Below, piece after piece: positions 1 through 64,000 of a stretch of DNA of 64,000 nucleotides; positions within the stretch are counted from its first letter, which is position 1, and every line of letters starts with the position of its first letter. The notes beneath the pieces are model-generated. The model searched no databases, was not told the DNA's origin, and worked only from the letters and a program-made list of their open reading frames with translations. Location of the stretch: contig PLWQ01000012.1 in the NCBI GenBank assembly GCA_003165595.1, positions 457,542-521,541 of the forward strand, written 5' to 3'. This stretch comes from Fibrobacterota bacterium. GTDB lineage: Bacteria > Fibrobacterota > Chitinivibrionia > Chitinivibrionales > FEN-1185. The position numbers and the translations under genes are program-made.

Positions 1-219
1 GCTGATGCTTGCAAGATCCATTATTGCATCTCCCGTGTGCCCGGTTCCAGGCATCTGTCTATATATACAATTGTTACGCGAAAATCTACCCGTGTTTCTT
101 TGATTTTTGTGCTCAGCCGCGATTTTGTCAAAAACCCGGCGCAACACCTTTCGTTCGAGGAAGATCGCGCTTCGCGAGACTGGTTTGGCAACAAATCCCT
201 CCGCCGCTGCCCTATTCCC

Positions 220-247
220 TTGACACCACCACACTGGGAGCATTAAT
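220..247 (+). promoter_or_regulatory. Putative sigma70-type promoter of the first lipoprotein gene
   Basis: A perfect TTGACA (220-225) is followed after 16 bases by ATTAAT (242-247, four of six matches to TATAAT). It lies about 50 bases before the ATG at 298 in an otherwise empty leader. The first 219 bases show no gene I can support. Confidence 0.4.
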
Positions 248-297
248 TTACCTATGACTGGTGTCGCGGTGGGAAAACCTTTACCGGAGGGCACAGC

Positions 298-1182
298 ATG
301 GAAACGGTTTGGAAAAACCTGAGCATGGTATTGGCAGGCAGCCTCGCACTCTTTTGCCTGGCCGGATGCGGCGTGAGCGAAAAGAAGCTGAAGGACGCCG
401 AACAGCGCATGGAAACGCTTCAGCAAAACGGCGTACCGGATTCGCTGCTTACCGAAGCCAAGGTCCTTATTGTCCAGTCCCGTACTGCAAAGCAGCTCGG
501 CAACGGCATGGGCGCAAAAACAAATTTCGATTCCGCAATGACTATTCTCGCCAAGGCCGAAGCAGGCTATGGAGCCACCACGGCGCAAACCAAACCCTTT
601 GTCGAGTCGCTCCGGAAAGCGCTGGGAGACAGGAAGCTCAATTTTACCGGCACCACCCTCAAGGAAGGCGACAGCCTTCTCGCTTTAGTTGACGCTCTTG
701 TCAAGGCCAACAAATGGCCGGAGGCAAAGGCCAAGGCGCTGGAGGCCGATACGATATTCACGAGCCTGCAAAAGAGCCTGCAGATTGCAAAGGAACTGCG
801 GCCCAAGCTCGTTGGAACTTGGTCTGGTTCGCAGGCGATCAAGGAGGACGGCGCAAACGCGGTTGAGAAGAAATCATTCTCTTTCGGCGTTGACGGCAAA
901 ATAAGCATCGTTGAAGAACGATCCGGACTCACCAACCCGAGCCTCAAGGAAGACTGGAAATTCGAGTCGTGGGGAACCTACGATCTGGTGGGCGACACCA
1001 TCTTGATATTCGTGAACCGCGAGAAATGCGACAAACAGGTCTATCTGAATCTCAAGGAAAGCGGCAAAAAGAAGGATTGGGTGAAGACCGAGAAGGCTCC
1101 GTATGACTCAACCATCACCGGCGGCAAGAAGGACCGGTACATAACCTTCGACTTCCTCAAGAGTGGTTTCAAAAAGAAGTAG
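298..1182 (+). CDS. Putative lipoprotein with a C-terminal lipocalin-like region
   Basis: The 294-residue product starts with a short charged stretch, a hydrophobic core and the lipobox LAGC, so it should be lipidated and held in the envelope. GGAGG seven bases before the ATG fixes the start. Residues about 28-165 are helical and Lys/Ala/Glu-rich. From about residue 169, a KLVGTW motif begins a beta-rich stretch with 'FGVDGKI' and 'YDLVGDTILI', which resembles small lipocalin-like calycin domains. No specific function can be given. It has its own promoter-like site upstream and a strong terminator downstream, so it is probably not part of the following sigma-factor operon. Confidence 0.8.
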   Translation: METVWKNLSMVLAGSLALFCLAGCGVSEKKLKDAEQRMETLQQNGVPDSLLTEAKVLIVQSRTAKQLGNGMGAKTNFDSAMTILAKAEAGYGATTAQTKPFVESLRKALGDRKLNFTGTTLKEGDSLLALVDALVKANKWPEAKAKALEADTIFTSLQKSLQIAKELRPKLVGTWSGSQAIKEDGANAVEKKSFSFGVDGKISIVEERSGLTNPSLKEDWKFESWGTYDLVGDTILIFVNREKCDKQVYLNLKESGKKKDWVKTEKAPYDSTITGGKKDRYITFDFLKSGFKKK

Positions 1183-1209
1183 CCGTCCGCATCGTAAAGT
1201 TTTTTTCTA

Positions 1210-1239
1210 GGGCGGGTGTTCTCATCCGCCCGTTTTTTT
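1210..1239 (+). terminator. Rho-independent terminator
   Basis: GGGCGG (1210-1215) pairs with CCGCCC (1226-1231) around a ten-base loop and is followed by a seven-T run. It separates the lipoprotein gene from the sigma-factor operon. Confidence 0.85.
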
Positions 1240-1318
1240 AGGGCGACCGCTAAACCCGCGAAACCGCGTGAGCGATTCCTGATTTGCTGCGTGTCTTAAA
1301 AGTGAGCGGCAAAAACGT

Positions 1319-1816
1319 ATGGCACCAGATCCCGGACCGGTTCCGGCGCAAGAATTGTACGAGAAGTACGGGTTTCTGATCTACCGCACCTGCCGGCGCA
1401 TTCTCGGCTCCGACGACGACGCCAAGGACGCGATGCAGGAGGTATTTCTCAAGCTGCTGGAGCACTACGGCTCCATACGCAACAAAGAACGGACCGTGCC
1501 GTGGATATTTATGGCGGCCAAGCGTCACTGTTTCAACCTGCTGCGAAACAACAGGAAGTTTGTCGACGGGATTGATCCCGACGAAACAGCGTCGCGAATC
1601 GACGAGGGAAAGCGACTCGACCAGAAAGACCTGATTCGGTTGATTTTTATAAATCAGAATGGGAACGTACGGGATGCGGTGTATTACACCTATGTCGAGG
1701 AATTCGATCAGGAAGAGATCCGAAAGATAACGGGCCAGTCGCCCGCCACGATCCGGCGGAACCTCAAGAGGTTCAAGGACAGCCTTCGAGGCATCAGAAA
1801 GAGACTCGGCGTTTAA
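1319..1816 (+). CDS. ECF-type RNA polymerase sigma factor
   Basis: A 165-residue sigma70-family protein of extracytoplasmic-function size. Region 2 (about residues 10-75) has the hallmark DDAKDAMQEVFLKLLEH helix that contacts core polymerase and the -10 element. Region 4 (about 105-160) ends in a helix-turn-helix, QEEIRKITGQSPATIRRNLK, for -35 recognition. The next gene starts one base after the stop and encodes a zinc-finger membrane protein of anti-sigma type, the usual arrangement for an ECF sigma and its inhibitor. It presumably directs transcription of its own operon, including the caspase-like gene, but I see no convincing ECF promoter pair upstream. There is no strong ribosome-binding site before the ATG. 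Confidence 0.92.
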   Translation: MAPDPGPVPAQELYEKYGFLIYRTCRRILGSDDDAKDAMQEVFLKLLEHYGSIRNKERTVPWIFMAAKRHCFNLLRNNRKFVDGIDPDETASRIDEGKRLDQKDLIRLIFINQNGNVRDAVYYTYVEEFDQEEIRKITGQSPATIRRNLKRFKDSLRGIRKRLGV

Positions 1817-1817
1817 T

Positions 1818-2573
1818 ATGCAGAAGCATCCGTTTGACAAAATAGACCTGATCGCCTTTGCCGCGGGAGATATCCGCGAGGACCGGTGCGCCGCCATGGA
1901 GCGGCACGTTGCTTCGTGCGAGCCGTGCCGCCTGTTCATTGCATCGCTGGCGTCCGAAAAGGCCTCGTTTCTCGCGTCGCATCCGTACGAGAGGACGGGA
2001 GCGCTGCCGGCGCAACCGTCGTCGGCACAGCGGTTCTCTTTCTTCCGCAGTCAGGTCTACGCGCTCGCAGCCACGCTTCTCCTGTTTGCCGGCGCAGGGT
2101 ACCTATACCTTTCGCACACGGGTAACCCGGGCATTCGCACCAAAGGCGATACCGCGCTCAAGATCTATGTCAAGAACCGGCAGGGCGCTGTGGAGCGGCG
2201 TGACGGCAATGAATACTCTACGGGAGAAAAGGTCCAGTTCCTGTATTCCTGCGGCAACGACAACAACTTTGCGTTGATAAGCATCGATACGACCGGCGGG
2301 ATCACCACCTATTTTCCGGCGTCGGGCGATTCATCGATGGTGCTGGAGCGAGGCCGCGACATCCCGCTTCCCAACTCCATCACGCTCGACAATTACACCG
2401 GACCCGAAGTCTTTGCAGGCGTATTTTCGAGCCGACGGTTCTCCCTTGCAGGCCTCAGGCAGCTCCTTACCGCCTCCCTCGTCAAGAGCGGCCTGTCCGA
2501 TTCCCTCCGCCTGCGCGCGGACGGCTTCGTCGTCGTGTCGCATCTGCTTACCATTAAGCAAGCGAACCCATGA
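1818..2573 (+). CDS. Membrane anti-sigma factor (zf-HC2) with a DUF4384-like C-terminal domain
   Basis: A 251-residue protein. Residues 30-37 hold the HxxxCxxC zinc-binding signature (H30, C34, C37; 'ERHVASCEPC') of zf-HC2/ZAS anti-sigma factors. One membrane span lies near residues 78-98. The exported part (about 110-225) carries a strand-rich region with 'GEKVQFLYSCGNDNNFALI' and 'FPASG', which resembles DUF4384 domains often found beside bacterial caspase-like proteins. The layout suggests a cytoplasmic sigma clamp, a membrane helix and a periplasmic sensor. It follows the sigma gene by one base and overlaps the caspase gene by four (ATGA), so translation is probably coupled. Confidence 0.85.
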   Translation: MQKHPFDKIDLIAFAAGDIREDRCAAMERHVASCEPCRLFIASLASEKASFLASHPYERTGALPAQPSSAQRFSFFRSQVYALAATLLLFAGAGYLYLSHTGNPGIRTKGDTALKIYVKNRQGAVERRDGNEYSTGEKVQFLYSCGNDNNFALISIDTTGGITTYFPASGDSSMVLERGRDIPLPNSITLDNYTGPEVFAGVFSSRRFSLAGLRQLLTASLVKSGLSDSLRLRADGFVVVSHLLTIKQANP

Positions 2574-4333
2574 TGAGCCCGAGAATCCTTTCCCTTCTCA
2601 TCGGCCTAGCCGCTTTTCACGCGGTGAGTGCCGACCGGTATGCGCTGCTCGTGGGCAACAGCACGGCCGCGGGAAATTTTGCGACCCTCAAGTATGTGCA
2701 CAACGACCTTTCGTCGCTGCAGAACATCCTCACCGATTTCTGCGGCTTTTCGCCGCAGCACGTGGTTCTGCTGTACGACCGGTCGCCTTACGATCTCGAC
2801 CAAGAACTGGCCGACATGGTCGGTCGCCTTCCCGCCGGCAGCGGCAATCTCTTTTTGTTCTACTACTCCGGACACGCCGACGCCACCGCGCTCAAGATGG
2901 GGGACGCAGATTTCCCTCTTGCAAAGCTCAAGGAAAAGATCACGTCGTTTCCGGCCGACATCCGCATCGGCGTGTTCGACGCGTGCCAGAGCGGCAGCTT
3001 CACGCGCATAAAGGGAGGCACGCTTTCCGAGCCGTTCCTGTTCCGCGACGACGGCAAGACAAAAGGCCAGGTAATCCTGTGCTCCAGTTCGATCAACGAA
3101 AACGCTCAGGAATCGGACCTGTACGGCAATTCGGTGTTCACCTTCCACTTTGTTAATGCGCTCCGGGGCAGCGCCGACATGGCCGGAGACGGCCGCATCA
3201 CACTGAGCGAGGCGTACCAGTATTCCTACAACCACACCATTTCGAGCACCGCGGGCAGCGCCGGCGGCGTGCAGCATCCTTCGTACCAGTTCCGCATCCA
3301 GGGTGAAGGCGATATCGTGCTCGCCGACCTCAACATCCGCACCCGCGGCATACTGCTTTCCGGCGACGTTGAAGGCGACATCACCGTTGTGAGCGACAAG
3401 GGTTCGGTCGTGGCCGACCTGACTAAGAAACCCAATGCAGCGGTGATGATCGCGCTCGGGCCGGGCGCGTACAAGGTGATGAACGCCCAAGGCGGCCTGC
3501 GGTTTCTGGCACGCGCCGGCGTTACCGAACAATCGGTTGCCACAATCCGGAAAAGCGATTTCCATCCCGTGCAGTCGTCACCGTCAAGTGCAAAGGGCGA
3601 AGAGCGCGGTCGCGGAGCGCAAGTCGGGATCACCCTGTCGGGCGGAAGCGGCGCCTACGATCTTTCCAGTTTGTCCAGCGGGCTGTCCAGGCAATTCGCC
3701 GGATTCGCCGCATTTTCGATGAGTCCCCCGTTTTCGTACAAAAAATACCAGGTGATGCCGCTGGTTGCAGGCGAGGTCATCGTGCGAAACCGGTTCGAGG
3801 CTCACCTCGGATTCGGCGGAATTGCAGCCGCTTCCTCCGCCGACTGCGCCGGACAGCGGTTCAACCAGCCGGACAATTCGTTCTACGCCTGCCGGTTGCA
3901 CGTGCAACAGACGCTCAACGTAAAGATCATCGATATCGGCGGGGGGTACCGGTTTCAGAACAGGTTCGTGAGGAATGCGTCGATTCATGCCGGCATCTGT
4001 GTGTATGAACCCGAGCTTACGGTCTCCTCTGTTTTCACCGATTCACTGTACAATGTGGAAACCGCCGGCTCCGAGACACGCACCGCAACGGCGGTGGTGC
4101 CCTACGCCGCCCTCGGCTACACGTGGCCGGCGCTCAGATTTCTTGACATCGGCGCCAAAGTGCGGTACCGGTACCAGTACCGGCCCGTTGATTTCAGCGC
4201 CGGATATTCGGGCGCGCTGCCCGAGTCCGCGGTGCCGGCGACATCGCCGCCCTCGTGCAGCTTCGGCGGGTTCGACGGAAGCGTTTTTATCAATATTCAC
4301 CTGGCGTTTGAGAGACGTGAGGAGCAGCCATGA
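2570..4333 (+). CDS. Caspase-like (C14) protease with a C-terminal outer-membrane barrel-like domain
   Basis: A 587-residue protein with an N-terminal signal peptide (about residues 1-21). Residues about 23-230 form a p20-like fold: 'YALLVGNS' first strand, catalytic His in YYSGHAD (H102) and Cys in FDACQSG (C139), both of the caspase/metacaspase dyad. Residues about 235-330 look like a small beta domain. Residues about 345-587 alternate polar and apolar short strands rich in Gly and aromatics and end in 'FINIHLAF', the pattern of an outer-membrane barrel. It overlaps both neighbours by four bases. Predicted location is the periplasm or outer membrane. The protease assignment is firm from the motifs; the barrel is an inference from pattern alone. 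Confidence 0.85.
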   Translation: MMSPRILSLLIGLAAFHAVSADRYALLVGNSTAAGNFATLKYVHNDLSSLQNILTDFCGFSPQHVVLLYDRSPYDLDQELADMVGRLPAGSGNLFLFYYSGHADATALKMGDADFPLAKLKEKITSFPADIRIGVFDACQSGSFTRIKGGTLSEPFLFRDDGKTKGQVILCSSSINENAQESDLYGNSVFTFHFVNALRGSADMAGDGRITLSEAYQYSYNHTISSTAGSAGGVQHPSYQFRIQGEGDIVLADLNIRTRGILLSGDVEGDITVVSDKGSVVADLTKKPNAAVMIALGPGAYKVMNAQGGLRFLARAGVTEQSVATIRKSDFHPVQSSPSSAKGEERGRGAQVGITLSGGSGAYDLSSLSSGLSRQFAGFAAFSMSPPFSYKKYQVMPLVAGEVIVRNRFEAHLGFGGIAAASSADCAGQRFNQPDNSFYACRLHVQQTLNVKIIDIGGGYRFQNRFVRNASIHAGICVYEPELTVSSVFTDSLYNVETAGSETRTATAVVPYAALGYTWPALRFLDIGAKVRYRYQYRPVDFSAGYSGALPESAVPATSPPSCSFGGFDGSVFINIHLAFERREEQP

Positions 4334-5088
4334 AAACAGTTCTTGCGATACTGTCGTTGGCCGGACTGCTGCTTCTGGCCTCCTGCGGCGCCTACCCCAC
4401 GGCCAGCGGCACCCCGCAGAACCCGCCGTTTCCGGCCACGCAAAGTATCCTGCCGCTTGCGATCGGGAACTCGTGGTCATATTCATTGACAGCATACGAC
4501 TCACTCGGCAATAGAATCGCCCCGAGCAGAGCCGACCTGGAACTTACGCTGCCCGGCGGATACGGCCTGATCGGCGACACGCAGCTGGTAACGCTTTCGT
4601 GGCAGAACTATAATCAGAATTTTGCGGCGTACGTTTATAAATACGAGTGGGATAGCCGCGACAGCGGCGCACTTGTGGTACACCGGGGAGACTATCCGCA
4701 GGGCAGCCGAGGGCTTTATGTAGTCGGGTGGTATCGCGGCACGGCAACGCATCTGCTTGCCGCGGAAAAACTCTGGCTCGCCTATCCCGCCGACAGCGGC
4801 TCCACGTGGGCATATGCGCCGGACTCCTCCGGTGATACCGCCTCCGCCGTAATCATGGAAGTCATTTCGACACACGCGTCCTTCTTTGCACCGGACGCCC
4901 AGTCCATGGCGGCAGGCAGGTTCATAGACTGCTACCTTTACAAAGAGACAGGCGCGGGTTACAAAAGTTACTATTACTACACTCCGGATATCGGCTGTGT
5001 CGGATATTGCCGGTACACGGGAGACAAGCTGCGGGAGACATACATTCTTACCGGCTTTGCGCAAGGTTCGGGTCGCTCCCAACGTTAA
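4330..5088 (+). CDS. Putative lipoprotein, last gene of the sigma/caspase operon
   Basis: A 252-residue protein with a clear lipobox (LLASC, Cys19), so it is probably lipidated after export. GAGGAG five bases before the ATG supports the start, which overlaps the caspase stop codon by four bases. The mature part is rich in Tyr, Ser and Gly and opens with 'LPLAIGNSWSYSLTAYD', a phrase common in bacterial surface lipoproteins of unknown function. I do not recognise a family beyond that. Its place at the end of a translationally coupled operon suggests it is a partner, substrate or sensor for the caspase-barrel protein. No terminator is obvious in the 197 bases before the convergent Nif3 gene. 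Confidence 0.8.
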   Translation: MKTVLAILSLAGLLLLASCGAYPTASGTPQNPPFPATQSILPLAIGNSWSYSLTAYDSLGNRIAPSRADLELTLPGGYGLIGDTQLVTLSWQNYNQNFAAYVYKYEWDSRDSGALVVHRGDYPQGSRGLYVVGWYRGTATHLLAAEKLWLAYPADSGSTWAYAPDSSGDTASAVIMEVISTHASFFAPDAQSMAAGRFIDCYLYKETGAGYKSYYYYTPDIGCVGYCRYTGDKLRETYILTGFAQGSGRSQR

Positions 5089-5285
5089 CGCGTTAGCAGC
5101 GCCGCCGCAAAGTACAAGATTGTAAGCGAGTACGAAAAGGCCGGATGCATGTGAGGCCGGATGATCATTCCGCCCGGGACGGGGCGAGCAGGGCTGCCGC
5201 TCAATCGTCAAGCATTTGTGTTGCGGGATGGCGATGTACCCGGCCGGCTCCTGGCGGCAGCGGGAGCGAAGTGTACGGAGCGGTG

Positions 5286-6044
5286 CTACACCAGTGTGGG
5301 CTCATCGATAAACGCCGTCTCCACGCCGAACTCCCGGGCAAGCTTTTTTCCCAGCGCGATCACGCCCGGCTTTTCGGAATGATAATGTCCCAGATACAGC
5401 ACATTGAGTTTCGATTCCAGGGCGGCATGATGATTGGAATGATCAGGCTCGCCTGTTATAAAGCAATCTATTCCCTTGTCTATCGCCTCCGGGATTGCGT
5501 CACTCCCGCCACCGGAAACAATCGCAACGGTCCAGCACTTCTTCTTCCCGAACGGCAGCGTTGAAAACGTGCCGCCAATCGCCTTTCTGTATGTCCGGCC
5601 GATGTCGTCGACCGTTGCCGCTTGCGGCATCACACCTTGATATCCGATAAGCTGTCCCTTGTATACGCCGAATGGCTTGACGGAAGAAAGATGGAGCGCC
5701 CGCGCCAGCATGGCATTGTTGCCCACCTCCGCATGCAGGTCGAGCGGCAGGTGCGCAGCATAGAGGTTGAGGCCGTGGGCGAGGAGAAAGCGCACCTGGG
5801 CTGCCGTCGCTCCGCTGATGCTCGTGAGGCCGTTCCAGATGAGGCCGTGGTGAACGAGAAGCATCTGACACCTTTTTGTAACCGCCTTCTTGTAAACGGC
5901 CATACACGCGTCAACGGCCAACCCAATGCGCCGCACGTCAGGCGCGCCCTGCACCTGCAGGCCGTTGCAGGAGGCGTCTTTAATGGTCTTGATAGCAAGG
6001 AATTCGTTGAGGAAATCGACGATCTTTTGCCTTAATGCAGGCAT
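5286..6044 (-). CDS. Nif3-like dinuclear metal-centre protein (YbgI family)
   Basis: A 252-residue Nif3/YbgI-type protein, the size of the single-domain bacterial form. Metal-binding signatures are 'LVHHGLIWNG' near residue 62 and 'GHYHSEKPG' near the C terminus. 'NGLQVQG' near the N terminus is also typical. The family forms a hexameric toroid with a two-metal site; its physiological substrate is not settled. I start it at 6044 (MPALRQK) because GGGAGG lies seven bases upstream, although the frame stays open to 6098. It sits downstream of prfB on the same strand, separated by 230 bases that contain a dispersed repeat. Confidence 0.92.
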   Translation of the reverse strand: MPALRQKIVDFLNEFLAIKTIKDASCNGLQVQGAPDVRRIGLAVDACMAVYKKAVTKRCQMLLVHHGLIWNGLTSISGATAAQVRFLLAHGLNLYAAHLPLDLHAEVGNNAMLARALHLSSVKPFGVYKGQLIGYQGVMPQAATVDDIGRTYRKAIGGTFSTLPFGKKKCWTVAIVSGGGSDAIPEAIDKGIDCFITGEPDHSNHHAALESKLNVLYLGHYHSEKPGVIALGKKLAREFGVETAFIDEPTLV

Positions 6045-6126
6045 GAATCCTCCCGGGTTGACATTTTCGGAGACTTCGTGCGGCAGCCAAACTGACAATT
6101 GTGAATATTCCCCTCTGCCAAGCGCT

Positions 6127-6250
6127 AGGGGCGACGGAAGGCGTGCTGGAGCACGTTGCCGGCCGACCCGCCGACACGCATAGGGCGGACCGGCAACGAG
6201 GCCGGACGCCGAGCGTGAACAAGAACCGACCCGGCCGCAGGCCGGGGAAC
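6127..6250 (+). repeat. Dispersed intergenic repeat, copy A
   Basis: The segment from AGGGGCGACGG through CATAGGGCGGACCGGCA to AAGAACCG matches 12326-12448 at most positions with only small length changes, and more distantly the reverse strand of 11882-12010. It contains GC-rich inverted repeats. It lies between the Nif3 start and the prfB stop and encodes nothing convincing. Confidence 0.75.
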
Positions 6251-6274
6251 GCCCATCTTCGGCCCTATCTTGAC

Positions 6275-7373
6275 TTATTGGAAATTCAGCAAATATGCCT
6301 CGATAAACATATCGATATCACCGTCGAGCACGCCCGTTGCATTCGACGTTTCCACCTCGGTCCGATGGTCTTTTACGAGATTATACGGGTGCAGGACATA
6401 TGAGCGTATCTGGCTGCCCCATTCGATCTTCTTCTTCACCGCAAGCTTGTCGGTGCGCTTTTTCTCGTCTTGTTCCTTATAGAACTGCCTGACGCGGGAT
6501 TTGAGAACCTTCATTGCGACATCACGGTTCTTAAGCTGAGATCGCTCGTTCTGGCACGCCACCACGATGTTGGTGGGAATATGGGTCATGCGCACGGCGG
6601 AGTCGGTCTTGTTGACGTTCTGGCCGCCGGCGCCGCTGGACCTGTAGGTGTCGATGCGGATGTCTTTTTCGTCAAGTTCGAAGTCGTCGGAGTTGTCGAT
6701 GATCGGATACGAGTATACCGATGCGAACGACGTGTGCCGCCTCGCGTTCGCGTCGAACGGCGAGATGCGAACGAGTCGATGCACCCCGCTTTCGGCCTTA
6801 AGATGGCCAAAGACATAGTCTCCCGTGACCTGGACCGTGACGCTCTTGAGCCCCGCGCCTTCGCCGGGCTGGCTGTCGAGCACGGTGTAGGCGTAGCCCT
6901 TTTTCTCCATCCACCGGCAGTACATGCGAAAGAGCATGTCGCACCAGTCGCAGCTTTCGGTCCCGCCTGCGCCACTATGTACCGTGAGAATGGCGGGCTT
7001 GTCGTCGTCCTCACCGGAGAGCTTTCGCACGAACTCCAGGTGCGTAACTTCCTTCTCCAGCGCGTTTGCATGTTCCAGAAGCTCGGCGGTCACCGATGAA
7101 TTGTTATCGTCTTTCGAAAGAACGAAAAGTTCTTGGATATCATCGCTGTCGCTCTTCGCCTTGTCCCACAGCGTTAGGACGTCCTTAAGCGTTTTTATCT
7201 TCCGAAGCGTTGCCTGGGCTTTTTCGTTGTCGTTCCAGAAGCCTTCCTTCGACGTGTCAAGTTCGCATTCGCCAAGAGTTCTCCGTTTTTCATCGACGTC
7301 AAAGATACCTCCGCAGGTTGTCGACGCGGGAGGCTAGCTCAATGAGTGCGTTCTTTTCCAGTTTCTCGGCCAT
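6275..7373 (-). CDS. prfB: Peptide chain release factor 2, made by programmed +1 frameshift
   Basis: RF2 reads UGA and UAA stop codons and releases the finished peptide. The gene begins at ATG 7373 with AAGGAG nine bases upstream, encodes 24 residues (MAEKLEKNALIELASRVDNL...), and meets an in-frame TGA at 7299-7301. Skipping one base gives DVDEKRRTLGECELD and continues to 6275. The joined product is 365 residues, the same as E. coli RF2. The GGQ loop that triggers hydrolysis is present (SSGAGGQNVNKTDSAVR). A naive call would start the gene at 7093 and lose about 90 residues of the N-terminal domain. Confidence 0.96.
7298..7313 (-). promoter_or_regulatory. prfB: Programmed +1 frameshift site of prfB
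   Basis: On the minus strand the sequence reads CGG AGG TAT CTT TGA C. CTTTGAC (7298-7304) is the canonical RF2 slip site. GGAGG just upstream is the internal Shine-Dalgarno-like spacer stimulator. This is the known autoregulation: low RF2 slows decoding of UGA and favours the shift. Confidence 0.95.
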
Positions 7374-7399
7374 GTAGGATTACTCCTTGGTGTGAAGGT

Positions 7400-7645
7400 T
7401 GGGTAAAGAACCACGGCCATAGGCCGTGGCTTTGATGAGGGGTACAACCCCGAAATCAAAGAAAAGCACGTTAGTGCTTTAGCGTAACATTGTGCACCAC
7501 ACCCAAAGGGCGTGGTCTCTTTTCGAAAAACGCCATAGGCTTTACGCATGTGCTCGTTCACGCTGCACAAAATGATAAAATACAATATTCGGAGGGTGGT
7601 GCCGCCAGCGATGTGGTCGCGGCTGGTCCGGGATGCTGACAACAC
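7400..7645 (-). repeat. Hairpin-rich intergenic element upstream of prfB
   Basis: A chain of inverted repeats with no gene: CCACGGCC/GGCCGTGG (7411-7429, three-base loop), CTTTGAT/ATCAAAG (7430-7461) enclosing GGGG/CCCC, AAGCAC/GTGCTT (7465-7479), and ACCACaCCC/GGGcGTGGT (about 7496-7516). Such strings of hairpins are typical of REP-like or IS200/IS605-derived elements. A minus-strand open frame crosses it, but its peptide looks like translated repeat. The remaining bases up to the nrdJ start at 7845 hold regulatory boxes and nothing else I can identify. Confidence 0.55.
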
Positions 7646-7689
7646 AACATGTTTGTTGTCGTGAGCAAAGACTATACCATATATTGTGT
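7642..7689 (+). promoter_or_regulatory. Tandem NrdR-like boxes upstream of the ribonucleotide reductase
   Basis: ATACCATATATTGTGT (7674-7689) matches the NrdR-box consensus ACACWATATATWGTGT at 14 of 16 positions. A weaker site at 7642-7657 (11 of 16) begins exactly 32 bases earlier. The usual arrangement is two boxes about three helical turns apart, so the spacing supports both. NrdR is an ATP/dATP-sensing repressor of ribonucleotide reductase genes. Confidence 0.7.
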
Positions 7690-7844
7690 TGCTTTCGCAT
7701 TTTTCATCTTGACCGCGAACTGTTCTGTTGATATTTTTAGAAACACGCCCCTTCGCTGATCGTAATACAAAGAAGCAGAGTGCTGCACCGCGAGACGGTG
7801 TTGCGCAACGGTCTATATTCCCCAGAACCTAGGAGCAAGATGAA

Positions 7845-10226
7845 ATGTCGTCAGAAGCATCACTCGGAACCGCGAGCAAGACAGTCAAGTCGGCAGTGAT
7901 TCGCGCAAACACATCTGCGGAAACCGATGACAAAAGCGAACCACTGAAGGATCGGCTGCTCAAGAAGAAGGTGAAAGTGTCCGACAACGCTCGCGTAGTG
8001 CTCGAAAAACGGTACCTGCGAAAAGACGACAACGGCACGGTTGCCGAGACACCGGAGGAAATGTTCTTCAGGATTGCCGAGAATATCGCCGGCGCGGAGG
8101 CAAAGTTCAATGCCGATGCAAATACCGACATCTGGACCGAGAAATTCTACACCATCATGACCGACCTCGATTTCCTCCCCAACTCACCCACGCTCATGAA
8201 CGCGGGCAGGGAGTTGCAGCAGTTGTCGGCATGCTTTGTGCTCCCGGTGGGCGATTCCATGGAGGAGATTTTCGAATCCGTCAAGTATACCGCCCTCATC
8301 CACAAGAGCGGCGGCGGCACGGGTTTCTCGTTTTCGCATATCCGACCCAGGAACGACATGGTGAAATCGACAAAAGGGGTCAGCAGCGGCCCGTTGTCCT
8401 TCATGCGAGTGTTCGACGTGGCCACCGAAACAGTCAAGCAGGGCGGTACTCGTCGCGGGGCAAACATGGGCATACTCAATTGCACGCATCCCGAAATCAT
8501 GGATTTCATCGAAATCAAGGAGCACGACGGCGTGCTTTCCAACTTCAACATTTCCGTCGGAATCACCAAGGAGTTCATGGAAGCGCTCAAGCGCGACGGG
8601 GAATACGACCTTAAAAACCCGCGCACGGGTGAGCCGGCGGGCAAACTCAAGGCATCCCAGGTCTTCAAGCGCATCGTGGAGCTTTCCTGGAAAAACGGCG
8701 AGCCCGGCATTGTATTCCTCGACAAGATCAACGCCGACAACCCCACGCCGCAGCTGGGCGAGATCGAGAGTACCAATCCGTGCGGCGAGCAGCCCCTGCT
8801 CCCGTACGAATCGTGCAACCTCGGCTCCATCAATCTGGCGCACATGATAACCGAGACCAACGGCAAGAAGGAGATCAATTACCTCAAGCTCGGCAATACG
8901 ATCCGCACCGCGGTGCGTTTTCTCGACAACGTCATCGAAGTGAACGCTTATCCCCTGCCGCAGATCGAGAAGATGACAAAGGGTAATCGCAAGATCGGCC
9001 TGGGCGTGATGGGCTTCGCCGACCTGCTTATCGACCTCGGCATCCAGTACAATTCCCCTGCCGCGGCAAATGTCGCCGAGCAGGTGATGAAATTCATCCA
9101 GGAAGAGGCGAGGCGGGTGAGCGCGTTCCTTGCGCAGGAACGCGGCGTGTTCCCAAATTTCAAGGGATCGGTATACGACAGAGAAGGCGGCCTGCGGGTG
9201 CGTAATGCCACGGTCACCACCATCGCGCCCACCGGCACCATCAGCATGATCGCCGGCGCCTCCAGCGGCATCGAACCTCTTTTCGCCATTGTCTACGAGA
9301 AGAACGTGCTCGACGGCCAGCACCTGATCGAGGTTCATCCCGAGTTCAAGCGCGTTGCGCAGGAAGAAGGATTCTCTTCAGACGAGCTCATGAAGATGGT
9401 GGCATTTTCGGGCTCACTCAGCAAGATCTACGGCATTCCCAAGCGCATCCGCGATATCTTCGTTACCGCGCACGACATTGAGCCCCGCTGGCATGTGAGC
9501 ATCCAGGCCGCGTTCCAGAAATACACCGACAACGCCGTGTCGAAAACAGTCAACTTCAAGCACGAGGCAACGGAGAAAGACGTTGAGGAAGTCTTCCTGT
9601 ACGCCTACGAACTCGGCTGCAAAGGCGTTACGGTGTATCGCGACGGCACCAGGAAGAACCAGGTGATAACATCCGGAACGTCGGCCAAGAACGGTGCAGT
9701 CCAGGTGGACCCCACCGAGGCATCCCCCGGCTCCCTTCACCCGCGGCCGCGTCCTGCGGTGACCCACGGACACACCTACAAGACAAAAACCGGTTGCGGA
9801 AACCTTTATGTGAATGTCAATGCCGACAACGTCGGGCTGTGCGAAATATTCACGCAGATGGGTAAATCCGGCGGCTGCCCCGCTTCAAACTCCGAGGCGG
9901 TTTCCCGCCTTATTTCGCTGTCGCTTCGAGCCGGCGTTGATCCCAAGTCCATTGCAGAGCAACTGCGCGGCATACGCTGCCCCATTCCCACTTGGATGGA
10001 GGGCGAAATGATCCTGTCGTGCGCAGACGCCATCGGTCATGTGCTGGAACAGAGTATTGCCGATTTCGAAGGCACCAGGCCCAGTGCTACCGGTGAGACG
10101 ACCAAGATAAAGTATACGGGGTTGGACCTGGGATTCTGTCCGCAATGCCCGCAATGCGGCACAATCCTTGTCCATGAAGAAGGTTGCGCCGTGTGCAAGA
10201 CGTGCGGATATTCGAAGTGCGGTTAA
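7845..10226 (+). CDS. nrdJ: Adenosylcobalamin-dependent (class II) ribonucleotide reductase
   Basis: The 793-residue enzyme reduces ribonucleotides to deoxyribonucleotides with vitamin B12 as radical source, so it works with or without oxygen. Active-site residues line up with the class II family: C130 (LSACFVLP), N311-C313-E315 (NPCGE) and C324 (SCNLGS). 'GGGTGFSFSHIRP' and 'ATVTTIAPTGTISMIAG' are conserved loops. Near the C terminus a TSCPD-type region ('GGCPASNSEA') is followed by a four-cysteine zinc-ribbon tail (CPQCGTILVHEEGCAVCKTCGY) that regenerates the active-site thiols. AGGAG lies nine bases before the ATG. The tandem NrdR-like boxes upstream predict dNTP-dependent repression. No B12 riboswitch core is visible. 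Confidence 0.96.
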   Translation: MSSEASLGTASKTVKSAVIRANTSAETDDKSEPLKDRLLKKKVKVSDNARVVLEKRYLRKDDNGTVAETPEEMFFRIAENIAGAEAKFNADANTDIWTEKFYTIMTDLDFLPNSPTLMNAGRELQQLSACFVLPVGDSMEEIFESVKYTALIHKSGGGTGFSFSHIRPRNDMVKSTKGVSSGPLSFMRVFDVATETVKQGGTRRGANMGILNCTHPEIMDFIEIKEHDGVLSNFNISVGITKEFMEALKRDGEYDLKNPRTGEPAGKLKASQVFKRIVELSWKNGEPGIVFLDKINADNPTPQLGEIESTNPCGEQPLLPYESCNLGSINLAHMITETNGKKEINYLKLGNTIRTAVRFLDNVIEVNAYPLPQIEKMTKGNRKIGLGVMGFADLLIDLGIQYNSPAAANVAEQVMKFIQEEARRVSAFLAQERGVFPNFKGSVYDREGGLRVRNATVTTIAPTGTISMIAGASSGIEPLFAIVYEKNVLDGQHLIEVHPEFKRVAQEEGFSSDELMKMVAFSGSLSKIYGIPKRIRDIFVTAHDIEPRWHVSIQAAFQKYTDNAVSKTVNFKHEATEKDVEEVFLYAYELGCKGVTVYRDGTRKNQVITSGTSAKNGAVQVDPTEASPGSLHPRPRPAVTHGHTYKTKTGCGNLYVNVNADNVGLCEIFTQMGKSGGCPASNSEAVSRLISLSLRAGVDPKSIAEQLRGIRCPIPTWMEGEMILSCADAIGHVLEQSIADFEGTRPSATGETTKIKYTGLDLGFCPQCPQCGTILVHEEGCAVCKTCGYSKCG

Positions 10227-10466
10227 GACGAGCGCGGAACACGTGAGGGCCAAGGGGAGGCATCGCGGGTTCCGCCGAAAGAAGCGTATCGCGGCTCTGC
10301 GCGTGGACATGTTTCACCCGTGAGCGGGCTACATTCTTGACATTCAGCGGCACACCACACAATCACTTTTTGTCAATTTCCGGCGGAACCAAGCGCACCG
10401 ACGTGTGATCGCACGCCGCCCTCGCTCCGTCTGCCAGCTTCACGAAAGGACGACCGGCATCGCATC

Positions 10467-11798
10467 ATGGTAACTAAAAAGAAGAAAATTTTCGTCCTCG
10501 ACACAAACGTAATCCTTCACGATAGCTCCTGCATTTACCAATTCGAAGAACACGATGTCGTCATTCCCATCACCGTTGTCGAAGAGCTCGACCAGTTCAA
10601 GAAGGGCAACGGGACGCTCAATTACCACGCGCGCGAGTTCGTACGTGCCATCGATTCCCTTTCGGGAGACAAGCTGTTCGACGGTGGTGTAAAGATAGGC
10701 CCTAAGCAGGGTAGGCTCATGGTAAAACTTGAGCGGGAGTTCCACGAGCGCCTGCGGTCCAATTTCTCCGGGGCAAAACCCGACCATCACATTCTCAACC
10801 TCGGCTACTGCCTCGCAAAGGAAAATCCCGGGCGCCAGGTGATCCTGGTTACCAAGGACGTCAACCTCAGGATGAAAGCAAAGGCCCTTGGCCTGCTCGC
10901 CGAAGACTACACAACCGACCATGTCAAAGACATCATGTCGCTGTACCGGGGATATCGGGTTGAGGAACGCGTGGAGGATTCCGTCATAGACAGTCTCTAC
11001 GCCGGCAGGCAGGAGCTTGCCATAAATGAATTGCGGCTTTCCAAGCCCTGCATAGCCAACGAGTATTGCATTCTTAAGAACGAACATAAATCGGTTCTCG
11101 CGACGTGCGATCCGTCCCTGCATGTGGTGCGCAGGATCGACAAGGAGGTCGCCTACGGCATAACCCCGCGAAACGCCGAGCAGATCTTCGCCCTCCACGC
11201 CCTCATGAATACCGACGTTCAATTGGTCACCGTTACGGGGAAGGCGGGTACGGGAAAGACGCTGCTTGCGCTGGCCGCCGCTCTGGAACGCCGGAGGTAC
11301 TACCGCCAGATACTCATGGCCAGACCCATCGTCCCTTTGTCAAACAAGGACATCGGCTTTCTGCCGGGCGACATTCAGTCGAAACTCGACCCGTACATGC
11401 AGCCTTTGCACGACAATCTCGGCGTCATCCAGAACCAGTTTGCCGAAACCGACCACAAGCACCAGCGCATCAGGGAGCTGCTTGACAACGACAAACTCGT
11501 TATCGAGCCGCTCACCTACATCCGCGGCCGCAGCCTTGTAAAAATCTACTTTATCGTCGACGAAGCCCAGAACCTCACCCCGCACGAAATCAAAACCATC
11601 ATCACGCGCGCGGGCGAGGGCACCAAGATGGTCTTTACCGGCGACATATTCCAGATAGACCACCCCTACCTCGACATCTACTCCAACGGCCTGAGCTACC
11701 TCATAGAGAAAATGCAGGGCCAGAAACTCTACGCGCATGTCAATCTGGAGCGCGGCGAACGGTCGGATCTGGCGGATCTGGCAAGCAATTTACTGTAG
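10467..11798 (+). CDS. PhoH-like ATPase with an N-terminal PIN domain
   Basis: A 443-residue PIN-PhoH fusion of the YlaK type. The PIN nuclease-like domain covers about residues 7-145 and opens with 'IFVLDTNVILHD', retaining its first acidic residue, with 'EELDQFK' and 'VTKDVNLRMKAK' further on. The PhoH ATPase occupies about 230-443, with Walker A GKAGTGKT and Walker B 'FIVDEAQNL'. Such fusions are thought to act as RNA helicase-nucleases. The gene is alone: 240 bases upstream hold a TTGACA at about 10338 but no clear -10, and a repeat-rich gap follows. No strong ribosome-binding site precedes the ATG. Confidence 0.93.
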   Translation: MVTKKKKIFVLDTNVILHDSSCIYQFEEHDVVIPITVVEELDQFKKGNGTLNYHAREFVRAIDSLSGDKLFDGGVKIGPKQGRLMVKLEREFHERLRSNFSGAKPDHHILNLGYCLAKENPGRQVILVTKDVNLRMKAKALGLLAEDYTTDHVKDIMSLYRGYRVEERVEDSVIDSLYAGRQELAINELRLSKPCIANEYCILKNEHKSVLATCDPSLHVVRRIDKEVAYGITPRNAEQIFALHALMNTDVQLVTVTGKAGTGKTLLALAAALERRRYYRQILMARPIVPLSNKDIGFLPGDIQSKLDPYMQPLHDNLGVIQNQFAETDHKHQRIRELLDNDKLVIEPLTYIRGRSLVKIYFIVDEAQNLTPHEIKTIITRAGEGTKMVFTGDIFQIDHPYLDIYSNGLSYLIEKMQGQKLYAHVNLERGERSDLADLASNLL

Positions 11799-11811
11799 AG
11801 GCTTCTTGATA

Positions 11812-11860
11812 TGGTGGGGGAAGTTCAGCCTGTCTCAAATCTTGACAGTAGGTTTGGGCG
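11812..11860 (+). repeat. Shared 3'-UTR element, copy 1
   Basis: These 49 bases recur almost unchanged, inverted, at 39158-39205. The core CCTGTCTCAAATCTTGACAG is an imperfect hairpin (CTG..TCAA/TTGACAG). It starts 14 bases after the stop codon of the PhoH-like gene and reads in the gene's direction. No T run follows, so it is not a standard terminator. Confidence 0.75.
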
Positions 11861-11881
11861 TTCCCCTCGCCTGCGTTGAGA

Positions 11882-12010
11882 CGCAGTCTCGGGTCGGCCC
11901 TCCCTCCGGGCTCGGCCGGCTGGCCTCGGTGCCGCACCGCCACTATGGCCCTGCGGGCCGTGGTCGGGCCGGCCCTGCGCTTTTGCGCACCGCTGCGGTC
12001 CGTCCTAACG
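11882..12010 (-). repeat. Dispersed intergenic repeat, copy C (inverted)
   Basis: Read on the minus strand, the block with CATAGTGGCGG, GCGGCACCGAGGC and GCCGAGCCCGGAG matches the central part of copies A and B (CATAGGGCGG, CCGGCACCGAGGC, GCCGAGCCTGGAG). It is more diverged and faces copy B across about 315 bases. Confidence 0.6.
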
Positions 12011-12325
12011 CACGCCTGCGAACGACCGGTGCAAAATCGAGGTGTTGGTGAGTGCGGAGAGTCGACTGGGTTACCGGGCGGACGTGCTTGACGAAGTGAA
12101 GGAAACCGCGGGCGGTAATGCGGGGAGCAGCGTGGCTCGTTGATCGAGCGGTGTTCGGTTGGATAAAGGAGCAGCACGGGTTACGCAGGCTGCCTGGTCG
12201 CGGATTGGAAAATGCGGAGGCATCGTGGTACATGGCATGTACCGTTTACAATATGTCAAAGAGATGGAAAATGGCCGAAGGACAGATCATATTGACATGA
12301 AAGCAAAGGGGGAGTTTCTTGCGCC

Positions 12326-12448
12326 AGGGGCGACGGAGGGTGTGCCGGGGCACAGTGCCGGCCGGCCCGGCCGACAGGCATAGGGCGGACCGGCACCGAG
12401 GCGAATAGCCGAGCCTGGAGAAGAACCGGTGCCGCAAGGCAGGCGCCC
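12326..12448 (+). repeat. Dispersed intergenic repeat, copy B
   Basis: Closest relative of copy A (6127-6250): AGGGGCGACGGAGGGTGTGC at the left, CATAGGGCGGACCGGCACCG in the middle and AAGAACCG at the right, with the left-to-middle spacing differing by one base. It lies about 160 bases before hemW. Confidence 0.75.
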
Positions 12449-12610
12449 AGATCTAAGGTGGTTACGAGACAACCTCAGTTTCCCCCTGCCTGCGGCCAGT
12501 CGAACGAAAAAGGCCCCTGCAAATTCCAGCCTGATGCATTTTCCTCCTGCAGAATCGTTCCTTTCACACACGCGTTTTTGTAGCCAGAATCACCGGTCGA
12601 CCGTCATCCC

Positions 12611-13744
12611 ATGAACCTCTCCCTCTACATTCACGTCCCTTTTTGCGCAAAGAAATGCAACTACTGTGATTTCTATTCCGTTCCGTACAGCGAGCCGCTT
12701 GCCGAAGAATTCGTGTCGGCGCTGTGTGAGGAATGGCGGATCCTCTCGGAAGACGCCGGACTACGCGATGCAACAGTCACAACGGTCTTCTTCGGTGGCG
12801 GCACGCCCTCAATTCTCAGCATTGGCCAGTGGCAAACACTAAGTGAATCATTACTGCGGCACATGAACCTTGCACCCGACGTGGAATGGACAATCGAGTG
12901 CAATCCCGATTCATTCACCGAGGAGAAGGCCGGTCTGTGGCTGTCGATGGGAGTCACGAGATTGACTTTCGGTGTTCAGTCGTTCAATAACGGCGAATTG
13001 CGGGATCTGGGCCGGCCGCACTCGGCGCAGCAGGCTCTTGCCGCGCTGGCATCGCCCGCGGTTGAGCAATTCAAGTCCGTGGGCCTGGACCTCATGTACG
13101 GCCTTCCGCACCAGACGCTGGAGTCTTTCCGCAGCACGCTTTTCACCGCGTTTTCCGCACCTGTCATTCGCCACCTCTCCGCTTACGAATTGACAATCTG
13201 CAAAAACACGCCGTTTGGCCGCCGGCACAAGCTTCCCCTTCCGGGCGAAAACGCCGTTGTCGGCATGGCGCGGTTGCTTTTTAGAACATGCCGGAAGAAC
13301 GGTTTCGAGCGGTACGAGATCTCGAATTTTGCCCGGTCCGGGCACAAATGTTTTCACAATGAGGCATACTGGAATCATTCACGCTACATTGGCCTGGGGC
13401 CTGCCGCACACTCGTACGTTCATCCGAACCGGTGGGCCAACGTGAGCGATGTGGGCCGCTACGTGTCCAGGCTCGCGGCGGGTAGCAGTCCAATTGATTT
13501 TAAGGAGACAATCGGCGGGGAGCAACTGGCCTCGGAGATGATCCTTCTGCGGCTGAGGACAACGGAAGGACTCGACGAAAACCGTTTCGCCCAAGCGACT
13601 GGCAGGGAGTTCTATGCGGGAAAGCGGAGGCAGGTTCTCGACAACGTGCGCGAACGTCGGCAGATCGATTACCGCAAGCCCCTGTGGGCTCTCACCGAAG
13701 ACGGCATGCTCGTTGCCGATGCAATCATACGGGATCTGGTCTGA
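12611..13744 (+). CDS. hemW: HemW-type radical SAM heme chaperone
   Basis: The 377-residue protein belongs to the HemN/HemW radical SAM family. HemW-type members bind heme and deliver it rather than oxidise coproporphyrinogen. The cluster motif CAKKCNYC sits at residues 12-19. 'VFFGGGTPSIL' follows at about residue 60 as the glycine-rich SAM-binding stretch, and the C-terminal HemN domain ('LRTTEGLDENRF') is present. The length and the absence of the N-terminal extension seen in true HemN oxidases favour HemW. The stop codon lies ten bases from the convergent greA stop. There is no evident ribosome-binding site before the ATG. Confidence 0.9.
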   Translation: MNLSLYIHVPFCAKKCNYCDFYSVPYSEPLAEEFVSALCEEWRILSEDAGLRDATVTTVFFGGGTPSILSIGQWQTLSESLLRHMNLAPDVEWTIECNPDSFTEEKAGLWLSMGVTRLTFGVQSFNNGELRDLGRPHSAQQALAALASPAVEQFKSVGLDLMYGLPHQTLESFRSTLFTAFSAPVIRHLSAYELTICKNTPFGRRHKLPLPGENAVVGMARLLFRTCRKNGFERYEISNFARSGHKCFHNEAYWNHSRYIGLGPAAHSYVHPNRWANVSDVGRYVSRLAAGSSPIDFKETIGGEQLASEMILLRLRTTEGLDENRFAQATGREFYAGKRRQVLDNVRERRQIDYRKPLWALTEDGMLVADAIIRDLV

Positions 13745-13753
13745 CGCGCCGCG

Positions 13754-14239
13754 CTATTTTGCGGTCCGTGAAATCTTGAGGATTTCGTACTTCAGGACGC
13801 CCTTGGGCACTCTTATTTCCACGCTCTCGCCCTCTTTGTGTCCCAGGAGTCCCTTGCCCACGGGCGACGACACCGAAATCTTGTCTTCCGCGAAATCGGC
13901 TTCCACCTCCGATACCAGCGCATATTCGATTTCCTCCGATGCATCCAGGTCCCGCAATCGCACGGTGGTGCCCAGCACCGCAATTCCCTTGGGAAGATCC
14001 TCTTCCTTGATGATGCGGGCGCGGGCAAGCTTGTCTTCAAGCTCGCGAATGCGGATCTCATTAAAGGTCTGGGCCTCTTTGGCCGCCTCGTATTCGGCGT
14101 TCTCGCCAAGATCGCCGTGTGCACGCGCGTCGTGGAGCTGTATCGATATCTCTTTGCGGCGAGTGGTCTTGAGGGCAATCACCTGCTCGTCAAGCTTGTC
14201 GTACGCTTCTTTGTTGAGGTAAATGAGACCGTCGTCCAC
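13754..14239 (-). CDS. greA: Transcription elongation factor GreA
   Basis: GreA enters the secondary channel of backtracked RNA polymerase and stimulates transcript cleavage. The 161-residue product has an N-terminal coiled coil (about 1-75; 'ARAHGDLGENAEYEAAKEAQ', with the acidic tip residues D and E that help chelate the catalytic metal) and a C-terminal FKBP-like domain ('LGTTVRLRDLDASEEIEYALV', 'SPVGKGLLGHKEGE'). I choose GTG 14239 because GGAGG lies six bases before it; the frame itself stays open upstream to 14272. A terminator-like hairpin sits in the leader (14275-14311) below a plausible promoter. Confidence 0.95.
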   Translation of the reverse strand: MDDGLIYLNKEAYDKLDEQVIALKTTRRKEISIQLHDARAHGDLGENAEYEAAKEAQTFNEIRIRELEDKLARARIIKEEDLPKGIAVLGTTVRLRDLDASEEIEYALVSEVEADFAEDKISVSSPVGKGLLGHKEGESVEIRVPKGVLKYEILKISRTAK

Positions 14240-14273
14240 TGATGACCTCCGGGATTTTGTTGCCGGGCGCAAT

Positions 14274-14312
14274 AAAAAATTCCCCGTCCCTTCGCCGGGG
14301 ACCGGGAATTTG
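14274..14312 (-). terminator. Attenuator-like terminator in the greA leader
   Basis: On the minus strand AAATTCCCGGTCCC pairs with GGGACGGGGAATTT (13 of 14 positions) around a seven-base loop, and the right arm runs into a six-T tract. No gene lies immediately upstream on this strand, so it interrupts greA's own leader, 36 bases before the GTG start. Confidence 0.75.
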
Positions 14313-14349
14313 CTATGCGTGCCGGAAAATGACTTTCCTTATTCAATAA

Positions 14350-14378
14350 ATAAAAATAATATGCCTTGGTCGAGTCAA
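14350..14378 (-). promoter_or_regulatory. Putative greA promoter
   Basis: On the minus strand TTGACT (14378-14373) and TTTTAT (14355-14350) are 17 bases apart. Transcription would begin near 14343 and give a leader of about 100 bases that includes the attenuator-like hairpin. Confidence 0.45.
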
Positions 14379-14557
14379 GCGAAAAAAAAATCAGAAGCCC
14401 TGAAAATCTTCGGCAGTTGGACCGACCGGGGTTTGCCGGCTTGGGCAAAAAGCACTCGCATTAAGCTCGACCTGGGTGCGGACCAGCCGGCTTCTATTTA
14501 CAAATAGTACGTTCAGATCAATCGAAAAGCACCAAAAAGATATATATATGAATTATC

Positions 14558-14572
14558 TATAATGTATATTTT
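14558..14572 (+). promoter_or_regulatory. Putative recF promoter -10 region
   Basis: A perfect TATAAT (14558-14563) and an overlapping TATATTTT (14565-14572) lie directly before the recF ATG at 14579. Either would leave a leader of ten bases or fewer. No good -35 is visible. Confidence 0.45.
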
Positions 14573-14578
14573 AGCAGT

Positions 14579-15676
14579 ATGTTTCTCTCGAAGATGCACC
14601 TGGATAACTTTCGAAGCTATAAGGACTTAACGCTGGACCTTCCGGAGAAAGGCATGCTTCTTACGGGTCCAAACGGCAGCGGGAAGACAAATCTCCTGGA
14701 AGGTGTTTTTCTCTTGTGCACTGCGCGTTCCCAGCGGGGAGCGTCAAGAAACGAACTCATCGGATTTTCCTCGGATTATTGCTACGTTGAAGGAGTTTTT
14801 TCGGCCCTAGGGAATGAATCGAGCGTGCCCGTGTCCATCGGATTCAACCGGGAACAAAGAGTGAGTATGAAGGTGAACGCGAAGCAGGTTTCGTCATTTT
14901 CCCAGTGGCTTGGACACGGCATGGCGGTGTCGTTTGGCCCTGAAGACCTGACGCTGGTTCAGGGCGTTCCCAAAGACCGGCGGAATTTTTTGGATATTTT
15001 TATCAGCCAGATCGATACCACCTATCTCTCCTCGCTCATATCGTACAGGAAAAGTCTTGCCCAGCGCAACAACTTGCTTGCAAACAAGATCAACGACGCA
15101 CAGCTTGACGTATACGAGGAGGCGATGGCACGGCACGGCGCTGTTGTCTTCTTCAAACGCAGGGAGATATGTGCCGCCATGACCCCTGTCTTTGCATCTT
15201 TTTACGGGGAAATAAGCGGCAATCTTGAACGCGCGTCCATGGAATATAAACCTTCGATCAGGTGCGCGAGCGATTCCCAGAAAGACTGGGAACAGGCATT
15301 CTTGAACGGCATCGGAAATGCAAAAAGTAAGGACATCCTTGCCGGATATTCCTCGGTTGGCCCCCACCGCGACGACATTACACTTCTTGTCGACGAAAAG
15401 GAAGCCCGGTCCTTCGCATCCCTGGGACAATGCACTACGATAGCCCTGTCCCTGCGCATGTCGTCGGTCCTCGTGAGCGAACAGTACAGGAAGGACTCAA
15501 TGATTTTTCTCTTTGACGACGCCGTGAGCTACCTCGATTCCGCAAGGACCTCGCGTGTCTTTCCCCTTCTGGAGCACCGCGGGCAATTGCTGGTAACCGC
15601 CCCATCGGACCGGCAGCAGGGCGTTGCCGGGTTGCCCCACTATGCCATTCGGGAAGGAGCCGTTGTTTCGCTGTGA
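14579..15676 (+). CDS. recF: DNA replication/repair protein RecF
   Basis: RecF is an SMC-like ATPase that helps load RecA at single-stranded gaps. The 365-residue protein has Walker A 'LTGPNGSGKTNLLE' near residue 31, the ABC-like signature region near 'QCTTIALSLRMSSV', and Walker B 'DSMIFLFDDAVSYLD' near the C terminus. The start MFLSKMHLDNFRSYKDL fits the family N terminus, but no Shine-Dalgarno sequence is present and the -10 element almost touches the ATG, so the message may be leaderless. The stop overlaps the next gene by four bases (GTGA). The usual upstream neighbours dnaA and dnaN are absent here. Confidence 0.95.
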   Translation: MFLSKMHLDNFRSYKDLTLDLPEKGMLLTGPNGSGKTNLLEGVFLLCTARSQRGASRNELIGFSSDYCYVEGVFSALGNESSVPVSIGFNREQRVSMKVNAKQVSSFSQWLGHGMAVSFGPEDLTLVQGVPKDRRNFLDIFISQIDTTYLSSLISYRKSLAQRNNLLANKINDAQLDVYEEAMARHGAVVFFKRREICAAMTPVFASFYGEISGNLERASMEYKPSIRCASDSQKDWEQAFLNGIGNAKSKDILAGYSSVGPHRDDITLLVDEKEARSFASLGQCTTIALSLRMSSVLVSEQYRKDSMIFLFDDAVSYLDSARTSRVFPLLEHRGQLLVTAPSDRQQGVAGLPHYAIREGAVVSL

Positions 15677-15966
15677 CCCCCGCGCACGTTCCGGAAAAGA
15701 TAGGTACCGTTATCGATTCCATACTTTCGGAGCGCGGCTATCTCACGCCGGTGCGCGAATGGGGTGTGGTCAACGCCTGGGCGAACATCGTCGGCGCGAA
15801 ACTCGCGTCGGTCACCGAGTGTTCGCGGGTTGAAAACGGGGTTCTCTACGTGCGCGTCGAGTCGTCGGCGTGGAGGCAGGAAATAAGCTATATCAAGAGG
15901 CACATCCTCGATTCGATACGCAAGGAAACGCCGTGCACAACAATCAACGACATCGTGTTTTATTGA
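15673..15966 (+). CDS. DUF721 family protein (DciA-like)
   Basis: A 97-residue protein starting at GTG, four bases inside recF. The central 'VREWGVVNAWANIVGAKLASVTECSRVENGVL' region followed by 'VRVESSAWRQEISYIK' is the DUF721 pattern. DciA, from the same family, recruits the replicative helicase in many bacteria that lack DnaC. Its place between recF and gyrB is the common position for the family. The product is short, with essentially only the core domain. Whether it does the helicase-loading job here is an inference. Confidence 0.85.
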   Translation: MTPAHVPEKIGTVIDSILSERGYLTPVREWGVVNAWANIVGAKLASVTECSRVENGVLYVRVESSAWRQEISYIKRHILDSIRKETPCTTINDIVFY

Positions 15967-16070
15967 ACCCCATAGCGAGCTCATCCTCGAGCTCTGCCTC
16001 GGGGTTAGCGAGCGGCTATGAGTACGTTTTCATTCCATAGGGACGGAAAGATTGTCATTTCATTCCCTAA

Positions 16071-18104
<2,034 letters not shown>

Positions 18105-18109
18105 TACTC

Positions 18110-18904
18110 ATGAACAAACGACGCACGCTTCTTTTGACAAACGACGACGGCTATTCGGCTGGCGGGATACGCAGCCTTCATGATGCGCTTGCCGAATCAT
18201 TTGACGTTGTTGTTGCAGCTCCAACCACCGAACAGAGCGGGATCGGTCACGCCTTTACGTTTAATCGGCCGCTTTCGCATTTCCCGTTGCCTCATTCCGT
18301 CGGCATGACGGGGTGGGCAGTAAGCGGGACGCCCTCCGACTGCGTTAAATTCGCGGTGAGCCATCTGCTTAAGGACATGCCCGACCTGGTTGTATCCGGC
18401 ATGAATCTGGGCGAAAACTCCGGAATATCAAGCTATTATTCCGGCACCGTGGCGGCAGCCCGTGAAGGGGCTTTCTGGCGCATACCAAGTTTTGCGTTCT
18501 CCGTCTGCAAAGGAAGCGAAATATATCTGGCCGACTATAGTCGCATGGCCCATCGCATTTTAAACTATCTGGCGAAAGAAGACGGCGCCGACCGCACCAA
18601 GATCATTTTCTACAATGTTAACTTTCCGGACTGCAGGCCATCCCTGTGCCGGGGCATACGCGCTACCCGCCAGAGCATGGCATATTTCGATGACAAGTAC
18701 CGACGCGTTTCAAATGACGCTTCCGACCAGGAGGGGTTCATTGTCTATGGAGATAAGGTGGATGTTGAGCAAAGCGACACGTTTGATTCTCGGGCCATCC
18801 TCAACCGCTATGTTGCCGTCACGCCGTTATGTTTTGACGCAACCGCGGAATGGGCCATACCCGCCCTTGCCGATCTCGAACAATCTCTTCCGATTCAGCA
18901 GTAA
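18110..18904 (+). CDS. surE: 5'/3'-nucleotidase SurE
   Basis: The 264-residue protein is a metal-dependent nucleoside monophosphate phosphatase of the SurE family. Metal ligands are visible in 'LLTNDDGYSAGGI' (the DD pair and the following Ser) and 'VSGMNLGENSG' (Asn). 'APTTEQSGIGHAFTF' is the conserved active-site loop. It is sandwiched between gyrB (five-base gap) and gyrA (15-base gap), so it is presumably cotranscribed with gyrase, an unusual insertion in the gyrBA pair. AAAGGAG in its last bases serves gyrA. Confidence 0.93.
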   Translation: MNKRRTLLLTNDDGYSAGGIRSLHDALAESFDVVVAAPTTEQSGIGHAFTFNRPLSHFPLPHSVGMTGWAVSGTPSDCVKFAVSHLLKDMPDLVVSGMNLGENSGISSYYSGTVAAAREGAFWRIPSFAFSVCKGSEIYLADYSRMAHRILNYLAKEDGADRTKIIFYNVNFPDCRPSLCRGIRATRQSMAYFDDKYRRVSNDASDQEGFIVYGDKVDVEQSDTFDSRAILNRYVAVTPLCFDATAEWAIPALADLEQSLPIQQ

Positions 18905-18919
18905 AGGAGTTTTGGCGTA

Positions 18920-21487
18920 ATGGCAACAGAAGGTCAGAACATACTGCCCGTCTTTCTCGAAGATGAGATGCGAAAATCGTATCTCGCCTATTCGATGAGC
19001 ATGATTACCGCGCGCGCCCTTCCCGACGTGCGTGACGGACTCAAACCGGTGCATCGTCGCGTGCTCATGGGGCTCGAAGATATCGGCCTGCGGCATTCAA
19101 AACCCACCAAGAAATGCGCGAACGTGGTTGGGCATGTCATGGCCAAATATCATCCGCACGGCGATTCCGCGATCTACGATACGCTGGTGCGTCTGGCGCA
19201 GGACTTCTCGTTACGCTATCCCATGGTGGAAGGTCAGGGTAACTTCGGTTCCATAGACGGAGACCCGCCAGCCGCGTATCGTTACACCGAGTGCCGCATG
19301 ACGGCCCTTGCCGAGGAAATGCTGGCGGATATCGACAAAGACACCGTTGACTTTGTCCCCAACTACGATGACTCCATGACGGAGCCATCGGTACTGCCGT
19401 CCAAACTTCCCTTCCTGCTTCTCAACGGCAGCACCGGCATAGCCGTTGGCATGGCCACCAACATGGCTCCGCATAATCTCAACGAAGTAATCGACGGCAT
19501 TGTCGCAACCATAGACAATCCGGATATCGGGTTGATTGACCTCATGCAGATTATTCCGGGGCCGGATTTCCCTACAGGCGGGATAATTTACGGTAAGAGC
19601 GGCATTGTGTCCGCCTATCATACCGGCAACGGCAAGGTGATTGTGCGCGCTCGTGCCGAAGTGGAAAAAACCGGCGACCGCGAACAAATCGTCATTACGG
19701 AAATTCCGTACATGGTCAACAAATCTGCATTGCTCGAACGCATGGCGGACCTGGTCCGCGAAAAAACCATAGAGGGCATTTCGTTTCTGCGGGACGAATC
19801 GGACCGTACCGGCATGCGCATTGTTGTCGGCATCAAGAAAGACAATTTCGGCGACGTCATTTTGAATCAGCTGTATAAGTTTACCAGTCTACAGGATACG
19901 TTTGCGATCAACAATCTGGCTCTTGTGAACAAACAGCCGCGGCAACTCTCACTAAAACAAATAATCACCTACTTTATCGAGCATCGGCATGAAGTCGTCA
20001 TGCGCCGAACGCAGTTCGATCTTGCCAAGGCCAAGGAACGCGCGCATATCCTTGAGGGACTCAAGATCGCTATTGAAAATATCGACGAAATTATCGCGCT
20101 CATCAAGGCATCGCCAAGCACCGATGCCGCCCAAACCCAACTCATGGAACGCTTTGCGCTTTCGGAATTGCAGGCGCACGCCATTTTGGAGATGAAACTC
20201 CAGCGTCTCACCGGCCTCGAACGGGAAAAAATAGAACTGGAACTCGCCGAACTGCACAAGCTCATTGCCGAACTTGCGGCAATACTCGAAAGTCGCGAAC
20301 GCCGCATGGCAATCATCAAGGACGAGCTTGTTGACATCCGCAATCGTTTCGGCGATGAACGCCGTACGGAGATCGTTGACGCGTCGGGCGAAGACATGGA
20401 CATCGACATGGAAGACATGATCCCGGACGAGGACATGGTTGTCACCATGTCGCACTCAGGCTATGTCAAGCGCTGCCCCGTAACAGCCTACCGGACGCAG
20501 GGGCGCGGCGGCAAGGGCGTGGTGGGCATGGAGTCGAAAGACGACGATTTCGTGGAATCGCTGTTTGTCGCGTCGGCGCACGCCTACATCCTTTTCTTCA
20601 CAAACGCGGGGCGCTGTTACTGGCTCAAGGTATACAGAATCCCGGAGGGCGGCCGGCAGTCCCGCGGCAAACCCATTGTAAACCTCATCAGCCTCAAGCC
20701 GGACGAAAAAATCGCCGCCTTCGTGCCGGTGAGGGAATTCGACGAATCGCATTTTATCGTGAACGCCACCGAACGCGGCGTGGTGAACAAGCAGCCGCTC
20801 GCTTCCTATGCAAACATCCGCAAGGACGGCATCAACGCCATGCACCTCGACGACGGGGACCGCATGATCGAATGCAAACTGACAAACGGGAACAACGATA
20901 TCATTCTGGGCACGGCAAACGGCCAGGCTGTCCGGTTTCACGAGAGCGCCGCACGCGAGCTCGGCCGCAATACGCGCGGCGTGCGCGGCATCCGGCTGGT
21001 TGGAAACGACCGCGTGGTGAGCATGATTATCGTCGACGAGTCTCAGCAGGTGCTCACCGTCACCGAAAACGGCTTCGGCAAGCGGACCGACCTTACCGAA
21101 TACCGCAAAACCAACCGGGGTGGTTCAGGGATAATCAACATCAAGACCACGGAAAGAAACGGTACCGTGGTGGCGCTCAAGAGCGTCACCGACCGGAACG
21201 ATATCATGCTTATCACCAAGAACGGCATCGTCATTCGCTGCGACGTGCTGAGGATCTCAATCATCGGCAGGAACACGCAGGGGGTGCGGCTGATCAACCT
21301 CGATAACGGCGATAAGGTGGTCGACATTGCGCTGTGCGGGAAGTCCGACGAGCCGGACTCGGCTCTTCCGGCTGCGGCGGATTCTCCCGTTGCCGTGGAC
21401 GGCTCGGGCGCGGCGGCTGCAGGCGACTCGGGGGCGCCTCCAGCGGCCGATGATCCGGGATCAACGCCTCTTCACGCCACGGAATAG
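18920..21487 (+). CDS. gyrA: DNA gyrase subunit A
   Basis: The 855-residue breakage-reunion subunit of gyrase. The catalytic tyrosine is Y122 in 'AAYRYTECRM'. The quinolone-determining loop reads HPHGDSAIYDT, with Ser83 and Asp87 in wild-type form. The C-terminal pinwheel contains a GyrA-box, here QGRGGKG instead of the common QRRGGKG, supporting gyrase rather than topoisomerase IV. The last 40 residues are a low-complexity Ala/Asp/Pro tail, as in many gyrases. AAAGGAG precedes the ATG. A bidirectional terminator follows. Confidence 0.97.
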   Translation: MATEGQNILPVFLEDEMRKSYLAYSMSMITARALPDVRDGLKPVHRRVLMGLEDIGLRHSKPTKKCANVVGHVMAKYHPHGDSAIYDTLVRLAQDFSLRYPMVEGQGNFGSIDGDPPAAYRYTECRMTALAEEMLADIDKDTVDFVPNYDDSMTEPSVLPSKLPFLLLNGSTGIAVGMATNMAPHNLNEVIDGIVATIDNPDIGLIDLMQIIPGPDFPTGGIIYGKSGIVSAYHTGNGKVIVRARAEVEKTGDREQIVITEIPYMVNKSALLERMADLVREKTIEGISFLRDESDRTGMRIVVGIKKDNFGDVILNQLYKFTSLQDTFAINNLALVNKQPRQLSLKQIITYFIEHRHEVVMRRTQFDLAKAKERAHILEGLKIAIENIDEIIALIKASPSTDAAQTQLMERFALSELQAHAILEMKLQRLTGLEREKIELELAELHKLIAELAAILESRERRMAIIKDELVDIRNRFGDERRTEIVDASGEDMDIDMEDMIPDEDMVVTMSHSGYVKRCPVTAYRTQGRGGKGVVGMESKDDDFVESLFVASAHAYILFFTNAGRCYWLKVYRIPEGGRQSRGKPIVNLISLKPDEKIAAFVPVREFDESHFIVNATERGVVNKQPLASYANIRKDGINAMHLDDGDRMIECKLTNGNNDIILGTANGQAVRFHESAARELGRNTRGVRGIRLVGNDRVVSMIIVDESQQVLTVTENGFGKRTDLTEYRKTNRGGSGIINIKTTERNGTVVALKSVTDRNDIMLITKNGIVIRCDVLRISIIGRNTQGVRLINLDNGDKVVDIALCGKSDEPDSALPAAADSPVAVDGSGAAAAGDSGAPPAADDPGSTPLHATE

Positions 21488-21507
21488 GCGTCGCCGCGGC
21501 GACCAAA

Positions 21508-21553
21508 CAAAAACGGGCGTTTCTTCACATCGTGGAGAAACGCCCGTTTTCTT
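21508..21553. terminator. Bidirectional terminator between gyrA and the SLBB gene
   Basis: AAACGGGCGTTTCT (21511-21524) pairs with AGAAACGCCCGTTT (21536-21549) around an 11-base loop. T-rich sequence follows on the plus strand and TTTTTGTTTGG on the minus strand, so it can stop both converging genes. Confidence 0.88.
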
Positions 21554-21582
21554 TGAGACCAGACACTCGTGTTTGCCTGGCC

Positions 21583-24039
21583 CTACTGCCTGGATAGGAT
21601 GATCAACGTCGCTATGACGGAAACAATGCTTACAATTTGGAAAATCGCGGTCACGGAGTCCATAAACGTCTTGAAGTTGTTCTTGTACTCGATTCTCTGC
21701 GGCACTACGAGCGCGTCCCCCGGCGACATGGAAAGCTCCAGGACATTAGTCTTTTTGTTGGAGATGATGCTTCCGTTGGCGCGGGCAAGGTAAATATTCC
21801 TTCTATCAGCCGTTTCTTTCAAACCACCGGCCATTTCCAGATAATCGGACACTTGGGTCTTGTCGGCGTCAAGCCTGAAGGTGGCAGGGTTGAACACCTC
21901 CCCGATTACCGACACCGTACCGCTGGGCTTGGGTACCCAGATCGTGTCCAAATCCTCAAGGATAAAGTCTTTATATGCTGACTGCCTGGTGAGGTCCATC
22001 ACTACCCTTCCCATCGGTTCCTGCGCCTTCAGCTTGCCCAAAAGCAATTCCTGTTGAGCAAGCAGCTGCTGGGCCTCACCTACGCTCTGGCCTTTGGAAG
22101 CGAGCGCCGTGGTCATGGCGGCGGCGTCGGCTTCAAGCCTGTTAATGTACTCGTCTTCGCGTTTCCGTTCGAGGTCCTTTACGGAAACTCTCGTCACAAT
22201 AGCGGCGGGCAGGTAGGCCTCGGAGGTGAACCCGCCCGCCCGGTCGATGAGATGTCCAAGCGTTTCCTTTTCCAGGATGACATATTCCCCGGGGAAAGTG
22301 AATTCGCCCTTGAGGACCACGCGGCGTTCGTCCTGCCATCCTTTTTTGCTTCGAACGTAGACCCTGTCGGACTTTTTGAGCGGGAGATTGCTTGACGAAT
22401 CGCCTTCAAGCGCGCAGCTCACGCAGAAATCGATCTTCTCGGTGAATACGTACTCGCCATTGTAGGTTCGTCTGTATATCTCGCCGTGATTGGGGCTGGC
22501 CTCATCGGTGAGCCCGCCCGCCTTGATAACAAGGTCGCGAACCTTCATATTGTCAAGCAGCTTCTGGCTTCCGGGATTGGTCACCGCGCCGTCGATGGTT
22601 ACGGTCCTGTCGGGCTCGAAGTAATCCCGCGAGTAAACAATCACTTCGTCGCGGGGCTGCAGCGAGATGTTGTCGGAGGAAGCGTGGTCGGCCAGCCCGC
22701 GCTTGAGGTTGAACGGCACGAGTCGGTCGACAAAGGTGGGCGGAGCCTGTCGCAGGACAATGGCATAATCGAAGTATGTTTCGGGCAGCACCGCATTGAA
22801 ATCCGGCAGAATGTCGGAGAGCCGCATGCCGGGCTTGTACTCGTATTTTCCAGGTCTCGCCACGTTGCCGGAGAGATAGACCGCGTTCCTGTTCTTCTCG
22901 ACAATCGGAAACACCTTGATAACGTCGCCATCCTGAACCTCAAATTCCGGGATCGTCTGCGGCTGGTCCGACGTCAGGTCGAGCACCACCTGCATCGCAT
23001 TGTCTTTGAACCGCTCCACCTGGATCCTGCTTCCCCATGCAGCGGGCGACATGCCGCCGGCCAGCCCGAGAGCTTCCTTGAGCGTTGTGTTGGCCTTGAT
23101 TTCGTACAACGCGCTACGCCGTACGTTGCCGGCAACGGCGACCATTTTCTTGATAATAGGCACGATAATGGCGTCGCCGGATTTGATCCGGATGCTTGCG
23201 TTGTCCTTGCCCGAAAGAAGAAAATCGTAAAAATCAACCGTTGCGACCACGTTGCCGTTCCGTTTGAGCTGGACATTCCGGAGGGACCCGCGGCGGGTGG
23301 GGCCGCCTGCCGCATAGAGCGCGTTCGTGACGCTGGACAGCCCGCTCACGGTGTAATACCCGGGCGATTTCACCTCGCCTACGATAAAAACGCCGATGGA
23401 GCGCAGTTCACCCATCGACACGGACGCCTGCACGCCTTCGATGCTCTGCACGCGATCGAGAATGTTTTTCTGCAGCGCGCTGAACGGCAGACCCGCAACC
23501 GCGACCGGACCGATATGCGGGATGTTGATTCTTCCATCCCGGTCGACCTTGAGGCGGTATTCCCCCTCATTAATCCGCCCCCATAGGAGGACCACAATTT
23601 CGTCCCCGCTGCCCACGATATAGTCGGCAGGAGTGGCGGCGTAGTCTGCCGGAGCAAAGGTGGTAACCCTTGTGCCGGCAAAAGCATCGAGACCGAAAAT
23701 GGTGAGCGTGCGAAGAAGTGAATCCGGATCGACCGTCTTGTTCCTGACGATGTTCTCGTACGTGGACGCCAGCCGCAGCGTGTCTGCCCTGAGGCGGGCG
23801 GCGGCTGCGGTGTCGGCGGCCTTGGCCGCAGCCGTGGTGTCGACGGCCTGCGATCCCTTGAGCGTAGTGTCACGCTTCTGATAGGCTTTCGCCATGTTCT
23901 TCATGTCCGCCGGCGAAAGCCCCTTTTGCTGCATGTATTGCCGCGCAAGCAGGCTGTCCTGCGAACCTACCTGGGGAAATACCGCGCGCGCGCCAAACAA
24001 CGTCCAGGCGCATACCAGCAGAACTGTCCTTCTCTTCAT
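21583..24039 (-). CDS. Outer-membrane polysaccharide export protein with multiple SLBB domains
   Basis: An 818-residue protein with an N-terminal signal peptide (cut near FPQVGS). A poly-export domain ('YIVGSGDEIVVLLWG...GRINIPHIGPVAVAGL', about 125-215) is followed by several SLBB domains, each starting with phrases such as 'VFIVGEVKSPGYYTVSG', 'VAVAGNVRRSALYEI', 'VYLSGNVARPGKYEY', 'VTIDGAVTNPGSQKL' and 'VVLKGEFTFPGEYVI'. A hydrophobic segment lies at the C terminus. This is the Wza/OtnA-like channel for capsule or exopolysaccharide. It lacks a lipobox. A UDP-glucuronate epimerase lies just upstream on the same strand, which fits a role with uronic-acid polymers. Confidence 0.93.
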   Translation of the reverse strand: MKRRTVLLVCAWTLFGARAVFPQVGSQDSLLARQYMQQKGLSPADMKNMAKAYQKRDTTLKGSQAVDTTAAAKAADTAAAARLRADTLRLASTYENIVRNKTVDPDSLLRTLTIFGLDAFAGTRVTTFAPADYAATPADYIVGSGDEIVVLLWGRINEGEYRLKVDRDGRINIPHIGPVAVAGLPFSALQKNILDRVQSIEGVQASVSMGELRSIGVFIVGEVKSPGYYTVSGLSSVTNALYAAGGPTRRGSLRNVQLKRNGNVVATVDFYDFLLSGKDNASIRIKSGDAIIVPIIKKMVAVAGNVRRSALYEIKANTTLKEALGLAGGMSPAAWGSRIQVERFKDNAMQVVLDLTSDQPQTIPEFEVQDGDVIKVFPIVEKNRNAVYLSGNVARPGKYEYKPGMRLSDILPDFNAVLPETYFDYAIVLRQAPPTFVDRLVPFNLKRGLADHASSDNISLQPRDEVIVYSRDYFEPDRTVTIDGAVTNPGSQKLLDNMKVRDLVIKAGGLTDEASPNHGEIYRRTYNGEYVFTEKIDFCVSCALEGDSSSNLPLKKSDRVYVRSKKGWQDERRVVLKGEFTFPGEYVILEKETLGHLIDRAGGFTSEAYLPAAIVTRVSVKDLERKREDEYINRLEADAAAMTTALASKGQSVGEAQQLLAQQELLLGKLKAQEPMGRVVMDLTRQSAYKDFILEDLDTIWVPKPSGTVSVIGEVFNPATFRLDADKTQVSDYLEMAGGLKETADRRNIYLARANGSIISNKKTNVLELSMSPGDALVVPQRIEYKNNFKTFMDSVTAIFQIVSIVSVIATLIILSRQ

Positions 24040-24165
24040 TTCTGACCTTTACAAAAGGAGTGAACGTAGGCGTCTGAATCGTTGCCGCCGGAACCGGCAG
24101 CATCTTTATAATTTACAATTTGCAACACAGGAAAACACGGTTTTTTGGCAGGTGTACGGCCGCCG

Positions 24166-25113
24166 TCATACCCGGTAGTAATCCCGGTACCACTGCACAA
24201 ACCGTTTTACTCCCGCGTCGATGTTGGTCTTCGGCGCGTACCCGAGCCTCGACAGCTTGTCTATGTCGGCGATGGTTGCGGGCACGTCGCCCGCCTGCAT
24301 CGGCCTGAAATCGATAGCGGCCTTTGTGCCGAGGTTTGTTTCGATTTCGCCGATAAAGTCCATGAGATCTTCGGCCCTGCTGTTTCCGATATTGTAAATC
24401 TCTGAGGGAAGGGGATGGGAGAGCGTGAGCAGAATGCCGTCGACAATATCGTCGACGTAGGTGAAATTCCGCTTCATTTTTCCACCGTTGAATACCTCTA
24501 TCGGCCTCCCCTCGAGAATAGCTTTTGTGAAGAGGAACAGGGCCATGTCGGGCCGGCCCCACGGGCCGTAGACCGTGAAGAATCTGAGCCCCGAGCAATT
24601 GAGGCCATACAGGCGGCTGTAGCAGTGGGCAGTGAGCTCGTTGGACCGTTTCGTGGCGGCATAGAGAGACAGGGGATTGTCGACTCTGTCCGATTCCGAA
24701 AACGGAAGTTTGGCGTTGCCGCCGTACACCGACGACGACGATGCGTACACGAAGTTCTCCACGCGGCAGCATCGGGCAATCTCCAGGACGCTCAAAAACC
24801 CTTCGTTGTTTGACTTCTGGTAAGCGAACGGATTGGTGAGAGAATATCGCACCCCCGCCTGCGCCGCAAGATGACAGATGCGAGCCGGTCGATGGCGATC
24901 AACAATGGCCCGCAAGCCCTCGTAATCGCACATGTCGAGCCTGTGGAATGTAAATCCTTTGAATCCTGCCAGAATCGCAAGCCTGGCCTCCTTGAGCGAC
25001 GGATCGTAATAGGCGTTGAGATTATCGATTCCCACCACTTCGTAACCATCCGCGACAAGCCGTTTGCACAGGTGAAACCCGATGAACCCCGCCGCTCCGG
25101 TGACAAGAATCAT
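24166..25113 (-). CDS. UDP-glucuronate 4-epimerase-like NAD-dependent sugar epimerase
   Basis: A 315-residue extended short-chain dehydrogenase. The Rossmann motif GAAGFIGFHL is at residue 7, the catalytic YAATK motif is in 'PLSLYAATKRSNEL', and the Ser of the triad lies in 'YASSSSVYGG'. 'DNLNAYYDPSLKEARL', 'HLAAQAGVRYSL' and 'RFFTVYGPWGRPDMAL' are hallmarks of UDP-glucuronate 4-epimerases, which make UDP-galacturonate for capsule or LPS. The start overlaps the ftsE stop by four bases. It is the last gene of the mfd-to-epimerase run and precedes the SLBB exporter by 126 bases. Confidence 0.92.
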   Translation of the reverse strand: MILVTGAAGFIGFHLCKRLVADGYEVVGIDNLNAYYDPSLKEARLAILAGFKGFTFHRLDMCDYEGLRAIVDRHRPARICHLAAQAGVRYSLTNPFAYQKSNNEGFLSVLEIARCCRVENFVYASSSSVYGGNAKLPFSESDRVDNPLSLYAATKRSNELTAHCYSRLYGLNCSGLRFFTVYGPWGRPDMALFLFTKAILEGRPIEVFNGGKMKRNFTYVDDIVDGILLTLSHPLPSEIYNIGNSRAEDLMDFIGEIETNLGTKAAIDFRPMQAGDVPATIADIDKLSRLGYAPKTNIDAGVKRFVQWYRDYYRV

Positions 25114-25808
25114 GCAAACATCCTCCCGATCTTGGGCCGAACCGTTATGTCCCCGCCGCGGATCAAGACGCCCCGGTCGAGAACGATCTCACGGTAATGG
25201 TACTGCTGCTTGAGAAATTCGTCGTGCGTAGCCATGATGACGGTTGTCCCCCAGCTATTGATTTTCTGAAACATCGCCATAATCTCCCGCGACACGGCCA
25301 CGTCGAGGTTGCCGGTGGGCTCGTCGGCAAGGATAATCAGCGGGTCATTGACAATTGCGCGGGCTATGCAGACACGCTGCTGTTCCCCTCCGGACAACTG
25401 CGGCGGGAAATAGGCGCATTTGTGGGACAAGCCGGTGAGCGCGAGCACCTCGAAGACCTTGCGCTTCACCTCGCGCTCTTTTCTCCCGGTAACGCGCATT
25501 GCAAAGGCGACATTCTCGAATACGTTGCGGTCGGAGAGCAGCCTAAAGTCCTGGAACACGATCCCCAGCGTGCGGCGCAGGAGCGGAATGTCGCGTGAGC
25601 GCATGTAGGTGGAATCGTACCCTCCCACGAACACCTGGCCCTTCGTGGGGAACTCTTCCATGTAAATGTGCTTGAGCAGGGTGGTTTTCCCGGCGCCGCT
25701 CGCGCCGGTGAGAAAGACGAACTCGCCTTTGTCGATGAACACCGAGACGTCCGAAAGCGCCTCGAACGACCCGGCATACTCCTTGGTAACATGGGAGAAC
25801 TGGATCAT
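25110..25808 (-). CDS. ftsE: FtsE-like ABC transporter ATP-binding protein without an adjacent ftsX
   Basis: A 232-residue ABC ATPase. Walker A is [12 protein letters not shown], the signature is LSGGEQQR, and Walker B is '[13 protein letters not shown]'. The N terminus '[21 protein letters not shown]' and '[14 protein letters not shown]' are FtsE-like. FtsE with FtsX controls cell-wall hydrolases at the division site. The start at 25808 overlaps the methyltransferase stop by four bases; the frame runs on to 25991 but the extra residues are the shadow of that gene. Downstream comes the epimerase rather than ftsX, which is the unusual point. A LolD-type role is an alternative. Confidence 0.85.
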
Positions 25809-26629
25809 GCAGGCTCTCTCTTCCTTAAAAGAAAGTGGACGCGCTCGGAGCTTGCGGTGTGTTTCTTGAAGGAAAAGTCGTCCCAGATGCCCAGGATTTC
25901 GAATTGCGCGTCCGGAACGAAATCGCGGATAACGCCCACGGGGAACACTTTTTGTTCGTGATGTTCGAGGCTCTTGGTGTACAATTCGCAATCATTTTTG
26001 TGAACGGGCCCGGCCGCGTTCTGCGTCGGGGCGTCAGCGGGGGAAAACGTCGCGCCAATTCGGCCGGACTCATCACATCGGCGGAAGATCGTGAAGTCGT
26101 TATGTTGTATGCCCTCCGGCGAATGGTAATAACTGTGCCGGAAGTAAAAGCAATCGCCGAAATCGTCCGCGTCGACGTATTCGTTGAAGTTGTTGACGGA
26201 ATTGAACACGGTGGTGACGTCGAATAGAAACAGTCCACCGGGCGAAAGCATCGAGTGCACCTCGCCGAACAGCCGAACATAAGAGTCGCGATCCTTGAGA
26301 TAGTTGATGCCGTCGTACAGAAAAAGGACGAGGTCGAAGCAGGACGTCGCCCGGAACGGAAGATACCGGCCGTCGGCGCACACGACTCCGCCGAGGCGCG
26401 CGCGCGCCTGACGGCACATCGGGTAGGAAAGGTCGGAGGCAAGATACTGGAACCCCGAAACGCGCAAACGCTCCCCGAGCAGGCCGGTGCCGGCGCCGAT
26501 TTCGAGAATGGACGGGCGGCTGGACCGCGCGTGGCGCTTTATTACTTGCTCAATGAGATTGTGCCAGCGGTGATATCCGACGTGCGACATGAGTCTGTCG
26601 TACAGGAGGGCGAGGTCGCCGTAGTTCAC
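25805..26629 (-). CDS. Class I SAM-dependent methyltransferase
   Basis: A 274-residue protein with a methyltransferase fold: motif I 'ILEIGAGTGLLGERL' (about residue 41), the acidic loop 'LASDLSYPMCRQA', and 'CFDLVLFLYDGINYL' as motif IV. Homologues include small-molecule methyltransferases; the substrate cannot be read from the sequence. It starts at GTG, five bases after the surA stop, and overlaps ftsE by four bases, so it is clearly cotranscribed with envelope genes. Confidence 0.85.
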   Translation of the reverse strand: MNYGDLALLYDRLMSHVGYHRWHNLIEQVIKRHARSSRPSILEIGAGTGLLGERLRVSGFQYLASDLSYPMCRQARARLGGVVCADGRYLPFRATSCFDLVLFLYDGINYLKDRDSYVRLFGEVHSMLSPGGLFLFDVTTVFNSVNNFNEYVDADDFGDCFYFRHSYYHSPEGIQHNDFTIFRRCDESGRIGATFSPADAPTQNAAGPVHKNDCELYTKSLEHHEQKVFPVGVIRDFVPDAQFEILGIWDDFSFKKHTASSERVHFLLRKREPA

Positions 26630-26633
26630 GGGG

Positions 26634-27923
26634 CTACAGCCTTATGTCTATGTAAATCTCATGGCGCCATTTCTTAACAAGATCGAGCAGCTTCTTCTGC
26701 GCCATGATTTCCCGCGCCTTCTCGGAAAGCAAGTCGTAGTCGTCCTCCATGGTGAGCGCCCTGTTCTTCATCCGGTCGTCAAGCCGGTACAGGGATATCT
26801 CGTTGCCTTCGCGGACGGGGGCCGTCATGCCGCCACTTTGCAGGCTGTCGATGGCTGCGCGCGCCGCTTCGGCAAGACCGAACAAGGGCACCCATCCGAC
26901 GCGTCCGTCGTGCGCGCGCGTTTGCGCATCGGTGGAGAACTTGTGCACAGCATCGGCAAAATCGGCTTTGGTCTTTGCCGAAGTTCGCACTGAATCGAGG
27001 AGCGCCATGCACCGGTTGACCGCCGCCTCGGGCGGGGTGAGGCTCACGAAAATCTGGCGTACATGCACGGTCTGGTCTTTCTTCGCGACAATATTGACAA
27101 TATGGAATCCGAGACGCGACTCGATAATGTCGCTGGTTTGACCCACGTTCAGGGAAAAAACCGCTTCCTCGAATTTGAGTTCGGAGAGCGTCCCCTTGGA
27201 GATAAATCCGAGGTCACCGCCGCTTGCCGCGTTCGGGTCTTCCGAATATTGCTTGGCCACGGCGGCGAAATCTTCGCCCGCATCAAGGTGCCGCTTGATG
27301 CTCTTTGCCTTTGCAAAGGCAGCTTGGCGCAGGGAATCGGGCGTCACAAGTCTCACGGTGATTTTGTACAACAGCACGCTCTCGCCGATGGTGGGCAGGC
27401 TGTCTTTGTAGTCGCGGTAGAAGGTTTCGACATCGTTCTTGCTCACCGAAACCTGGCCGACATATAACTGGGACACCTTCTGTTTTACCAACTGTTCCTG
27501 GATCTGAGAGCGCAGCTGAGACTTGAATTTGGTGAGCCCCATGCCATATTTCTCACGTAATTCCTTTTCGAGCGCGTCCATGGTCATGCTGTTCTGCGAG
27601 AGGATCTGGGAAATGTGTGCGTTCACCGCCTGGTCGACTTCGTTTTCCTTTACCACGATGTTGGAGTCCTTGGCGGCATGCACGATGAGCACTTTGCCGT
27701 CCACCAGGTCGCCGATAAGCTGCGTGCGCAAGGCGCGGAACTGGGAGGTATCGGGTTTTGCGCCAACGCTTGTCTGGCGCATCATGATATAGGCGTCCAG
27801 CTCCGACTGTGTTATCACCGAATCGCCAACAACCGCGGCTACGCCATCGAGACGGTCGGCGGCGCACGGCAAAGCCGCAAACACGGCAACCAGGACGGTC
27901 TTTGCAAAATTCGATAGGGTCAC
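26634..27923 (-). CDS. SurA-like periplasmic chaperone/peptidyl-prolyl isomerase
   Basis: A 429-residue exported protein. A signal peptide ends near ALPCAAD, followed by the SurA N-terminal chaperone module ('LDGVAAVVGDSVITQSELDAY'). A clear parvulin domain spans about 180-270 ('AKSIKRHLDAGEDFAAVAKQYSEDPNAASGGDLG', 'FHIVNIVAKK') and a second, weaker one about 280-380. SurA escorts outer-membrane proteins to the BAM machine. AGGAG lies seven bases before GTG 27923. It starts four bases after the stop of a second exported isomerase. This fits the many barrel-like proteins in the window. Confidence 0.9.
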   Translation of the reverse strand: MTLSNFAKTVLVAVFAALPCAADRLDGVAAVVGDSVITQSELDAYIMMRQTSVGAKPDTSQFRALRTQLIGDLVDGKVLIVHAAKDSNIVVKENEVDQAVNAHISQILSQNSMTMDALEKELREKYGMGLTKFKSQLRSQIQEQLVKQKVSQLYVGQVSVSKNDVETFYRDYKDSLPTIGESVLLYKITVRLVTPDSLRQAAFAKAKSIKRHLDAGEDFAAVAKQYSEDPNAASGGDLGFISKGTLSELKFEEAVFSLNVGQTSDIIESRLGFHIVNIVAKKDQTVHVRQIFVSLTPPEAAVNRCMALLDSVRTSAKTKADFADAVHKFSTDAQTRAHDGRVGWVPLFGLAEAARAAIDSLQSGGMTAPVREGNEISLYRLDDRMKNRALTMEDDYDLLSEKAREIMAQKKLLDLVKKWRHEIYIDIRL

Positions 27924-27927
27924 TCTG

Positions 27928-28839
27928 CTACTCCTGACTTTCCTTATGCGAGGAATCCGCGGGCGCAGCCGGACCTTTTTGCGATGCGCCCTCCGGCGAC
28001 GTTTTGCGCTGCTCGGTGATGAGGTCCAGATGCGCCTCGACGATCATCTTGGTGCGCAGCGACGAGATGAGCCGCTCAAGTGCGGCGTTCTGCATCTTTG
28101 CCGCGAGTATATTGGCAATATCATCCCGCACCTCCGGCAACTGGCACATGGTGCCTTTGGGCTGTTTGTCGAGCACGCGCACAAGGCAGAAGCTTGAGCC
28201 GGCCTTGATGACGTTTGTGGTCCCGTTGATCCTTGTTGTGGAGATCTCCTGGGCAACCTCGGGCGGAATGTCGCTGAGCTTTACATACGAGATGGTTTTC
28301 GAATCGGGCGGCGGGACTTTCGAGTACTGCGCCGCGAGGCTCATGAAATTGTCGGGCGTCACAAGGGAGCGGACTTTCCACGCGGTATTGATGTCGTCAC
28401 AGACGATCTGGAGGTATTTCGCGACGTTCTTTTCGCGCACGAAATTGGCCTTATTGTCGTTGTAGTAGGCTTCGATGGCCTCTTCGGGAACCTTTACCTC
28501 CTGCGGAGACACTGCGTTGCGGCTCACCATCTCGGCGCAGAGCAGGTCTTCCTTCATGCGTTTCAGGCGATCGCGTATGGTCTCCTCTTTGTCTATTTTG
28601 AGCCGGATCGCCTCATAATAGAGGATCTTGTTGTCGACCCATTGCTTGACGTAGTTGACGATTTGCTCGCGCGTGATAAAATCGCTGTATTCGGTCGGAA
28701 TGCTCTTGTACAATTCGTCGAGCGTAAGCACCGATTCGCCCACCCGCGCCACCACCGGCCCCTTGGGACGGTTTGCGCACCCCGCGAAGGCGCAGACGGC
28801 TAGGAGCCCGAAAACCAAACCATGTCGCAGTACATTCAT
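27928..28839 (-). CDS. Peptidyl-prolyl isomerase-like lipoprotein (PrsA/SurA type)
   Basis: A 303-residue protein with a lipobox (AFAGC, Cys21). The mature part opens with 'VVARVGESVLTLDELYKSIPTEY', the SurA/PrsA N-terminal motif, then helices and a divergent parvulin region around residues 125-240 ('KYLQIVCDDINTAWKVRSLVTPDNFMSLAAQYS'). The C terminus is Lys/Pro/Ser-rich. I start at ATG 28839 because the lipobox signal begins there, although the frame is open to 28992 and no ribosome-binding site is visible. A TATATTTT motif lies at 28859-28852. Likely a membrane-tethered folding factor acting with the next gene. Confidence 0.82.
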   Translation of the reverse strand: MNVLRHGLVFGLLAVCAFAGCANRPKGPVVARVGESVLTLDELYKSIPTEYSDFITREQIVNYVKQWVDNKILYYEAIRLKIDKEETIRDRLKRMKEDLLCAEMVSRNAVSPQEVKVPEEAIEAYYNDNKANFVREKNVAKYLQIVCDDINTAWKVRSLVTPDNFMSLAAQYSKVPPPDSKTISYVKLSDIPPEVAQEISTTRINGTTNVIKAGSSFCLVRVLDKQPKGTMCQLPEVRDDIANILAAKMQNAALERLISSLRTKMIVEAHLDLITEQRKTSPEGASQKGPAAPADSSHKESQE

Positions 28840-28885
28840 GATATTATGAAAAAAATATATGATGGTGCCGCGGAAAGCCACGCGT

Positions 28886-31800
28886 TCATGGCTGCGGCGC
28901 AAGCAATTCTCTTGTCTCAATCGCCCTGTCTTCCACTGCCGTTGCCTGGAGTCGCGTTCGCAGCGAAACAGGAGGGCCGCTGATAATCTCAAACTGCCGC
29001 TTCGACGCGGAAACGATCTTGCCTATCGTCTCACGAACCGCGGCATCCTCGCCCTCAAAAGACAGGGCAAGTCCCCCCTCCTGCGCTATGGTCACCTTGA
29101 CGCATCCGAGCGCCCGCGCAAGGACCTTGATCCGCATCAACAGCAGAAGCGCAATCACGCTCTTCGGCATGGGGCCGAACCGGTCGGCAAGCTCGCGTTC
29201 CACCTCGTCCACATCGGCGGTTGAGCCCGCGCCCGACAATTCCTGGTACACCGAAATCCGCGCCGTGCCGTCCTCCACGTAGTCGGTGGGGATATAGGCG
29301 TCGAGCGGAATGTCGAGCGTGACTTCCTTGTCTTTCACGAGCGGCTGCTTTTCACCGCGCAGTTCCTTCACCGTTTCTTCGAGAAGACGGCAGTACAGTT
29401 CGAAGCCCACCGCGGCGATAAAGCCGTGTTGGTGAACGCCCAGGATGTTTCCGGCGCCGCGGATTTCCAGATCCCGCATGGCGATCTGAAACCCGGACCC
29501 GAGATCGGTGTACTGTTCGAGCACGCGCAAGCGGCGCAGCGAAATCTCGCTCGCTTCCCGGAACGACGGGGCGAGAAAGTACGCGTACGCCTGTTCCGAC
29601 GATCGCCCCACCCTGCCCCGGAGCTGGTACAGCTGCGACAGCCCCATGGTATCCGCGCGGTTCACGAGGATGGTATTGACATTGGGAATATCGAGCCCAT
29701 TTTCGATGATCACGGTGGAAACCAGCACGTCAAACCTCCCCGCGATAAACTCTTTCATGATACGCGCAAGTTCCGATTCGTGCATCTGGCCGTGTGCGCA
29801 CACCACGCGAGCCTTGGGAACCAGGGACTCGATAGTGTCGCGAATGGAGCCGAGCGTCTGGATCCGGTTGTGCACAACGTAGGTCTGGCCGCCTCTGTCA
29901 AGCTCGTTCTCGATAGCGGTCTTGAAGATCTCCTCGTGGTATTCGAGGACGTGCGTCTCGATGGGCAGCCGGTTGCGCGGCGGGGTATTAATGATGGACA
30001 GATCACGCGCGCCGATGAGAGACAGGTGGAGCGTCCGCGGGATGGGCGTGGCGGTCATCGACAGTACGTCCACTTTGTACCTGAAGTGTTTGAGCCGTTC
30101 CTTGTGCCGGACCCCGAACCGCTGTTCTTCGTCTATGATGAGGAGGCCGAGGTTCTTGAAGATGATGTCCTGCGACAGGATGCGGTGCGTGCCCACGAGA
30201 ATATCGACCGTCCCCTCCTTGACGCGCGCGACCACCTCTTTCTGTTCTTTTGCCGACAGGAACCGCGACAGCATGGCGACCCGCACCGGGAAATTCGCCA
30301 TGCGCTCAACCAGCGTGGCGTAGTGCTGCGCCGTAAGGATGGTGGTGGGCGCCAGGAGCGCAACCTGGTAGCCGTCCATCACCGCCTTGAACGCGGCGCG
30401 CATTGCCACTTCGGTCTTGCCGAACCCGACGTCGCCGCACACCAGACGGTCCATAGGCTTCTTGGATTCCATGTCTTTCTTGACTTCCGCGATCGCGCGC
30501 GCCTGGTCGGGCGTCTCGTCGTAGACAAAGGAATCCTCGAATTCCTTTTGCCACATGGTGTCCTTGGAGAACTGTATGCCCTCGTAATACTGGCGTTTGG
30601 CGTACAGCTCGATAAGCTCCTGCGCCATTTCCCGCAGGGATTCCTTGGTGCGCGCCTTGAGCCGCTCCCACGATTCGCTGCCGAGCTTGGAAAGCGCCGG
30701 AACGACCGACTCCTTCCCGATGTACTTCTGGACTTTGTGGAAATCCTCAACCGGCACGCTCAGCTTTGCGCTGTTCTGGTACGCGATGAGCATGCAATCG
30801 CGGCCCGCGCCGCCGGCCACGATATGCTCCACGCCAAGGAACCTGCCGATGCCGTGGTCGACATGGACGACAAAGTCGCCCGGCGACAGCGCATCGTAGG
30901 AAGGCAGCGGCTGGCCCTGACGCATCCGCTTGTGAACGATCTGGCGCGTAGGCGGGCGGTTGAAAATCTGCACATCGGAATAATACAGCCGCTTGTTCGT
31001 CCTGTCCACGAAGCCGCGCTGGAGGAAGCCCGTGCAAACCTTTACATAAGGGCATTGTTCGCCGATGAGCTCGAGGAGCCGCTCGGCGTGTCCCTGATTA
31101 CCGCACACGACAACGGTTTCATCGCCGGACTCATCGTGACTGCGCAGGTCGGCAACCAGCGGTTCCATGGTTTGCGGGAAGGCGGGTTGTTCGGACATGC
31201 CGCAGTTGCAGGTCCACTGCGCTTCCACGCCTTCGGCGGTGCCCACGAACACGCGCGAAAACAGCGTCAGGCCCTCCACCGCATCCTGCGTCGGCACCAG
31301 CAGCTTGTCCGGGGACGAAACGAAAGCCGAAAACGCATCGGGCACGCGTTCGAGGTGGCGCTCGTAGTTCTGCACGCATTCGTCAAGGCGACGCGGCGGC
31401 GGCAGCAGGTCGTCCCAAACAATAATCGCGTCCGAAGGAAGGTAATCGAGTACCGAGGCCGTAGCCGGGGCAAACCAGTGCAGAAACCACTCGATGCCGT
31501 CGTGGTCGGAAAGCGTCTTCCACTGGTGGGACAGTTTGGAAAAACCCGCTTCAAGGTCGCGCTTGCCCGCAGCGAACGCTCCCATGGCCGACAGCGCCCG
31601 TTCCACGGCTTCGGCCGAGAGGCAGTATTCCTTCATCGGAAAAATTTCAACTGTTTCACGCGTCCGCGATGTTTTCTGCGAAAACACATCAAATTCGCGT
31701 ATCGTCTCTATTACGTCCCCGAAAAATTCGACGCGAACCGGGCCGTCGGTCATAAATGGGTAGATGTCCACGATGCCGCCGCGTATACAGAACGTTCCAA

Positions 31801-32314
31801 GGTCCGCCACCATGGATTCGCGCCGGAAGCCGTTTTCGGTGAGCCAGGAAGAAAGCGTTGCAATGGAGATTTCCTGCCCCGCGTTGAGCCTGATTATCCT
31901 GTTGAAGAGATCCTTAGGCAAGGCTACGGTCTGCACAAGCGCGGCATGCGGAGCAATGTACACGGCCTTTTTTCCGTCGAGAAGCGCGGACAGCACCGTG
32001 TACCTGCTCTCCACAACCGGGCCAAAGGGCGACTTCATGTTGTAGGGTACCGCGTCCCGCGAGGGAAACAGGGACACCGCGTCCTCTCCGAGGAGGGAGA
32101 CGCACTCAGCCGCCAGGACCTCGGCCTGTTTACCGGATTCCACGCACACAAAAACGGTCTTGCCGGAGGCCGCAAACAGGCTCGAAATGAGAAATGCGTC
32201 GCTGGAGCCTGCGCATCCTGTAAAGAGCGCAGACTGCGGCCGCCGGCCCAGCCACTCGCTGATTCCGGGGAACGTTCCCCGCGACCATTGTTTGGAAAGA
32301 GGTTCTATTGCCAT
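28886..32314 (-). CDS. mfd: Transcription-repair coupling factor Mfd
   Basis: The 1,142-residue translocase removes RNA polymerase stalled at lesions and recruits UvrA. Visible domains are the UvrB-homology module (about 20-330; 'SRDAVPYNMKSPFGPVVESRY'), the RNA polymerase-interaction domain (about 465-540; 'LSPGDFVVHVDHGIGRFLGVE'), and the RecG-like helicase core with Walker A 'VCGDVGFGKTEVAMRAA', DEEQ in 'LIIDEEQRFGV' and 'SATPIPRTLHLSL'. The TRCF C-terminal regulatory domain ends the protein ('YIPTDYVEDGTARISVYQEL'). The first base is divergent from and slightly overlaps the open frame around the vapC-like remnant. Two isomerase genes follow on the same strand. Confidence 0.96.
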   Translation of the reverse strand: MAIEPLSKQWSRGTFPGISEWLGRRPQSALFTGCAGSSDAFLISSLFAASGKTVFVCVESGKQAEVLAAECVSLLGEDAVSLFPSRDAVPYNMKSPFGPVVESRYTVLSALLDGKKAVYIAPHAALVQTVALPKDLFNRIIRLNAGQEISIATLSSWLTENGFRRESMVADLGTFCIRGGIVDIYPFMTDGPVRVEFFGDVIETIREFDVFSQKTSRTRETVEIFPMKEYCLSAEAVERALSAMGAFAAGKRDLEAGFSKLSHQWKTLSDHDGIEWFLHWFAPATASVLDYLPSDAIIVWDDLLPPPRRLDECVQNYERHLERVPDAFSAFVSSPDKLLVPTQDAVEGLTLFSRVFVGTAEGVEAQWTCNCGMSEQPAFPQTMEPLVADLRSHDESGDETVVVCGNQGHAERLLELIGEQCPYVKVCTGFLQRGFVDRTNKRLYYSDVQIFNRPPTRQIVHKRMRQGQPLPSYDALSPGDFVVHVDHGIGRFLGVEHIVAGGAGRDCMLIAYQNSAKLSVPVEDFHKVQKYIGKESVVPALSKLGSESWERLKARTKESLREMAQELIELYAKRQYYEGIQFSKDTMWQKEFEDSFVYDETPDQARAIAEVKKDMESKKPMDRLVCGDVGFGKTEVAMRAAFKAVMDGYQVALLAPTTILTAQHYATLVERMANFPVRVAMLSRFLSAKEQKEVVARVKEGTVDILVGTHRILSQDIIFKNLGLLIIDEEQRFGVRHKERLKHFRYKVDVLSMTATPIPRTLHLSLIGARDLSIINTPPRNRLPIETHVLEYHEEIFKTAIENELDRGGQTYVVHNRIQTLGSIRDTIESLVPKARVVCAHGQMHESELARIMKEFIAGRFDVLVSTVIIENGLDIPNVNTILVNRADTMGLSQLYQLRGRVGRSSEQAYAYFLAPSFREASEISLRRLRVLEQYTDLGSGFQIAMRDLEIRGAGNILGVHQHGFIAAVGFELYCRLLEETVKELRGEKQPLVKDKEVTLDIPLDAYIPTDYVEDGTARISVYQELSGAGSTADVDEVERELADRFGPMPKSVIALLLLMRIKVLARALGCVKVTIAQEGGLALSFEGEDAAVRETIGKIVSASKRQFEIISGPPVSLRTRLQATAVEDRAIETRELLAPQP

Positions 32315-32370
32315 TGGGATCTTCTGGAATCTTCGCAGTGCAATATGGAAACAAGCGCAAGCGCGCCATC

Positions 32371-32802
32371 ATGAAAATAGTTTGGGAATTCGTTTTGGTT
32401 CTCGGAATAGTGCTTGGGGGTCACTATCCCGCGTATTCGGACATGGCACGTGGAAACGAGGAAGTGCTCGATGCCGTGCAAACAGCCGAGAACATCGGCG
32501 TAAACCCCGTCATTATCGGCGAATTACTCTCGGGTTTCACACAGGGAAGCCACGCACTGCAAAACGTCAAACAATTGGAAATGTTCCTCGACTCGCCGCG
32601 CTGCGTCGTATTGCCCATAGTCAAGGAATCCGCCCAGCGTTATGCCTATATTCACAATACCCTTCGCAAAGCGGGCACGCCGATTCCCGCCAACGATTTG
32701 TGGATTGCAGCTACCGCCATGGAGCACGGGCTTACCGTGGTCACCCTCGATAGGCACTTTGCACGCATACCGCAGATCTTGTGCAGGGTGTGCGGGGGAT
32801 AA
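32371..32802 (+). pseudogene. VapC-like PIN-domain toxin, degenerate N terminus
   Basis: The C-terminal two thirds matches VapC toxins: 'RGNEEVLDAVQTAENIGVNPVIIGELLSGF', 'AGTPIPANDLWIAATAME' and 'VVTLDRHFARIPQIL'. The N terminus, which should read about 'xLDTNxYSD', instead reads 'VLGGHYPAYSDM', so the first catalytic aspartate is gone. The preceding residues 'MKIVWEFVLVLGIVLGG' resemble a hydrophobic leader produced by rearrangement. No antitoxin precedes it and no ribosome-binding site is seen. Probably inactive; a sequenced but altered gene is possible. Confidence 0.7.
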
Positions 32803-32890
32803 GACGAAGCTGCGTGGGTATGTTTAATTACACCTTATTTTTGCCGACGTATATTTTATAGCGTGACTGCTTCTTGCAAGGAGTTTAGCC

Positions 32891-33079
32891 ATGATCAAAG
32901 AAAAAGATCAGGTCATAGAAATGATACGGGCATTGCCGGACGAGTCCACCGTCGACGACATAATGGAAGAGCTCTATTTCCGCATGCAGGTCGATCGGGG
33001 CGTTAAACAACTTGACGAAGGGAAAGGCGTTCCACACCAGGACGTTCGCAACAGGCTGTCCCGATGGCTCGAAAAATAA
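32891..33079 (+). CDS. Antitoxin of a ParE/RelE-type toxin-antitoxin pair
   Basis: A 62-residue protein with AAGGAG seven bases before the ATG. The C-terminal half, 'RMQVDRGVKQLDEGKGVPHQDV', is typical of small antitoxins that precede ParE/RelE toxins. 'STVDDIMEELYFR' is the predicted dimerisation helix. Its last 16 bases overlap the toxin gene. A TATATTTT motif at 32850-32857, 33 bases before the start, probably marks the promoter, which the antitoxin would repress. Confidence 0.82.
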   Translation: MIKEKDQVIEMIRALPDESTVDDIMEELYFRMQVDRGVKQLDEGKGVPHQDVRNRLSRWLEK

Positions 33080-33351
33080 TCTGGTCGCCACATGCAGCCC
33101 AGAGCCTCGAAGGAATCTGCATTTACATTGAGCGTGATTCACGCCGCTATGCGGCGATATTTGCGCGGCGCGTTATTGACGCCATCGAAGTTTCTTCCGA
33201 ATTCCCCGAAGCAGGCAGGATTGTGCCGGAGTACAAAAACCCGGTTTTACGGGAAAAAATCCTGGGCGACTACCGCATTGTATACCGCGTAAAAGAAGAC
33301 GCCATTGAAGTTGTCATAGTCGTTCATGGTTCACGTTTGTTAAAACTGTGA
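33064..33351 (+). CDS. ParE/RelE-family toxin
   Basis: A 95-residue protein with the family pattern: 'IIWSPHAAQSLEGICIYI' N-terminal strand and helix, central 'FPEAGRIVPEYKNPVLREKIL', and the C-terminal strand pair 'GDYRIVYRVKEDAIEVVIVVHGSRLL' with the conserved Arg and Tyr. ParE members poison gyrase and RelE members cleave mRNA; the sequence favours ParE but does not decide. The start lies inside the antitoxin gene. The pair is flanked by two related vapC fragments. Confidence 0.87.
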   Translation: MARKIIWSPHAAQSLEGICIYIERDSRRYAAIFARRVIDAIEVSSEFPEAGRIVPEYKNPVLREKILGDYRIVYRVKEDAIEVVIVVHGSRLLKL

Positions 33352-33417
33352 TCATTATTCGACGAGTTGCCTTCTCGCAGCGGCCTTCCTTATTCCCTAT
33401 TCCCTCACGTATGCGTT

Positions 33418-33515
33418 TGGATTGCAGCAACCACCATGGATGACACACCCGTGGTCATCCTGGATAGGCACTTTGCGCGCATACCGCAGATCTTGTGCTG
33501 GCTTGCGGGGGATAG
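33418..33515 (+). pseudogene. Fragment of the 3' end of a vapC-like gene
   Basis: About 98 bases closely match 32701-32802: both encode WIAAT(A/T)M, then (T/I)LDRHFARIPQILC and a glycine-rich end. No 5' part of a PIN gene precedes it. The rest of 33352-33719 shows no gene. Confidence 0.75.
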
Positions 33516-33719
33516 TTCGAATCGGCCCGGATCATTTCATCAAGGAGATCATCTTTTCCTGATGAGACTCGCCGGCCCTGAACGCGACCAGATATGCGCC
33601 GGCGGCAAGCGAACCTAAACCTGGTGCGGTCATCGATCTCCCTCGCCATGACGCGCCAAAAGCTTTCGGAGCAATGTGCCGGGTGCGTCTTCTTCACCAC
33701 ACCACAAAGATATTTCCCG

Positions 33720-35582
33720 CTAATAGACAACCGCTTTGCGCTGGACAGACATCCCGTTGATGGTCAGCTTCACAACATACACGCCTTTCACCGCGCTGCG
33801 GCTGTCCAGGGCAATTTCGTGACTGCCGCAGGAAAGCGGGCCGGAGAACAGTACCCTGATGCAGATGCCCTTGAGATCATAAAGAGCCAGGAGGGCTGAC
33901 GAAAACTTATTTGAACCCTGAGGCACAAAAATCCTCAGCACCTTGGCACCGCGGGTGTTCCGGTAGCTTTCCAAGAGTTCCCTGCTTTCGGGGCTCTTGT
34001 TGATTTCCGACACTATCCCCGTATTCGCCGCGGTTATGCTTTGATTCGTGCCCGGCACATATTGATCGCCGTCGCCCACGATGGTAAACGTGTATCTAGC
34101 GCCCACGACCGCCGCATCTTCGGGTTTCAAGCCGACGGTCGCGGATTCCTGGCCGGCCGGGATGGTCGCGGTTCCCTTGACTTGCTTCATGAGCGATTCG
34201 TTGTTTTCCGCTGCGTCAATGTTGTACACCACGTCGAGGCCGGCGGCGGTGGAGCCGCCCTTTCTCGTGACAACAAACTCGTTGACGTTTGAAGATGCGG
34301 CCACCTCCACTTCAACAAGCGAAGGCAGCAGCCCTTTCGCGACCTTCATCCGCACGGGATTGAAACGCGTAACAAGGACGTTTATCCCGAAATTCGAAAA
34401 ACTTGCGAAATAGAAATTCCCGTTGTTGTCCCACGAATCGTAGCCGATCCACCACGTTTGTGCCGCTGCCTGGGCATCCAAATCTCCCACCGAGCACAGC
34501 GTGTTGATGACCTTTCCCGAGGCAATATCATATTCGACGATCGTATTGTTGCCGCTGTAAATCTTCTTTGAGTTCGGGGAGACCTCGAATATCCAGTTCG
34601 GGTCGTTGGGAAACGGTCTTCCCAGGGACGTCCACGTCACGGCTACATCGTCGAACTCGAATGTATTACCTTTGTTGTCTTCCGTAAAGCAGAACTTTCT
34701 GTCCCTTGTCCACATTCCCATTTCAAGAGCGTTCAGGTTCAATGTCCAGTCATTCAAATCGCCGAAAGTATTGCTGGATGGTTCGTAATAATGGACGTGA
34801 TTGTACACCGTGGCGTCGGACCCCGGAGACCAGTATTCGCTTCCCGCGGTGAAGTAAAGCCTTCCCCGTGAATCCACGAACATGAACCGGTTGGTATAAA
34901 TCTCACGGTTGATTGAGGCGGGCCTACCCACGGTAAAGGACAGGTTTTTGGCCACATCGTAATAGACTATGTCGACGGTGGGAATCACCGCACCGTAGAC
35001 GCGGTTGTTAAGCGGGTCGGGCGCCAGGGTGACCACCTGAAGATGCGGGGCGCCCACGCCGCCCGGATTGTTCACGCTCATGTCGGAAAACGTGTTCTTG
35101 GCAATATCATAGGCGTACACATGGTAGCCGCGCGTCGACAGGTACGCGTCATCGATGTCGGAGCGGTCAAGAGAATTCACATACACTTTTCCGTTATGGA
35201 ACGTGGGCCTGTCGTGGAATTTCTGGCATGTTTCGCCGCTCTGCCAGTTATTGACCGCCTCGGATGCGGCGGCCGCATCGCCGAGGTAGCGGAGGGTATC
35301 GTCGCTCATGTAAATCCGATACAGGGCCGCATTGGTGGTGTGGTCCATGCCGCCGACGTAGATGTCGCCGTCCGGCGCGTTTCCAATCGAATGCCAGCAT
35401 GCGTGCGGCCTCATGCCGTTGGGCGTGTTGGGCAGCTGCCAGGTCCTGACCCATGGTAATTTCCCAACATAGCCGCCGGTCTGAGGGACCGGCCAGCAAT
35501 AAAAAGCCGTGCCGGCCACGAGGACGAACGACACCATGGACGTGACTGATACCTTATTCCTTGATAAATTAGAAATAATCAT
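33720..35582 (-). CDS. Secreted propeller-like protein with Calx-beta-like domain and T9SS-like tail, paralogue 1
   Basis: A 620-residue exported protein (signal about 1-30). Residues about 30-410 carry repeated strand motifs such as 'GDIYVGGMDHTTNAALYRI', 'GKVYVNSLDRSDI', 'NRVYGAVIPTVDIVYYDVA' and 'GRLYFTAGSEYW', the look of a beta-propeller. A Calx-beta-like module follows ('EFVVTRKGGSTAAGLDVVYNI', 'IPAGQESATVGLKPEDA'). The last 80 residues, ending 'GVYVVKLTINGMSVQRKAVVY', resemble type IX sorting tails. GGGAGG lies six bases before the ATG, 15 bases after the stop of the paralogue upstream. Carbohydrate or substrate binding is likely but unproven. Confidence 0.82.
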   Translation of the reverse strand: MIISNLSRNKVSVTSMVSFVLVAGTAFYCWPVPQTGGYVGKLPWVRTWQLPNTPNGMRPHACWHSIGNAPDGDIYVGGMDHTTNAALYRIYMSDDTLRYLGDAAAASEAVNNWQSGETCQKFHDRPTFHNGKVYVNSLDRSDIDDAYLSTRGYHVYAYDIAKNTFSDMSVNNPGGVGAPHLQVVTLAPDPLNNRVYGAVIPTVDIVYYDVAKNLSFTVGRPASINREIYTNRFMFVDSRGRLYFTAGSEYWSPGSDATVYNHVHYYEPSSNTFGDLNDWTLNLNALEMGMWTRDRKFCFTEDNKGNTFEFDDVAVTWTSLGRPFPNDPNWIFEVSPNSKKIYSGNNTIVEYDIASGKVINTLCSVGDLDAQAAAQTWWIGYDSWDNNGNFYFASFSNFGINVLVTRFNPVRMKVAKGLLPSLVEVEVAASSNVNEFVVTRKGGSTAAGLDVVYNIDAAENNESLMKQVKGTATIPAGQESATVGLKPEDAAVVGARYTFTIVGDGDQYVPGTNQSITAANTGIVSEINKSPESRELLESYRNTRGAKVLRIFVPQGSNKFSSALLALYDLKGICIRVLFSGPLSCGSHEIALDSRSAVKGVYVVKLTINGMSVQRKAVVY

Positions 35583-35597
35583 AGCCGCCCTCCCTCA

Positions 35598-37472
35598 TCA
35601 ATAACACGGTACAATACGGCTGTACACATCTGCCCCTGTCTTACAAACAGCGACATGCATTCCTGTTGAAACGTTTCCGGCAGCCTGCGACCGGGCCACC
35701 GGAAACTCATGGAGTCCTGCATCTAAATTGCCGTCTGCTAGCACGGCGATGCATTTTCCACTCAAGTCGAAAATCGAAAGCCGGGTATGCGCCGGTTTCT
35801 GCATGTACAATTCCACAATGGCCCCGCTGCCAGTAACCTTTACGCGGAACGGGGCATGCGGCGCGGCCTTCACCTCAGCGAGCGGCAAAACCTTCGAGGT
35901 GACCAGATGAAAACTTCGATCGGTGCCCGCAAGGTATTGGTCCCCGTCAGGGGCGACATCAAAAACCGTATTGGCGATCCCGATTGCCGAAGGCGTCTCC
36001 AACTGAGACATGGAAATCATAGCCGAGGCCTGTCCGGCCATGATTGTCGATCTGCCAAAAGTCCTCTTTAGCAACTTCCCGCCTTCGTCGTATCCGGAAA
36101 CATCATAAAGCACCTCGAGCGCGTTTGTGGTCGCGCCGCTCCGGGAGATCGTTATCGTCGAATTGTCCGTTTGCTTTGCCGTAACGAGGACCAGCTCAGG
36201 CAACAAACCCTTCGCAACCTTGATCTGTACAGGATTAGCTCGTGTCAAAACGACGGGTATACCATCGTACATGGTGTGCATTGCAAGATAAAAATTACCG
36301 TCTCGGTCCCAACTGTCGTAGCCGGTGAGGAAGTCAAAGGAGGCAGCCTTGTCGTCCAAATCCTTGACGGCGAAAAACGGCTTCGAAGTTTTGGTCGCCA
36401 GATCGAATTCGGAATAACCGTCTGCATTGTCACAGCGTCCCACAAACAACTTTTTGCCATTAGGGGTAACTTGTATGCTCCATACTTTAATGGTGCCTGC
36501 AAAATCCGGCGTTCCCAGGTAGGTCCAAGACTGAGCAGAGTCATCGAAGCAATACAGGTGGCCCAGGTCGTCGCTGGTGTAAAGCTTTGTGTGTTCTCTG
36601 TTCCATGCGCCGCATTCCGTGCTGTTGGCGCCCTGAAGGGCAAAACCCTGCGCTTTTCCCATCTGGTTTGTAGCGACGTCGTAGTAATAAATGTTGTTGT
36701 AGATGGTTTTATCCTCCCCTGCGTACCATTGGGCGCGTTCGTTGCCGGCCGAAATGTATACCCTGCCCCGTGAATCGCACCACAAGAATCGGTTGACATA
36801 GATATACTGCTGGTTCCAGGCCGAAGGTTTCCCAAGGTTTATGGTCGTATCCTTTGCGATATCGTGCTTGACAACAAAACCAACCGCGTTGCTCATGCCA
36901 TAGAGCAAGTTCCGGATAGGGTCCACGGTAATTGATACAATCTGGAGATGCGGTAATGCCGCGCCGGTAGGTTCCTGGGCGCTGACGTCGATAAATTTAT
37001 TCAGAAAGATGTCGTAGGCGTACCAATGAAATCCCCTCGTGTTCAAGTAATCGCCGCCGATATCGGTACGGTCGGTGCTTGCAACATAAATTCTTCCATC
37101 GTGGTAGGTCGGATGCATATGGAACTTCTGGCATGTCTCTCCATTTTGCCAATTGTTCACATCCGTGGACGCCTGTTTTGCATCGCCTATCCAACGAAGG
37201 GTATCGTCCTTTTGGCTAAGGCGATAGAGAGCCGAATTCGTTGAATGATCCATGCCCGACACATATATGTCGCCATAAGGATCATTGCCAACCGAATGCC
37301 AGTTTTGATCGGGCATCAGCCCGTCAGGGGTATTAGGCAAGAACCATGATTTTACCCATGGGTATTTTCCAACCCAACCACCTGTCTTCGGCGGCTGAGA
37401 AAAAGAAATGGCTGAAAAAGAGATTGCCAGAAGAATTCCGGTTTTCCAGCTCATCCGGTTGAGGAACGTCAT
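35598..37472 (-). CDS. Secreted propeller-like protein with Calx-beta-like domain and T9SS-like tail, paralogue 2
   Basis: A 624-residue paralogue of the next gene, alike from 'TGGWVGKYPWVKSWFLPNTP' to the end. It shares 'GDIYVSGMDHSTNSALYRL', 'NNWQNGETCQKFH' and 'SWDRDGNFYLAMHT' with its neighbour, then a Calx-beta-like region ('ITISRSGATTNALEVLYDVSG') and a C-terminal tail 'LSIFDLSGKCIAVL'. A signal peptide ends near AISFS. GGAGG is six bases before the ATG. The two genes are a tandem duplication and form an operon. The precise ligand or enzymatic role is unknown; conserved His/Cys in 'GETCQKFH' may matter. Confidence 0.82.
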   Translation of the reverse strand: MTFLNRMSWKTGILLAISFSAISFSQPPKTGGWVGKYPWVKSWFLPNTPDGLMPDQNWHSVGNDPYGDIYVSGMDHSTNSALYRLSQKDDTLRWIGDAKQASTDVNNWQNGETCQKFHMHPTYHDGRIYVASTDRTDIGGDYLNTRGFHWYAYDIFLNKFIDVSAQEPTGAALPHLQIVSITVDPIRNLLYGMSNAVGFVVKHDIAKDTTINLGKPSAWNQQYIYVNRFLWCDSRGRVYISAGNERAQWYAGEDKTIYNNIYYYDVATNQMGKAQGFALQGANSTECGAWNREHTKLYTSDDLGHLYCFDDSAQSWTYLGTPDFAGTIKVWSIQVTPNGKKLFVGRCDNADGYSEFDLATKTSKPFFAVKDLDDKAASFDFLTGYDSWDRDGNFYLAMHTMYDGIPVVLTRANPVQIKVAKGLLPELVLVTAKQTDNSTITISRSGATTNALEVLYDVSGYDEGGKLLKRTFGRSTIMAGQASAMISMSQLETPSAIGIANTVFDVAPDGDQYLAGTDRSFHLVTSKVLPLAEVKAAPHAPFRVKVTGSGAIVELYMQKPAHTRLSIFDLSGKCIAVLADGNLDAGLHEFPVARSQAAGNVSTGMHVAVCKTGADVYSRIVPCY

Positions 37473-37616
37473 GAGAAACCTCCATCTCGGAACAAGTAAA
37501 GAACGTGTCAGCCGCTAATTATGCGCTTAAGGGCGGTTATATGCTTTTCTCATGGACTAATATATGAAAACAAATTCAATTCTCTACACAATAATCGATA
37601 ATTAATTGAATGCCCA

Positions 37617-37709
37617 TCATTCTTCAGACTGCTGCTGTTTCAGGTTCATCATCCCATAGACCGAATGAACAGAATATGCCGCCGCTATTGATGCCGCCGT
37701 CGTCATCAT
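37617..37709 (-). CDS. Possible 30-residue peptide
   Basis: An Ala-rich N terminus (MMTTAASIAAAYSVHSVYG) and a Gln/Glu C terminus (MMNLKQQQSEE) follow the 108-residue gene on the same strand after 78 bases. TGGTGG directly abuts the ATG, too close for a good ribosome-binding site. It may be chance. The region 37473-37787 otherwise shows no gene. Confidence 0.25.
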   Translation of the reverse strand: MMTTAASIAAAYSVHSVYGMMNLKQQQSEE

Positions 37710-37787
37710 CCACCAGGAAATAAAAAATGGCTGAGATTGATTCCCAGCCGTGTCGGATCCAACAAATCTTCAATTCAAATTACGCCG

Positions 37788-38114
37788 CTATTTCAACAGG
37801 TTCTCCGCCCCTTTACTTTCAGTATTCGTTGGAGGCTGTTGAGCAGCCTGAGCGGCAGCTTCCTTGGCTTGAAGTTTCTTAGCCTGGAGATCACCACCCT
37901 GAGCTTCCTTTGCGGTTTGGGCCGCAGTCTCTGTAGCTTCCTGAAGGGCCTGTTTCGCAGCGCTGCTGATTTGTACCGTATCCGCAGGTTGAACCTTTGG
38001 CGCTGCTTTGGGGTTTTCAACTGCAGCCTTGACGTTATCCGAAGCGATGTTTGTTGACTTCGTATCGGCCGGCGGTTGAGGGGGCTGCTGAACGGTAGCT
38101 GGTTGGACATTCAT
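37788..38114 (-). CDS. Small Ala/Gln/Lys-rich protein of unknown function
   Basis: A 108-residue, highly charged, probably disordered protein: Pro/Gln at the N terminus, then 'ADTVQISSAAKQALQEATETAA' and a Lys/Ala/Gln-rich helix with coiled-coil character. No membrane segment or cysteine. GGGAG five bases before the ATG supports the start. The 'VQISSAAKQAL' motif recalls small flagellum-associated or secreted low-complexity proteins, but I cannot assign it. It lies between the secreted paralogues and a response regulator. A longer frame overlaps it in another phase; codon use and the ribosome-binding site favour this one. Confidence 0.65.
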   Translation of the reverse strand: MNVQPATVQQPPQPPADTKSTNIASDNVKAAVENPKAAPKVQPADTVQISSAAKQALQEATETAAQTAKEAQGGDLQAKKLQAKEAAAQAAQQPPTNTESKGAENLLK

Positions 38115-38278
38115 AAGTACTCCCTTGGTTGCACTGTGCTCTTCCCTGTAGCATAAATCAAAGTGAACCCATTATGCCTTATCTTAGAGTATCGTCAGAT
38201 ACTGGGATGGCTTGAGGTGAATTTTTTGATGTTGAAGAAAGGGGATGAACGAGCAGTGGCGGAAATAGGATTGTCACT

Positions 38279-38647
38279 TCAATGAATTTGCTCCTGCTCC
38301 TCCGAAATAACTTTTGCCAGATCCGGCAAAAATACAGGTTTCCTGAAATATGTGGCATTGAGCCTATGCAGTTTCTCCTCGTCGATATCTAATACATATC
38401 CAGAAACTATTACTTTTCTGACCTGTGCAGGAGTTGACTCCATGAGCTGGAGTCCATTACACTGAGGCATTTTATAGTCTGTAATGAGCACATCCACGGG
38501 ATTGTGGGCAATATATTCCTTTGCGACGACGGAGTCGTTGAACGCATGAACCTGTACTCCCTGAGTAATGAGCGGTATGAAAGAGCTCAGGATTTCCGTA
38601 ATTGCTTCTTCGTCGTCCACAACGACGATTTCAAGATCTCGATTCAT
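38279..38647 (-). CDS. Single-domain response regulator (CheY-like)
   Basis: A 122-residue receiver domain only. Acidic pocket D11-D12 ('VVVDDEE'), phospho-acceptor D57 ('LITDYKMP'), the switch Ser in 'VIVSGY' and the Lys in 'YFRKPVF' are all present, so it should be phosphorylated. No output domain follows and no sensor kinase lies nearby, so it probably relays signals from a distant kinase or binds a partner protein. AGAGGG eight bases before the ATG supports the start. Confidence 0.9.
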   Translation of the reverse strand: MNRDLEIVVVDDEEAITEILSSFIPLITQGVQVHAFNDSVVAKEYIAHNPVDVLITDYKMPQCNGLQLMESTPAQVRKVIVSGYVLDIDEEKLHRLNATYFRKPVFLPDLAKVISEEQEQIH

Positions 38648-38933
38648 TCCGAAGCCCTCTTATGTGACTTCCTCCTGACTTGACCAAATCTTATCACAAT
38701 AGCAAAAGGAACGCAATGATTTCTGCCCAGGGACACTCCTTGGAGACATAATGCTCGATAGAATTTGGCCCTTTTCAAGCAAGATCAGCATCCGCCCGAA
38801 ACAAAAGAACTGACGATTTGATAGGATGCGCTATCGGCCCCGATGCTTCTTGGCGCGGAGACCGGCCAACTGACCGGCGATACCAATTTTCGTAGTATTT
38901 GGGAGATTAGGGCTTTTATGCAAGGGAAAATAG

Positions 38934-38980
38934 AAAAAGTCCCATCTCCCCATGATTTTACTTGGAAAAAGGGACTTTTT
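38934..38980 (-). terminator. Terminator downstream of tRNA-Lys
   Basis: AAAAAGTCCC (38934-38943) and GGGACTTTTT (38971-38980) form a ten-base stem whose minus-strand right arm ends in a T run, directly after the tRNA on that strand. The remainder of 38648-38985 shows nothing I can support. Confidence 0.7.
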
Positions 38981-38985
38981 AGAAT

Positions 38986-39057
38986 TGAGCTAGGCGGGAT
39001 TTGAACCCACGACTCTCGCCTTAAAAGGGCGATACTCTACCGCTGAGTTACTAGCCC
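38986..39057 (-). tRNA. tRNA-Lys (UUU)
   Basis: A 72-base cloverleaf on the minus strand. The acceptor stem pairs GGGCTAG with CTAGCTC (one G-U pair) with discriminator A. The T loop contains GGTTCAAATCC and the D loop AACTCAGCGGTAGAGT. The anticodon loop CTTTTAA places UUU at the anticodon. The 3' CCA is not encoded. A TATATTTT motif lies 33 bases before the 5' end. Confidence 0.96.
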
Positions 39058-39157
39058 ATTTGCATGTCGGCAAATTTCAAAAGTGCTATAAAATATATCC
39101 GGTTTGGGAATAAGGGCAATTGGGATAAGGAAAATTGAGGTGAAGGGCGCACAGCGA

Positions 39158-39205
39158 CGCCCAAACCTACTGTCAAGATTTGAGACAGGCTGTACTTTCC
39201 CACCA
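39158..39205 (-). repeat. Shared 3'-UTR element, copy 2
   Basis: The reverse complement matches 11812-11860 at all but a few positions (differences near the left end: TGGGAAAGTA against TGGGGGAAGTT). It begins about ten bases after the stop codon of the large envelope protein gene, reading in that gene's direction. Confidence 0.75.
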
Positions 39206-39215
39206 GCAGTATCAT

Positions 39216-42200
39216 TTACAAGTATGCTTTCACCTGCATCGACAGCACATGCAGCCCGGTTCCATTGTAGTAGTTCCTTCCCAGCTCGCCGTGATACGAG
39301 AGGTCGAGGCTGAAATGCGAGGCGAAGTCCACGTGGCCGGTGGCGTCAATGGAGTGGGTTGTCCCGCTTGTAAATCCCTGCGCGATGCGCGGGTCGACGA
39401 TGTTCTGCAGGCTCACGAACGAATACGTGTAGGAGACTTCCACGGTGCCCTTGCCGAACACCTGCCACTGCACGCCCGGGACAACGCGGTAATACCATCC
39501 CTCCGAGCCCGAGATGCCGGTTTGCTGCGCCCAGCCGCCCGTCTCCTTGACATACAGGGAAAGCGGCCGGATGACGGCGTATTTCTCGGTAGCCTGGCCG
39601 TGCCTGTCGGTAACTGCGTACTCGTTGTAATCCAGGAGCCCGTGACGCCACGCCGAGAGCATCGCGCCTTCGAAGCCGAGATACCAGGGTTCAAACGTGC
39701 GGTCGGCGGCGCCGCCCCAGTTCACGCCGTTCTCGTAGTAGTCTGAGAGTTTCTTTGCAAACGGCTCCGCATACAGCTTGCCGTGGACCCCTTTGAGGCT
39801 GTCGGGCGACCAATCCACGTTCTGGCGGTACGACACATCGGCAAACCGCAGGCTCGCGCTGTCACCGAGCCCGCTCTTTGAGAAAAGCGAAAAATATCCC
39901 GGCAGCCACGACGACGCGGGCAGCGCGTGCGCCATTGACAGGTGCTCTTCGGAAGAAAGTGATCCGTACCACGACAGGTCGCGCAGGATCCCGGTCCCGC
40001 GTTTCTTCGCGGGAGCGTATGACCAGTTGACAAGGAGCCGTGTCTTGCGCACCCGGTCGGTACCGGCCGTGTCGTATACCTCGTGCTGCTGCAGGATGTA
40101 GTCACCGTTGGCCTTGGCCACATAGGTCTGGAGGGAATCGCTCCATACCGCGTCGCCGCGCCCCGGCCCGGCATAGACTCCGACGGTCTGGTAGCTTGAA
40201 GCCTTTTCCACATTTATGCGGTATTCCTGGTGCGACGTGAGGCCGGCCTGGGGAAGGGACACGTCGCTCGCCGCGGTGACCAGCACCGCCGACGTCTGCT
40301 GCAAATTAAAAATGTCAAGGTCCAGATAGTGGCTCGTGGCCTCCACCTTCCATGCCTTGGTGATGGACCGGGAAACCGATTGGTCCCAGGTAATCGACCT
40401 GCCCGTGTCCTGCGCGGACAGTTCACTGCCGTCTCCTTTTCTGTGAAGCTGATACTGCACTGATTCGTGCAGCATCCACGGCGTCCACGTCATGCTTGCG
40501 CCCGCGCCGGCCTGGCCGCGATTTCCCGATGTCTGGAACATTCGCCACTCGTCGCGGCCGAAGACGTCCCAGTCAGTTGAGAAAAGCTTGAACTTCGCGT
40601 CAAGATCGTCACGTCGTGTGTTTTCGCCCCAGAGCACGTGGCGAAAGAGGCTGCCCTGGTATTCCAGTGAATAGTTCTTGAACACCGTTGCCTGGGCGTC
40701 GCCGGAAATGCGGTCGGTGTGGAGTTCGTTGTCGTGACGCAACTGGCCGTAGGATACTTCCGCCCAGGTCCCGGGAAGAATGGCGCCGCCCGCTGCGCTT
40801 TGCCACGCCTGGCGCGTTCCCGTCAGCATGTCGCCGCTCGTGTCGTCCCACACCATGCCGCCCTGGTAGGTGCTGAGCACCTCGTGCGTGAAATTCGGGG
40901 TCACATACAAGTGACTTCCCGTGAGCCAGAGCGAGCGCTGGTCCATCGCCCGCCTGCCGAGCGTTATCTGCGCGTTGGTCGCCGAGCCGAGATTGTCGTT
41001 GTCGTCTTTGGACGATGCAAGGTTCTTGTCCACGTCGGTTCCGGCAACGTCGATGTCGGCAGACACCCACTTGTGGGGCCGGGCCGTCACGCGCATTTCG
41101 CCGTTGAGAACACCTTGCGGAAGGGGAACGGCGGTGGAATCGGTGGCGCTGCCCAGCCCCTGCCCGACGTATTTGTAAATCTGGGCGTGCAGCTCCGGAT
41201 GGATGCCGGTGGAATCCGGGTCCACGCTGTAGGCGCCGTTGCCCTGACCCACGTCGCGGAACCAGACCGCATAGAAGCCCGTGTCCTGCGTCGGCGTGAG
41301 CGGATTGTACTGCGTAAAAACGTATCGGCCCAGCGAATCCAGTTTGTACAGCGGCTGCAGGCGGCTTTCCTGCGCCACCTCCACCGGCAGAATAGCACGG
41401 CCGCTGGGGTGCTGCGGCGGCGAATCTCCCGATTGCGCCATGAGGGCGATGTCGCTTGACGAAATAGAGTTATCGAGCGGCCGGTTCTTGTCGTCGGCCT
41501 CATACCACACCGCGCCGTCAACCTTTACCGACGAATCGGGGAGCGAGCCGGTGACGTTGGCGCCAACGAGCGACCGTTGGTAGTCGAACAGACGGTATTG
41601 GTATTCCACGCGAATGATGTCGTCGTCCTGGATGAGCGTCTTGGGTGTAAAGGTGATATTTCCCATCTCGTAGTCCACCGTGAAATCGGCCTGGTCGCCT
41701 TCGGTGCGTTTCTGGCCGTTTACCGTGATCGATACCGAGCCCCGGATCGGCACGATGAACCCTTGTTCGCCTTCGCCCGTGAGGTAATACGGACCCTGCA
41801 GTGTGGCCTTTCCTTTTATCGTTTGAATAGTATACTTGCCTCCGCAAATGGCGCCGAACCCCTTTACGCTGAAGCGCGACGAGCCCAGGCCGGCCAGTCC
41901 CGGCTCGCCGCCGGGAGTTCCTCCCCTGTACTCGGCGGAAATGCCGGTGAGCTTTTTCTGGTCACCGGAAAATATTCCCCCGGAAACGGGCCAATAGGCG
42001 TACTGATCTCCCACGACGAGCGAGTATTTCGGATTGTCCAGTTCCACGTATATCCTGTCGAAATCGGATAGTTCGCGCGTGCCCTCGATGTTCGTGCCCT
42101 GGTCGGTAAGGTGGCCCGACAGCGTGGTGTGCGGCGCTACTTCGCCCGACAGGCTCACGTCCAGCGCCTGCTCCAAATTCATGTTTCCGCCGGTCCCCAC

Positions 42201-42725
42201 CGACACGTTGATGCTCTTGTATCCGGACAGCGTCACGTTTTCCTCGGCGAATTCGTTCGTCTTTATTCTGAACAGCGAGTCGCGGATCATCACCAGCGTG
42301 TCGTGCGACCCGGCGAAACGCTTTTCGAAAAGCCAATACATCCGGGGCATGCCGTAGTTGAACGTCGCGTAGCGGACACGCACCCTGTTGCCTTTGTCAA
42401 GAGGTTCGGAGAACAGGAGCGCGTTGGCTTCGTCGACAAACGTGTAGGACGGAACGTACAGGGAGTCGGATCGCACCCGCCCTGCGCTGTCTTTGACGGG
42501 GGCGCTCGAAATGAACACGCGGATCGTTGAGGTGTCGATGAAGTATCTGCCGAGAGAATAGGGCCCCGGGCCGCCGTCGGCGACGATGACCGTATCCACG
42601 GTGGCGCAAAAGGCGGTGGATAGCGCGAAAAGAAGCAGCAAGCCGGCTTTCAACGTACGGGTATTCCTTTGCCGGGGAGAAGTTCGGATTCCGCTCTGCA
42701 CAGGGAGCCTCGTCTCCGCGCTCAC
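39216..42725 (-). CDS. Very large outer-membrane-like protein of the FCB group
   Basis: A 1,169-residue protein with a signal peptide (hydrophobic core 'AGLLLLFALSTAFCA' after a basic extension). The N-terminal half has 'INVSVGTGGNMNLEQALDVSLSGEVAP', 'TDQGTNIEGTRELSDFDRIYVELDNPKY' and 'VDYEMGNITFTPKTLI', a pattern found in large envelope proteins of Chlorobi, Zixibacteria and relatives. The rest is made of many amphipathic strands rich in Trp, Tyr and Ser, ending in 'YHGELGRNYYNGTGLHVLSMQVKAYL'. It may form a large barrel, and a distant link to SprA-type translocon proteins is possible but not shown. GTG 42725 has AAGGGG five bases upstream. Confidence 0.8.
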   Translation of the reverse strand: MSAETRLPVQSGIRTSPRQRNTRTLKAGLLLLFALSTAFCATVDTVIVADGGPGPYSLGRYFIDTSTIRVFISSAPVKDSAGRVRSDSLYVPSYTFVDEANALLFSEPLDKGNRVRVRYATFNYGMPRMYWLFEKRFAGSHDTLVMIRDSLFRIKTNEFAEENVTLSGYKSINVSVGTGGNMNLEQALDVSLSGEVAPHTTLSGHLTDQGTNIEGTRELSDFDRIYVELDNPKYSLVVGDQYAYWPVSGGIFSGDQKKLTGISAEYRGGTPGGEPGLAGLGSSRFSVKGFGAICGGKYTIQTIKGKATLQGPYYLTGEGEQGFIVPIRGSVSITVNGQKRTEGDQADFTVDYEMGNITFTPKTLIQDDDIIRVEYQYRLFDYQRSLVGANVTGSLPDSSVKVDGAVWYEADDKNRPLDNSISSSDIALMAQSGDSPPQHPSGRAILPVEVAQESRLQPLYKLDSLGRYVFTQYNPLTPTQDTGFYAVWFRDVGQGNGAYSVDPDSTGIHPELHAQIYKYVGQGLGSATDSTAVPLPQGVLNGEMRVTARPHKWVSADIDVAGTDVDKNLASSKDDNDNLGSATNAQITLGRRAMDQRSLWLTGSHLYVTPNFTHEVLSTYQGGMVWDDTSGDMLTGTRQAWQSAAGGAILPGTWAEVSYGQLRHDNELHTDRISGDAQATVFKNYSLEYQGSLFRHVLWGENTRRDDLDAKFKLFSTDWDVFGRDEWRMFQTSGNRGQAGAGASMTWTPWMLHESVQYQLHRKGDGSELSAQDTGRSITWDQSVSRSITKAWKVEATSHYLDLDIFNLQQTSAVLVTAASDVSLPQAGLTSHQEYRINVEKASSYQTVGVYAGPGRGDAVWSDSLQTYVAKANGDYILQQHEVYDTAGTDRVRKTRLLVNWSYAPAKKRGTGILRDLSWYGSLSSEEHLSMAHALPASSWLPGYFSLFSKSGLGDSASLRFADVSYRQNVDWSPDSLKGVHGKLYAEPFAKKLSDYYENGVNWGGAADRTFEPWYLGFEGAMLSAWRHGLLDYNEYAVTDRHGQATEKYAVIRPLSLYVKETGGWAQQTGISGSEGWYYRVVPGVQWQVFGKGTVEVSYTYSFVSLQNIVDPRIAQGFTSGTTHSIDATGHVDFASHFSLDLSYHGELGRNYYNGTGLHVLSMQVKAYL

Positions 42726-42873
42726 GGCCGCCCCTTGACGGGATCGGACGATTCCAGGTACACGTCACCCCAAAAAGCCCTGCTGAAACGCGAGCCAACC
42801 TAATATACTTTTCCCCTGTTTTGGCCCACCACGTCCAATTACCTTAATATTAGTTTGGCGGGGTGATTTATTT

Positions 42874-44922
42874 TTGCGGTTCACCATGACCCGATCCATT
42901 GATACCCGCCTCGACTTTCTTTCGCCGGTGAGCGCCTTAGCTGGCCTGGGCGCAAAGCGCGTCACCGCGCTTGCCGAAGCGGACATTCTGACGGTGGGAG
43001 ACCTTTTGCAACGTTTCCCGCGCCGGTACATCGACCGTTCGAAAGTGACGCCCGTTGCCGAATGCAAGAACCTGGTAGGAGCATCCGTCAACATTATCGC
43101 AACCATAACCGCCGCGCGCGTCGAGCGCGGACGCCGGCCCCGCCTGCGCATCCGGCTCACCGACGATTCGGGCAGCATGGAAGCGCTCTGGTTCGCGGGC
43201 GTCGGTTTTCTCCGCAAGACACTTGTTTCGGGACAACGCGTGTTGTGCACCGGCGTGCCGTCGATCCACACCGGCGTGCAGATGATCCATCCGGCAGTCG
43301 AGCGGATCGCTGAAGGCGCGGCCGCGCCGGCTATTCTCTATCTACCGGTATATCCGCTCACGCTTGCCATGCAAGAGGCCGGCATTCATCAGAAGCTAAT
43401 GCAAAAAACCGTGCTGTGGGCCATTGACAACATCCGGCATTACCCGCAGGTGCTTCCCCGCAGCATCGAAAGCAAACGAGCTTTCCCGCCGTCCGAGAAA
43501 TGCTATCGCGAAATGCACGTTCCGTCGGACCCGGCCGGGCTCGAGACGTTCCGGGCACGGCTTGTCTACGAGGAATTGTACCGCCTTGCAATCACCCTCC
43601 GGTGGAGCACGCGGAAGTTCGCGCTTCCCGGCCGGTCCATGAAGCCCGGTTCGCTGTATGCAAAGGCGGCGGCCGCCCTTTCCTTTACGCTTACCCCGGA
43701 TCAGGAAAAGGCGGTTGCCGCGCTTCATGCCGATGCGGCCTCTACCACCCGCATGCACCGGCTCTTGCAGGGTGACGTGGGCTCCGGCAAGACCGTTGTC
43801 GCATTTCTCGCTTGCCTTCCCGCTCTAAGCGAAGGCCTGCAGGCGGCGTGGCTTGCCCCCACCGAAATTCTGGCCCGTCAGGCGCACGCCACCCTGTCCG
43901 GCTGGCTCACCGGTCTTGGCATCGTTCCGGAAATTCTCCTTGGTCAATTTGGTGCCGAGGACCGGAGACGCATCCGGGCCGGGCTCGCCGGCGGGAGCAC
44001 GCGGTTTGTGGTGGGCACGCACGCCCTGCTTTCGCCGGAGGTGAAGTTCTCGAAGCTGGGCATGATCGTTATTGACGAACAGCACAAATTCGGCGCCCAG
44101 CAGCGCTTGACACTTGCGGAAAATGACACGGCCGCAGACCTGCTCGTCATGTCGGCAACACCCATCCCTCAGACGCTCGCGAAGACGCTGTACGGCGACC
44201 TGGACATCGTGTCGATTCAATCGGCGCCGGCGGGCCGGCTGCCCGTGAGCACCCATCTAGTGCCGGAAAGCAAGCGCGGCGACATGGAGCGGTTCATCCT
44301 GAAGGAAATACGCGAAAAGAACGGTCAGGTGCTGTACATTGCCCCGCGCATCGACGGCGACGACGAACCGGGCGGCGAAGAGATCAAGGATGTTCGCTCG
44401 GTGTTCGAAGCGCTCAAAACCGGACCGCTGTCGTCGGTGGAGATGGGGCTGGTTCACGGTGCAATGGACCCTGCCGACCGCGACCGTTCCATGCGGAGGT
44501 TTTCGTCGGGTCAGGTTAAGATTTTGGTTTCCACCACCATCGTTGAGGTCGGCATTGATGTGCCGGACGCAACCGTTCTTGTGGTGGAGAACGCGGAACG
44601 GTTTGGCCTTTCGCAACTTCACCAGCTGCGCGGCAGGGTCGGCAGGTCGTCAAAGAAATCCTATTGTTTCCTTCTGGCAAACGCCGCCGGCGACTCGCCC
44701 GCGCATGCGCGGCTTGCGTACCTCTGTACTCATCACAACGGGTTCGAGATTGCCGAGCAAGACCTTCTCATGCGCGGACCCGGCGAAGTGAGCGGCTTCC
44801 GCCAGAGCGGCTGGGAAGACCTTGTGCTTGCCGACATGTTGCGGGATGCCGGGCTGTTCCGCGAAATACAGAACGACCTGGACACGCTGTTTGCCGGCAG
44901 TGCCCGGAAAGCGGGGCAATAG
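42874..44922 (+). CDS. recG: ATP-dependent DNA helicase RecG
   Basis: The 682-residue protein remodels stalled forks and Holliday junctions. The wedge (OB) domain covers about residues 60-160. The helicase core has Walker A 'LLQGDVGSGKTVVAFL', motif II 'MIVIDEQHKFGAQQR', 'MSATPIPQTLAKTLYG' and motif VI 'QLHQLRGRVGRSSK'. The start at TTG 42874 is supported by GGGGTGA seven bases upstream; ATG 42886 is the alternative. It diverges from the envelope gene on the minus strand. Confidence 0.95.
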   Translation: MRFTMTRSIDTRLDFLSPVSALAGLGAKRVTALAEADILTVGDLLQRFPRRYIDRSKVTPVAECKNLVGASVNIIATITAARVERGRRPRLRIRLTDDSGSMEALWFAGVGFLRKTLVSGQRVLCTGVPSIHTGVQMIHPAVERIAEGAAAPAILYLPVYPLTLAMQEAGIHQKLMQKTVLWAIDNIRHYPQVLPRSIESKRAFPPSEKCYREMHVPSDPAGLETFRARLVYEELYRLAITLRWSTRKFALPGRSMKPGSLYAKAAAALSFTLTPDQEKAVAALHADAASTTRMHRLLQGDVGSGKTVVAFLACLPALSEGLQAAWLAPTEILARQAHATLSGWLTGLGIVPEILLGQFGAEDRRRIRAGLAGGSTRFVVGTHALLSPEVKFSKLGMIVIDEQHKFGAQQRLTLAENDTAADLLVMSATPIPQTLAKTLYGDLDIVSIQSAPAGRLPVSTHLVPESKRGDMERFILKEIREKNGQVLYIAPRIDGDDEPGGEEIKDVRSVFEALKTGPLSSVEMGLVHGAMDPADRDRSMRRFSSGQVKILVSTTIVEVGIDVPDATVLVVENAERFGLSQLHQLRGRVGRSSKKSYCFLLANAAGDSPAHARLAYLCTHHNGFEIAEQDLLMRGPGEVSGFRQSGWEDLVLADMLRDAGLFREIQNDLDTLFAGSARKAGQ

Positions 44923-45097
44923 GAATGCCCAATTTTTTCGTTGGTTGAAGACGTCCTTTGAATTTATTTTACTAAAGCCGTTCCTTTTGGGAGCTTCAAT
45001 TCCAATATATTATATTATCTCGCTGTCAAATTCACGGCGTCCAAACGCACAACAAGACGTAAACCACATGTCATACTTTCCAACCAGGTAGAACGCT

Positions 45098-46612
45098 ATG
45101 ATCACCGCAATCGTGTGTATCCTCTATGGTGTATGCTCCATTGCACTTCTCGCCTACGGAGCGCAATGCTACATCCTTACCTATCTCTACCTCAAGAAGA
45201 GAAATTCGAAGCTCAGCTTTCAACGGAAGGTCATGGTTTACTTCGATACTATTACCGACGAAAGCAAGTATCCTCTGGTGGTTACCCAGCTTCCCATGTA
45301 CAACGAGAAAACCGTGGCCAAGCGGATTATCGAGTCGGTTGCGGCAATGGACTATCCGCGGTCGAAGCACGAGATACAGGTCCTCGACGACAGCCGCGAC
45401 GAAACCCGCGAACTGGTGGACAAGACCGTGGCCGACCTCAAGGCCAAAGGCCACAAGATTGCCGTCATCCGCCGGACAAACCGCACGGGCTTCAAAGCCG
45501 GCGCTCTGCAATACGGCCTCAAATTCACAAATGCGGAATTCGTCGCCATCTTCGACGCAGACTTCGTTCCTCATCCGGACTTCCTCAAGAAGTCGATATG
45601 CTTTTTCATCGACCGTCCCAAACTCGGGCTGGTTCAGGGACGCTGGGCGCACCTCAATAGCAAGGCCTCGCTTATCACGCGCGGTCAGGCAATGGGGATC
45701 GACGGACATTTTATGGTGGAGCAGGCCGCCCGGAGCTGGAACGGTCTGTTCATGAATTTTAACGGCACCGCGGGCGTGTTCCGAAAAGAAGCGATTGAAT
45801 CAAGCGGCGGCTGGCATCACGACACGCTTACCGAAGACATGGACCTGTCATACCGGATGCAGCTTAAGGATTGGGAAACCGAGTATGTACCCGATCTCGA
45901 AGTTCCCGCGGAACTGCCCGAAGACATCAACGCGTTCAAGAATCAGCAGTTCCGCTGGGCAAAAGGCTCCATCCAGACGGCGCTCAAGATTATTCCGATG
46001 CTCCGCGCAAAGAAGCTGTCCCTGTTCAAGTTTTCCCAGGCGGTCCTTCATCTTACACATTACACCGTGCATCCGCTCATGCTCATGCTGGCATTTCTCA
46101 CAATGCCGGTCCTCCTTTTTGTTAAGGTATGCATGCATCCGGTGCTGCTGGCCTGCGTCATAAGCGCCATGATTCTCGCCACCAGCGGCCCCGCCAGCAT
46201 GTACATGATTTCGCAGCATTTCCTGGGGAATAAGGTGCGGCGAAAAATATTTATTGTACCCGTGATGATGCTTGTGGGAACAGGGCTGGCGGTCAACAAC
46301 GCAAAAGCCGTTCTTGAAGCGTTATTCCACAAGGACTCGGAGTTTCTCCGCACGCCCAAGAAGGGCCAGGCGTCAAAGACTTCGTACAAGCCTCTCAAGG
46401 ACGTCACCTGGATAATCGAACTTTTCTGCGGACTGTATTGCCTCACCGGGCTGTGGATATTTATCGGATTCTCCAACGCGCTGGTGAGCCCGTTCCTTAT
46501 ATTGTACTCGGCCGGCTTTCTCTTTGTGGGACTGCTTTCCATTATTCACTACAGGAAGCCCGAACTCATCTCCATCAAGTTGCGGCGCCAACCGCTTGCG
46601 CCGCAGGAATAG
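45098..46612 (+). CDS. Processive family 2 glycosyltransferase (cellulose synthase-like)
   Basis: A 504-residue membrane enzyme. One N-terminal membrane helix (about 5-27) precedes the GT-A domain with 'LPMYNEKTVAKRIIES', 'VLDDSRDETREL', DAD ('VAIFDADFVPHP'), 'TEDMDLSYRMQ' and the QQFRW motif that marks processive enzymes such as CslA and BcsA. Four or more membrane helices follow. It lacks a PilZ domain. Likely product is a beta-linked glycan chain, with a mannan-like one possible. AGGT eight bases before the ATG is a weak ribosome-binding site. panE follows on the same strand after 30 bases. Confidence 0.9.
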   Translation: MITAIVCILYGVCSIALLAYGAQCYILTYLYLKKRNSKLSFQRKVMVYFDTITDESKYPLVVTQLPMYNEKTVAKRIIESVAAMDYPRSKHEIQVLDDSRDETRELVDKTVADLKAKGHKIAVIRRTNRTGFKAGALQYGLKFTNAEFVAIFDADFVPHPDFLKKSICFFIDRPKLGLVQGRWAHLNSKASLITRGQAMGIDGHFMVEQAARSWNGLFMNFNGTAGVFRKEAIESSGGWHHDTLTEDMDLSYRMQLKDWETEYVPDLEVPAELPEDINAFKNQQFRWAKGSIQTALKIIPMLRAKKLSLFKFSQAVLHLTHYTVHPLMLMLAFLTMPVLLFVKVCMHPVLLACVISAMILATSGPASMYMISQHFLGNKVRRKIFIVPVMMLVGTGLAVNNAKAVLEALFHKDSEFLRTPKKGQASKTSYKPLKDVTWIIELFCGLYCLTGLWIFIGFSNALVSPFLILYSAGFLFVGLLSIIHYRKPELISIKLRRQPLAPQE

Positions 46613-46642
46613 CGGCCGCCCGCTTCCCCTTGTGATTTCCCG

Positions 46643-47587
46643 GTGAACACCTCCTTCGCAATCATCGGCACCGGCGCTGTAGGAGGATTCTACGGCGCAC
46701 GGCTTGCGCGAGCCGGGTTCGATGTACATTTCCTGGCGCGCAGCGACTTTTCCTACATTCGCGACCATGGCCTCGCCGTCGAATCCAAGGACGGCGACTT
46801 CGTTCTCCCCCGCGTAAATGTCTACGACGATGCACGCACCATGCCGCAATGCGACGTTGCCGTCATCACGCTCAAAACAACCGCCAACAGCGCGCTTCCC
46901 TCAATACTTCCCTCGGTTGTCAAGAAAGACGGCCTCGTGCTGGTAATGCAGAATGGCCTCGGCTACGAACAAGAGGTGGCAAAGATCGTGGGACCGGACC
47001 GTGTGCTGGGGGTGCTGTGTTTTGTTTGCTCAAACAAGGCGGGTCCCGGCCGCATCAGGCATCTTGACTTCGGCCACATCACGGTGGGGCAGTACACGGA
47101 CGACGGCTCCCCGGGCGGCATCACCTCCCGGATCAGGGAGATTGCCGGCTACTTTACAAAAGCAGGATTTGCCGTGGAAACTGCCAACGACCTCGGCACG
47201 GCGCGATGGAAAAAACTGGTATGGAACGTGCCGTACTCAGGGCTTTCGGTAGTTCTGTCGGCGACAACGGATATGCTCAATGCAAACCCGCATTCCCGCC
47301 GGCTTGCCGTTGACCTCATGCGCGAGGTGTGCGACGGCGCAGCCGCCTGCGGCCACCCCATAGAGCCTGCATTCATTGACAAAATGGTATCATACACCGA
47401 TACGATGCCCCCCTACCTCACCTCCATGAAGCTCGACTACGACGCGCACAGGCCCATGGAAGTGGAATCGATTTTCGGGAATCCCGTCCGGGCGGCGCAG
47501 GCGTCGGGAGCCAGGGCGCCGCTCATGGAGATGCTGTACCGAGAGTTGAAGTACCTGGACGAAGAAGTTGAAAAGTTTAGGGGTTGA
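46643..47587 (+). CDS. panE: 2-dehydropantoate 2-reductase (ketopantoate reductase)
   Basis: A 314-residue NADPH-dependent reductase of coenzyme A synthesis. The Rossmann motif GTGAVGGFYGARL is at residue 8, 'VAVITLKTTAN' follows, and the catalytic Lys is in 'WKKLVWN'. The C-terminal domain contains 'EVESIFGNPVRAAQASG', with the conserved Glu. It starts at GTG 46643. ApbA/PanE family members also include uncharacterised reductases, so the substrate is probable rather than proven. A short tandem run of GTTGAAAAGTT-like units follows the stop. Confidence 0.9.
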   Translation: MNTSFAIIGTGAVGGFYGARLARAGFDVHFLARSDFSYIRDHGLAVESKDGDFVLPRVNVYDDARTMPQCDVAVITLKTTANSALPSILPSVVKKDGLVLVMQNGLGYEQEVAKIVGPDRVLGVLCFVCSNKAGPGRIRHLDFGHITVGQYTDDGSPGGITSRIREIAGYFTKAGFAVETANDLGTARWKKLVWNVPYSGLSVVLSATTDMLNANPHSRRLAVDLMREVCDGAAACGHPIEPAFIDKMVSYTDTMPPYLTSMKLDYDAHRPMEVESIFGNPVRAAQASGARAPLMEMLYRELKYLDEEVEKFRG

Positions 47588-47698
47588 GAAGTTGAAAAGT
47601 TGAAGAGTTTGAGAGGGCAGAGTACAGAGTGTTCGGTGATGTCGAAGCGAACAGGGCTCCCCGAACCCGGAACGGTTCCTGGCCCGGTGAGCTTATAT

Positions 47699-47740
47699 GT
47701 AGAAGTGCTTTCGCCCACTTCTACTATTATATATTTTTAC
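47699..47740 (+). terminator. Probable terminator after panE
   Basis: GTAGAAGTG (47699-47707) pairs perfectly with CACTTCTAC (47716-47724) around eight bases, followed by the T-rich TATTATATATTTTTAC. The T tail overlaps a TATATTTT motif (47730-47737), so the site may double as the promoter region of the TPR gene. Confidence 0.55.
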
Positions 47741-47810
47741 TTTCCACAGTCTTTTGCCCTATTGAGAACACCAGAACAAGTCTTATATACACCCGGAAGG
47801 AGTCCTTGCT

Positions 47811-50800
47811 ATGAGTAGGAGTCGCCTGCACGTACGCGAAATCGTGTCTTCCATGATGCTGCTGTTTACCGTAACCCTCGCATTTTCCGACGAGACCTTC
47901 GACAAACTTATGGAGCAGAAGAACTACTCCGACGCGCTCTCCTATGCCGACAAGAAGATTCCCACCTCCGCGCGCGATGCGGTCTTGTGGGTCAAGATAG
48001 GCAAGGCAAACCTCGAACTCGGACTCACGGAAAAAGCCCTCGCCTGCTATCTTGTCGCGACGCGCATGGACTCAAAGAATTACGAAGCATACCTTGGCAC
48101 CGCGAAGGTCTACAATTCCATGAACCAGCCTGCCAATGCGGCGCCCGCGGCAAAGAAGGCGCTCGATGTTAACTTTACCGCAGATGCGAGCTGGGAATTT
48201 GCCCGCGCGTGCATTGCCCTGGGCAAACCCGCCGAGGCGAAGAAAGCGCTCGAAAAAGTCGTTGAAGCCGACCCGGCCAACATTTCCGCGGTCAAGGAAC
48301 TCGGTCTTATTTACTACAACGAAAAATCATACCCCAAGGCGCTCGAACTGCTGAAGGCCGTGTATGCAAAGCAGCCTGACGGCGCCCTGGCCCTCAAGAT
48401 TGGCGCGGCAAGCCCGCCCGATTCGGCCATAGTCTATCTCAAGCTTGCAAAAGACAAGAAGCCTACATCGGTTGAGGCCAGCTACGAACTCGCAAAAATC
48501 TACTACACCACCCAGAAATTCGGCGAGGCCGCCGAGGAGTTCGATGCCTCGTCGTCGGACAGCAAGTTCGGAGCGCAGGAATATTACATGTGGGCCGTAT
48601 CGCTCGCCAAGGCGAGCGCCCCCGCGGAAAAGATCGCAAAAGTCTACCAGTCCTTTCTTGACAAAGTGGGACCATCAAAATCGAAAGAGGCCCTGGAAGC
48701 CCACCGCGTCGTGGGCGCCCAGCTGCTCGAAAAGAAGGACTACCAGGGAGCGCTCGCCCATTTCCAGGCCATCTACGCGGCCGACTCCACGGGCAAGATC
48801 GTTCCGGACATCAATTTCTCTCTCGCCGCGTGCTACGAAGGTCTCGATCTGCCGAAAAAGGCGATTCCCCACCTCGAAAAAGAACTGGCGGTCAACGCGA
48901 ACAACGTGGAAGCCTATGCGAAACTCGGTGACTTGTACACAAAGTCCGGGCAGTCCGAAAAGGCCAAGGTGGTGTATGAGAAAATGCTGGCGCTTAACCC
49001 GAACAACCCGAAAATCCAGATGGCGCTGGGTGAATTCAACCTCAAGTCGAAGCGGTATCAGGACGCGCTCAAGTACTTCCAGAAAAGCTACACCCTCGAA
49101 CGGTCGGCGCCCGCGGCTCAGGGTATGGCCCTTTCGGCGTTCGCCCTCAACCAGCCCGACATGGCGCGCGACGCGGCAGAATCTGCGCTGCATCTCGACG
49201 CAACGCTCTGGGAGCCGCGCGTGGTGCTGTCCACGATTTACATGAAGGACAAGAACTATAAGGACGCCCGGGACCAGTTCGAGTTCATGGTTCGCAAACA
49301 GCCCGGCAACAAGGAATACTGGCTCCAGCTCGCCGCGTGCTACGAGCAGCTCAACGAGCCTCAGCGGCTTGCCGAGATAGACAGGAAGATACTGTCTCTG
49401 GACTCCCGCAATATTCCCTCGCGCCAGCGCCTTGCCAGGTTCGCACTCTCCGAGGGCGACACCAAGGCGGCGCTCGAACAATTCAAGGAACTTGCGTTGC
49501 TGTCGCCCAAGGATCCGGAGGTGTTCAAGAATCTGTACGAAATTTCGCTCAAGCTGGGCAATACTGCCGACGCGGCGGCCTATCTAAGAACGTACGTTGC
49601 GCTCAAGCCCAACAATGCGGAATCCCAGAAGGCGTTGGGCGACCTCCTGTACGAGAAAAAAGACATGGCCGGAGCGCTTGCTGCCTATCGCGCGGTTGTC
49701 AAAATCGACCCCGCGGCCAAGGGTGTGTACAAGCGCTATGCCGACTTGTTAGGGCCGGCGCCGCAGGACCCCACCGAGCTGACCGCGGCGCTTAGCGGCG
49801 CGATCTCCACCGCCGAAGCCGATGCGCAGACCTACGCCCAGCTCGGGGCCATTTACCTCAAACAGGGCCTGTGCCCAAAAGCTATCGAGATGCTCGATAA
49901 ATCGGTGCAGCTCGATCCGAGAAATACCACTGTTCTCTCCATGCTCGCCCACTGCCAGGCAAAAACCGGCAATGCCAAGGAAGCAATTGTGTCGTACGAG
50001 CAGGCGATCGCCATGAACGACAAAGCCGTCGACGAGCTGCGCGCACTGGGCGACCTGTATGAGCAGGAGAACAAGACCGCCCAGGCGATTGGCGTTTACA
50101 AAAGATACCTCGCCAAAAAGCCGGGCGAACATCATATCGCCAAACTCGTCGCCGACTACGAATTCGGCCAAAAGAACTACGAGGAAGCCCTCAAGTACTA
50201 TGCCATGGTGAGCGGCACCGAAGCACGAGAAGCGGAGTTCTTGTTCCGCTACGGCCAGTCGGCCTACTTTGCAAAAGACAATAAGAAAGCAAAGGAGATC
50301 CTCATCCAGCTCTCGCTCCTTACCCCGAAGAACGCCGAAGTTTACCGGCTGCTGTTCGATATCACGTCCAAAGACAGCGCCACGAGGGGCGAGGCTTCGG
50401 TCTATCTCCAGAAATACGCGGCGCTCAAGCCCGGCGATGCCGAAGCGCAGAAGAACCTCGGCGACATGATGTACGAAATGAAGAACCAGGCCGGGGCGCT
50501 CGCCGCGTATCGTTCGGCGCTCGCCGCCGATCCGTCGCTCAAGGGATTTTACAAGCGGTACGTGGAACTCGTGGGCGCACGGGGCACACCCGAGGAACTC
50601 GTGAAGGCGCTTACCGGCGCCATCGCCGCCGGTGAAGCCGACGCGGCCATGTATGGCTCGCTCGGTAACGTGTACCAGAAGCAGGCCGCGTATGCAAAGG
50701 CAATCGACATGTACCAGAAGGCGCTGGCCATTGACCCAAAGAACGTTGCGGACCTCTCGGCGATAGCCCAGTGCCAGGCAAAAAGCGGCAGCGTCAACGA

Positions 50801-53800
50801 TGCCGTGATCTCCTACGAGCAGGCCATTGCCATGAACGACAAGGCGGTGGACGAATACCGGGCTCTCGGCGACTTGTACCTGCAGCAGAAGAAGACGAGC
50901 CAGGCCGTCAGTGTTTACGAAAAGTATCTGGCCAAAAAACCGGCCGACCGCCGTATCGCAAAGATCATCGCCGACTACGAATACAGCCAGAAGAATTACG
51001 ACGAAGCAATCAAATATTTCGCCATGATTGCGACCGCAGAGACCACCGATTCCGATCTGCTTTTCCGGTACGCCCAGGCGTGCTATTTGGTGAAAGACTA
51101 CAAGAAGGCAAAGGAGCTCTTTGCGGCTCTCGCCGTGCTCACGCCGAAAAATGCCGACGTCTACCGGACTCTCTACGAAATAACTTCCAAGGACAATGCG
51201 GCACGCACCGAGGCTGCCTCGTACTTGCAGAAATACGCGGCGCTCAAGCCCGGCGACGCCGAAGCGCAGAAAAATCTCGGCGACATGCTTTACGAGTCCA
51301 AGAATCAGGTGGGAGCGCTCGCCGCCTACCGGACCGCCCTGGCGGCCGATCCTGCCATCAAGGGGTTTTACAAACGCTATGTTGAGCTTGTGGGCATGCG
51401 GGGCACGGCCGAAGAGCTTGTAAAGGCTCTCACCGGAGCGGTTGCAGCCGGCGAAGCCGACGCAGCCATGTACAGCTCGCTGGGCACCGTGTACCAGAAG
51501 CAAGGCTCCTACGCAAAAGCCATCGACATGTACCAGAAGTCGTTGCAGATCGACCCCAAGAACGTCTCCATCCTTTCGGCAGTGGCCCAGTGCCAGGCGA
51601 AAAGCGGTAAGACGGACGATGCGGTGATTTCCTACGAGCAGGCCGTTGCAATGAACGATAAAGCGGTCGACGAGTACAGGGCGCTGGGTGAGCTGTACGC
51701 GAAGCAGAACAAGACGAGCCAGTCGATCGCCATGTACAAGAAATACCTGGAAAAGAAACCGGGCGACTTCGCAATTGCAAAGGCTGTGGGCGACTACTCC
51801 TTTAGCCAGAAAAATTACGATGATGCGCTCAAATATTACGGCTTGGTCGGCGGTGCCGAAGCCAGAAACGCGGATTTTCTTTTCCGCTATGGTCAGGCAT
51901 GCTACCTGGCAAAGAATTACAAGAAAGCAACCGAGGTGCTCAACCGGCTGGCGCTCATCACGCCGCTCAACGCCGAGGTTTACAAGACGCTGTACGACAT
52001 CGCCGAGGAAAGCGGCGCATCGAAAGTGGAAGCGGCATCGTACCTCAAGAAATATGTTTCTGTCAAGCCGACAGATGCCGCGGCCCAGAAGAACCTCGGC
52101 GATCTTCTGTACGAACAGAAGAACTTCGACGCGGCCCTGGCAGCCTACCAGGCCGCGCTCAAAGCCGATCCGTCCATCAAGGGATTCTACAAACGGTATG
52201 TTGAGATCGTGTCGACAAAGGGCGTTGCAAAAGACGTTGTTACAGCCATGAAAGGCGCCATTGCCGCCGGCGAGGCCGATGCGCAGATGTACGAAACGAT
52301 CGGAACCATCAATCAAAAGGCGGGCGCATGCGTCAAGGCCATCGAATATTTCCAGAAATCGCTGCAGCTCGATCCGAAGAACACGCGCCTGCTGTCGGCG
52401 CTCGGTCAATGCCAGGCGAAAAACGGCAACACCAACGACGCGGTGGTGTCGTACGAACAGGCCGTCGCCATGAACCCCGACGCGGTCGACGACTACAAGA
52501 CCCTCGGCGACCTGTACATGCAGCAGCAGAAGACGAGCCAGGCGATGTCGATGTACCGGAAGTATCTCGAAAAGCGGCCCGCCAACTACAAGGTTGCGCT
52601 CACGGTTGCCGACTATCTCAACGGCCAGAAGAACTACGACGAAGCAACCAAGTACTACGGCATGGTCGGCGGCACCGATGCCAAGGGCTCCGAGTTCCTG
52701 TTCAAGTATGCCCAGGCGTGTTACAATTCCAAGAATTTCAAGAAGGCGTCGGAGGTTCTCCTCCAGCTTGCCAAGCTCACGCCGCTCAATGCCGAAGTGT
52801 TCAGGATGCTGTACGATATCTCGTCGAAGGAAAGCGGCAACAAGAAGGAATCTTCCGGGTATCTCAAGAAATACCTGAGTCTCAAGCCCGCCGATGCGTC
52901 GGCGCAAAAGAGCTTGGGTGATATGCTCTACGAAGAGAAGAACACCGCTGGCGCGCTTGCCGCGTACGAAGCGGCGCTCAAAGCCGATCCGGAAGTCAAG
53001 GGATTTTACAAACGCTATGTTGAGCTGGTGACCGCCGGCGGCGTTCAGGAATCCATCGTCAAGGCGCTCAAAGGCGCGATTGCCGCAGGCGAAGCCGACG
53101 CGGCCATGTATGCCACGCTCGGCGGGGTGTACAAGGCATCGGCGAATTATCCCAGGGCGATCGAAATGTACGGCAAAGCGCTGCAGCTTGACCCGCGCAA
53201 CACCGATGCCCTTTCGTCGCTTGCCCTGTGTCAGGCAAAGAGCGGCAACGTAAAGGACGCCACGATTTCCTACGAACAGGTCGTTGCGCTCAATCCGCAG
53301 GACATCAAACAGTACAAGATGCTTGCGGACCTATACATGAAACAGAACAAGACCGATCAGGCAATGAACATGTACAAGAAATGCCTTGAGAAGAACCCGA
53401 GTGATTACAAGACGGCAATGACGGTCGGCGAATATGAGTACAAGACCAAGGACTACGACGAAGCGGTAAAGTACCTGGGCATGGTGACCGGCGCCGATGC
53501 CAAGACCTCGGCGTATCTGCTGCTCTACGGGCAGGCCTGCTACAAGAGCAAGGGCTGCACCAAAGCGGCGGAGATTTTCCGCCAGCTCGCCATCCTCGCT
53601 CCCACTAACCCTGACGTGTTCAAGACGCTGTACGAAATTTCGGCAAAAGCCGGTAATACCGCGGATGCAGCCATGTACCTCAAGAAGTACGTTGCGCTCG
53701 ATCCTTCCGATGCAGCGGCGCAGAAGAGCCTCGGCGACATGCTTTACGAACAAAAGGAAATGACCGGAGCGCTCAATTCCTATCGCGCTGCGCTCAAGGC

Positions 53801-55607
53801 CGATCCCTCCGTCAAGGGAATCTTCAAGCGCTACTGTGAGCTGGTGATGACGCGCGGAACGCCGGAGGAGATCAGCAAGGCCCTTGCAGGCGCGGTTGCA
53901 GCGGGCGAAGCCGACGGAGCCATGTACTCATCGCTCGGCGCGATCTATCAGAAGCAGGGTTCTTACGCAAAAGCCGTTGCCATGTACCAGAAGGCGCTGT
54001 CGCTTGACCCGCGCAATGTTGGCGTGCTCTCGTCCCTGGCGCTATGCCAGGCGAAAAACGGCGACGTGAACGACGCCGTCATATCATATGAGCAGTCGGT
54101 TGCGATGAACCCGGACGCCACCTCCGATTATAAGGCGCTCGGTGACCTTTATACAAAGCAGAACAAGGCCTCGCAGGCGCTGTCGATGTACAAGAAATAT
54201 CTCGAAAAGAACCCGAAAGACGCGACGGTTGCGCGTTCGGTGGGCGAAGCGGCGTTTGCCGCAAAGAACTACGAGGAAGCCGTCAAATACCTTGCCCTGG
54301 TAACCGGCGAAGCCGCCAGAACGCTGGACTTCATCTTCGTGTACGGCCAGTCGTGCTATTACAGCAAAGACTACAAGAAGGCAATAGAGCTTTTCGAGCG
54401 GTTCCGGGAAATCAACTCCAAGCTTACGCAGAAGCATTCCGGCACGGTCACGGTCATGAAACTGCTCGGCGACGCGTACGATAAGTCGGCCAACGCGGAG
54501 AAGGCGCTCGAGGTTTACTCGATCTACACCAAGCTTTCCGGCGTTCACGATCCCGAGGCATCGCTCCGCAAGGCGCAGCTCACCGAAGCCTCGAATCCGG
54601 CCGCTGCCGCCAAGATGTACGAAGAAAACACTGTTTTGTATCCGAAAGACTACAAGAGCTTCCTGGCTGCCGGACTCTACTATGCCAAGCAGAAGGCAAC
54701 CCTCGACAAGGCGCTTGCCCTGCTCAAGAAGTGCTCTGCCCTGGCAGACACCATCCCGGCCATGTGGTTTGAAATGGGCCAGGTCTACGACAAGCTCGGC
54801 AAAGACAAAGACGAACTCGACGCGTTCAGGAAGTTCATCCAGCTCGATCCGGAGAACGCCGAAGCTGCCGGCAAAATCGGTGAGCTGCTGATCGCCAAGC
54901 ACAAATACAACGACGCCATGATGTTCCTGGAAACCGCCAACGCCCTCAAACCGAACGATCCCAAGTACATGGTTCCACTTGCGCAGGGTTATATCCAGAC
55001 CGACCGTTCAAAGGACGCCCTGGATCTTCTGGAAAAGGCCGACAAGCTGAAACCGGAGGACGAGACTATTAAGATAACCCTGTTCGACCTGTACAAATCC
55101 ACCGGGCAATCCAAGAAGGCTCTTGACGTTATGCAACAGATCGTGCAGAAGAAGCGCGACAACAAGACGCTGCTCAAGTACGCGGATGCCTTGTACCTCT
55201 CCGGCTCCTATGCCACAGCCGAAAGCACTATCAAAGACATCACCGCCACCGATCCGGAAAATATTCCGGCACTCATGCTGTACGGCCAGATCCAGTCGAT
55301 CCAGGGAAAGTGGGACGACGCGGTGGAGACCTACAAGGAAATTTCCTATATCAATCCGAACTATGCTCCGGCCATGTACGAGCGCGCCGAAGTGTACCTC
55401 AACCAGTCAAAGCTTCCGTGGGCGAAGACGTTCTACGAACGTGCGCTTAAGGCCGATCCGAATTACGCGCTTGCCGAACTGGGGCTTGCCAAGCTCGCGA
55501 AAGTCCAGAAAAACATGGCCGATTACCAGATTCATCTCGACAAGGCGCTCAAGATGGACCCGACAAACAAAGAAATTCAGGAAGAAGCCGGCAAGAAGAA
55601 GAAGTAG
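47811..55607 (+). CDS. Giant exported TPR protein with six long-period modules
   Basis: A 2,598-residue protein made almost wholly of tetratricopeptide repeats. A signal peptide of about 29 residues ends near LAFS. AAGGAG lies eight bases before the ATG. After ordinary TPRs (about residues 30-650) comes a super-repeat of 273 residues, six copies, each containing 'AAGEADAxMYxxLG', 'QCQAKSGxxxDAxISYEQ', 'YLxKKP' and 'KGFYKRYVEL'. A non-modular TPR tail (about 2,180-2,598) ends in a Lys-rich end. TPR scaffolds bind partners; this one would act in the periplasm or at the surface. It has no enzymatic motif. The gene is alone, bounded by terminators. Confidence 0.93.
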   Translation: MSRSRLHVREIVSSMMLLFTVTLAFSDETFDKLMEQKNYSDALSYADKKIPTSARDAVLWVKIGKANLELGLTEKALACYLVATRMDSKNYEAYLGTAKVYNSMNQPANAAPAAKKALDVNFTADASWEFARACIALGKPAEAKKALEKVVEADPANISAVKELGLIYYNEKSYPKALELLKAVYAKQPDGALALKIGAASPPDSAIVYLKLAKDKKPTSVEASYELAKIYYTTQKFGEAAEEFDASSSDSKFGAQEYYMWAVSLAKASAPAEKIAKVYQSFLDKVGPSKSKEALEAHRVVGAQLLEKKDYQGALAHFQAIYAADSTGKIVPDINFSLAACYEGLDLPKKAIPHLEKELAVNANNVEAYAKLGDLYTKSGQSEKAKVVYEKMLALNPNNPKIQMALGEFNLKSKRYQDALKYFQKSYTLERSAPAAQGMALSAFALNQPDMARDAAESALHLDATLWEPRVVLSTIYMKDKNYKDARDQFEFMVRKQPGNKEYWLQLAACYEQLNEPQRLAEIDRKILSLDSRNIPSRQRLARFALSEGDTKAALEQFKELALLSPKDPEVFKNLYEISLKLGNTADAAAYLRTYVALKPNNAESQKALGDLLYEKKDMAGALAAYRAVVKIDPAAKGVYKRYADLLGPAPQDPTELTAALSGAISTAEADAQTYAQLGAIYLKQGLCPKAIEMLDKSVQLDPRNTTVLSMLAHCQAKTGNAKEAIVSYEQAIAMNDKAVDELRALGDLYEQENKTAQAIGVYKRYLAKKPGEHHIAKLVADYEFGQKNYEEALKYYAMVSGTEAREAEFLFRYGQSAYFAKDNKKAKEILIQLSLLTPKNAEVYRLLFDITSKDSATRGEASVYLQKYAALKPGDAEAQKNLGDMMYEMKNQAGALAAYRSALAADPSLKGFYKRYVELVGARGTPEELVKALTGAIAAGEADAAMYGSLGNVYQKQAAYAKAIDMYQKALAIDPKNVADLSAIAQCQAKSGSVNDAVISYEQAIAMNDKAVDEYRALGDLYLQQKKTSQAVSVYEKYLAKKPADRRIAKIIADYEYSQKNYDEAIKYFAMIATAETTDSDLLFRYAQACYLVKDYKKAKELFAALAVLTPKNADVYRTLYEITSKDNAARTEAASYLQKYAALKPGDAEAQKNLGDMLYESKNQVGALAAYRTALAADPAIKGFYKRYVELVGMRGTAEELVKALTGAVAAGEADAAMYSSLGTVYQKQGSYAKAIDMYQKSLQIDPKNVSILSAVAQCQAKSGKTDDAVISYEQAVAMNDKAVDEYRALGELYAKQNKTSQSIAMYKKYLEKKPGDFAIAKAVGDYSFSQKNYDDALKYYGLVGGAEARNADFLFRYGQACYLAKNYKKATEVLNRLALITPLNAEVYKTLYDIAEESGASKVEAASYLKKYVSVKPTDAAAQKNLGDLLYEQKNFDAALAAYQAALKADPSIKGFYKRYVEIVSTKGVAKDVVTAMKGAIAAGEADAQMYETIGTINQKAGACVKAIEYFQKSLQLDPKNTRLLSALGQCQAKNGNTNDAVVSYEQAVAMNPDAVDDYKTLGDLYMQQQKTSQAMSMYRKYLEKRPANYKVALTVADYLNGQKNYDEATKYYGMVGGTDAKGSEFLFKYAQACYNSKNFKKASEVLLQLAKLTPLNAEVFRMLYDISSKESGNKKESSGYLKKYLSLKPADASAQKSLGDMLYEEKNTAGALAAYEAALKADPEVKGFYKRYVELVTAGGVQESIVKALKGAIAAGEADAAMYATLGGVYKASANYPRAIEMYGKALQLDPRNTDALSSLALCQAKSGNVKDATISYEQVVALNPQDIKQYKMLADLYMKQNKTDQAMNMYKKCLEKNPSDYKTAMTVGEYEYKTKDYDEAVKYLGMVTGADAKTSAYLLLYGQACYKSKGCTKAAEIFRQLAILAPTNPDVFKTLYEISAKAGNTADAAMYLKKYVALDPSDAAAQKSLGDMLYEQKEMTGALNSYRAALKADPSVKGIFKRYCELVMTRGTPEEISKALAGAVAAGEADGAMYSSLGAIYQKQGSYAKAVAMYQKALSLDPRNVGVLSSLALCQAKNGDVNDAVISYEQSVAMNPDATSDYKALGDLYTKQNKASQALSMYKKYLEKNPKDATVARSVGEAAFAAKNYEEAVKYLALVTGEAARTLDFIFVYGQSCYYSKDYKKAIELFERFREINSKLTQKHSGTVTVMKLLGDAYDKSANAEKALEVYSIYTKLSGVHDPEASLRKAQLTEASNPAAAAKMYEENTVLYPKDYKSFLAAGLYYAKQKATLDKALALLKKCSALADTIPAMWFEMGQVYDKLGKDKDELDAFRKFIQLDPENAEAAGKIGELLIAKHKYNDAMMFLETANALKPNDPKYMVPLAQGYIQTDRSKDALDLLEKADKLKPEDETIKITLFDLYKSTGQSKKALDVMQQIVQKKRDNKTLLKYADALYLSGSYATAESTIKDITATDPENIPALMLYGQIQSIQGKWDDAVETYKEISYINPNYAPAMYERAEVYLNQSKLPWAKTFYERALKADPNYALAELGLAKLAKVQKNMADYQIHLDKALKMDPTNKEIQEEAGKKKK
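49799..54700 (+). repeat. Six tandem 819-bp coding modules inside the TPR gene
   Basis: The codons for GA(I/V)xxxEAD recur at about 49799, 50618, 51438, 52258, 53077 and 53891, spacings of 819, 820, 820, 819 and 814 bases. Modules 2 and 3 look most alike; modules 1 and 6 are most diverged. The regular spacing shows duplication of a whole 273-residue unit rather than of single TPRs. Confidence 0.85.
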
Positions 55608-55633
55608 CGGTCCGGCGTACGTTTGTTTTGAAA

Positions 55634-55671
55634 GGGCTCCTTGTACTGTTGACAAGGAGCCCTTTCTTTTT
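55634..55671 (+). terminator. Terminator of the TPR gene
   Basis: GGGCTCCTTGT (55634-55644) pairs perfectly with ACAAGGAGCCC (55652-55662), followed by TTTCTTTTT. Confidence 0.93.
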
Positions 55672-55853
55672 GACGCGCGAGTAAGCAACCGTGTTGCACG
55701 CGCAGTGCATTGCGCGCGCGGTTCTTCCATTTCGCCGGCAGTAGGCTTGCTGCAATCGGGCAGGCGAAACGCCGCGCCTGCTCGCAGGGTGCCGTCGCGT
55801 TCTTGTCGGCTTTGTCGTTGAGGCCAAACCAGGCAACATGCAAAGCCAAAACA

Positions 55854-55882
55854 GGAAAGGCATCCCGGCGGGATGCCTTTCC
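55854..55882 (-). terminator. Terminator of the GH2-like gene
   Basis: GGAAAGGCATCCC and its exact complement form a 13-base stem with a three-base loop, 30 bases past the stop on the minus strand, followed there by TGTTTTGG. The remaining 55672-55853 between the convergent genes holds no gene. Confidence 0.7.
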
Positions 55883-55911
55883 TTCCAGTAAGACTCGAAC
55901 TCTCGCCAGCG

Positions 55912-58719
55912 TCAGGGAATCAAAACCACCCGCTTGACACACGGCAAAGCTCCGTCGGCGGAATATCTCACAAGAAAGATACCCGCGCAGTCTGCCGATC
56001 CCGAACGATTAACAAAATGCCAGCCAGCAGACTGCTTCTCGCAGGTGATTCTACGGATCGACTTGCCGTTTGCAGCCAGGATCTCCAGGGAGACATTCGC
56101 CGTTTTGCTCAGGAAATACCTCAGCGCGCCGCCCGCACCGCTTATCGTGACCGTTGGGGTCAAGGATACATTTGTCGCTCGCATAGGAACGTGCGCAGAC
56201 GAGGAGATAGACGACACCGGATAGGTGGTAAACGAAGCGGTGCCGGAGCCAAGCCCGGCAGCTGCGGCCGTGACCGTCGCCGTGCCCGGCGTGAACGTGG
56301 AGCGGACGGCCACCTTGCACATGCCGCCTTCGGCCGACAGCTCGTGGTCGAGCGGCGAGTGATAGTCGATTGGTTTCCCCGCGGTAACGAGCTGATCGCT
56401 TCCTCCTCGGTAGTCGCCCGGGCCGGAGACGCTGAACGTGATCAGGTTGCTTGCCGTGGGGCACCAGATTCCGTTGGCGTCAACCACGGTTGCGAGGACA
56501 AACGCGGCATCCGTGCCGTTTGCCTGGATCTGAAACGTGTCTCCGCTGGGCTTTACCAGGGCAGGCTCCACGGTAAGAAGGATATGGTCCGGATTGCCCG
56601 CGGTCTTCTTTTCGTCGAAACAGACCACATTTCCGCTTGCGTCAAGCCCCTCGGCGCGAAGCGTGCCGGCCGCCCATGTCACGTTCCAGAAACACTGATA
56701 CGGCAGCTGTGTGGTGTTCTGGTCGGTGCCGTCGCCGGTCCCGGTCCACGGGTTGGGCGTCTTGATTCCTTGACTCGTGCCATTGATGAGCAGCCGGACG
56801 CTTGGACAGTTGCTGAATGCGTTCACCTGCACGTTGCCCGAGCGGTTCCAGTGATGTGCAAGGGCCACAACCGGTTTCACCGAATAGGGTGTCCATGCCG
56901 CCTTGTAAATGTAGTACAGCATCTTGGGAATACGGTTGAAGTCCATCATGGAGGAACCGAACGACCGCACGCTTCCCTCGCCCACGCCTTCGAGAAACGC
57001 GCCCGACTCGCCCGGCGTTTCGCACAGATACCATTGTGACAGCCCGAAGCAGTTTGCCTGCCGCGCTTTTCGCCAGTTTTGGACATAGGGGCCGGCGAAC
57101 GCGAGTTCGTAGTCGTACGCATACCGTGCCGTCCTTGCGCCGCCCCACGCTTCCGCGCCCCAGCAGGGAGTGTTCGGGAGGCTGTTCTTCATTGATATTT
57201 CGCAACCGGAAGACGAGCAGGAAATAATGTCCGCGATCGTGGGATCCGCCGCGCTCCCACCCCTGTCGGACTGCGCCCTCGTGTTGACAGAATCCCACGT
57301 CTTGGAGATGGCCTTGAGCTGGGCTGCAAATGTCGGGTCAATGGGCCCGTTGCTTACTTCCCAGGCAAGAATGGAAGGATCATTCCTGTCCCGAATTATC
57401 ATGTCTCTGTGCAGTCCGGACTTGTAGGTCTTTTTCGTGTCGTTCAGCTGGGCCGTGCTGAACGTGCCTTCGAGCTCGCCGCTCGGCTGCACCAGCATCA
57501 CGCCGTACGCGTCGCATGCATGGACGAATTCGGGGCTGCTGGAGGAATGGCCCGGCCGCCACATGTTGGCGCTGCAGTTCGCAGCAAGCTTTGCGTCGCG
57601 CCACTGCTGTTCCTCGGGCACCGCGGTCCCCAGCGCGGGATAGTCGTACCGGCTCGAAACTCCCCACATATAGTGCTGGTGTCCATTGATATACGGGAAA
57701 TTGTGGTCCCAGGTGATAGTGCGTATGCCCAGCGGGCTCTGGAAGACATCCACCGTTGTCCCGCCCACCTTTACAATGTGATACACCTGATACAGATACG
57801 GCTGTCCAAAGGTGCTGCCGGCCGGATACCACAGATGCGGATCGGCAATGGTGCAGTTGACATCAAACACGAGGTTCGTGTCCGCGCCGACCGTCTGGGT
57901 ATTATCCGACGTATATACAACGGTCTGCGTGGCATCAACAATCTTGGTGGTGACCGTCACCGCCTGGGCCGCTGCATTGTCGTTGCGCACATTGGTTTGC
58001 ACCTTGACAACTGCCGAAGCGTCGGAACAGGAAACCGTGGCAACGTAGGTGCCCCATTGGTTCAGCACCGAGTATACGTTGAGCGGCACATGGACCTTGT
58101 CGGTGACATGCATGTACACGGGCCGGAACAGTCCGTAGTCGCCCTGCCCGAACCGGTAGTCTATGGAAAAGCCGGGATAGGTAAAAAATCCGCCGTTGCC
58201 GCTCATCTTGACGGCCAGGACATTGTCGGTTCCGTCGAATTTCGCGTACGGGGTAATGTCCACCGCAAACCCGATGAACCCCACCACGTGCGTTGCATTG
58301 GCGTTAATGCCGTCGTTGCCGGGCAGGAACGTACCGTTGATGTATACCGCCGCGCCGAGGTGGGCACCTTCGAATTCCACGAATATTTTTCTTCCGGAAT
58401 AACCCGAGTCGAGCGTGAAGTGCTTCCTGTACCACGAGACGCCTCCGTACATGGACCCCGTGGCGCCGCCGCCCGACTGGTTGTTGAACGATTCCGTGTC
58501 GCTCCAGGTGTGGGGAATGCCGACGGTGCTCCATGTCGCATCGCTGGTGGCCGGAAGTTGCGCATTGGCAATATCGCCCTTTGCAAATTTCCACGGGGTG
58601 GCCCCCAGGTTGATTTTGACCCTGTTGCCTTGCTCCGGCGCGTACGTATCCGCAAGACAGCCCGCGGCCGCCAAAATCACCGCGGCGCAAACTGCCGCAG
58701 CTCTTGTTTTGAAGAACAT
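55912..58719 (-). CDS. Secreted glycoside hydrolase family 2-like protein with altered acid/base site
   Basis: A 935-residue exported protein; I start at ATG 58719 because the signal peptide begins there and GGGGGAG precedes it. Domains in order: GH2 sugar-binding jelly roll (about 25-210), Ig-like (220-320), TIM barrel ('PLGIRTITWDHNFPYINGHQ' onward, 325-620), further Ig-like domains, and a T9SS-like tail ('ILAANGKSIRRI'). The motif that should read SxGNE reads 'WEVSNGPIDP', so the general acid/base Glu is missing. 'PCWGAEAWGG' may carry the nucleophile. It is either a non-canonical GH2 or a carbohydrate-binding protein. The outer membrane or cell exterior is the likely location. Confidence 0.85.
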   Translation of the reverse strand: MFFKTRAAAVCAAVILAAAGCLADTYAPEQGNRVKINLGATPWKFAKGDIANAQLPATSDATWSTVGIPHTWSDTESFNNQSGGGATGSMYGGVSWYRKHFTLDSGYSGRKIFVEFEGAHLGAAVYINGTFLPGNDGINANATHVVGFIGFAVDITPYAKFDGTDNVLAVKMSGNGGFFTYPGFSIDYRFGQGDYGLFRPVYMHVTDKVHVPLNVYSVLNQWGTYVATVSCSDASAVVKVQTNVRNDNAAAQAVTVTTKIVDATQTVVYTSDNTQTVGADTNLVFDVNCTIADPHLWYPAGSTFGQPYLYQVYHIVKVGGTTVDVFQSPLGIRTITWDHNFPYINGHQHYMWGVSSRYDYPALGTAVPEEQQWRDAKLAANCSANMWRPGHSSSSPEFVHACDAYGVMLVQPSGELEGTFSTAQLNDTKKTYKSGLHRDMIIRDRNDPSILAWEVSNGPIDPTFAAQLKAISKTWDSVNTRAQSDRGGSAADPTIADIISCSSSGCEISMKNSLPNTPCWGAEAWGGARTARYAYDYELAFAGPYVQNWRKARQANCFGLSQWYLCETPGESGAFLEGVGEGSVRSFGSSMMDFNRIPKMLYYIYKAAWTPYSVKPVVALAHHWNRSGNVQVNAFSNCPSVRLLINGTSQGIKTPNPWTGTGDGTDQNTTQLPYQCFWNVTWAAGTLRAEGLDASGNVVCFDEKKTAGNPDHILLTVEPALVKPSGDTFQIQANGTDAAFVLATVVDANGIWCPTASNLITFSVSGPGDYRGGSDQLVTAGKPIDYHSPLDHELSAEGGMCKVAVRSTFTPGTATVTAAAAGLGSGTASFTTYPVSSISSSAHVPMRATNVSLTPTVTISGAGGALRYFLSKTANVSLEILAANGKSIRRITCEKQSAGWHFVNRSGSADCAGIFLVRYSADGALPCVKRVVLIP

Positions 58720-59100
58720 GTCTCCCCCTTTGTTGGAATCGTAACCGACAAATTGTCTCGATGGAGCCGCGGGTATCATGTTTGAATGCGCCGCCCTGCA
58801 ATCCCCACGCATTACTTACGTACACCCCTTTGTGACAAAATATAATGAATATGAGACGAAATTGAGTCTTCCTTGCAATCATTGTTCACGCCCGTGAACA
58901 GGGGGGCCGGACGCAAGGCTCGCGCGCGACGGTGGGTGGGGACGTGTTTGAATCCAGATGGGCAAAAACGCCCGGGGGCTGCGGCCGAACTACTACTGCA
59001 AAAGCTGCACTATCCGGTGTACCATGACGGATACTGCGCAAACGGGCAGAAGCAATCTTCGCCAGGCGACTCGCTGCGGGGAATTTTCCCCTGGTTTTGA
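58720..59100. other. Intergenic region upstream of the GH2-like gene
   Basis: No gene is supported. TATATTTT reads on the minus strand at 58844-58837, 118 bases before the GH2-like start, and is a promoter candidate. The rest is GC-rich with short frames on both strands that do not resemble proteins. Confidence 0.5.
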
Positions 59101-59643
59101 TCAATGCATATGCATCTCATTCATCGGCGTGCCGGATTCATACGGGATAGTAACTTTCAGTCTCAATTTTTTACCGTTGACGATAAGTAAGATTGTCAAC
59201 GGGCCGTTCGGCAACACCACGTTGTTGCCGTAATGCGTCGATTGTTCGCCCTTTCCGATTGCCTGCATCATGACAATCGGAACGTCAACAGGATCGCCGA
59301 ATTGCTCCCCTTTTTCGTCAAGTGCCTGGAAACTCATTTTGACTTTTGCGTTTGTAATAGCCTTTTCCGTAAGTGCATTAAAAACATGGACGACCAGATG
59401 GCTGTTCGGTTTTGTTTCCGCATCAGGTTGCAAAGGCTTTGCCCCTCCCAGGATCAGCATTCCTTCCTTCGCGTTTCCGGCGGCAACCTGATCTTTTGTA
59501 AAGAATGGCTCGGCGGGCAGCACATGTAATTGGATATGCATGCCGCTGGTCGTTGTATCGGCCACAAAATGGCCGGCATGAACGCTACCGCAAGCAAGAA
59601 GGGAAAAGATGGCGGACAGGCCAAGAATGGGGAATTTACTCAT
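59101..59643 (-). CDS. Exported Met/His-rich protein, possibly metal-binding
   Basis: A 180-residue protein with a signal peptide ending near SVHAG. The mature part starts 'HFVADTTTSGMHIQLHVLPAEPFF', contains a beta-sandwich-like stretch ('SHLVVHVFNALTEKAITNAKVKMSF') and ends 'GTPMNEMHMH'. Clustered Met and His suggest copper or another soft metal, and the strand pattern recalls YtkA/FixH-type domains. I place the start at the second Met (59643), nine bases after AGGAGG; the first Met (59649) is only three bases from it. Function is a proposal only. Confidence 0.75.
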   Translation of the reverse strand: MSKFPILGLSAIFSLLACGSVHAGHFVADTTTSGMHIQLHVLPAEPFFTKDQVAAGNAKEGMLILGGAKPLQPDAETKPNSHLVVHVFNALTEKAITNAKVKMSFQALDEKGEQFGDPVDVPIVMMQAIGKGEQSTHYGNNVVLPNGPLTILLIVNGKKLRLKVTIPYESGTPMNEMHMH

Positions 59644-60033
59644 GCTCATCTTCCTCCTGGAAAAAGTACGGTCACCGGACCATTAAATACTTTTGCGTAC
59701 ATCATGGAGGGAAATTACTCGGATGATGTTTTCCAATGGGAATTGTGCAAACCTTGTGCCACGCGAACAGGCACAAGCAGACGGATCGGGGCAACACGCT
59801 GCATTGAGAATCGAGCGAGCTGTTTTCTCGTTTTCAAGAAGAGTTTTCTCACAATAAGAATTATCTCCCAGCCAAGGAACTGGCTGGCGCCGGGAATTCC
59901 GGCGCGAGGCAAAAGCTTCACCGGTCCGAGGTTCGTCATTTTTCCAGTGGAGAGCAAGTATATTATTTATTCGTTACGCGGCCGTCGACGCAAGGCCGCC
60001 TCGCCCCGGCAAACAAGGACCCCTTTGAAGCGG
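59644..60033. other. Divergent intergenic region before the TPM gene
   Basis: A frame runs through here into the TPM protein, but the residues before its signal peptide look random. I see no RNA gene, no repeat and no clear promoter. Confidence 0.4.
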
Positions 60034-60804
60034 ATGAATCAGTCGAGAATTCATATCTTTGTGCCGCTCCTGTGCGTATTTGCCCTGTGCACATGCGCGT
60101 TCGGCCAGACGTTCCCCGACCGGCCCTCCGGACCGGTGGCGGATCTTGCGGGCGTTGTGGACCAGCCCACGCAGCAGAAGATTTCGCTGGTGGCCCAGGC
60201 GCTCTGGGAGCAGGCCGGCTTCGGTCTTGTTGTGGCCACGTTGCCAAAGCTCGAAAACGCAACCGTCGACGACTATGCGCCGGAGCTTTACAAACGCTGG
60301 GGAATCGGAACAAAGGGATCCGACGAAGGGGTGCTGATCCTCCTCACGCTCGACCCCCGCAAAGCTCGCGTGGAAGTGGGCTACGGATCCGAAGGGTATC
60401 TCAATGATGCAAAGACGGGCAGAATACTTGACGAATTCGGAGTCCCGTATTTCAAGAACAACGACTATGCCGCGGGCCTGCTCAACATTTCTCTTGCAAT
60501 CGCCGGCGAGGTTTCGCGGGAGAAGCACATCACGCTGGCGCTTCCCGGACCCAGCGGCTATGCAATTACCCGGCACTATGCAAAAGTTTCGCCGCTAAAC
60601 CTGGTGCTCCTGCTCGCGGTCTTGATCTTCCTTCTGGCCACGCCCTTTGGCCGCACCATATTGTGGGCCATGCTCCTGAGCAGCCTGATGGGCGGCGGCC
60701 GCAGAGGCGGCGGCGGCTTTGGCGGGGGGTTCGGCGGCGGTGGTTTCGGAGGAGGGTTCGGCGGCGGCTCCAGCGGCGGCGGCGGGGCATCGCGAGGCTT
60801 CTGA
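60034..60804 (+). CDS. TPM-domain protein (YgcG family) with glycine-rich C terminus
   Basis: A 256-residue membrane protein. The signal peptide (about 1-23, ending CAFGQ) precedes a TPM_phosphatase/Rossmann-like domain: 'RPSGPVADLAGVVDQPTQQKI', 'FGLVVATLPKLENATVDDYA', 'RWGIGTKGSDEGVLILLTLDPRKARVEVGYGSEGYL'. One membrane helix ('LNLVLLLAVLIFLLATPFG', about 190-210) is followed by a long Gly/Phe-rich tail. TPM proteins commonly occur beside LemA, which is two genes downstream. I start at the Met before the signal peptide; the frame is open further upstream. Confidence 0.87.
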   Translation: MNQSRIHIFVPLLCVFALCTCAFGQTFPDRPSGPVADLAGVVDQPTQQKISLVAQALWEQAGFGLVVATLPKLENATVDDYAPELYKRWGIGTKGSDEGVLILLTLDPRKARVEVGYGSEGYLNDAKTGRILDEFGVPYFKNNDYAAGLLNISLAIAGEVSREKHITLALPGPSGYAITRHYAKVSPLNLVLLLAVLIFLLATPFGRTILWAMLLSSLMGGGRRGGGGFGGGFGGGGFGGGFGGGSSGGGGASRGF

Positions 60805-60820
60805 AGTCGGCTCCAGAAGA

Positions 60821-60850
60821 TTCACCGCAAAGGCGCAAAGAACGCAAAGG
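60821..60850 (+). repeat. CGCAAAGG-type AG-rich repeat
   Basis: TTCACCGCAAAGGCGCAAAG continues into AACGCAAAGG: three near-copies of a GCAAAG unit. This type of motif appears in intergenic regions of many unrelated genomes. No gene lies in 60805-60981. Confidence 0.5.
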
Positions 60851-60981
60851 ACAAATGAATAGTTGACAATTGACTGCAAAGAAGATATTCGAGGCCCAGC
60901 TCCGGGTCCCCGGCTCTCTAAATCCGGAATCTGGCATCGTTGGTACCTCGCGAAGCACCTGTTAGGAAAAGAGGTTCGTGT

Positions 60982-61713
60982 ATGGGAATAATTACCAACC
61001 CAATCGATCTTGCAAAACTGGCAGCCGCGGATTTTGCCGCCTGCTACGGAAGCGACCTCGTGTCGGTTATCGTGTATGGAAGCGCTGCGGGGCAGGATTT
61101 CGCCCCGAAAAGGTCCGACATCAACCTGCTCGTGGTTCTTTCGGCGATCACACTTCCGGTGCTCGAAAAATCGATTGCGGTCCAGCAGAAATGGATGAAG
61201 AAGCGGTTTGCTCGACCGCTGTTTCTGGACAAGGAATATGTCGCGAGTTCACTCGATTCATTTCCCATCGAGTTCTTCGACATGAAGGACTGCCACAGCG
61301 TCGTTTTCGGCGAGGACGTTTTCCAGAATCTGGTGATCGAGAAAAGCGACTTGCGGCTTCAGATCGAGCGGGAAGTCAAGGGAAAATGGCTGCACCTTAA
61401 CCGGGGCTGGCTGGAGTCAAAGGGAAACCCAGCGCGACTCCGGCTGCTGCTGTCGCTTTCCATAAGGGATTTCTCGCCGATCTTCAGAGCCATCCTCCAT
61501 GTGAAGGGGCTTCCGATTCCACGCGAAAGATCCGCCCTGTTTGCTGCCGCGGGCTCGGCCTTCGGTCTCAAAGGGGGATCGCTGGAAAACGCATTGACCG
61601 CAATCAAAAGCGGTGGCAGGCGCGAAATGACGGCAGCCTTCCCGCCCTACGCGGACGCCATTAAATCCATGTGCAACGCCATAGACCAAATCTCAACAAA
61701 GGAGAAGTCATGA
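60982..61713 (+). CDS. Nucleotidyltransferase-fold protein with one catalytic Asp replaced by Asn
   Basis: A 243-residue protein. The pol-beta-type motif VYGSAAGQDFAPKRSDINLL (residues about 31-50) has the GS and the first Asp, but the second metal ligand, normally SDxDL, is Asn. The rest is helical. I start at MGIITNPIDL (60982), seven bases after AGAGG. It sits between the TPM and lemA genes and overlaps lemA by four bases, so the three are a unit. It may modify a protein or nucleotide partner, or be inactive and bind only. Confidence 0.78.
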   Translation: MGIITNPIDLAKLAAADFAACYGSDLVSVIVYGSAAGQDFAPKRSDINLLVVLSAITLPVLEKSIAVQQKWMKKRFARPLFLDKEYVASSLDSFPIEFFDMKDCHSVVFGEDVFQNLVIEKSDLRLQIEREVKGKWLHLNRGWLESKGNPARLRLLLSLSIRDFSPIFRAILHVKGLPIPRERSALFAAAGSAFGLKGGSLENALTAIKSGGRREMTAAFPPYADAIKSMCNAIDQISTKEKS

Positions 61714-62276
61714 AAACATCGTACAAAGTCCTGATCGTTATCGGCATCGTGGTGGTGCTTGCGCTTGTCGTCGCCAGCCAGTTTATCGGATGGAAGAACC
61801 GGCTCGTTTCTCTGGACGAAAACACGAAGACCCAATGGGCCCAGGTGGAAAGCCAGTTGCAGCGCCGACTCGATTTGATCCCCAACCTTGTCGAAACCGT
61901 CAAGGGATACGCCAAGCATGAGGAGTCCGTTCTCACCGAAGTGACGAAGGCACGCGCGAGTGTCGCCGGGGCGAACACCCCTTCCGAGAAGATGGCGACA
62001 AATAATCAACTCACCTCCGCCCTGTCGCGGTTGCTGGTTGTTGTCGAACGCTACCCCGATCTCAAAGCGAACCAGAACTTCCTGGCTTTGCAGGATGAGC
62101 TTGCGGGAACGGAAAACCGCATTTCGGTGGCGCGCCAGCGGTACAACGAAGCCGCCCGCGCGCTCAACGCTACGCGCAGAATGTTTCCCTACAGCCTGGT
62201 GGCGGGCACGTTCAAGGAAGCGCCCTATTTCGAAGCCACAGCAGAAGCGAAAGAGGCGCCAAAAGTTAAGTTTTGA
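61710..62276 (+). CDS. lemA: LemA family protein
   Basis: A 188-residue protein with one N-terminal membrane helix (about 7-27) and the LemA four-helix body: 'RLVSLDENTKTQWAQVESQLQRRLDLIPNLVETVKGYAKHEE' is the family signature. 'ARQRYNEAARALNATRRMFP' is its second. AAAGGAG is five bases before ATG 61710. LemA proteins remodel or organise the membrane in an unclear way and usually neighbour TPM proteins, as here. Confidence 0.94.
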   Translation: MKTSYKVLIVIGIVVVLALVVASQFIGWKNRLVSLDENTKTQWAQVESQLQRRLDLIPNLVETVKGYAKHEESVLTEVTKARASVAGANTPSEKMATNNQLTSALSRLLVVVERYPDLKANQNFLALQDELAGTENRISVARQRYNEAARALNATRRMFPYSLVAGTFKEAPYFEATAEAKEAPKVKF

Positions 62277-62330
62277 CGCCCTTTCCGGCGGCCCCAGAGG
62301 ACGAGATGCGTGGAGATCCTCCGTCGCCGC

Positions 62331-63527
62331 CTATTTCCCTCTCCGCATCCCCCGAAACACCACGTAGCTCACCATCCAGCAAATCCCCGCCGCGCCCAAC
62401 GCCAGAATGATGCTGCCGAAAAACCAGTCCATGCCGCCTGAAATATACGGCGCCAGCCTGCTGTGAACGAACCCCGCGCTCCAGGTCCGTGGCACTACGA
62501 GCTTTCCAATGGCGACTGCCGCCGCGATAATAAGCGGCAGAAACGGCAGCGAGGATATGCTGACTCCCAAGAAGGCAAGCGGCTTGTTGAGCCGCAGCGC
62601 CATGGCGAGCGCAAAAACGGTGAGCACCTGGAATCCGTAAATGGGAAAAATGCCTATGAACACGCCCAGCGACAGCGACCAGGCCGCCTCTTTCGGCGTC
62701 GAATGAGCTTGAAGTTCGTGCCGGAAGAGCGCTGCTATTTTTTGCCGCCATGTTGCGCCCGGCATATCCACGATGAGAAACGGCACGAACAGCTTGATTA
62801 TCACCGCCTTCGAATTTACCGTGAATATTCGCAGAAAATCCCGGACCGGCCGGAAATGAGATACGGCTGTATTCCGAGGCGCATAGTAGAGCCGGACCGG
62901 GACCGATTTTACCGGAATGCCGTTCCAGGCTGCCTTGACAAGCGCTTCTTGTTCGAATTCGTACCGGTCGCCCTTGCAGGCGAGGGCCGCAATTTCCAAA
63001 AGCGGGAACGCGCGGAACCCGCATTGCGTATCGCCAATATCGAGTCCGGTAATGAATTTGTACCAGAACGACCCAAAGCGCCGGCCCGCGGCCGAGCGGC
63101 GGGGCTGGCCGGTCCGCCCCGAATCGAGAACCCGGTCGCCGATCCACAGCGCCTTCGGGTCCAGCGTGATGCTTCCCAGGAATGCCGGGATGTCGGCGGC
63201 GGAGTGCTGGCCGTCGGCGTCCAGCGTTATCGCGTGTGTGAATCCAAGGGCAAGGGCCTTTTCGAACCCGGCGCGAAGCGCCGCGCCCTTGCCGCGGTTG
63301 GTCTCGAATTCGGTGGCATGAACTCGCGCGTTCGATTCGGCAAGTTCAGCAAGAACCGACTTTGTTTCGTCCGTTGAGCCGTCGTTGACAACGATAATGT
63401 CGGGCAGGTATTCGGCCGTTTTCGCAACGACGGCGGCAAGGGTTCCGGCATTGTTGTACGTGGGGATTATTGCAATCGGGCGAACGAATGAAGAACGCGG
63501 AAGAGTTGCGGTATTGGTTGTAGGCAT
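62331..63527 (-). CDS. Glycosyltransferase family 2 fused to a DUF2062 domain
   Basis: A 398-residue protein. The GT-A domain (about 15-235) has 'VRPIAIIPTYNNAGTLAAVV', 'VVNDGSTDETKSVL' and the DAD/DxD motif in 'TLDADGQH', as in dolichyl-phosphate mannosyl-type enzymes. The C-terminal part (about 250-395) is a DUF2062 domain with three membrane helices ('GVFIGIFPIYGFQVLTVFALAM', then two more). GT2-DUF2062 fusions occur in several Gram-negatives; the glycan is unknown. No ribosome-binding site is seen. Confidence 0.88.
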   Translation of the reverse strand: MPTTNTATLPRSSFVRPIAIIPTYNNAGTLAAVVAKTAEYLPDIIVVNDGSTDETKSVLAELAESNARVHATEFETNRGKGAALRAGFEKALALGFTHAITLDADGQHSAADIPAFLGSITLDPKALWIGDRVLDSGRTGQPRRSAAGRRFGSFWYKFITGLDIGDTQCGFRAFPLLEIAALACKGDRYEFEQEALVKAAWNGIPVKSVPVRLYYAPRNTAVSHFRPVRDFLRIFTVNSKAVIIKLFVPFLIVDMPGATWRQKIAALFRHELQAHSTPKEAAWSLSLGVFIGIFPIYGFQVLTVFALAMALRLNKPLAFLGVSISSLPFLPLIIAAAVAIGKLVVPRTWSAGFVHSRLAPYISGGMDWFFGSIILALGAAGICWMVSYVVFRGMRRGK

Positions 63528-63563
63528 TTGGAGCGCGAAGCGGCCGGGCAGCGCTGCCGGAGG

Positions 63564-63788
63564 CTATGCGGCGCGGGACACGGCTTCGCGGAGTTCCTTT
63601 GAAAGCCTTACTTCCCTGAAAAAGGCCTTGGGGTACAAATAGTCCTCTCCGGATTCGTCAATCACTCGCACATGACCGTGTTTCTCGGCAGAAGCGTCCG
63701 GGATGCTTTCGTACAGCTTCCGCTGCTCCAGCGAGGCCGCATAGCCTTGGTTTTCGATGCAAACGACAAACGTACGATCTTTATTCAT
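63564..63788 (-). CDS. Small conserved protein, second gene of a two-gene cassette
   Basis: A 74-residue protein: 'MNKDRTFVVCIENQGYAASLEQRKLY', then 'DESGEDYLYPKAFF'. I recognise this as a small conserved protein that typically pairs with a 'KGIATV...ELHWYE' protein, but no function is known to me. The start overlaps the preceding gene's stop by four bases (ATGA). It is cytoplasmic, with no signal or membrane segment. Confidence 0.75.
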   Translation of the reverse strand: MNKDRTFVVCIENQGYAASLEQRKLYESIPDASAEKHGHVRVIDESGEDYLYPKAFFREVRLSKELREAVSRAA

Positions 63789-64000
63789 GACTGTTTCTCC
63801 CGCACGAACCGTTTTACTTTCGTTTCCACCTTGCCTATCCCGTTGCATTCGTACCAGTGAAGCTCGACCTCTGTTACAAATCCGTCGGCAAAACATACCG
63901 TCGCGATACCCTTCATTTTCATCCAGCGCCCAGGGCCGTAGACTTTCTTGAGCCGCCTGAGCTCACGGATCGATGCGCCTGTCGCAATTGTTTCCTTCTG
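63785..64000 (-). CDS. Partial gene, first of the two-gene cassette
   Basis: The last 71 residues of a minus-strand gene that begins beyond the window. The C terminus reads 'ASIRELRRLKKVYGPGRWMK', then 'KGIATVCFADGFVTEVELHWYE' and a Lys/Arg-rich end. The strong positive charge suggests nucleic-acid contact. Its coupling by four-base overlap to the next gene suggests a two-protein module, perhaps toxin-antitoxin-like, but that is speculation. Confidence 0.7.
   Translation of the reverse strand, partial: QKETIATGASIRELRRLKKVYGPGRWMKMKGIATVCFADGFVTEVELHWYECNGIGKVETKVKRFVREKQS

Follow-up and report, generated by a model that had tools for sequence, protein, structure and literature searches.

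A recurring gene module joins an ECF σ factor and a membrane anti-σ factor to a caspase-like protease with a possible role in envelope signaling

Three of the four genes of a compact Fibrobacterota operon belong to a recurring module that is probably dedicated to signaling: it encodes an ECF σ factor, an anti-σ factor that probably restrains it, and a caspase-like protease that probably acts on the anti-σ factor. Our computational analysis covered the gene content, gene order and co-inheritance of the module as well as the catalytic residues of the caspase, a Lys/Arg-Gly motif of the anti-σ factor and a promoter motif. As best explanation, held tentatively, we propose that the anti-σ factor is first cleaved by the caspase of its own operon, which would release the ECF σ factor.

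Results

The operon lies within a window of 64,000 nucleotides, the whole stretch of DNA analyzed here, and its features are collected in Table 1. All four open reading frames were recovered exactly where a preliminary description of the sequence had placed them, including the single base between the ECF and anti-σ genes and the 4-base overlaps (ATGA in both cases) at the anti-σ/caspase and caspase/lipoprotein junctions. A profile search of the source genome revealed 17 matches to Sigma70_r2 and only one each to the caspase and DUF4384 models. The latter two both fall into the operon, next to one of the 17 σ genes, which indicates that the arrangement is more than chance. The hairpin that sets the operon apart from the lipoprotein gene preceding it is weak evidence on its own, with 10 terminator-like sites in 7 kb compared with 8.4 in shuffled sequences.

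Table 1. Positions of the operon, its flanking elements and the protein features discussed in the text, numbered within the window
Feature	Position	Strand	Basis or remark
Upstream lipoprotein gene	298-1182		Precedes the operon
Terminator-like hairpin and T run	1210..1238	+	Between upstream lipoprotein gene and operon
ECF-type promoter-like site, TGAGCG-N16-GTGTC	1269..1295	+	Related loci carry the motif 5′ of their ECF genes
ECF σ factor gene, 165 aa	1319..1816	+	Open frame, profile matches
Anti-σ factor gene, 251 aa	1818..2573	+	Zinc finger, single predicted membrane helix, predicted periplasmic domain of Ig-like/DUF4384-like type
HxxxCxxC zinc-ligand motif, residues 30-37	1905..1928	+	Sequence motif
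Predicted membrane helix, residues 77-100	2046..2117	+	Structure model
Lys109-Gly110, juxtamembrane linker	2142..2147	+	Conserved; proposed cleavage site
Beta domain, residues 113-247	2154..2558	+	DUF4384-like, weakly Ig-like fold
Caspase-like protease gene, 587 aa	2570..4333	+	Probably exported, predicted C-terminal barrel
Caspase domain, residues 23-253	2636..3328	+	Catalytic His102, Cys139; pocket Asp46, Asp137
Beta-rich middle domain, residues 250-334	3317..3571	+	Structure model
Predicted transmembrane beta-barrel, residues 350-577	3617..4300	+	Structure model; terminal residues
Lipoprotein gene, 252 aa	4330..5088	+	No known family

The product of the first gene is an ECF σ factor, in which σ70 regions 2 and 4 are both present. 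It matches Sigma70_r2 of Pfam with 48 bits (cut-off 24) and NCBIfam model TIGR02937 with 62.8 (cut-off 42.9) over residues 11-157 of 165, and region 4 is recognized at 19.1 bits, below its cut-off of 25.7.

As is characteristic of zinc-finger anti-σ factors, the second protein begins with a helical domain that contains the HxxxCxxC motif. Its Pfam scores lie slightly below the cut-off for zf-HC2 (21.7 versus 22.2) and below that for DUF4384 (22.4 versus 27), and we therefore call the latter domain DUF4384-like. Both names are supported by the relatives of the protein, since 37 and 39 of 53 aligned sequences match zf-HC2 and DUF4384, respectively, at E ≤ 0.1. Each zinc ligand is kept in 30 of 57 Fibrobacterota anti-σ sequences. 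In fold searches, the predicted periplasmic domain resembled Ig-like folds weakly, with Z scores of 8.4 at most, and no match was diagnostic. Between membrane helix and folded domain lies a linker (residues 101-110) modeled with low confidence (mean pLDDT 58), and here a Lys or Arg followed by Gly is found in all 57 caspase-adjacent anti-σ factors of Fibrobacterota and in 71 of 77 from other bacteria. The motif is absent from the alignment in the remaining 6; one of these, L207 (the same locus as L095), encodes a caspase with an intact dyad, and the motif is likewise missing from its relatives L096 and L097. The idea that Lys/Arg-Gly is specific to caspase neighbors was rejected, because 7 of 11 related anti-σ factors without a caspase match in the region retrieved have it too; it may thus be structural or serve another protease. 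In the proposed circuit, the protein would bind and inhibit its cognate ECF σ factor.

The third protein is a C14 peptidase of the metacaspase/orthocaspase type, based on its fold, His/Cys dyad and acidic pocket with two Asp residues. The Pfam score for Peptidase_C14 is 35.9 (cut-off 21.4). Foldseek matched the protein to MALT1 (E 2.2e-9), and the match to Arabidopsis metacaspase 4 (Z 22.0, rmsd 2.8, 209 aligned residues) is tied with those to caspase-7 and caspase-3. Sequence matches in the PDB are largely confined to the first half of the caspase domain; in the alignment, the pocket Asp residues coincide with those of metacaspases. The dyad is intact in all 171 caspases checked, and both pocket Asp residues of basic-specific metacaspases are present in 159 of them, namely 61/61 from Fibrobacterota and 98/110 from elsewhere; in the other 12 of these 110 one Asp is missing, replaced or unaligned. 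Metacaspases cut after Arg or Lys, and Asp95 and Asp211 are the pocket residues of the enzyme described (PMC8283722, PMC6426788). The operon's caspase may share this specificity. DUF4384 is reported as an accessory domain in 23 cyanobacterial orthocaspases (PMC8283722), so DUF4384 and caspase domains keep company. The C-terminal region of the protease is predicted to form an outer-membrane barrel: the structure model shows long strands, and of the 19 blocks that span residues 351-540, 18 have a pLDDT of at least 90. No barrel relatives appeared among the 50 matches listed in each of two fold searches, because relatives of the caspase domain fill the list. The protein is probably exported.

ECF σ factor, anti-σ factor and caspase are encoded in the same order and on the same strand in 56 of the 61 Fibrobacterota loci examined (54 if single operon proteins are used as queries). 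Three of the five exceptions lie at contig ends, leaving two away from ends. A further set of 19 genomes, whose records name Myxococcota, "Deltaproteobacteria" or similar groups, contains 110 caspase matches, 68 of them with the σ/anti-σ pair upstream. Another 19 of these 110 caspases lack an adjacent pair despite lying away from contig ends, and four of them have one nearby in a different arrangement. Conversely, 49 of 59 anti-σ matches with E ≤ 1e-30 in these genomes adjoin a caspase match, as judged by comparing positions by hand. Caspase genes can be numerous: the genome of a Pyxidicoccus record (L132) contains 15 matches, eight of them with the complete trio. Pairwise distances of the three core proteins co-vary, with Mantel correlations of 0.89-0.91, whereas permutations reached 0.16 at most; the anti-σ/caspase pair ranks highest (0.914) by a small margin. 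When paralogues were matched, all three genes pointed to the same nearest locus in 76 of 127 comparisons, where about a quarter or less would be expected at random, a matching that is above chance and imperfect. The preliminary description had named conserved order and co-occurrence as support for a system and caspases regularly found without the σ pair as evidence against it. The former was borne out in both groups and extended by the co-inheritance of the genes; the latter applies in part, as caspases without an adjacent pair do occur away from contig ends (2/61 and 19/110).

The fourth gene behaves differently. The lipoprotein, whose lipobox-like LASC was noticed by eye, matched no Pfam or NCBIfam model and is present in only 11 of 61 Fibrobacterota loci, those closest to the studied one. 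We therefore rejected it as a core partner and regard it as a local addition rather than as part of the circuit, contrary to the initial proposal. The genes 3′ of the caspase differ between clades and encode a lipoprotein, a barrel-like protein or, in one clade, LpoB, an activator of peptidoglycan synthase. The initial reading as an envelope-sensing circuit is supported in part. A function in the envelope would suit the conserved three-gene module, since predictions place two of its three products there, one clade adds LpoB, and putative targets appear to be exported.

Of 55 loci, 31 carry the promoter-like motif 5′ of the ECF gene, compared with 0.04 in shuffled sequences, which argues that the circuit is probably autoregulated by its ECF σ factor. 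TGAGCG and GTGTC would act as the –35 and –10 elements. A large regulon was rejected, since a looser version of the pattern gave 0-3 sites per genome in 11 genomes versus 0-2 for a reversed control, and several of these sites are the operon itself. Candidate target genes look, by eye, like genes for exported proteins. We also asked whether this promoter type drives LpoB in the operon's clade; seven loci yielded three motif-like matches to a loose pattern, none of them convincing.

Discussion

In the mechanism that we tentatively favor, the anti-σ factor would sit in the inner membrane, keep the ECF σ factor inactive and expose its Ig-like, DUF4384-like domain to the periplasm, while the exported, catalytically intact protease would carry an outer-membrane barrel. 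Upon an envelope disturbance, the caspase would cut the anti-σ factor at the juxtamembrane Lys109-Gly110, the site-2 (M50) protease of the genome would complete its proteolysis, and the freed σ factor would transcribe its own operon and genes for a few exported proteins. This proposal gives a more specific form to the stress-triggered proteolysis suggested in the preliminary description. We infer the cleavage, as well as binding partners, trigger, cellular locations and autoregulatory activity, from the features described above. The source genome does encode a site-2 protease (Peptidase_M50, 209.7 bits, at G000:C27), but all 14 control genomes match too, making this weak evidence for a circuit based on regulated intramembrane proteolysis. 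An outer-membrane anchor would also separate the caspase from its supposed inner-membrane substrate, which counts against cleavage. So do the Lys/Arg-Gly motifs of anti-σ factors that have no caspase nearby, the 6 of 77 caspase-adjacent anti-σ factors lacking the motif, the pairless caspases and the 12 caspases with an incomplete Asp pocket. The barrel itself could be the sensing device, with the caspase acting as both sensor and first-cut protease, a version we consider unlikely. Assembled caspase would then be held in the outer membrane, apart from the inner membrane, and failure of barrel assembly or of the outer membrane would leave unassembled caspase in the periplasm to cut at Lys/Arg-Gly. 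If true, the σ factor would report on outer-membrane assembly directly, via the caspase, in two bacterial groups.

A further argument against cleavage is that the caspase might just as well be one of the ECF σ factor's outputs, and we take this alternative to be a serious possibility, if somewhat doubtful. Here the Ig-like domain would sense a ligand or damage, ordinary proteases would cut the anti-σ factor, and the σ factor would raise the level of an envelope protease acting on other proteins. The position of the promoter motif ahead of the whole operon probably places the caspase under σ control, related anti-σ factors exist without a caspase, most of them with Lys/Arg-Gly, and the variable tail genes resemble outputs. 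A mere target would, however, be expected to vary more, and anti-σ factor and caspase stay together (56/61 loci; 49/59 strong anti-σ matches) while the tail changes between clades. Their co-variation and the company of DUF4384 with orthocaspases (PMC8283722) would suit an anti-σ factor that restrains both partners, its DUF4384-like domain holding the caspase inactive, or a caspase that signals by binding instead of cutting; we regard this as improbable, because every caspase checked retains its catalytic dyad, which would be dispensable for binding alone.

A suicidal caspase controlled by the pair, in programmed cell death or phage defence, would account for the caspase fold and for the many caspase genes of some genomes. 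It is very improbable given an apparently exported, barrel-anchored enzyme and a single caspase match in the source genome. Phage defence in particular was rejected, because PADLOC returned nothing for the four operon proteins except a σ factor match at E 0.044. That the genes are unrelated neighbors by chance is virtually inconceivable and already refuted by an order conserved in two groups despite an identity of only 34-53% between most of their caspase domains.

To our knowledge, few substrates of bacterial caspases have been identified, and these enzymes are considered mainly in the context of cell death. The conserved pairing of a probably exported caspase with an anti-σ factor provides a concrete candidate substrate and a possible signaling role. 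Full-text literature searches, which did not cover the main ECF classification (Casas-Pastor), retrieved no description of an ECF/anti-σ/caspase operon. Metacaspases and orthocaspases (C14B) share with the operon's caspase the fold, the His/Cys dyad and the two pocket Asp residues; the operon's enzyme adds a probable signal sequence, a beta-rich middle domain and a predicted barrel. In the RseA/DegS/RpoE envelope stress response the first cut is made by DegS, whereas here it would fall to a caspase that is operon-encoded and barrel-anchored. Common to both are a membrane anti-σ factor with a periplasmic domain and the order of events, proposed for the operon, of an outside cut followed by a site-2 protease (PMC10028731). 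Group ECF54 likewise has a caspase-related (CHAT) protease near an ECF σ factor (PMC8999054).

The closest precedent comes from type III-E CRISPR systems, where the caspase-like Csx29 cuts Csx30, the inhibitor of the ECF-like σ factor CASP-σ; in both cases the protease and the inhibitor come from the same locus, the cut being our proposal for the operon (PMC10028731). Csx29 is of the TPR-CHAT type, is guided by RNA and acts together with Cas7-11, in contrast to the probably exported classical C14 peptidase with a predicted barrel described here; no match to CHAT, TPR or Cas domains was found in the operon proteins scanned. Unlike Csx30, the anti-σ factor of the operon is a membrane protein with a zinc finger and a DUF4384-like domain (PMC10028731). 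If our favored explanation is correct, caspases would join envelope-stress signaling as a new class of protease, in parallel to Csx29 and Csx30 but with a different architecture.

The operon and its four products

The preliminary description had read four consecutive frames from the sequence, and all four were reproduced exactly, with a single base between the first two genes and an ATGA overlap at each of the other two junctions. The genome that contains the window measures 5.39 Mb in 42 contigs. Its phylum is given here as Fibrobacterota, since the records of related loci name Fibrobacteres, Chitinispirillaceae and Chitinivibrionales. A terminator-like hairpin upstream of the operon and a promoter-like site just before the first gene argue that the operon probably has its own transcription start. 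Outside the window, a 418-amino-acid frame gave a weak second Sigma70_r2 match.

Coordinates of the operon and of individual features in related loci
Feature	Location	Strand	Remark
Promoter-like site	1269-1295		
ECF σ factor	1319-1816	+	ATG at 1319
Anti-σ factor	1818-2573	+	membrane helix at residues 77-100, β domain at residues 113-247
Caspase	2570-4333	+	
Lipoprotein	4330-5088	+	
Weak Sigma70_r2 match	G000:C37:457251-457445	−	window genome, ~100 bases before position 1
Small lipoprotein-like frame	L003:250-717		locus of sister genome G001
Ser/Thr protein kinase-like frame	L317:4384-5660		locus with related σ/anti-σ pair
Candidate target lipoprotein	L186:1576-1977		

Family models identify the first product as an ECF σ factor. 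The second carries a zinc-finger motif and, in the structure model, a membrane helix followed by a β domain. Its Pfam scores for zf-HC2 and DUF4384 both fall below the curated cut-offs; among 53 relatives, 37 match zf-HC2 and 39 match DUF4384 (E ≤ 0.1). The third product contains a Peptidase_C14 caspase domain, with MALT1, metacaspases, legumain and caspases as nearest solved structures, followed by a β-rich middle part and C-terminal long strands modeled with high confidence. A signal sequence and a C-terminal barrel are predicted from hydropathy, the structure model and the terminal residues rather than by a dedicated predictor. The fourth product has a lipobox-like start and was assigned to no family by Pfam or NCBIfam models.

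Conservation of the three-gene module

A caspase match was found in 134 of 167 Fibrobacterota genomes. For closer inspection, 60 regions comprising the best-scoring ones and a spread over families were combined with the window to give 61 loci. Single window proteins used as queries recovered the ECF σ factor, anti-σ factor and caspase in 54 of the 61 loci, and profiles built from these same loci recovered them in 56, with order and strand kept. Three of the five remaining loci lie at contig ends (L050, L080, L086), and two lack a σ/anti-σ pair adjoining the caspase (L073, L074). Across 54 loci, the distance matrices of the three proteins are correlated with one another (r = 0.89, 0.91 and 0.91; permutation maxima 0.13–0.16), which shows co-inheritance of the trio and is not by itself evidence of function. 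The three genes almost certainly form a real module. The ECF and anti-σ genes of L003, in the sister genome G001, are separated by a small lipoprotein-like frame.

The zinc ligands of the anti-σ factor are each kept in 30 of 57 Fibrobacterota rows and thus missing in about half. Losses were seen in L065, L066, L069, L072, L090 and other Fibrobacter-type loci, as well as in L040, L057, L061 and L064; the remainder of the module is retained there.

The genes following the caspase vary. The window-type lipoprotein occurs in 11 of the 61 loci, all of them nearest to the window. Another 11 (L043, L049, L050, L053-L056, L059, L062, L063, L067) carry a gene resembling LpoB, a peptidoglycan-synthase activator, after the caspase, with the Pfam match confirmed in L043, L053, L054 and L062. 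These loci also encode an exported-looking protein, and 10 of the 11 have a separate small barrel-like gene and, likewise, 10 a longer lipoprotein-like gene (all named by eye). By neighborhood alone, these tails link the module to envelope or peptidoglycan upkeep.

Outside Fibrobacterota, a contig scan of genomes found the trio in many of the best 80 of 265 relatives, which comprise 19 Fibrobacterota and 61 others whose records name Deltaproteobacteria, Myxococcota, Proteobacteria or similar groups. Whole-genome searches of 19 of the 61 yielded 110 caspase matches (E ≤ 1e-12), and all regions were retrieved. In 68 loci a pair lies upstream, defined as being on the same strand and at most 2.5 kb (σ factor) and 1.8 kb (anti-σ factor) away from the caspase domain. 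The pair is downstream in four; an anti-σ factor alone occurs in nine (five at contig ends), a σ factor alone in five, and neither in 19, plus five at a contig end. In four of those 19 (L272, L276/L318, L301, L306), a pair is present in the vicinity but arranged differently. A gap divides the caspase scores into a high group (77, above 180 bits) and a low group (33, under 100 bits), and a pair precedes 53 of the high-scoring and 15 of the low-scoring caspases, so the association reaches beyond the close caspase family. Seen from the anti-σ factor, 49 of 59 matches (E ≤ 1e-30, 19 genomes) stand beside a caspase match and 10 do not, as tallied by hand from match positions.

In L317, a kinase-like frame (by eye) replaces the caspase after an ECF σ factor and an anti-σ factor of the same kind. 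Two contigs titled as Klebsiella pneumoniae MAG (L115, L165) carry caspase modules resembling those of Deltaproteobacteria records; their names may be wrong.

Catalytic residues and a putative cleavage site

The catalytic His and Cys are intact in all 171 caspases (61 Fibrobacterota, 110 elsewhere), and both pocket Asp residues in 159. In profile alignments these positions coincide with those of metacaspases, which are reported to cleave after Arg or Lys, with Asp95 and Asp211 named as pocket residues in the described enzyme (PMC8283722, PMC6426788).

Just outside the membrane helix of the anti-σ factor, Lys or Arg followed by Gly (Lys109-Gly110 in the window) is present in all 57 Fibrobacterota rows and, outside the phylum, in 71 of 77 caspase-adjacent rows. 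This stretch between helix and folded domain is poorly predicted (mean pLDDT 58 for residues 101-110, 94 for the next block), as is the linker 61-80 N-terminal to the helix. A site for a first cut by a basic-specific protease would look like this putative one. Specificity of the motif was assessed on 18 anti-σ factors without a same-strand caspase match directly behind. Eleven of them have no caspase match in the retrieved region, and seven of these 11 still carry the motif, making it a trait of the anti-σ family independent of an adjacent caspase. Such proteins could be cut by caspases encoded elsewhere in the genome, or the motif could serve another role. Three related "Deltaproteobacteria" loci (L095-L097) have anti-σ factor and caspase and lack the motif; the caspase of one of them, L095, retains the catalytic dyad (examined as L207).

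Promoter motif and candidate regulon

Upstream of the ECF gene, we found TGAGCG-N16-GTGTC or near variants in one lineage and GTAACA-N-GGTGTT in another. Of the 55 upstream regions, 31 carry a strict form (50 shuffles: mean 0.04, maximum 1), the pattern having been picked after viewing the very sequences scored. The window genome contains five exact matches versus none for the reversed control; about 2.6 are expected by chance at equal base frequencies, so individual sites may be chance. One precedes the operon itself, another an exported-looking protein of at least 476 amino acids, whose 50%-identical relative in G001 is also preceded by such a site. A further two sit ahead of the genes for a small lipoprotein-like protein and for a protein with LVIVD repeats, and the fifth falls within an opposite-strand frame. 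In G001, two of four sites fall within genes. Judged by these sites, the candidate regulon is small. The candidate target lipoprotein in L186 is similar to lipoproteins associated with radical SAM enzymes, scoring 29.3 bits with TIGR04134 against a cut-off of 39.8.

Possible mechanisms and relation to known systems

We propose that the caspase would make the first cleavage of the anti-σ factor. The whole chain starting with this cut is our favored reading, held tentatively and at less than even odds. Ranked close behind is the possibility that the caspase is an output of the σ factor, which is itself a plausible though somewhat less probable account. Mutual restraint, ranked third, seems improbable, and a role in cell death, ranked last of these, very improbable.

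Full-text literature searches, mainly of open-access papers, listed no paper on such an operon. The nearest published case that we saw is the CRISPR system Csx29/Csx30/CASP-σ (PMC10028731).
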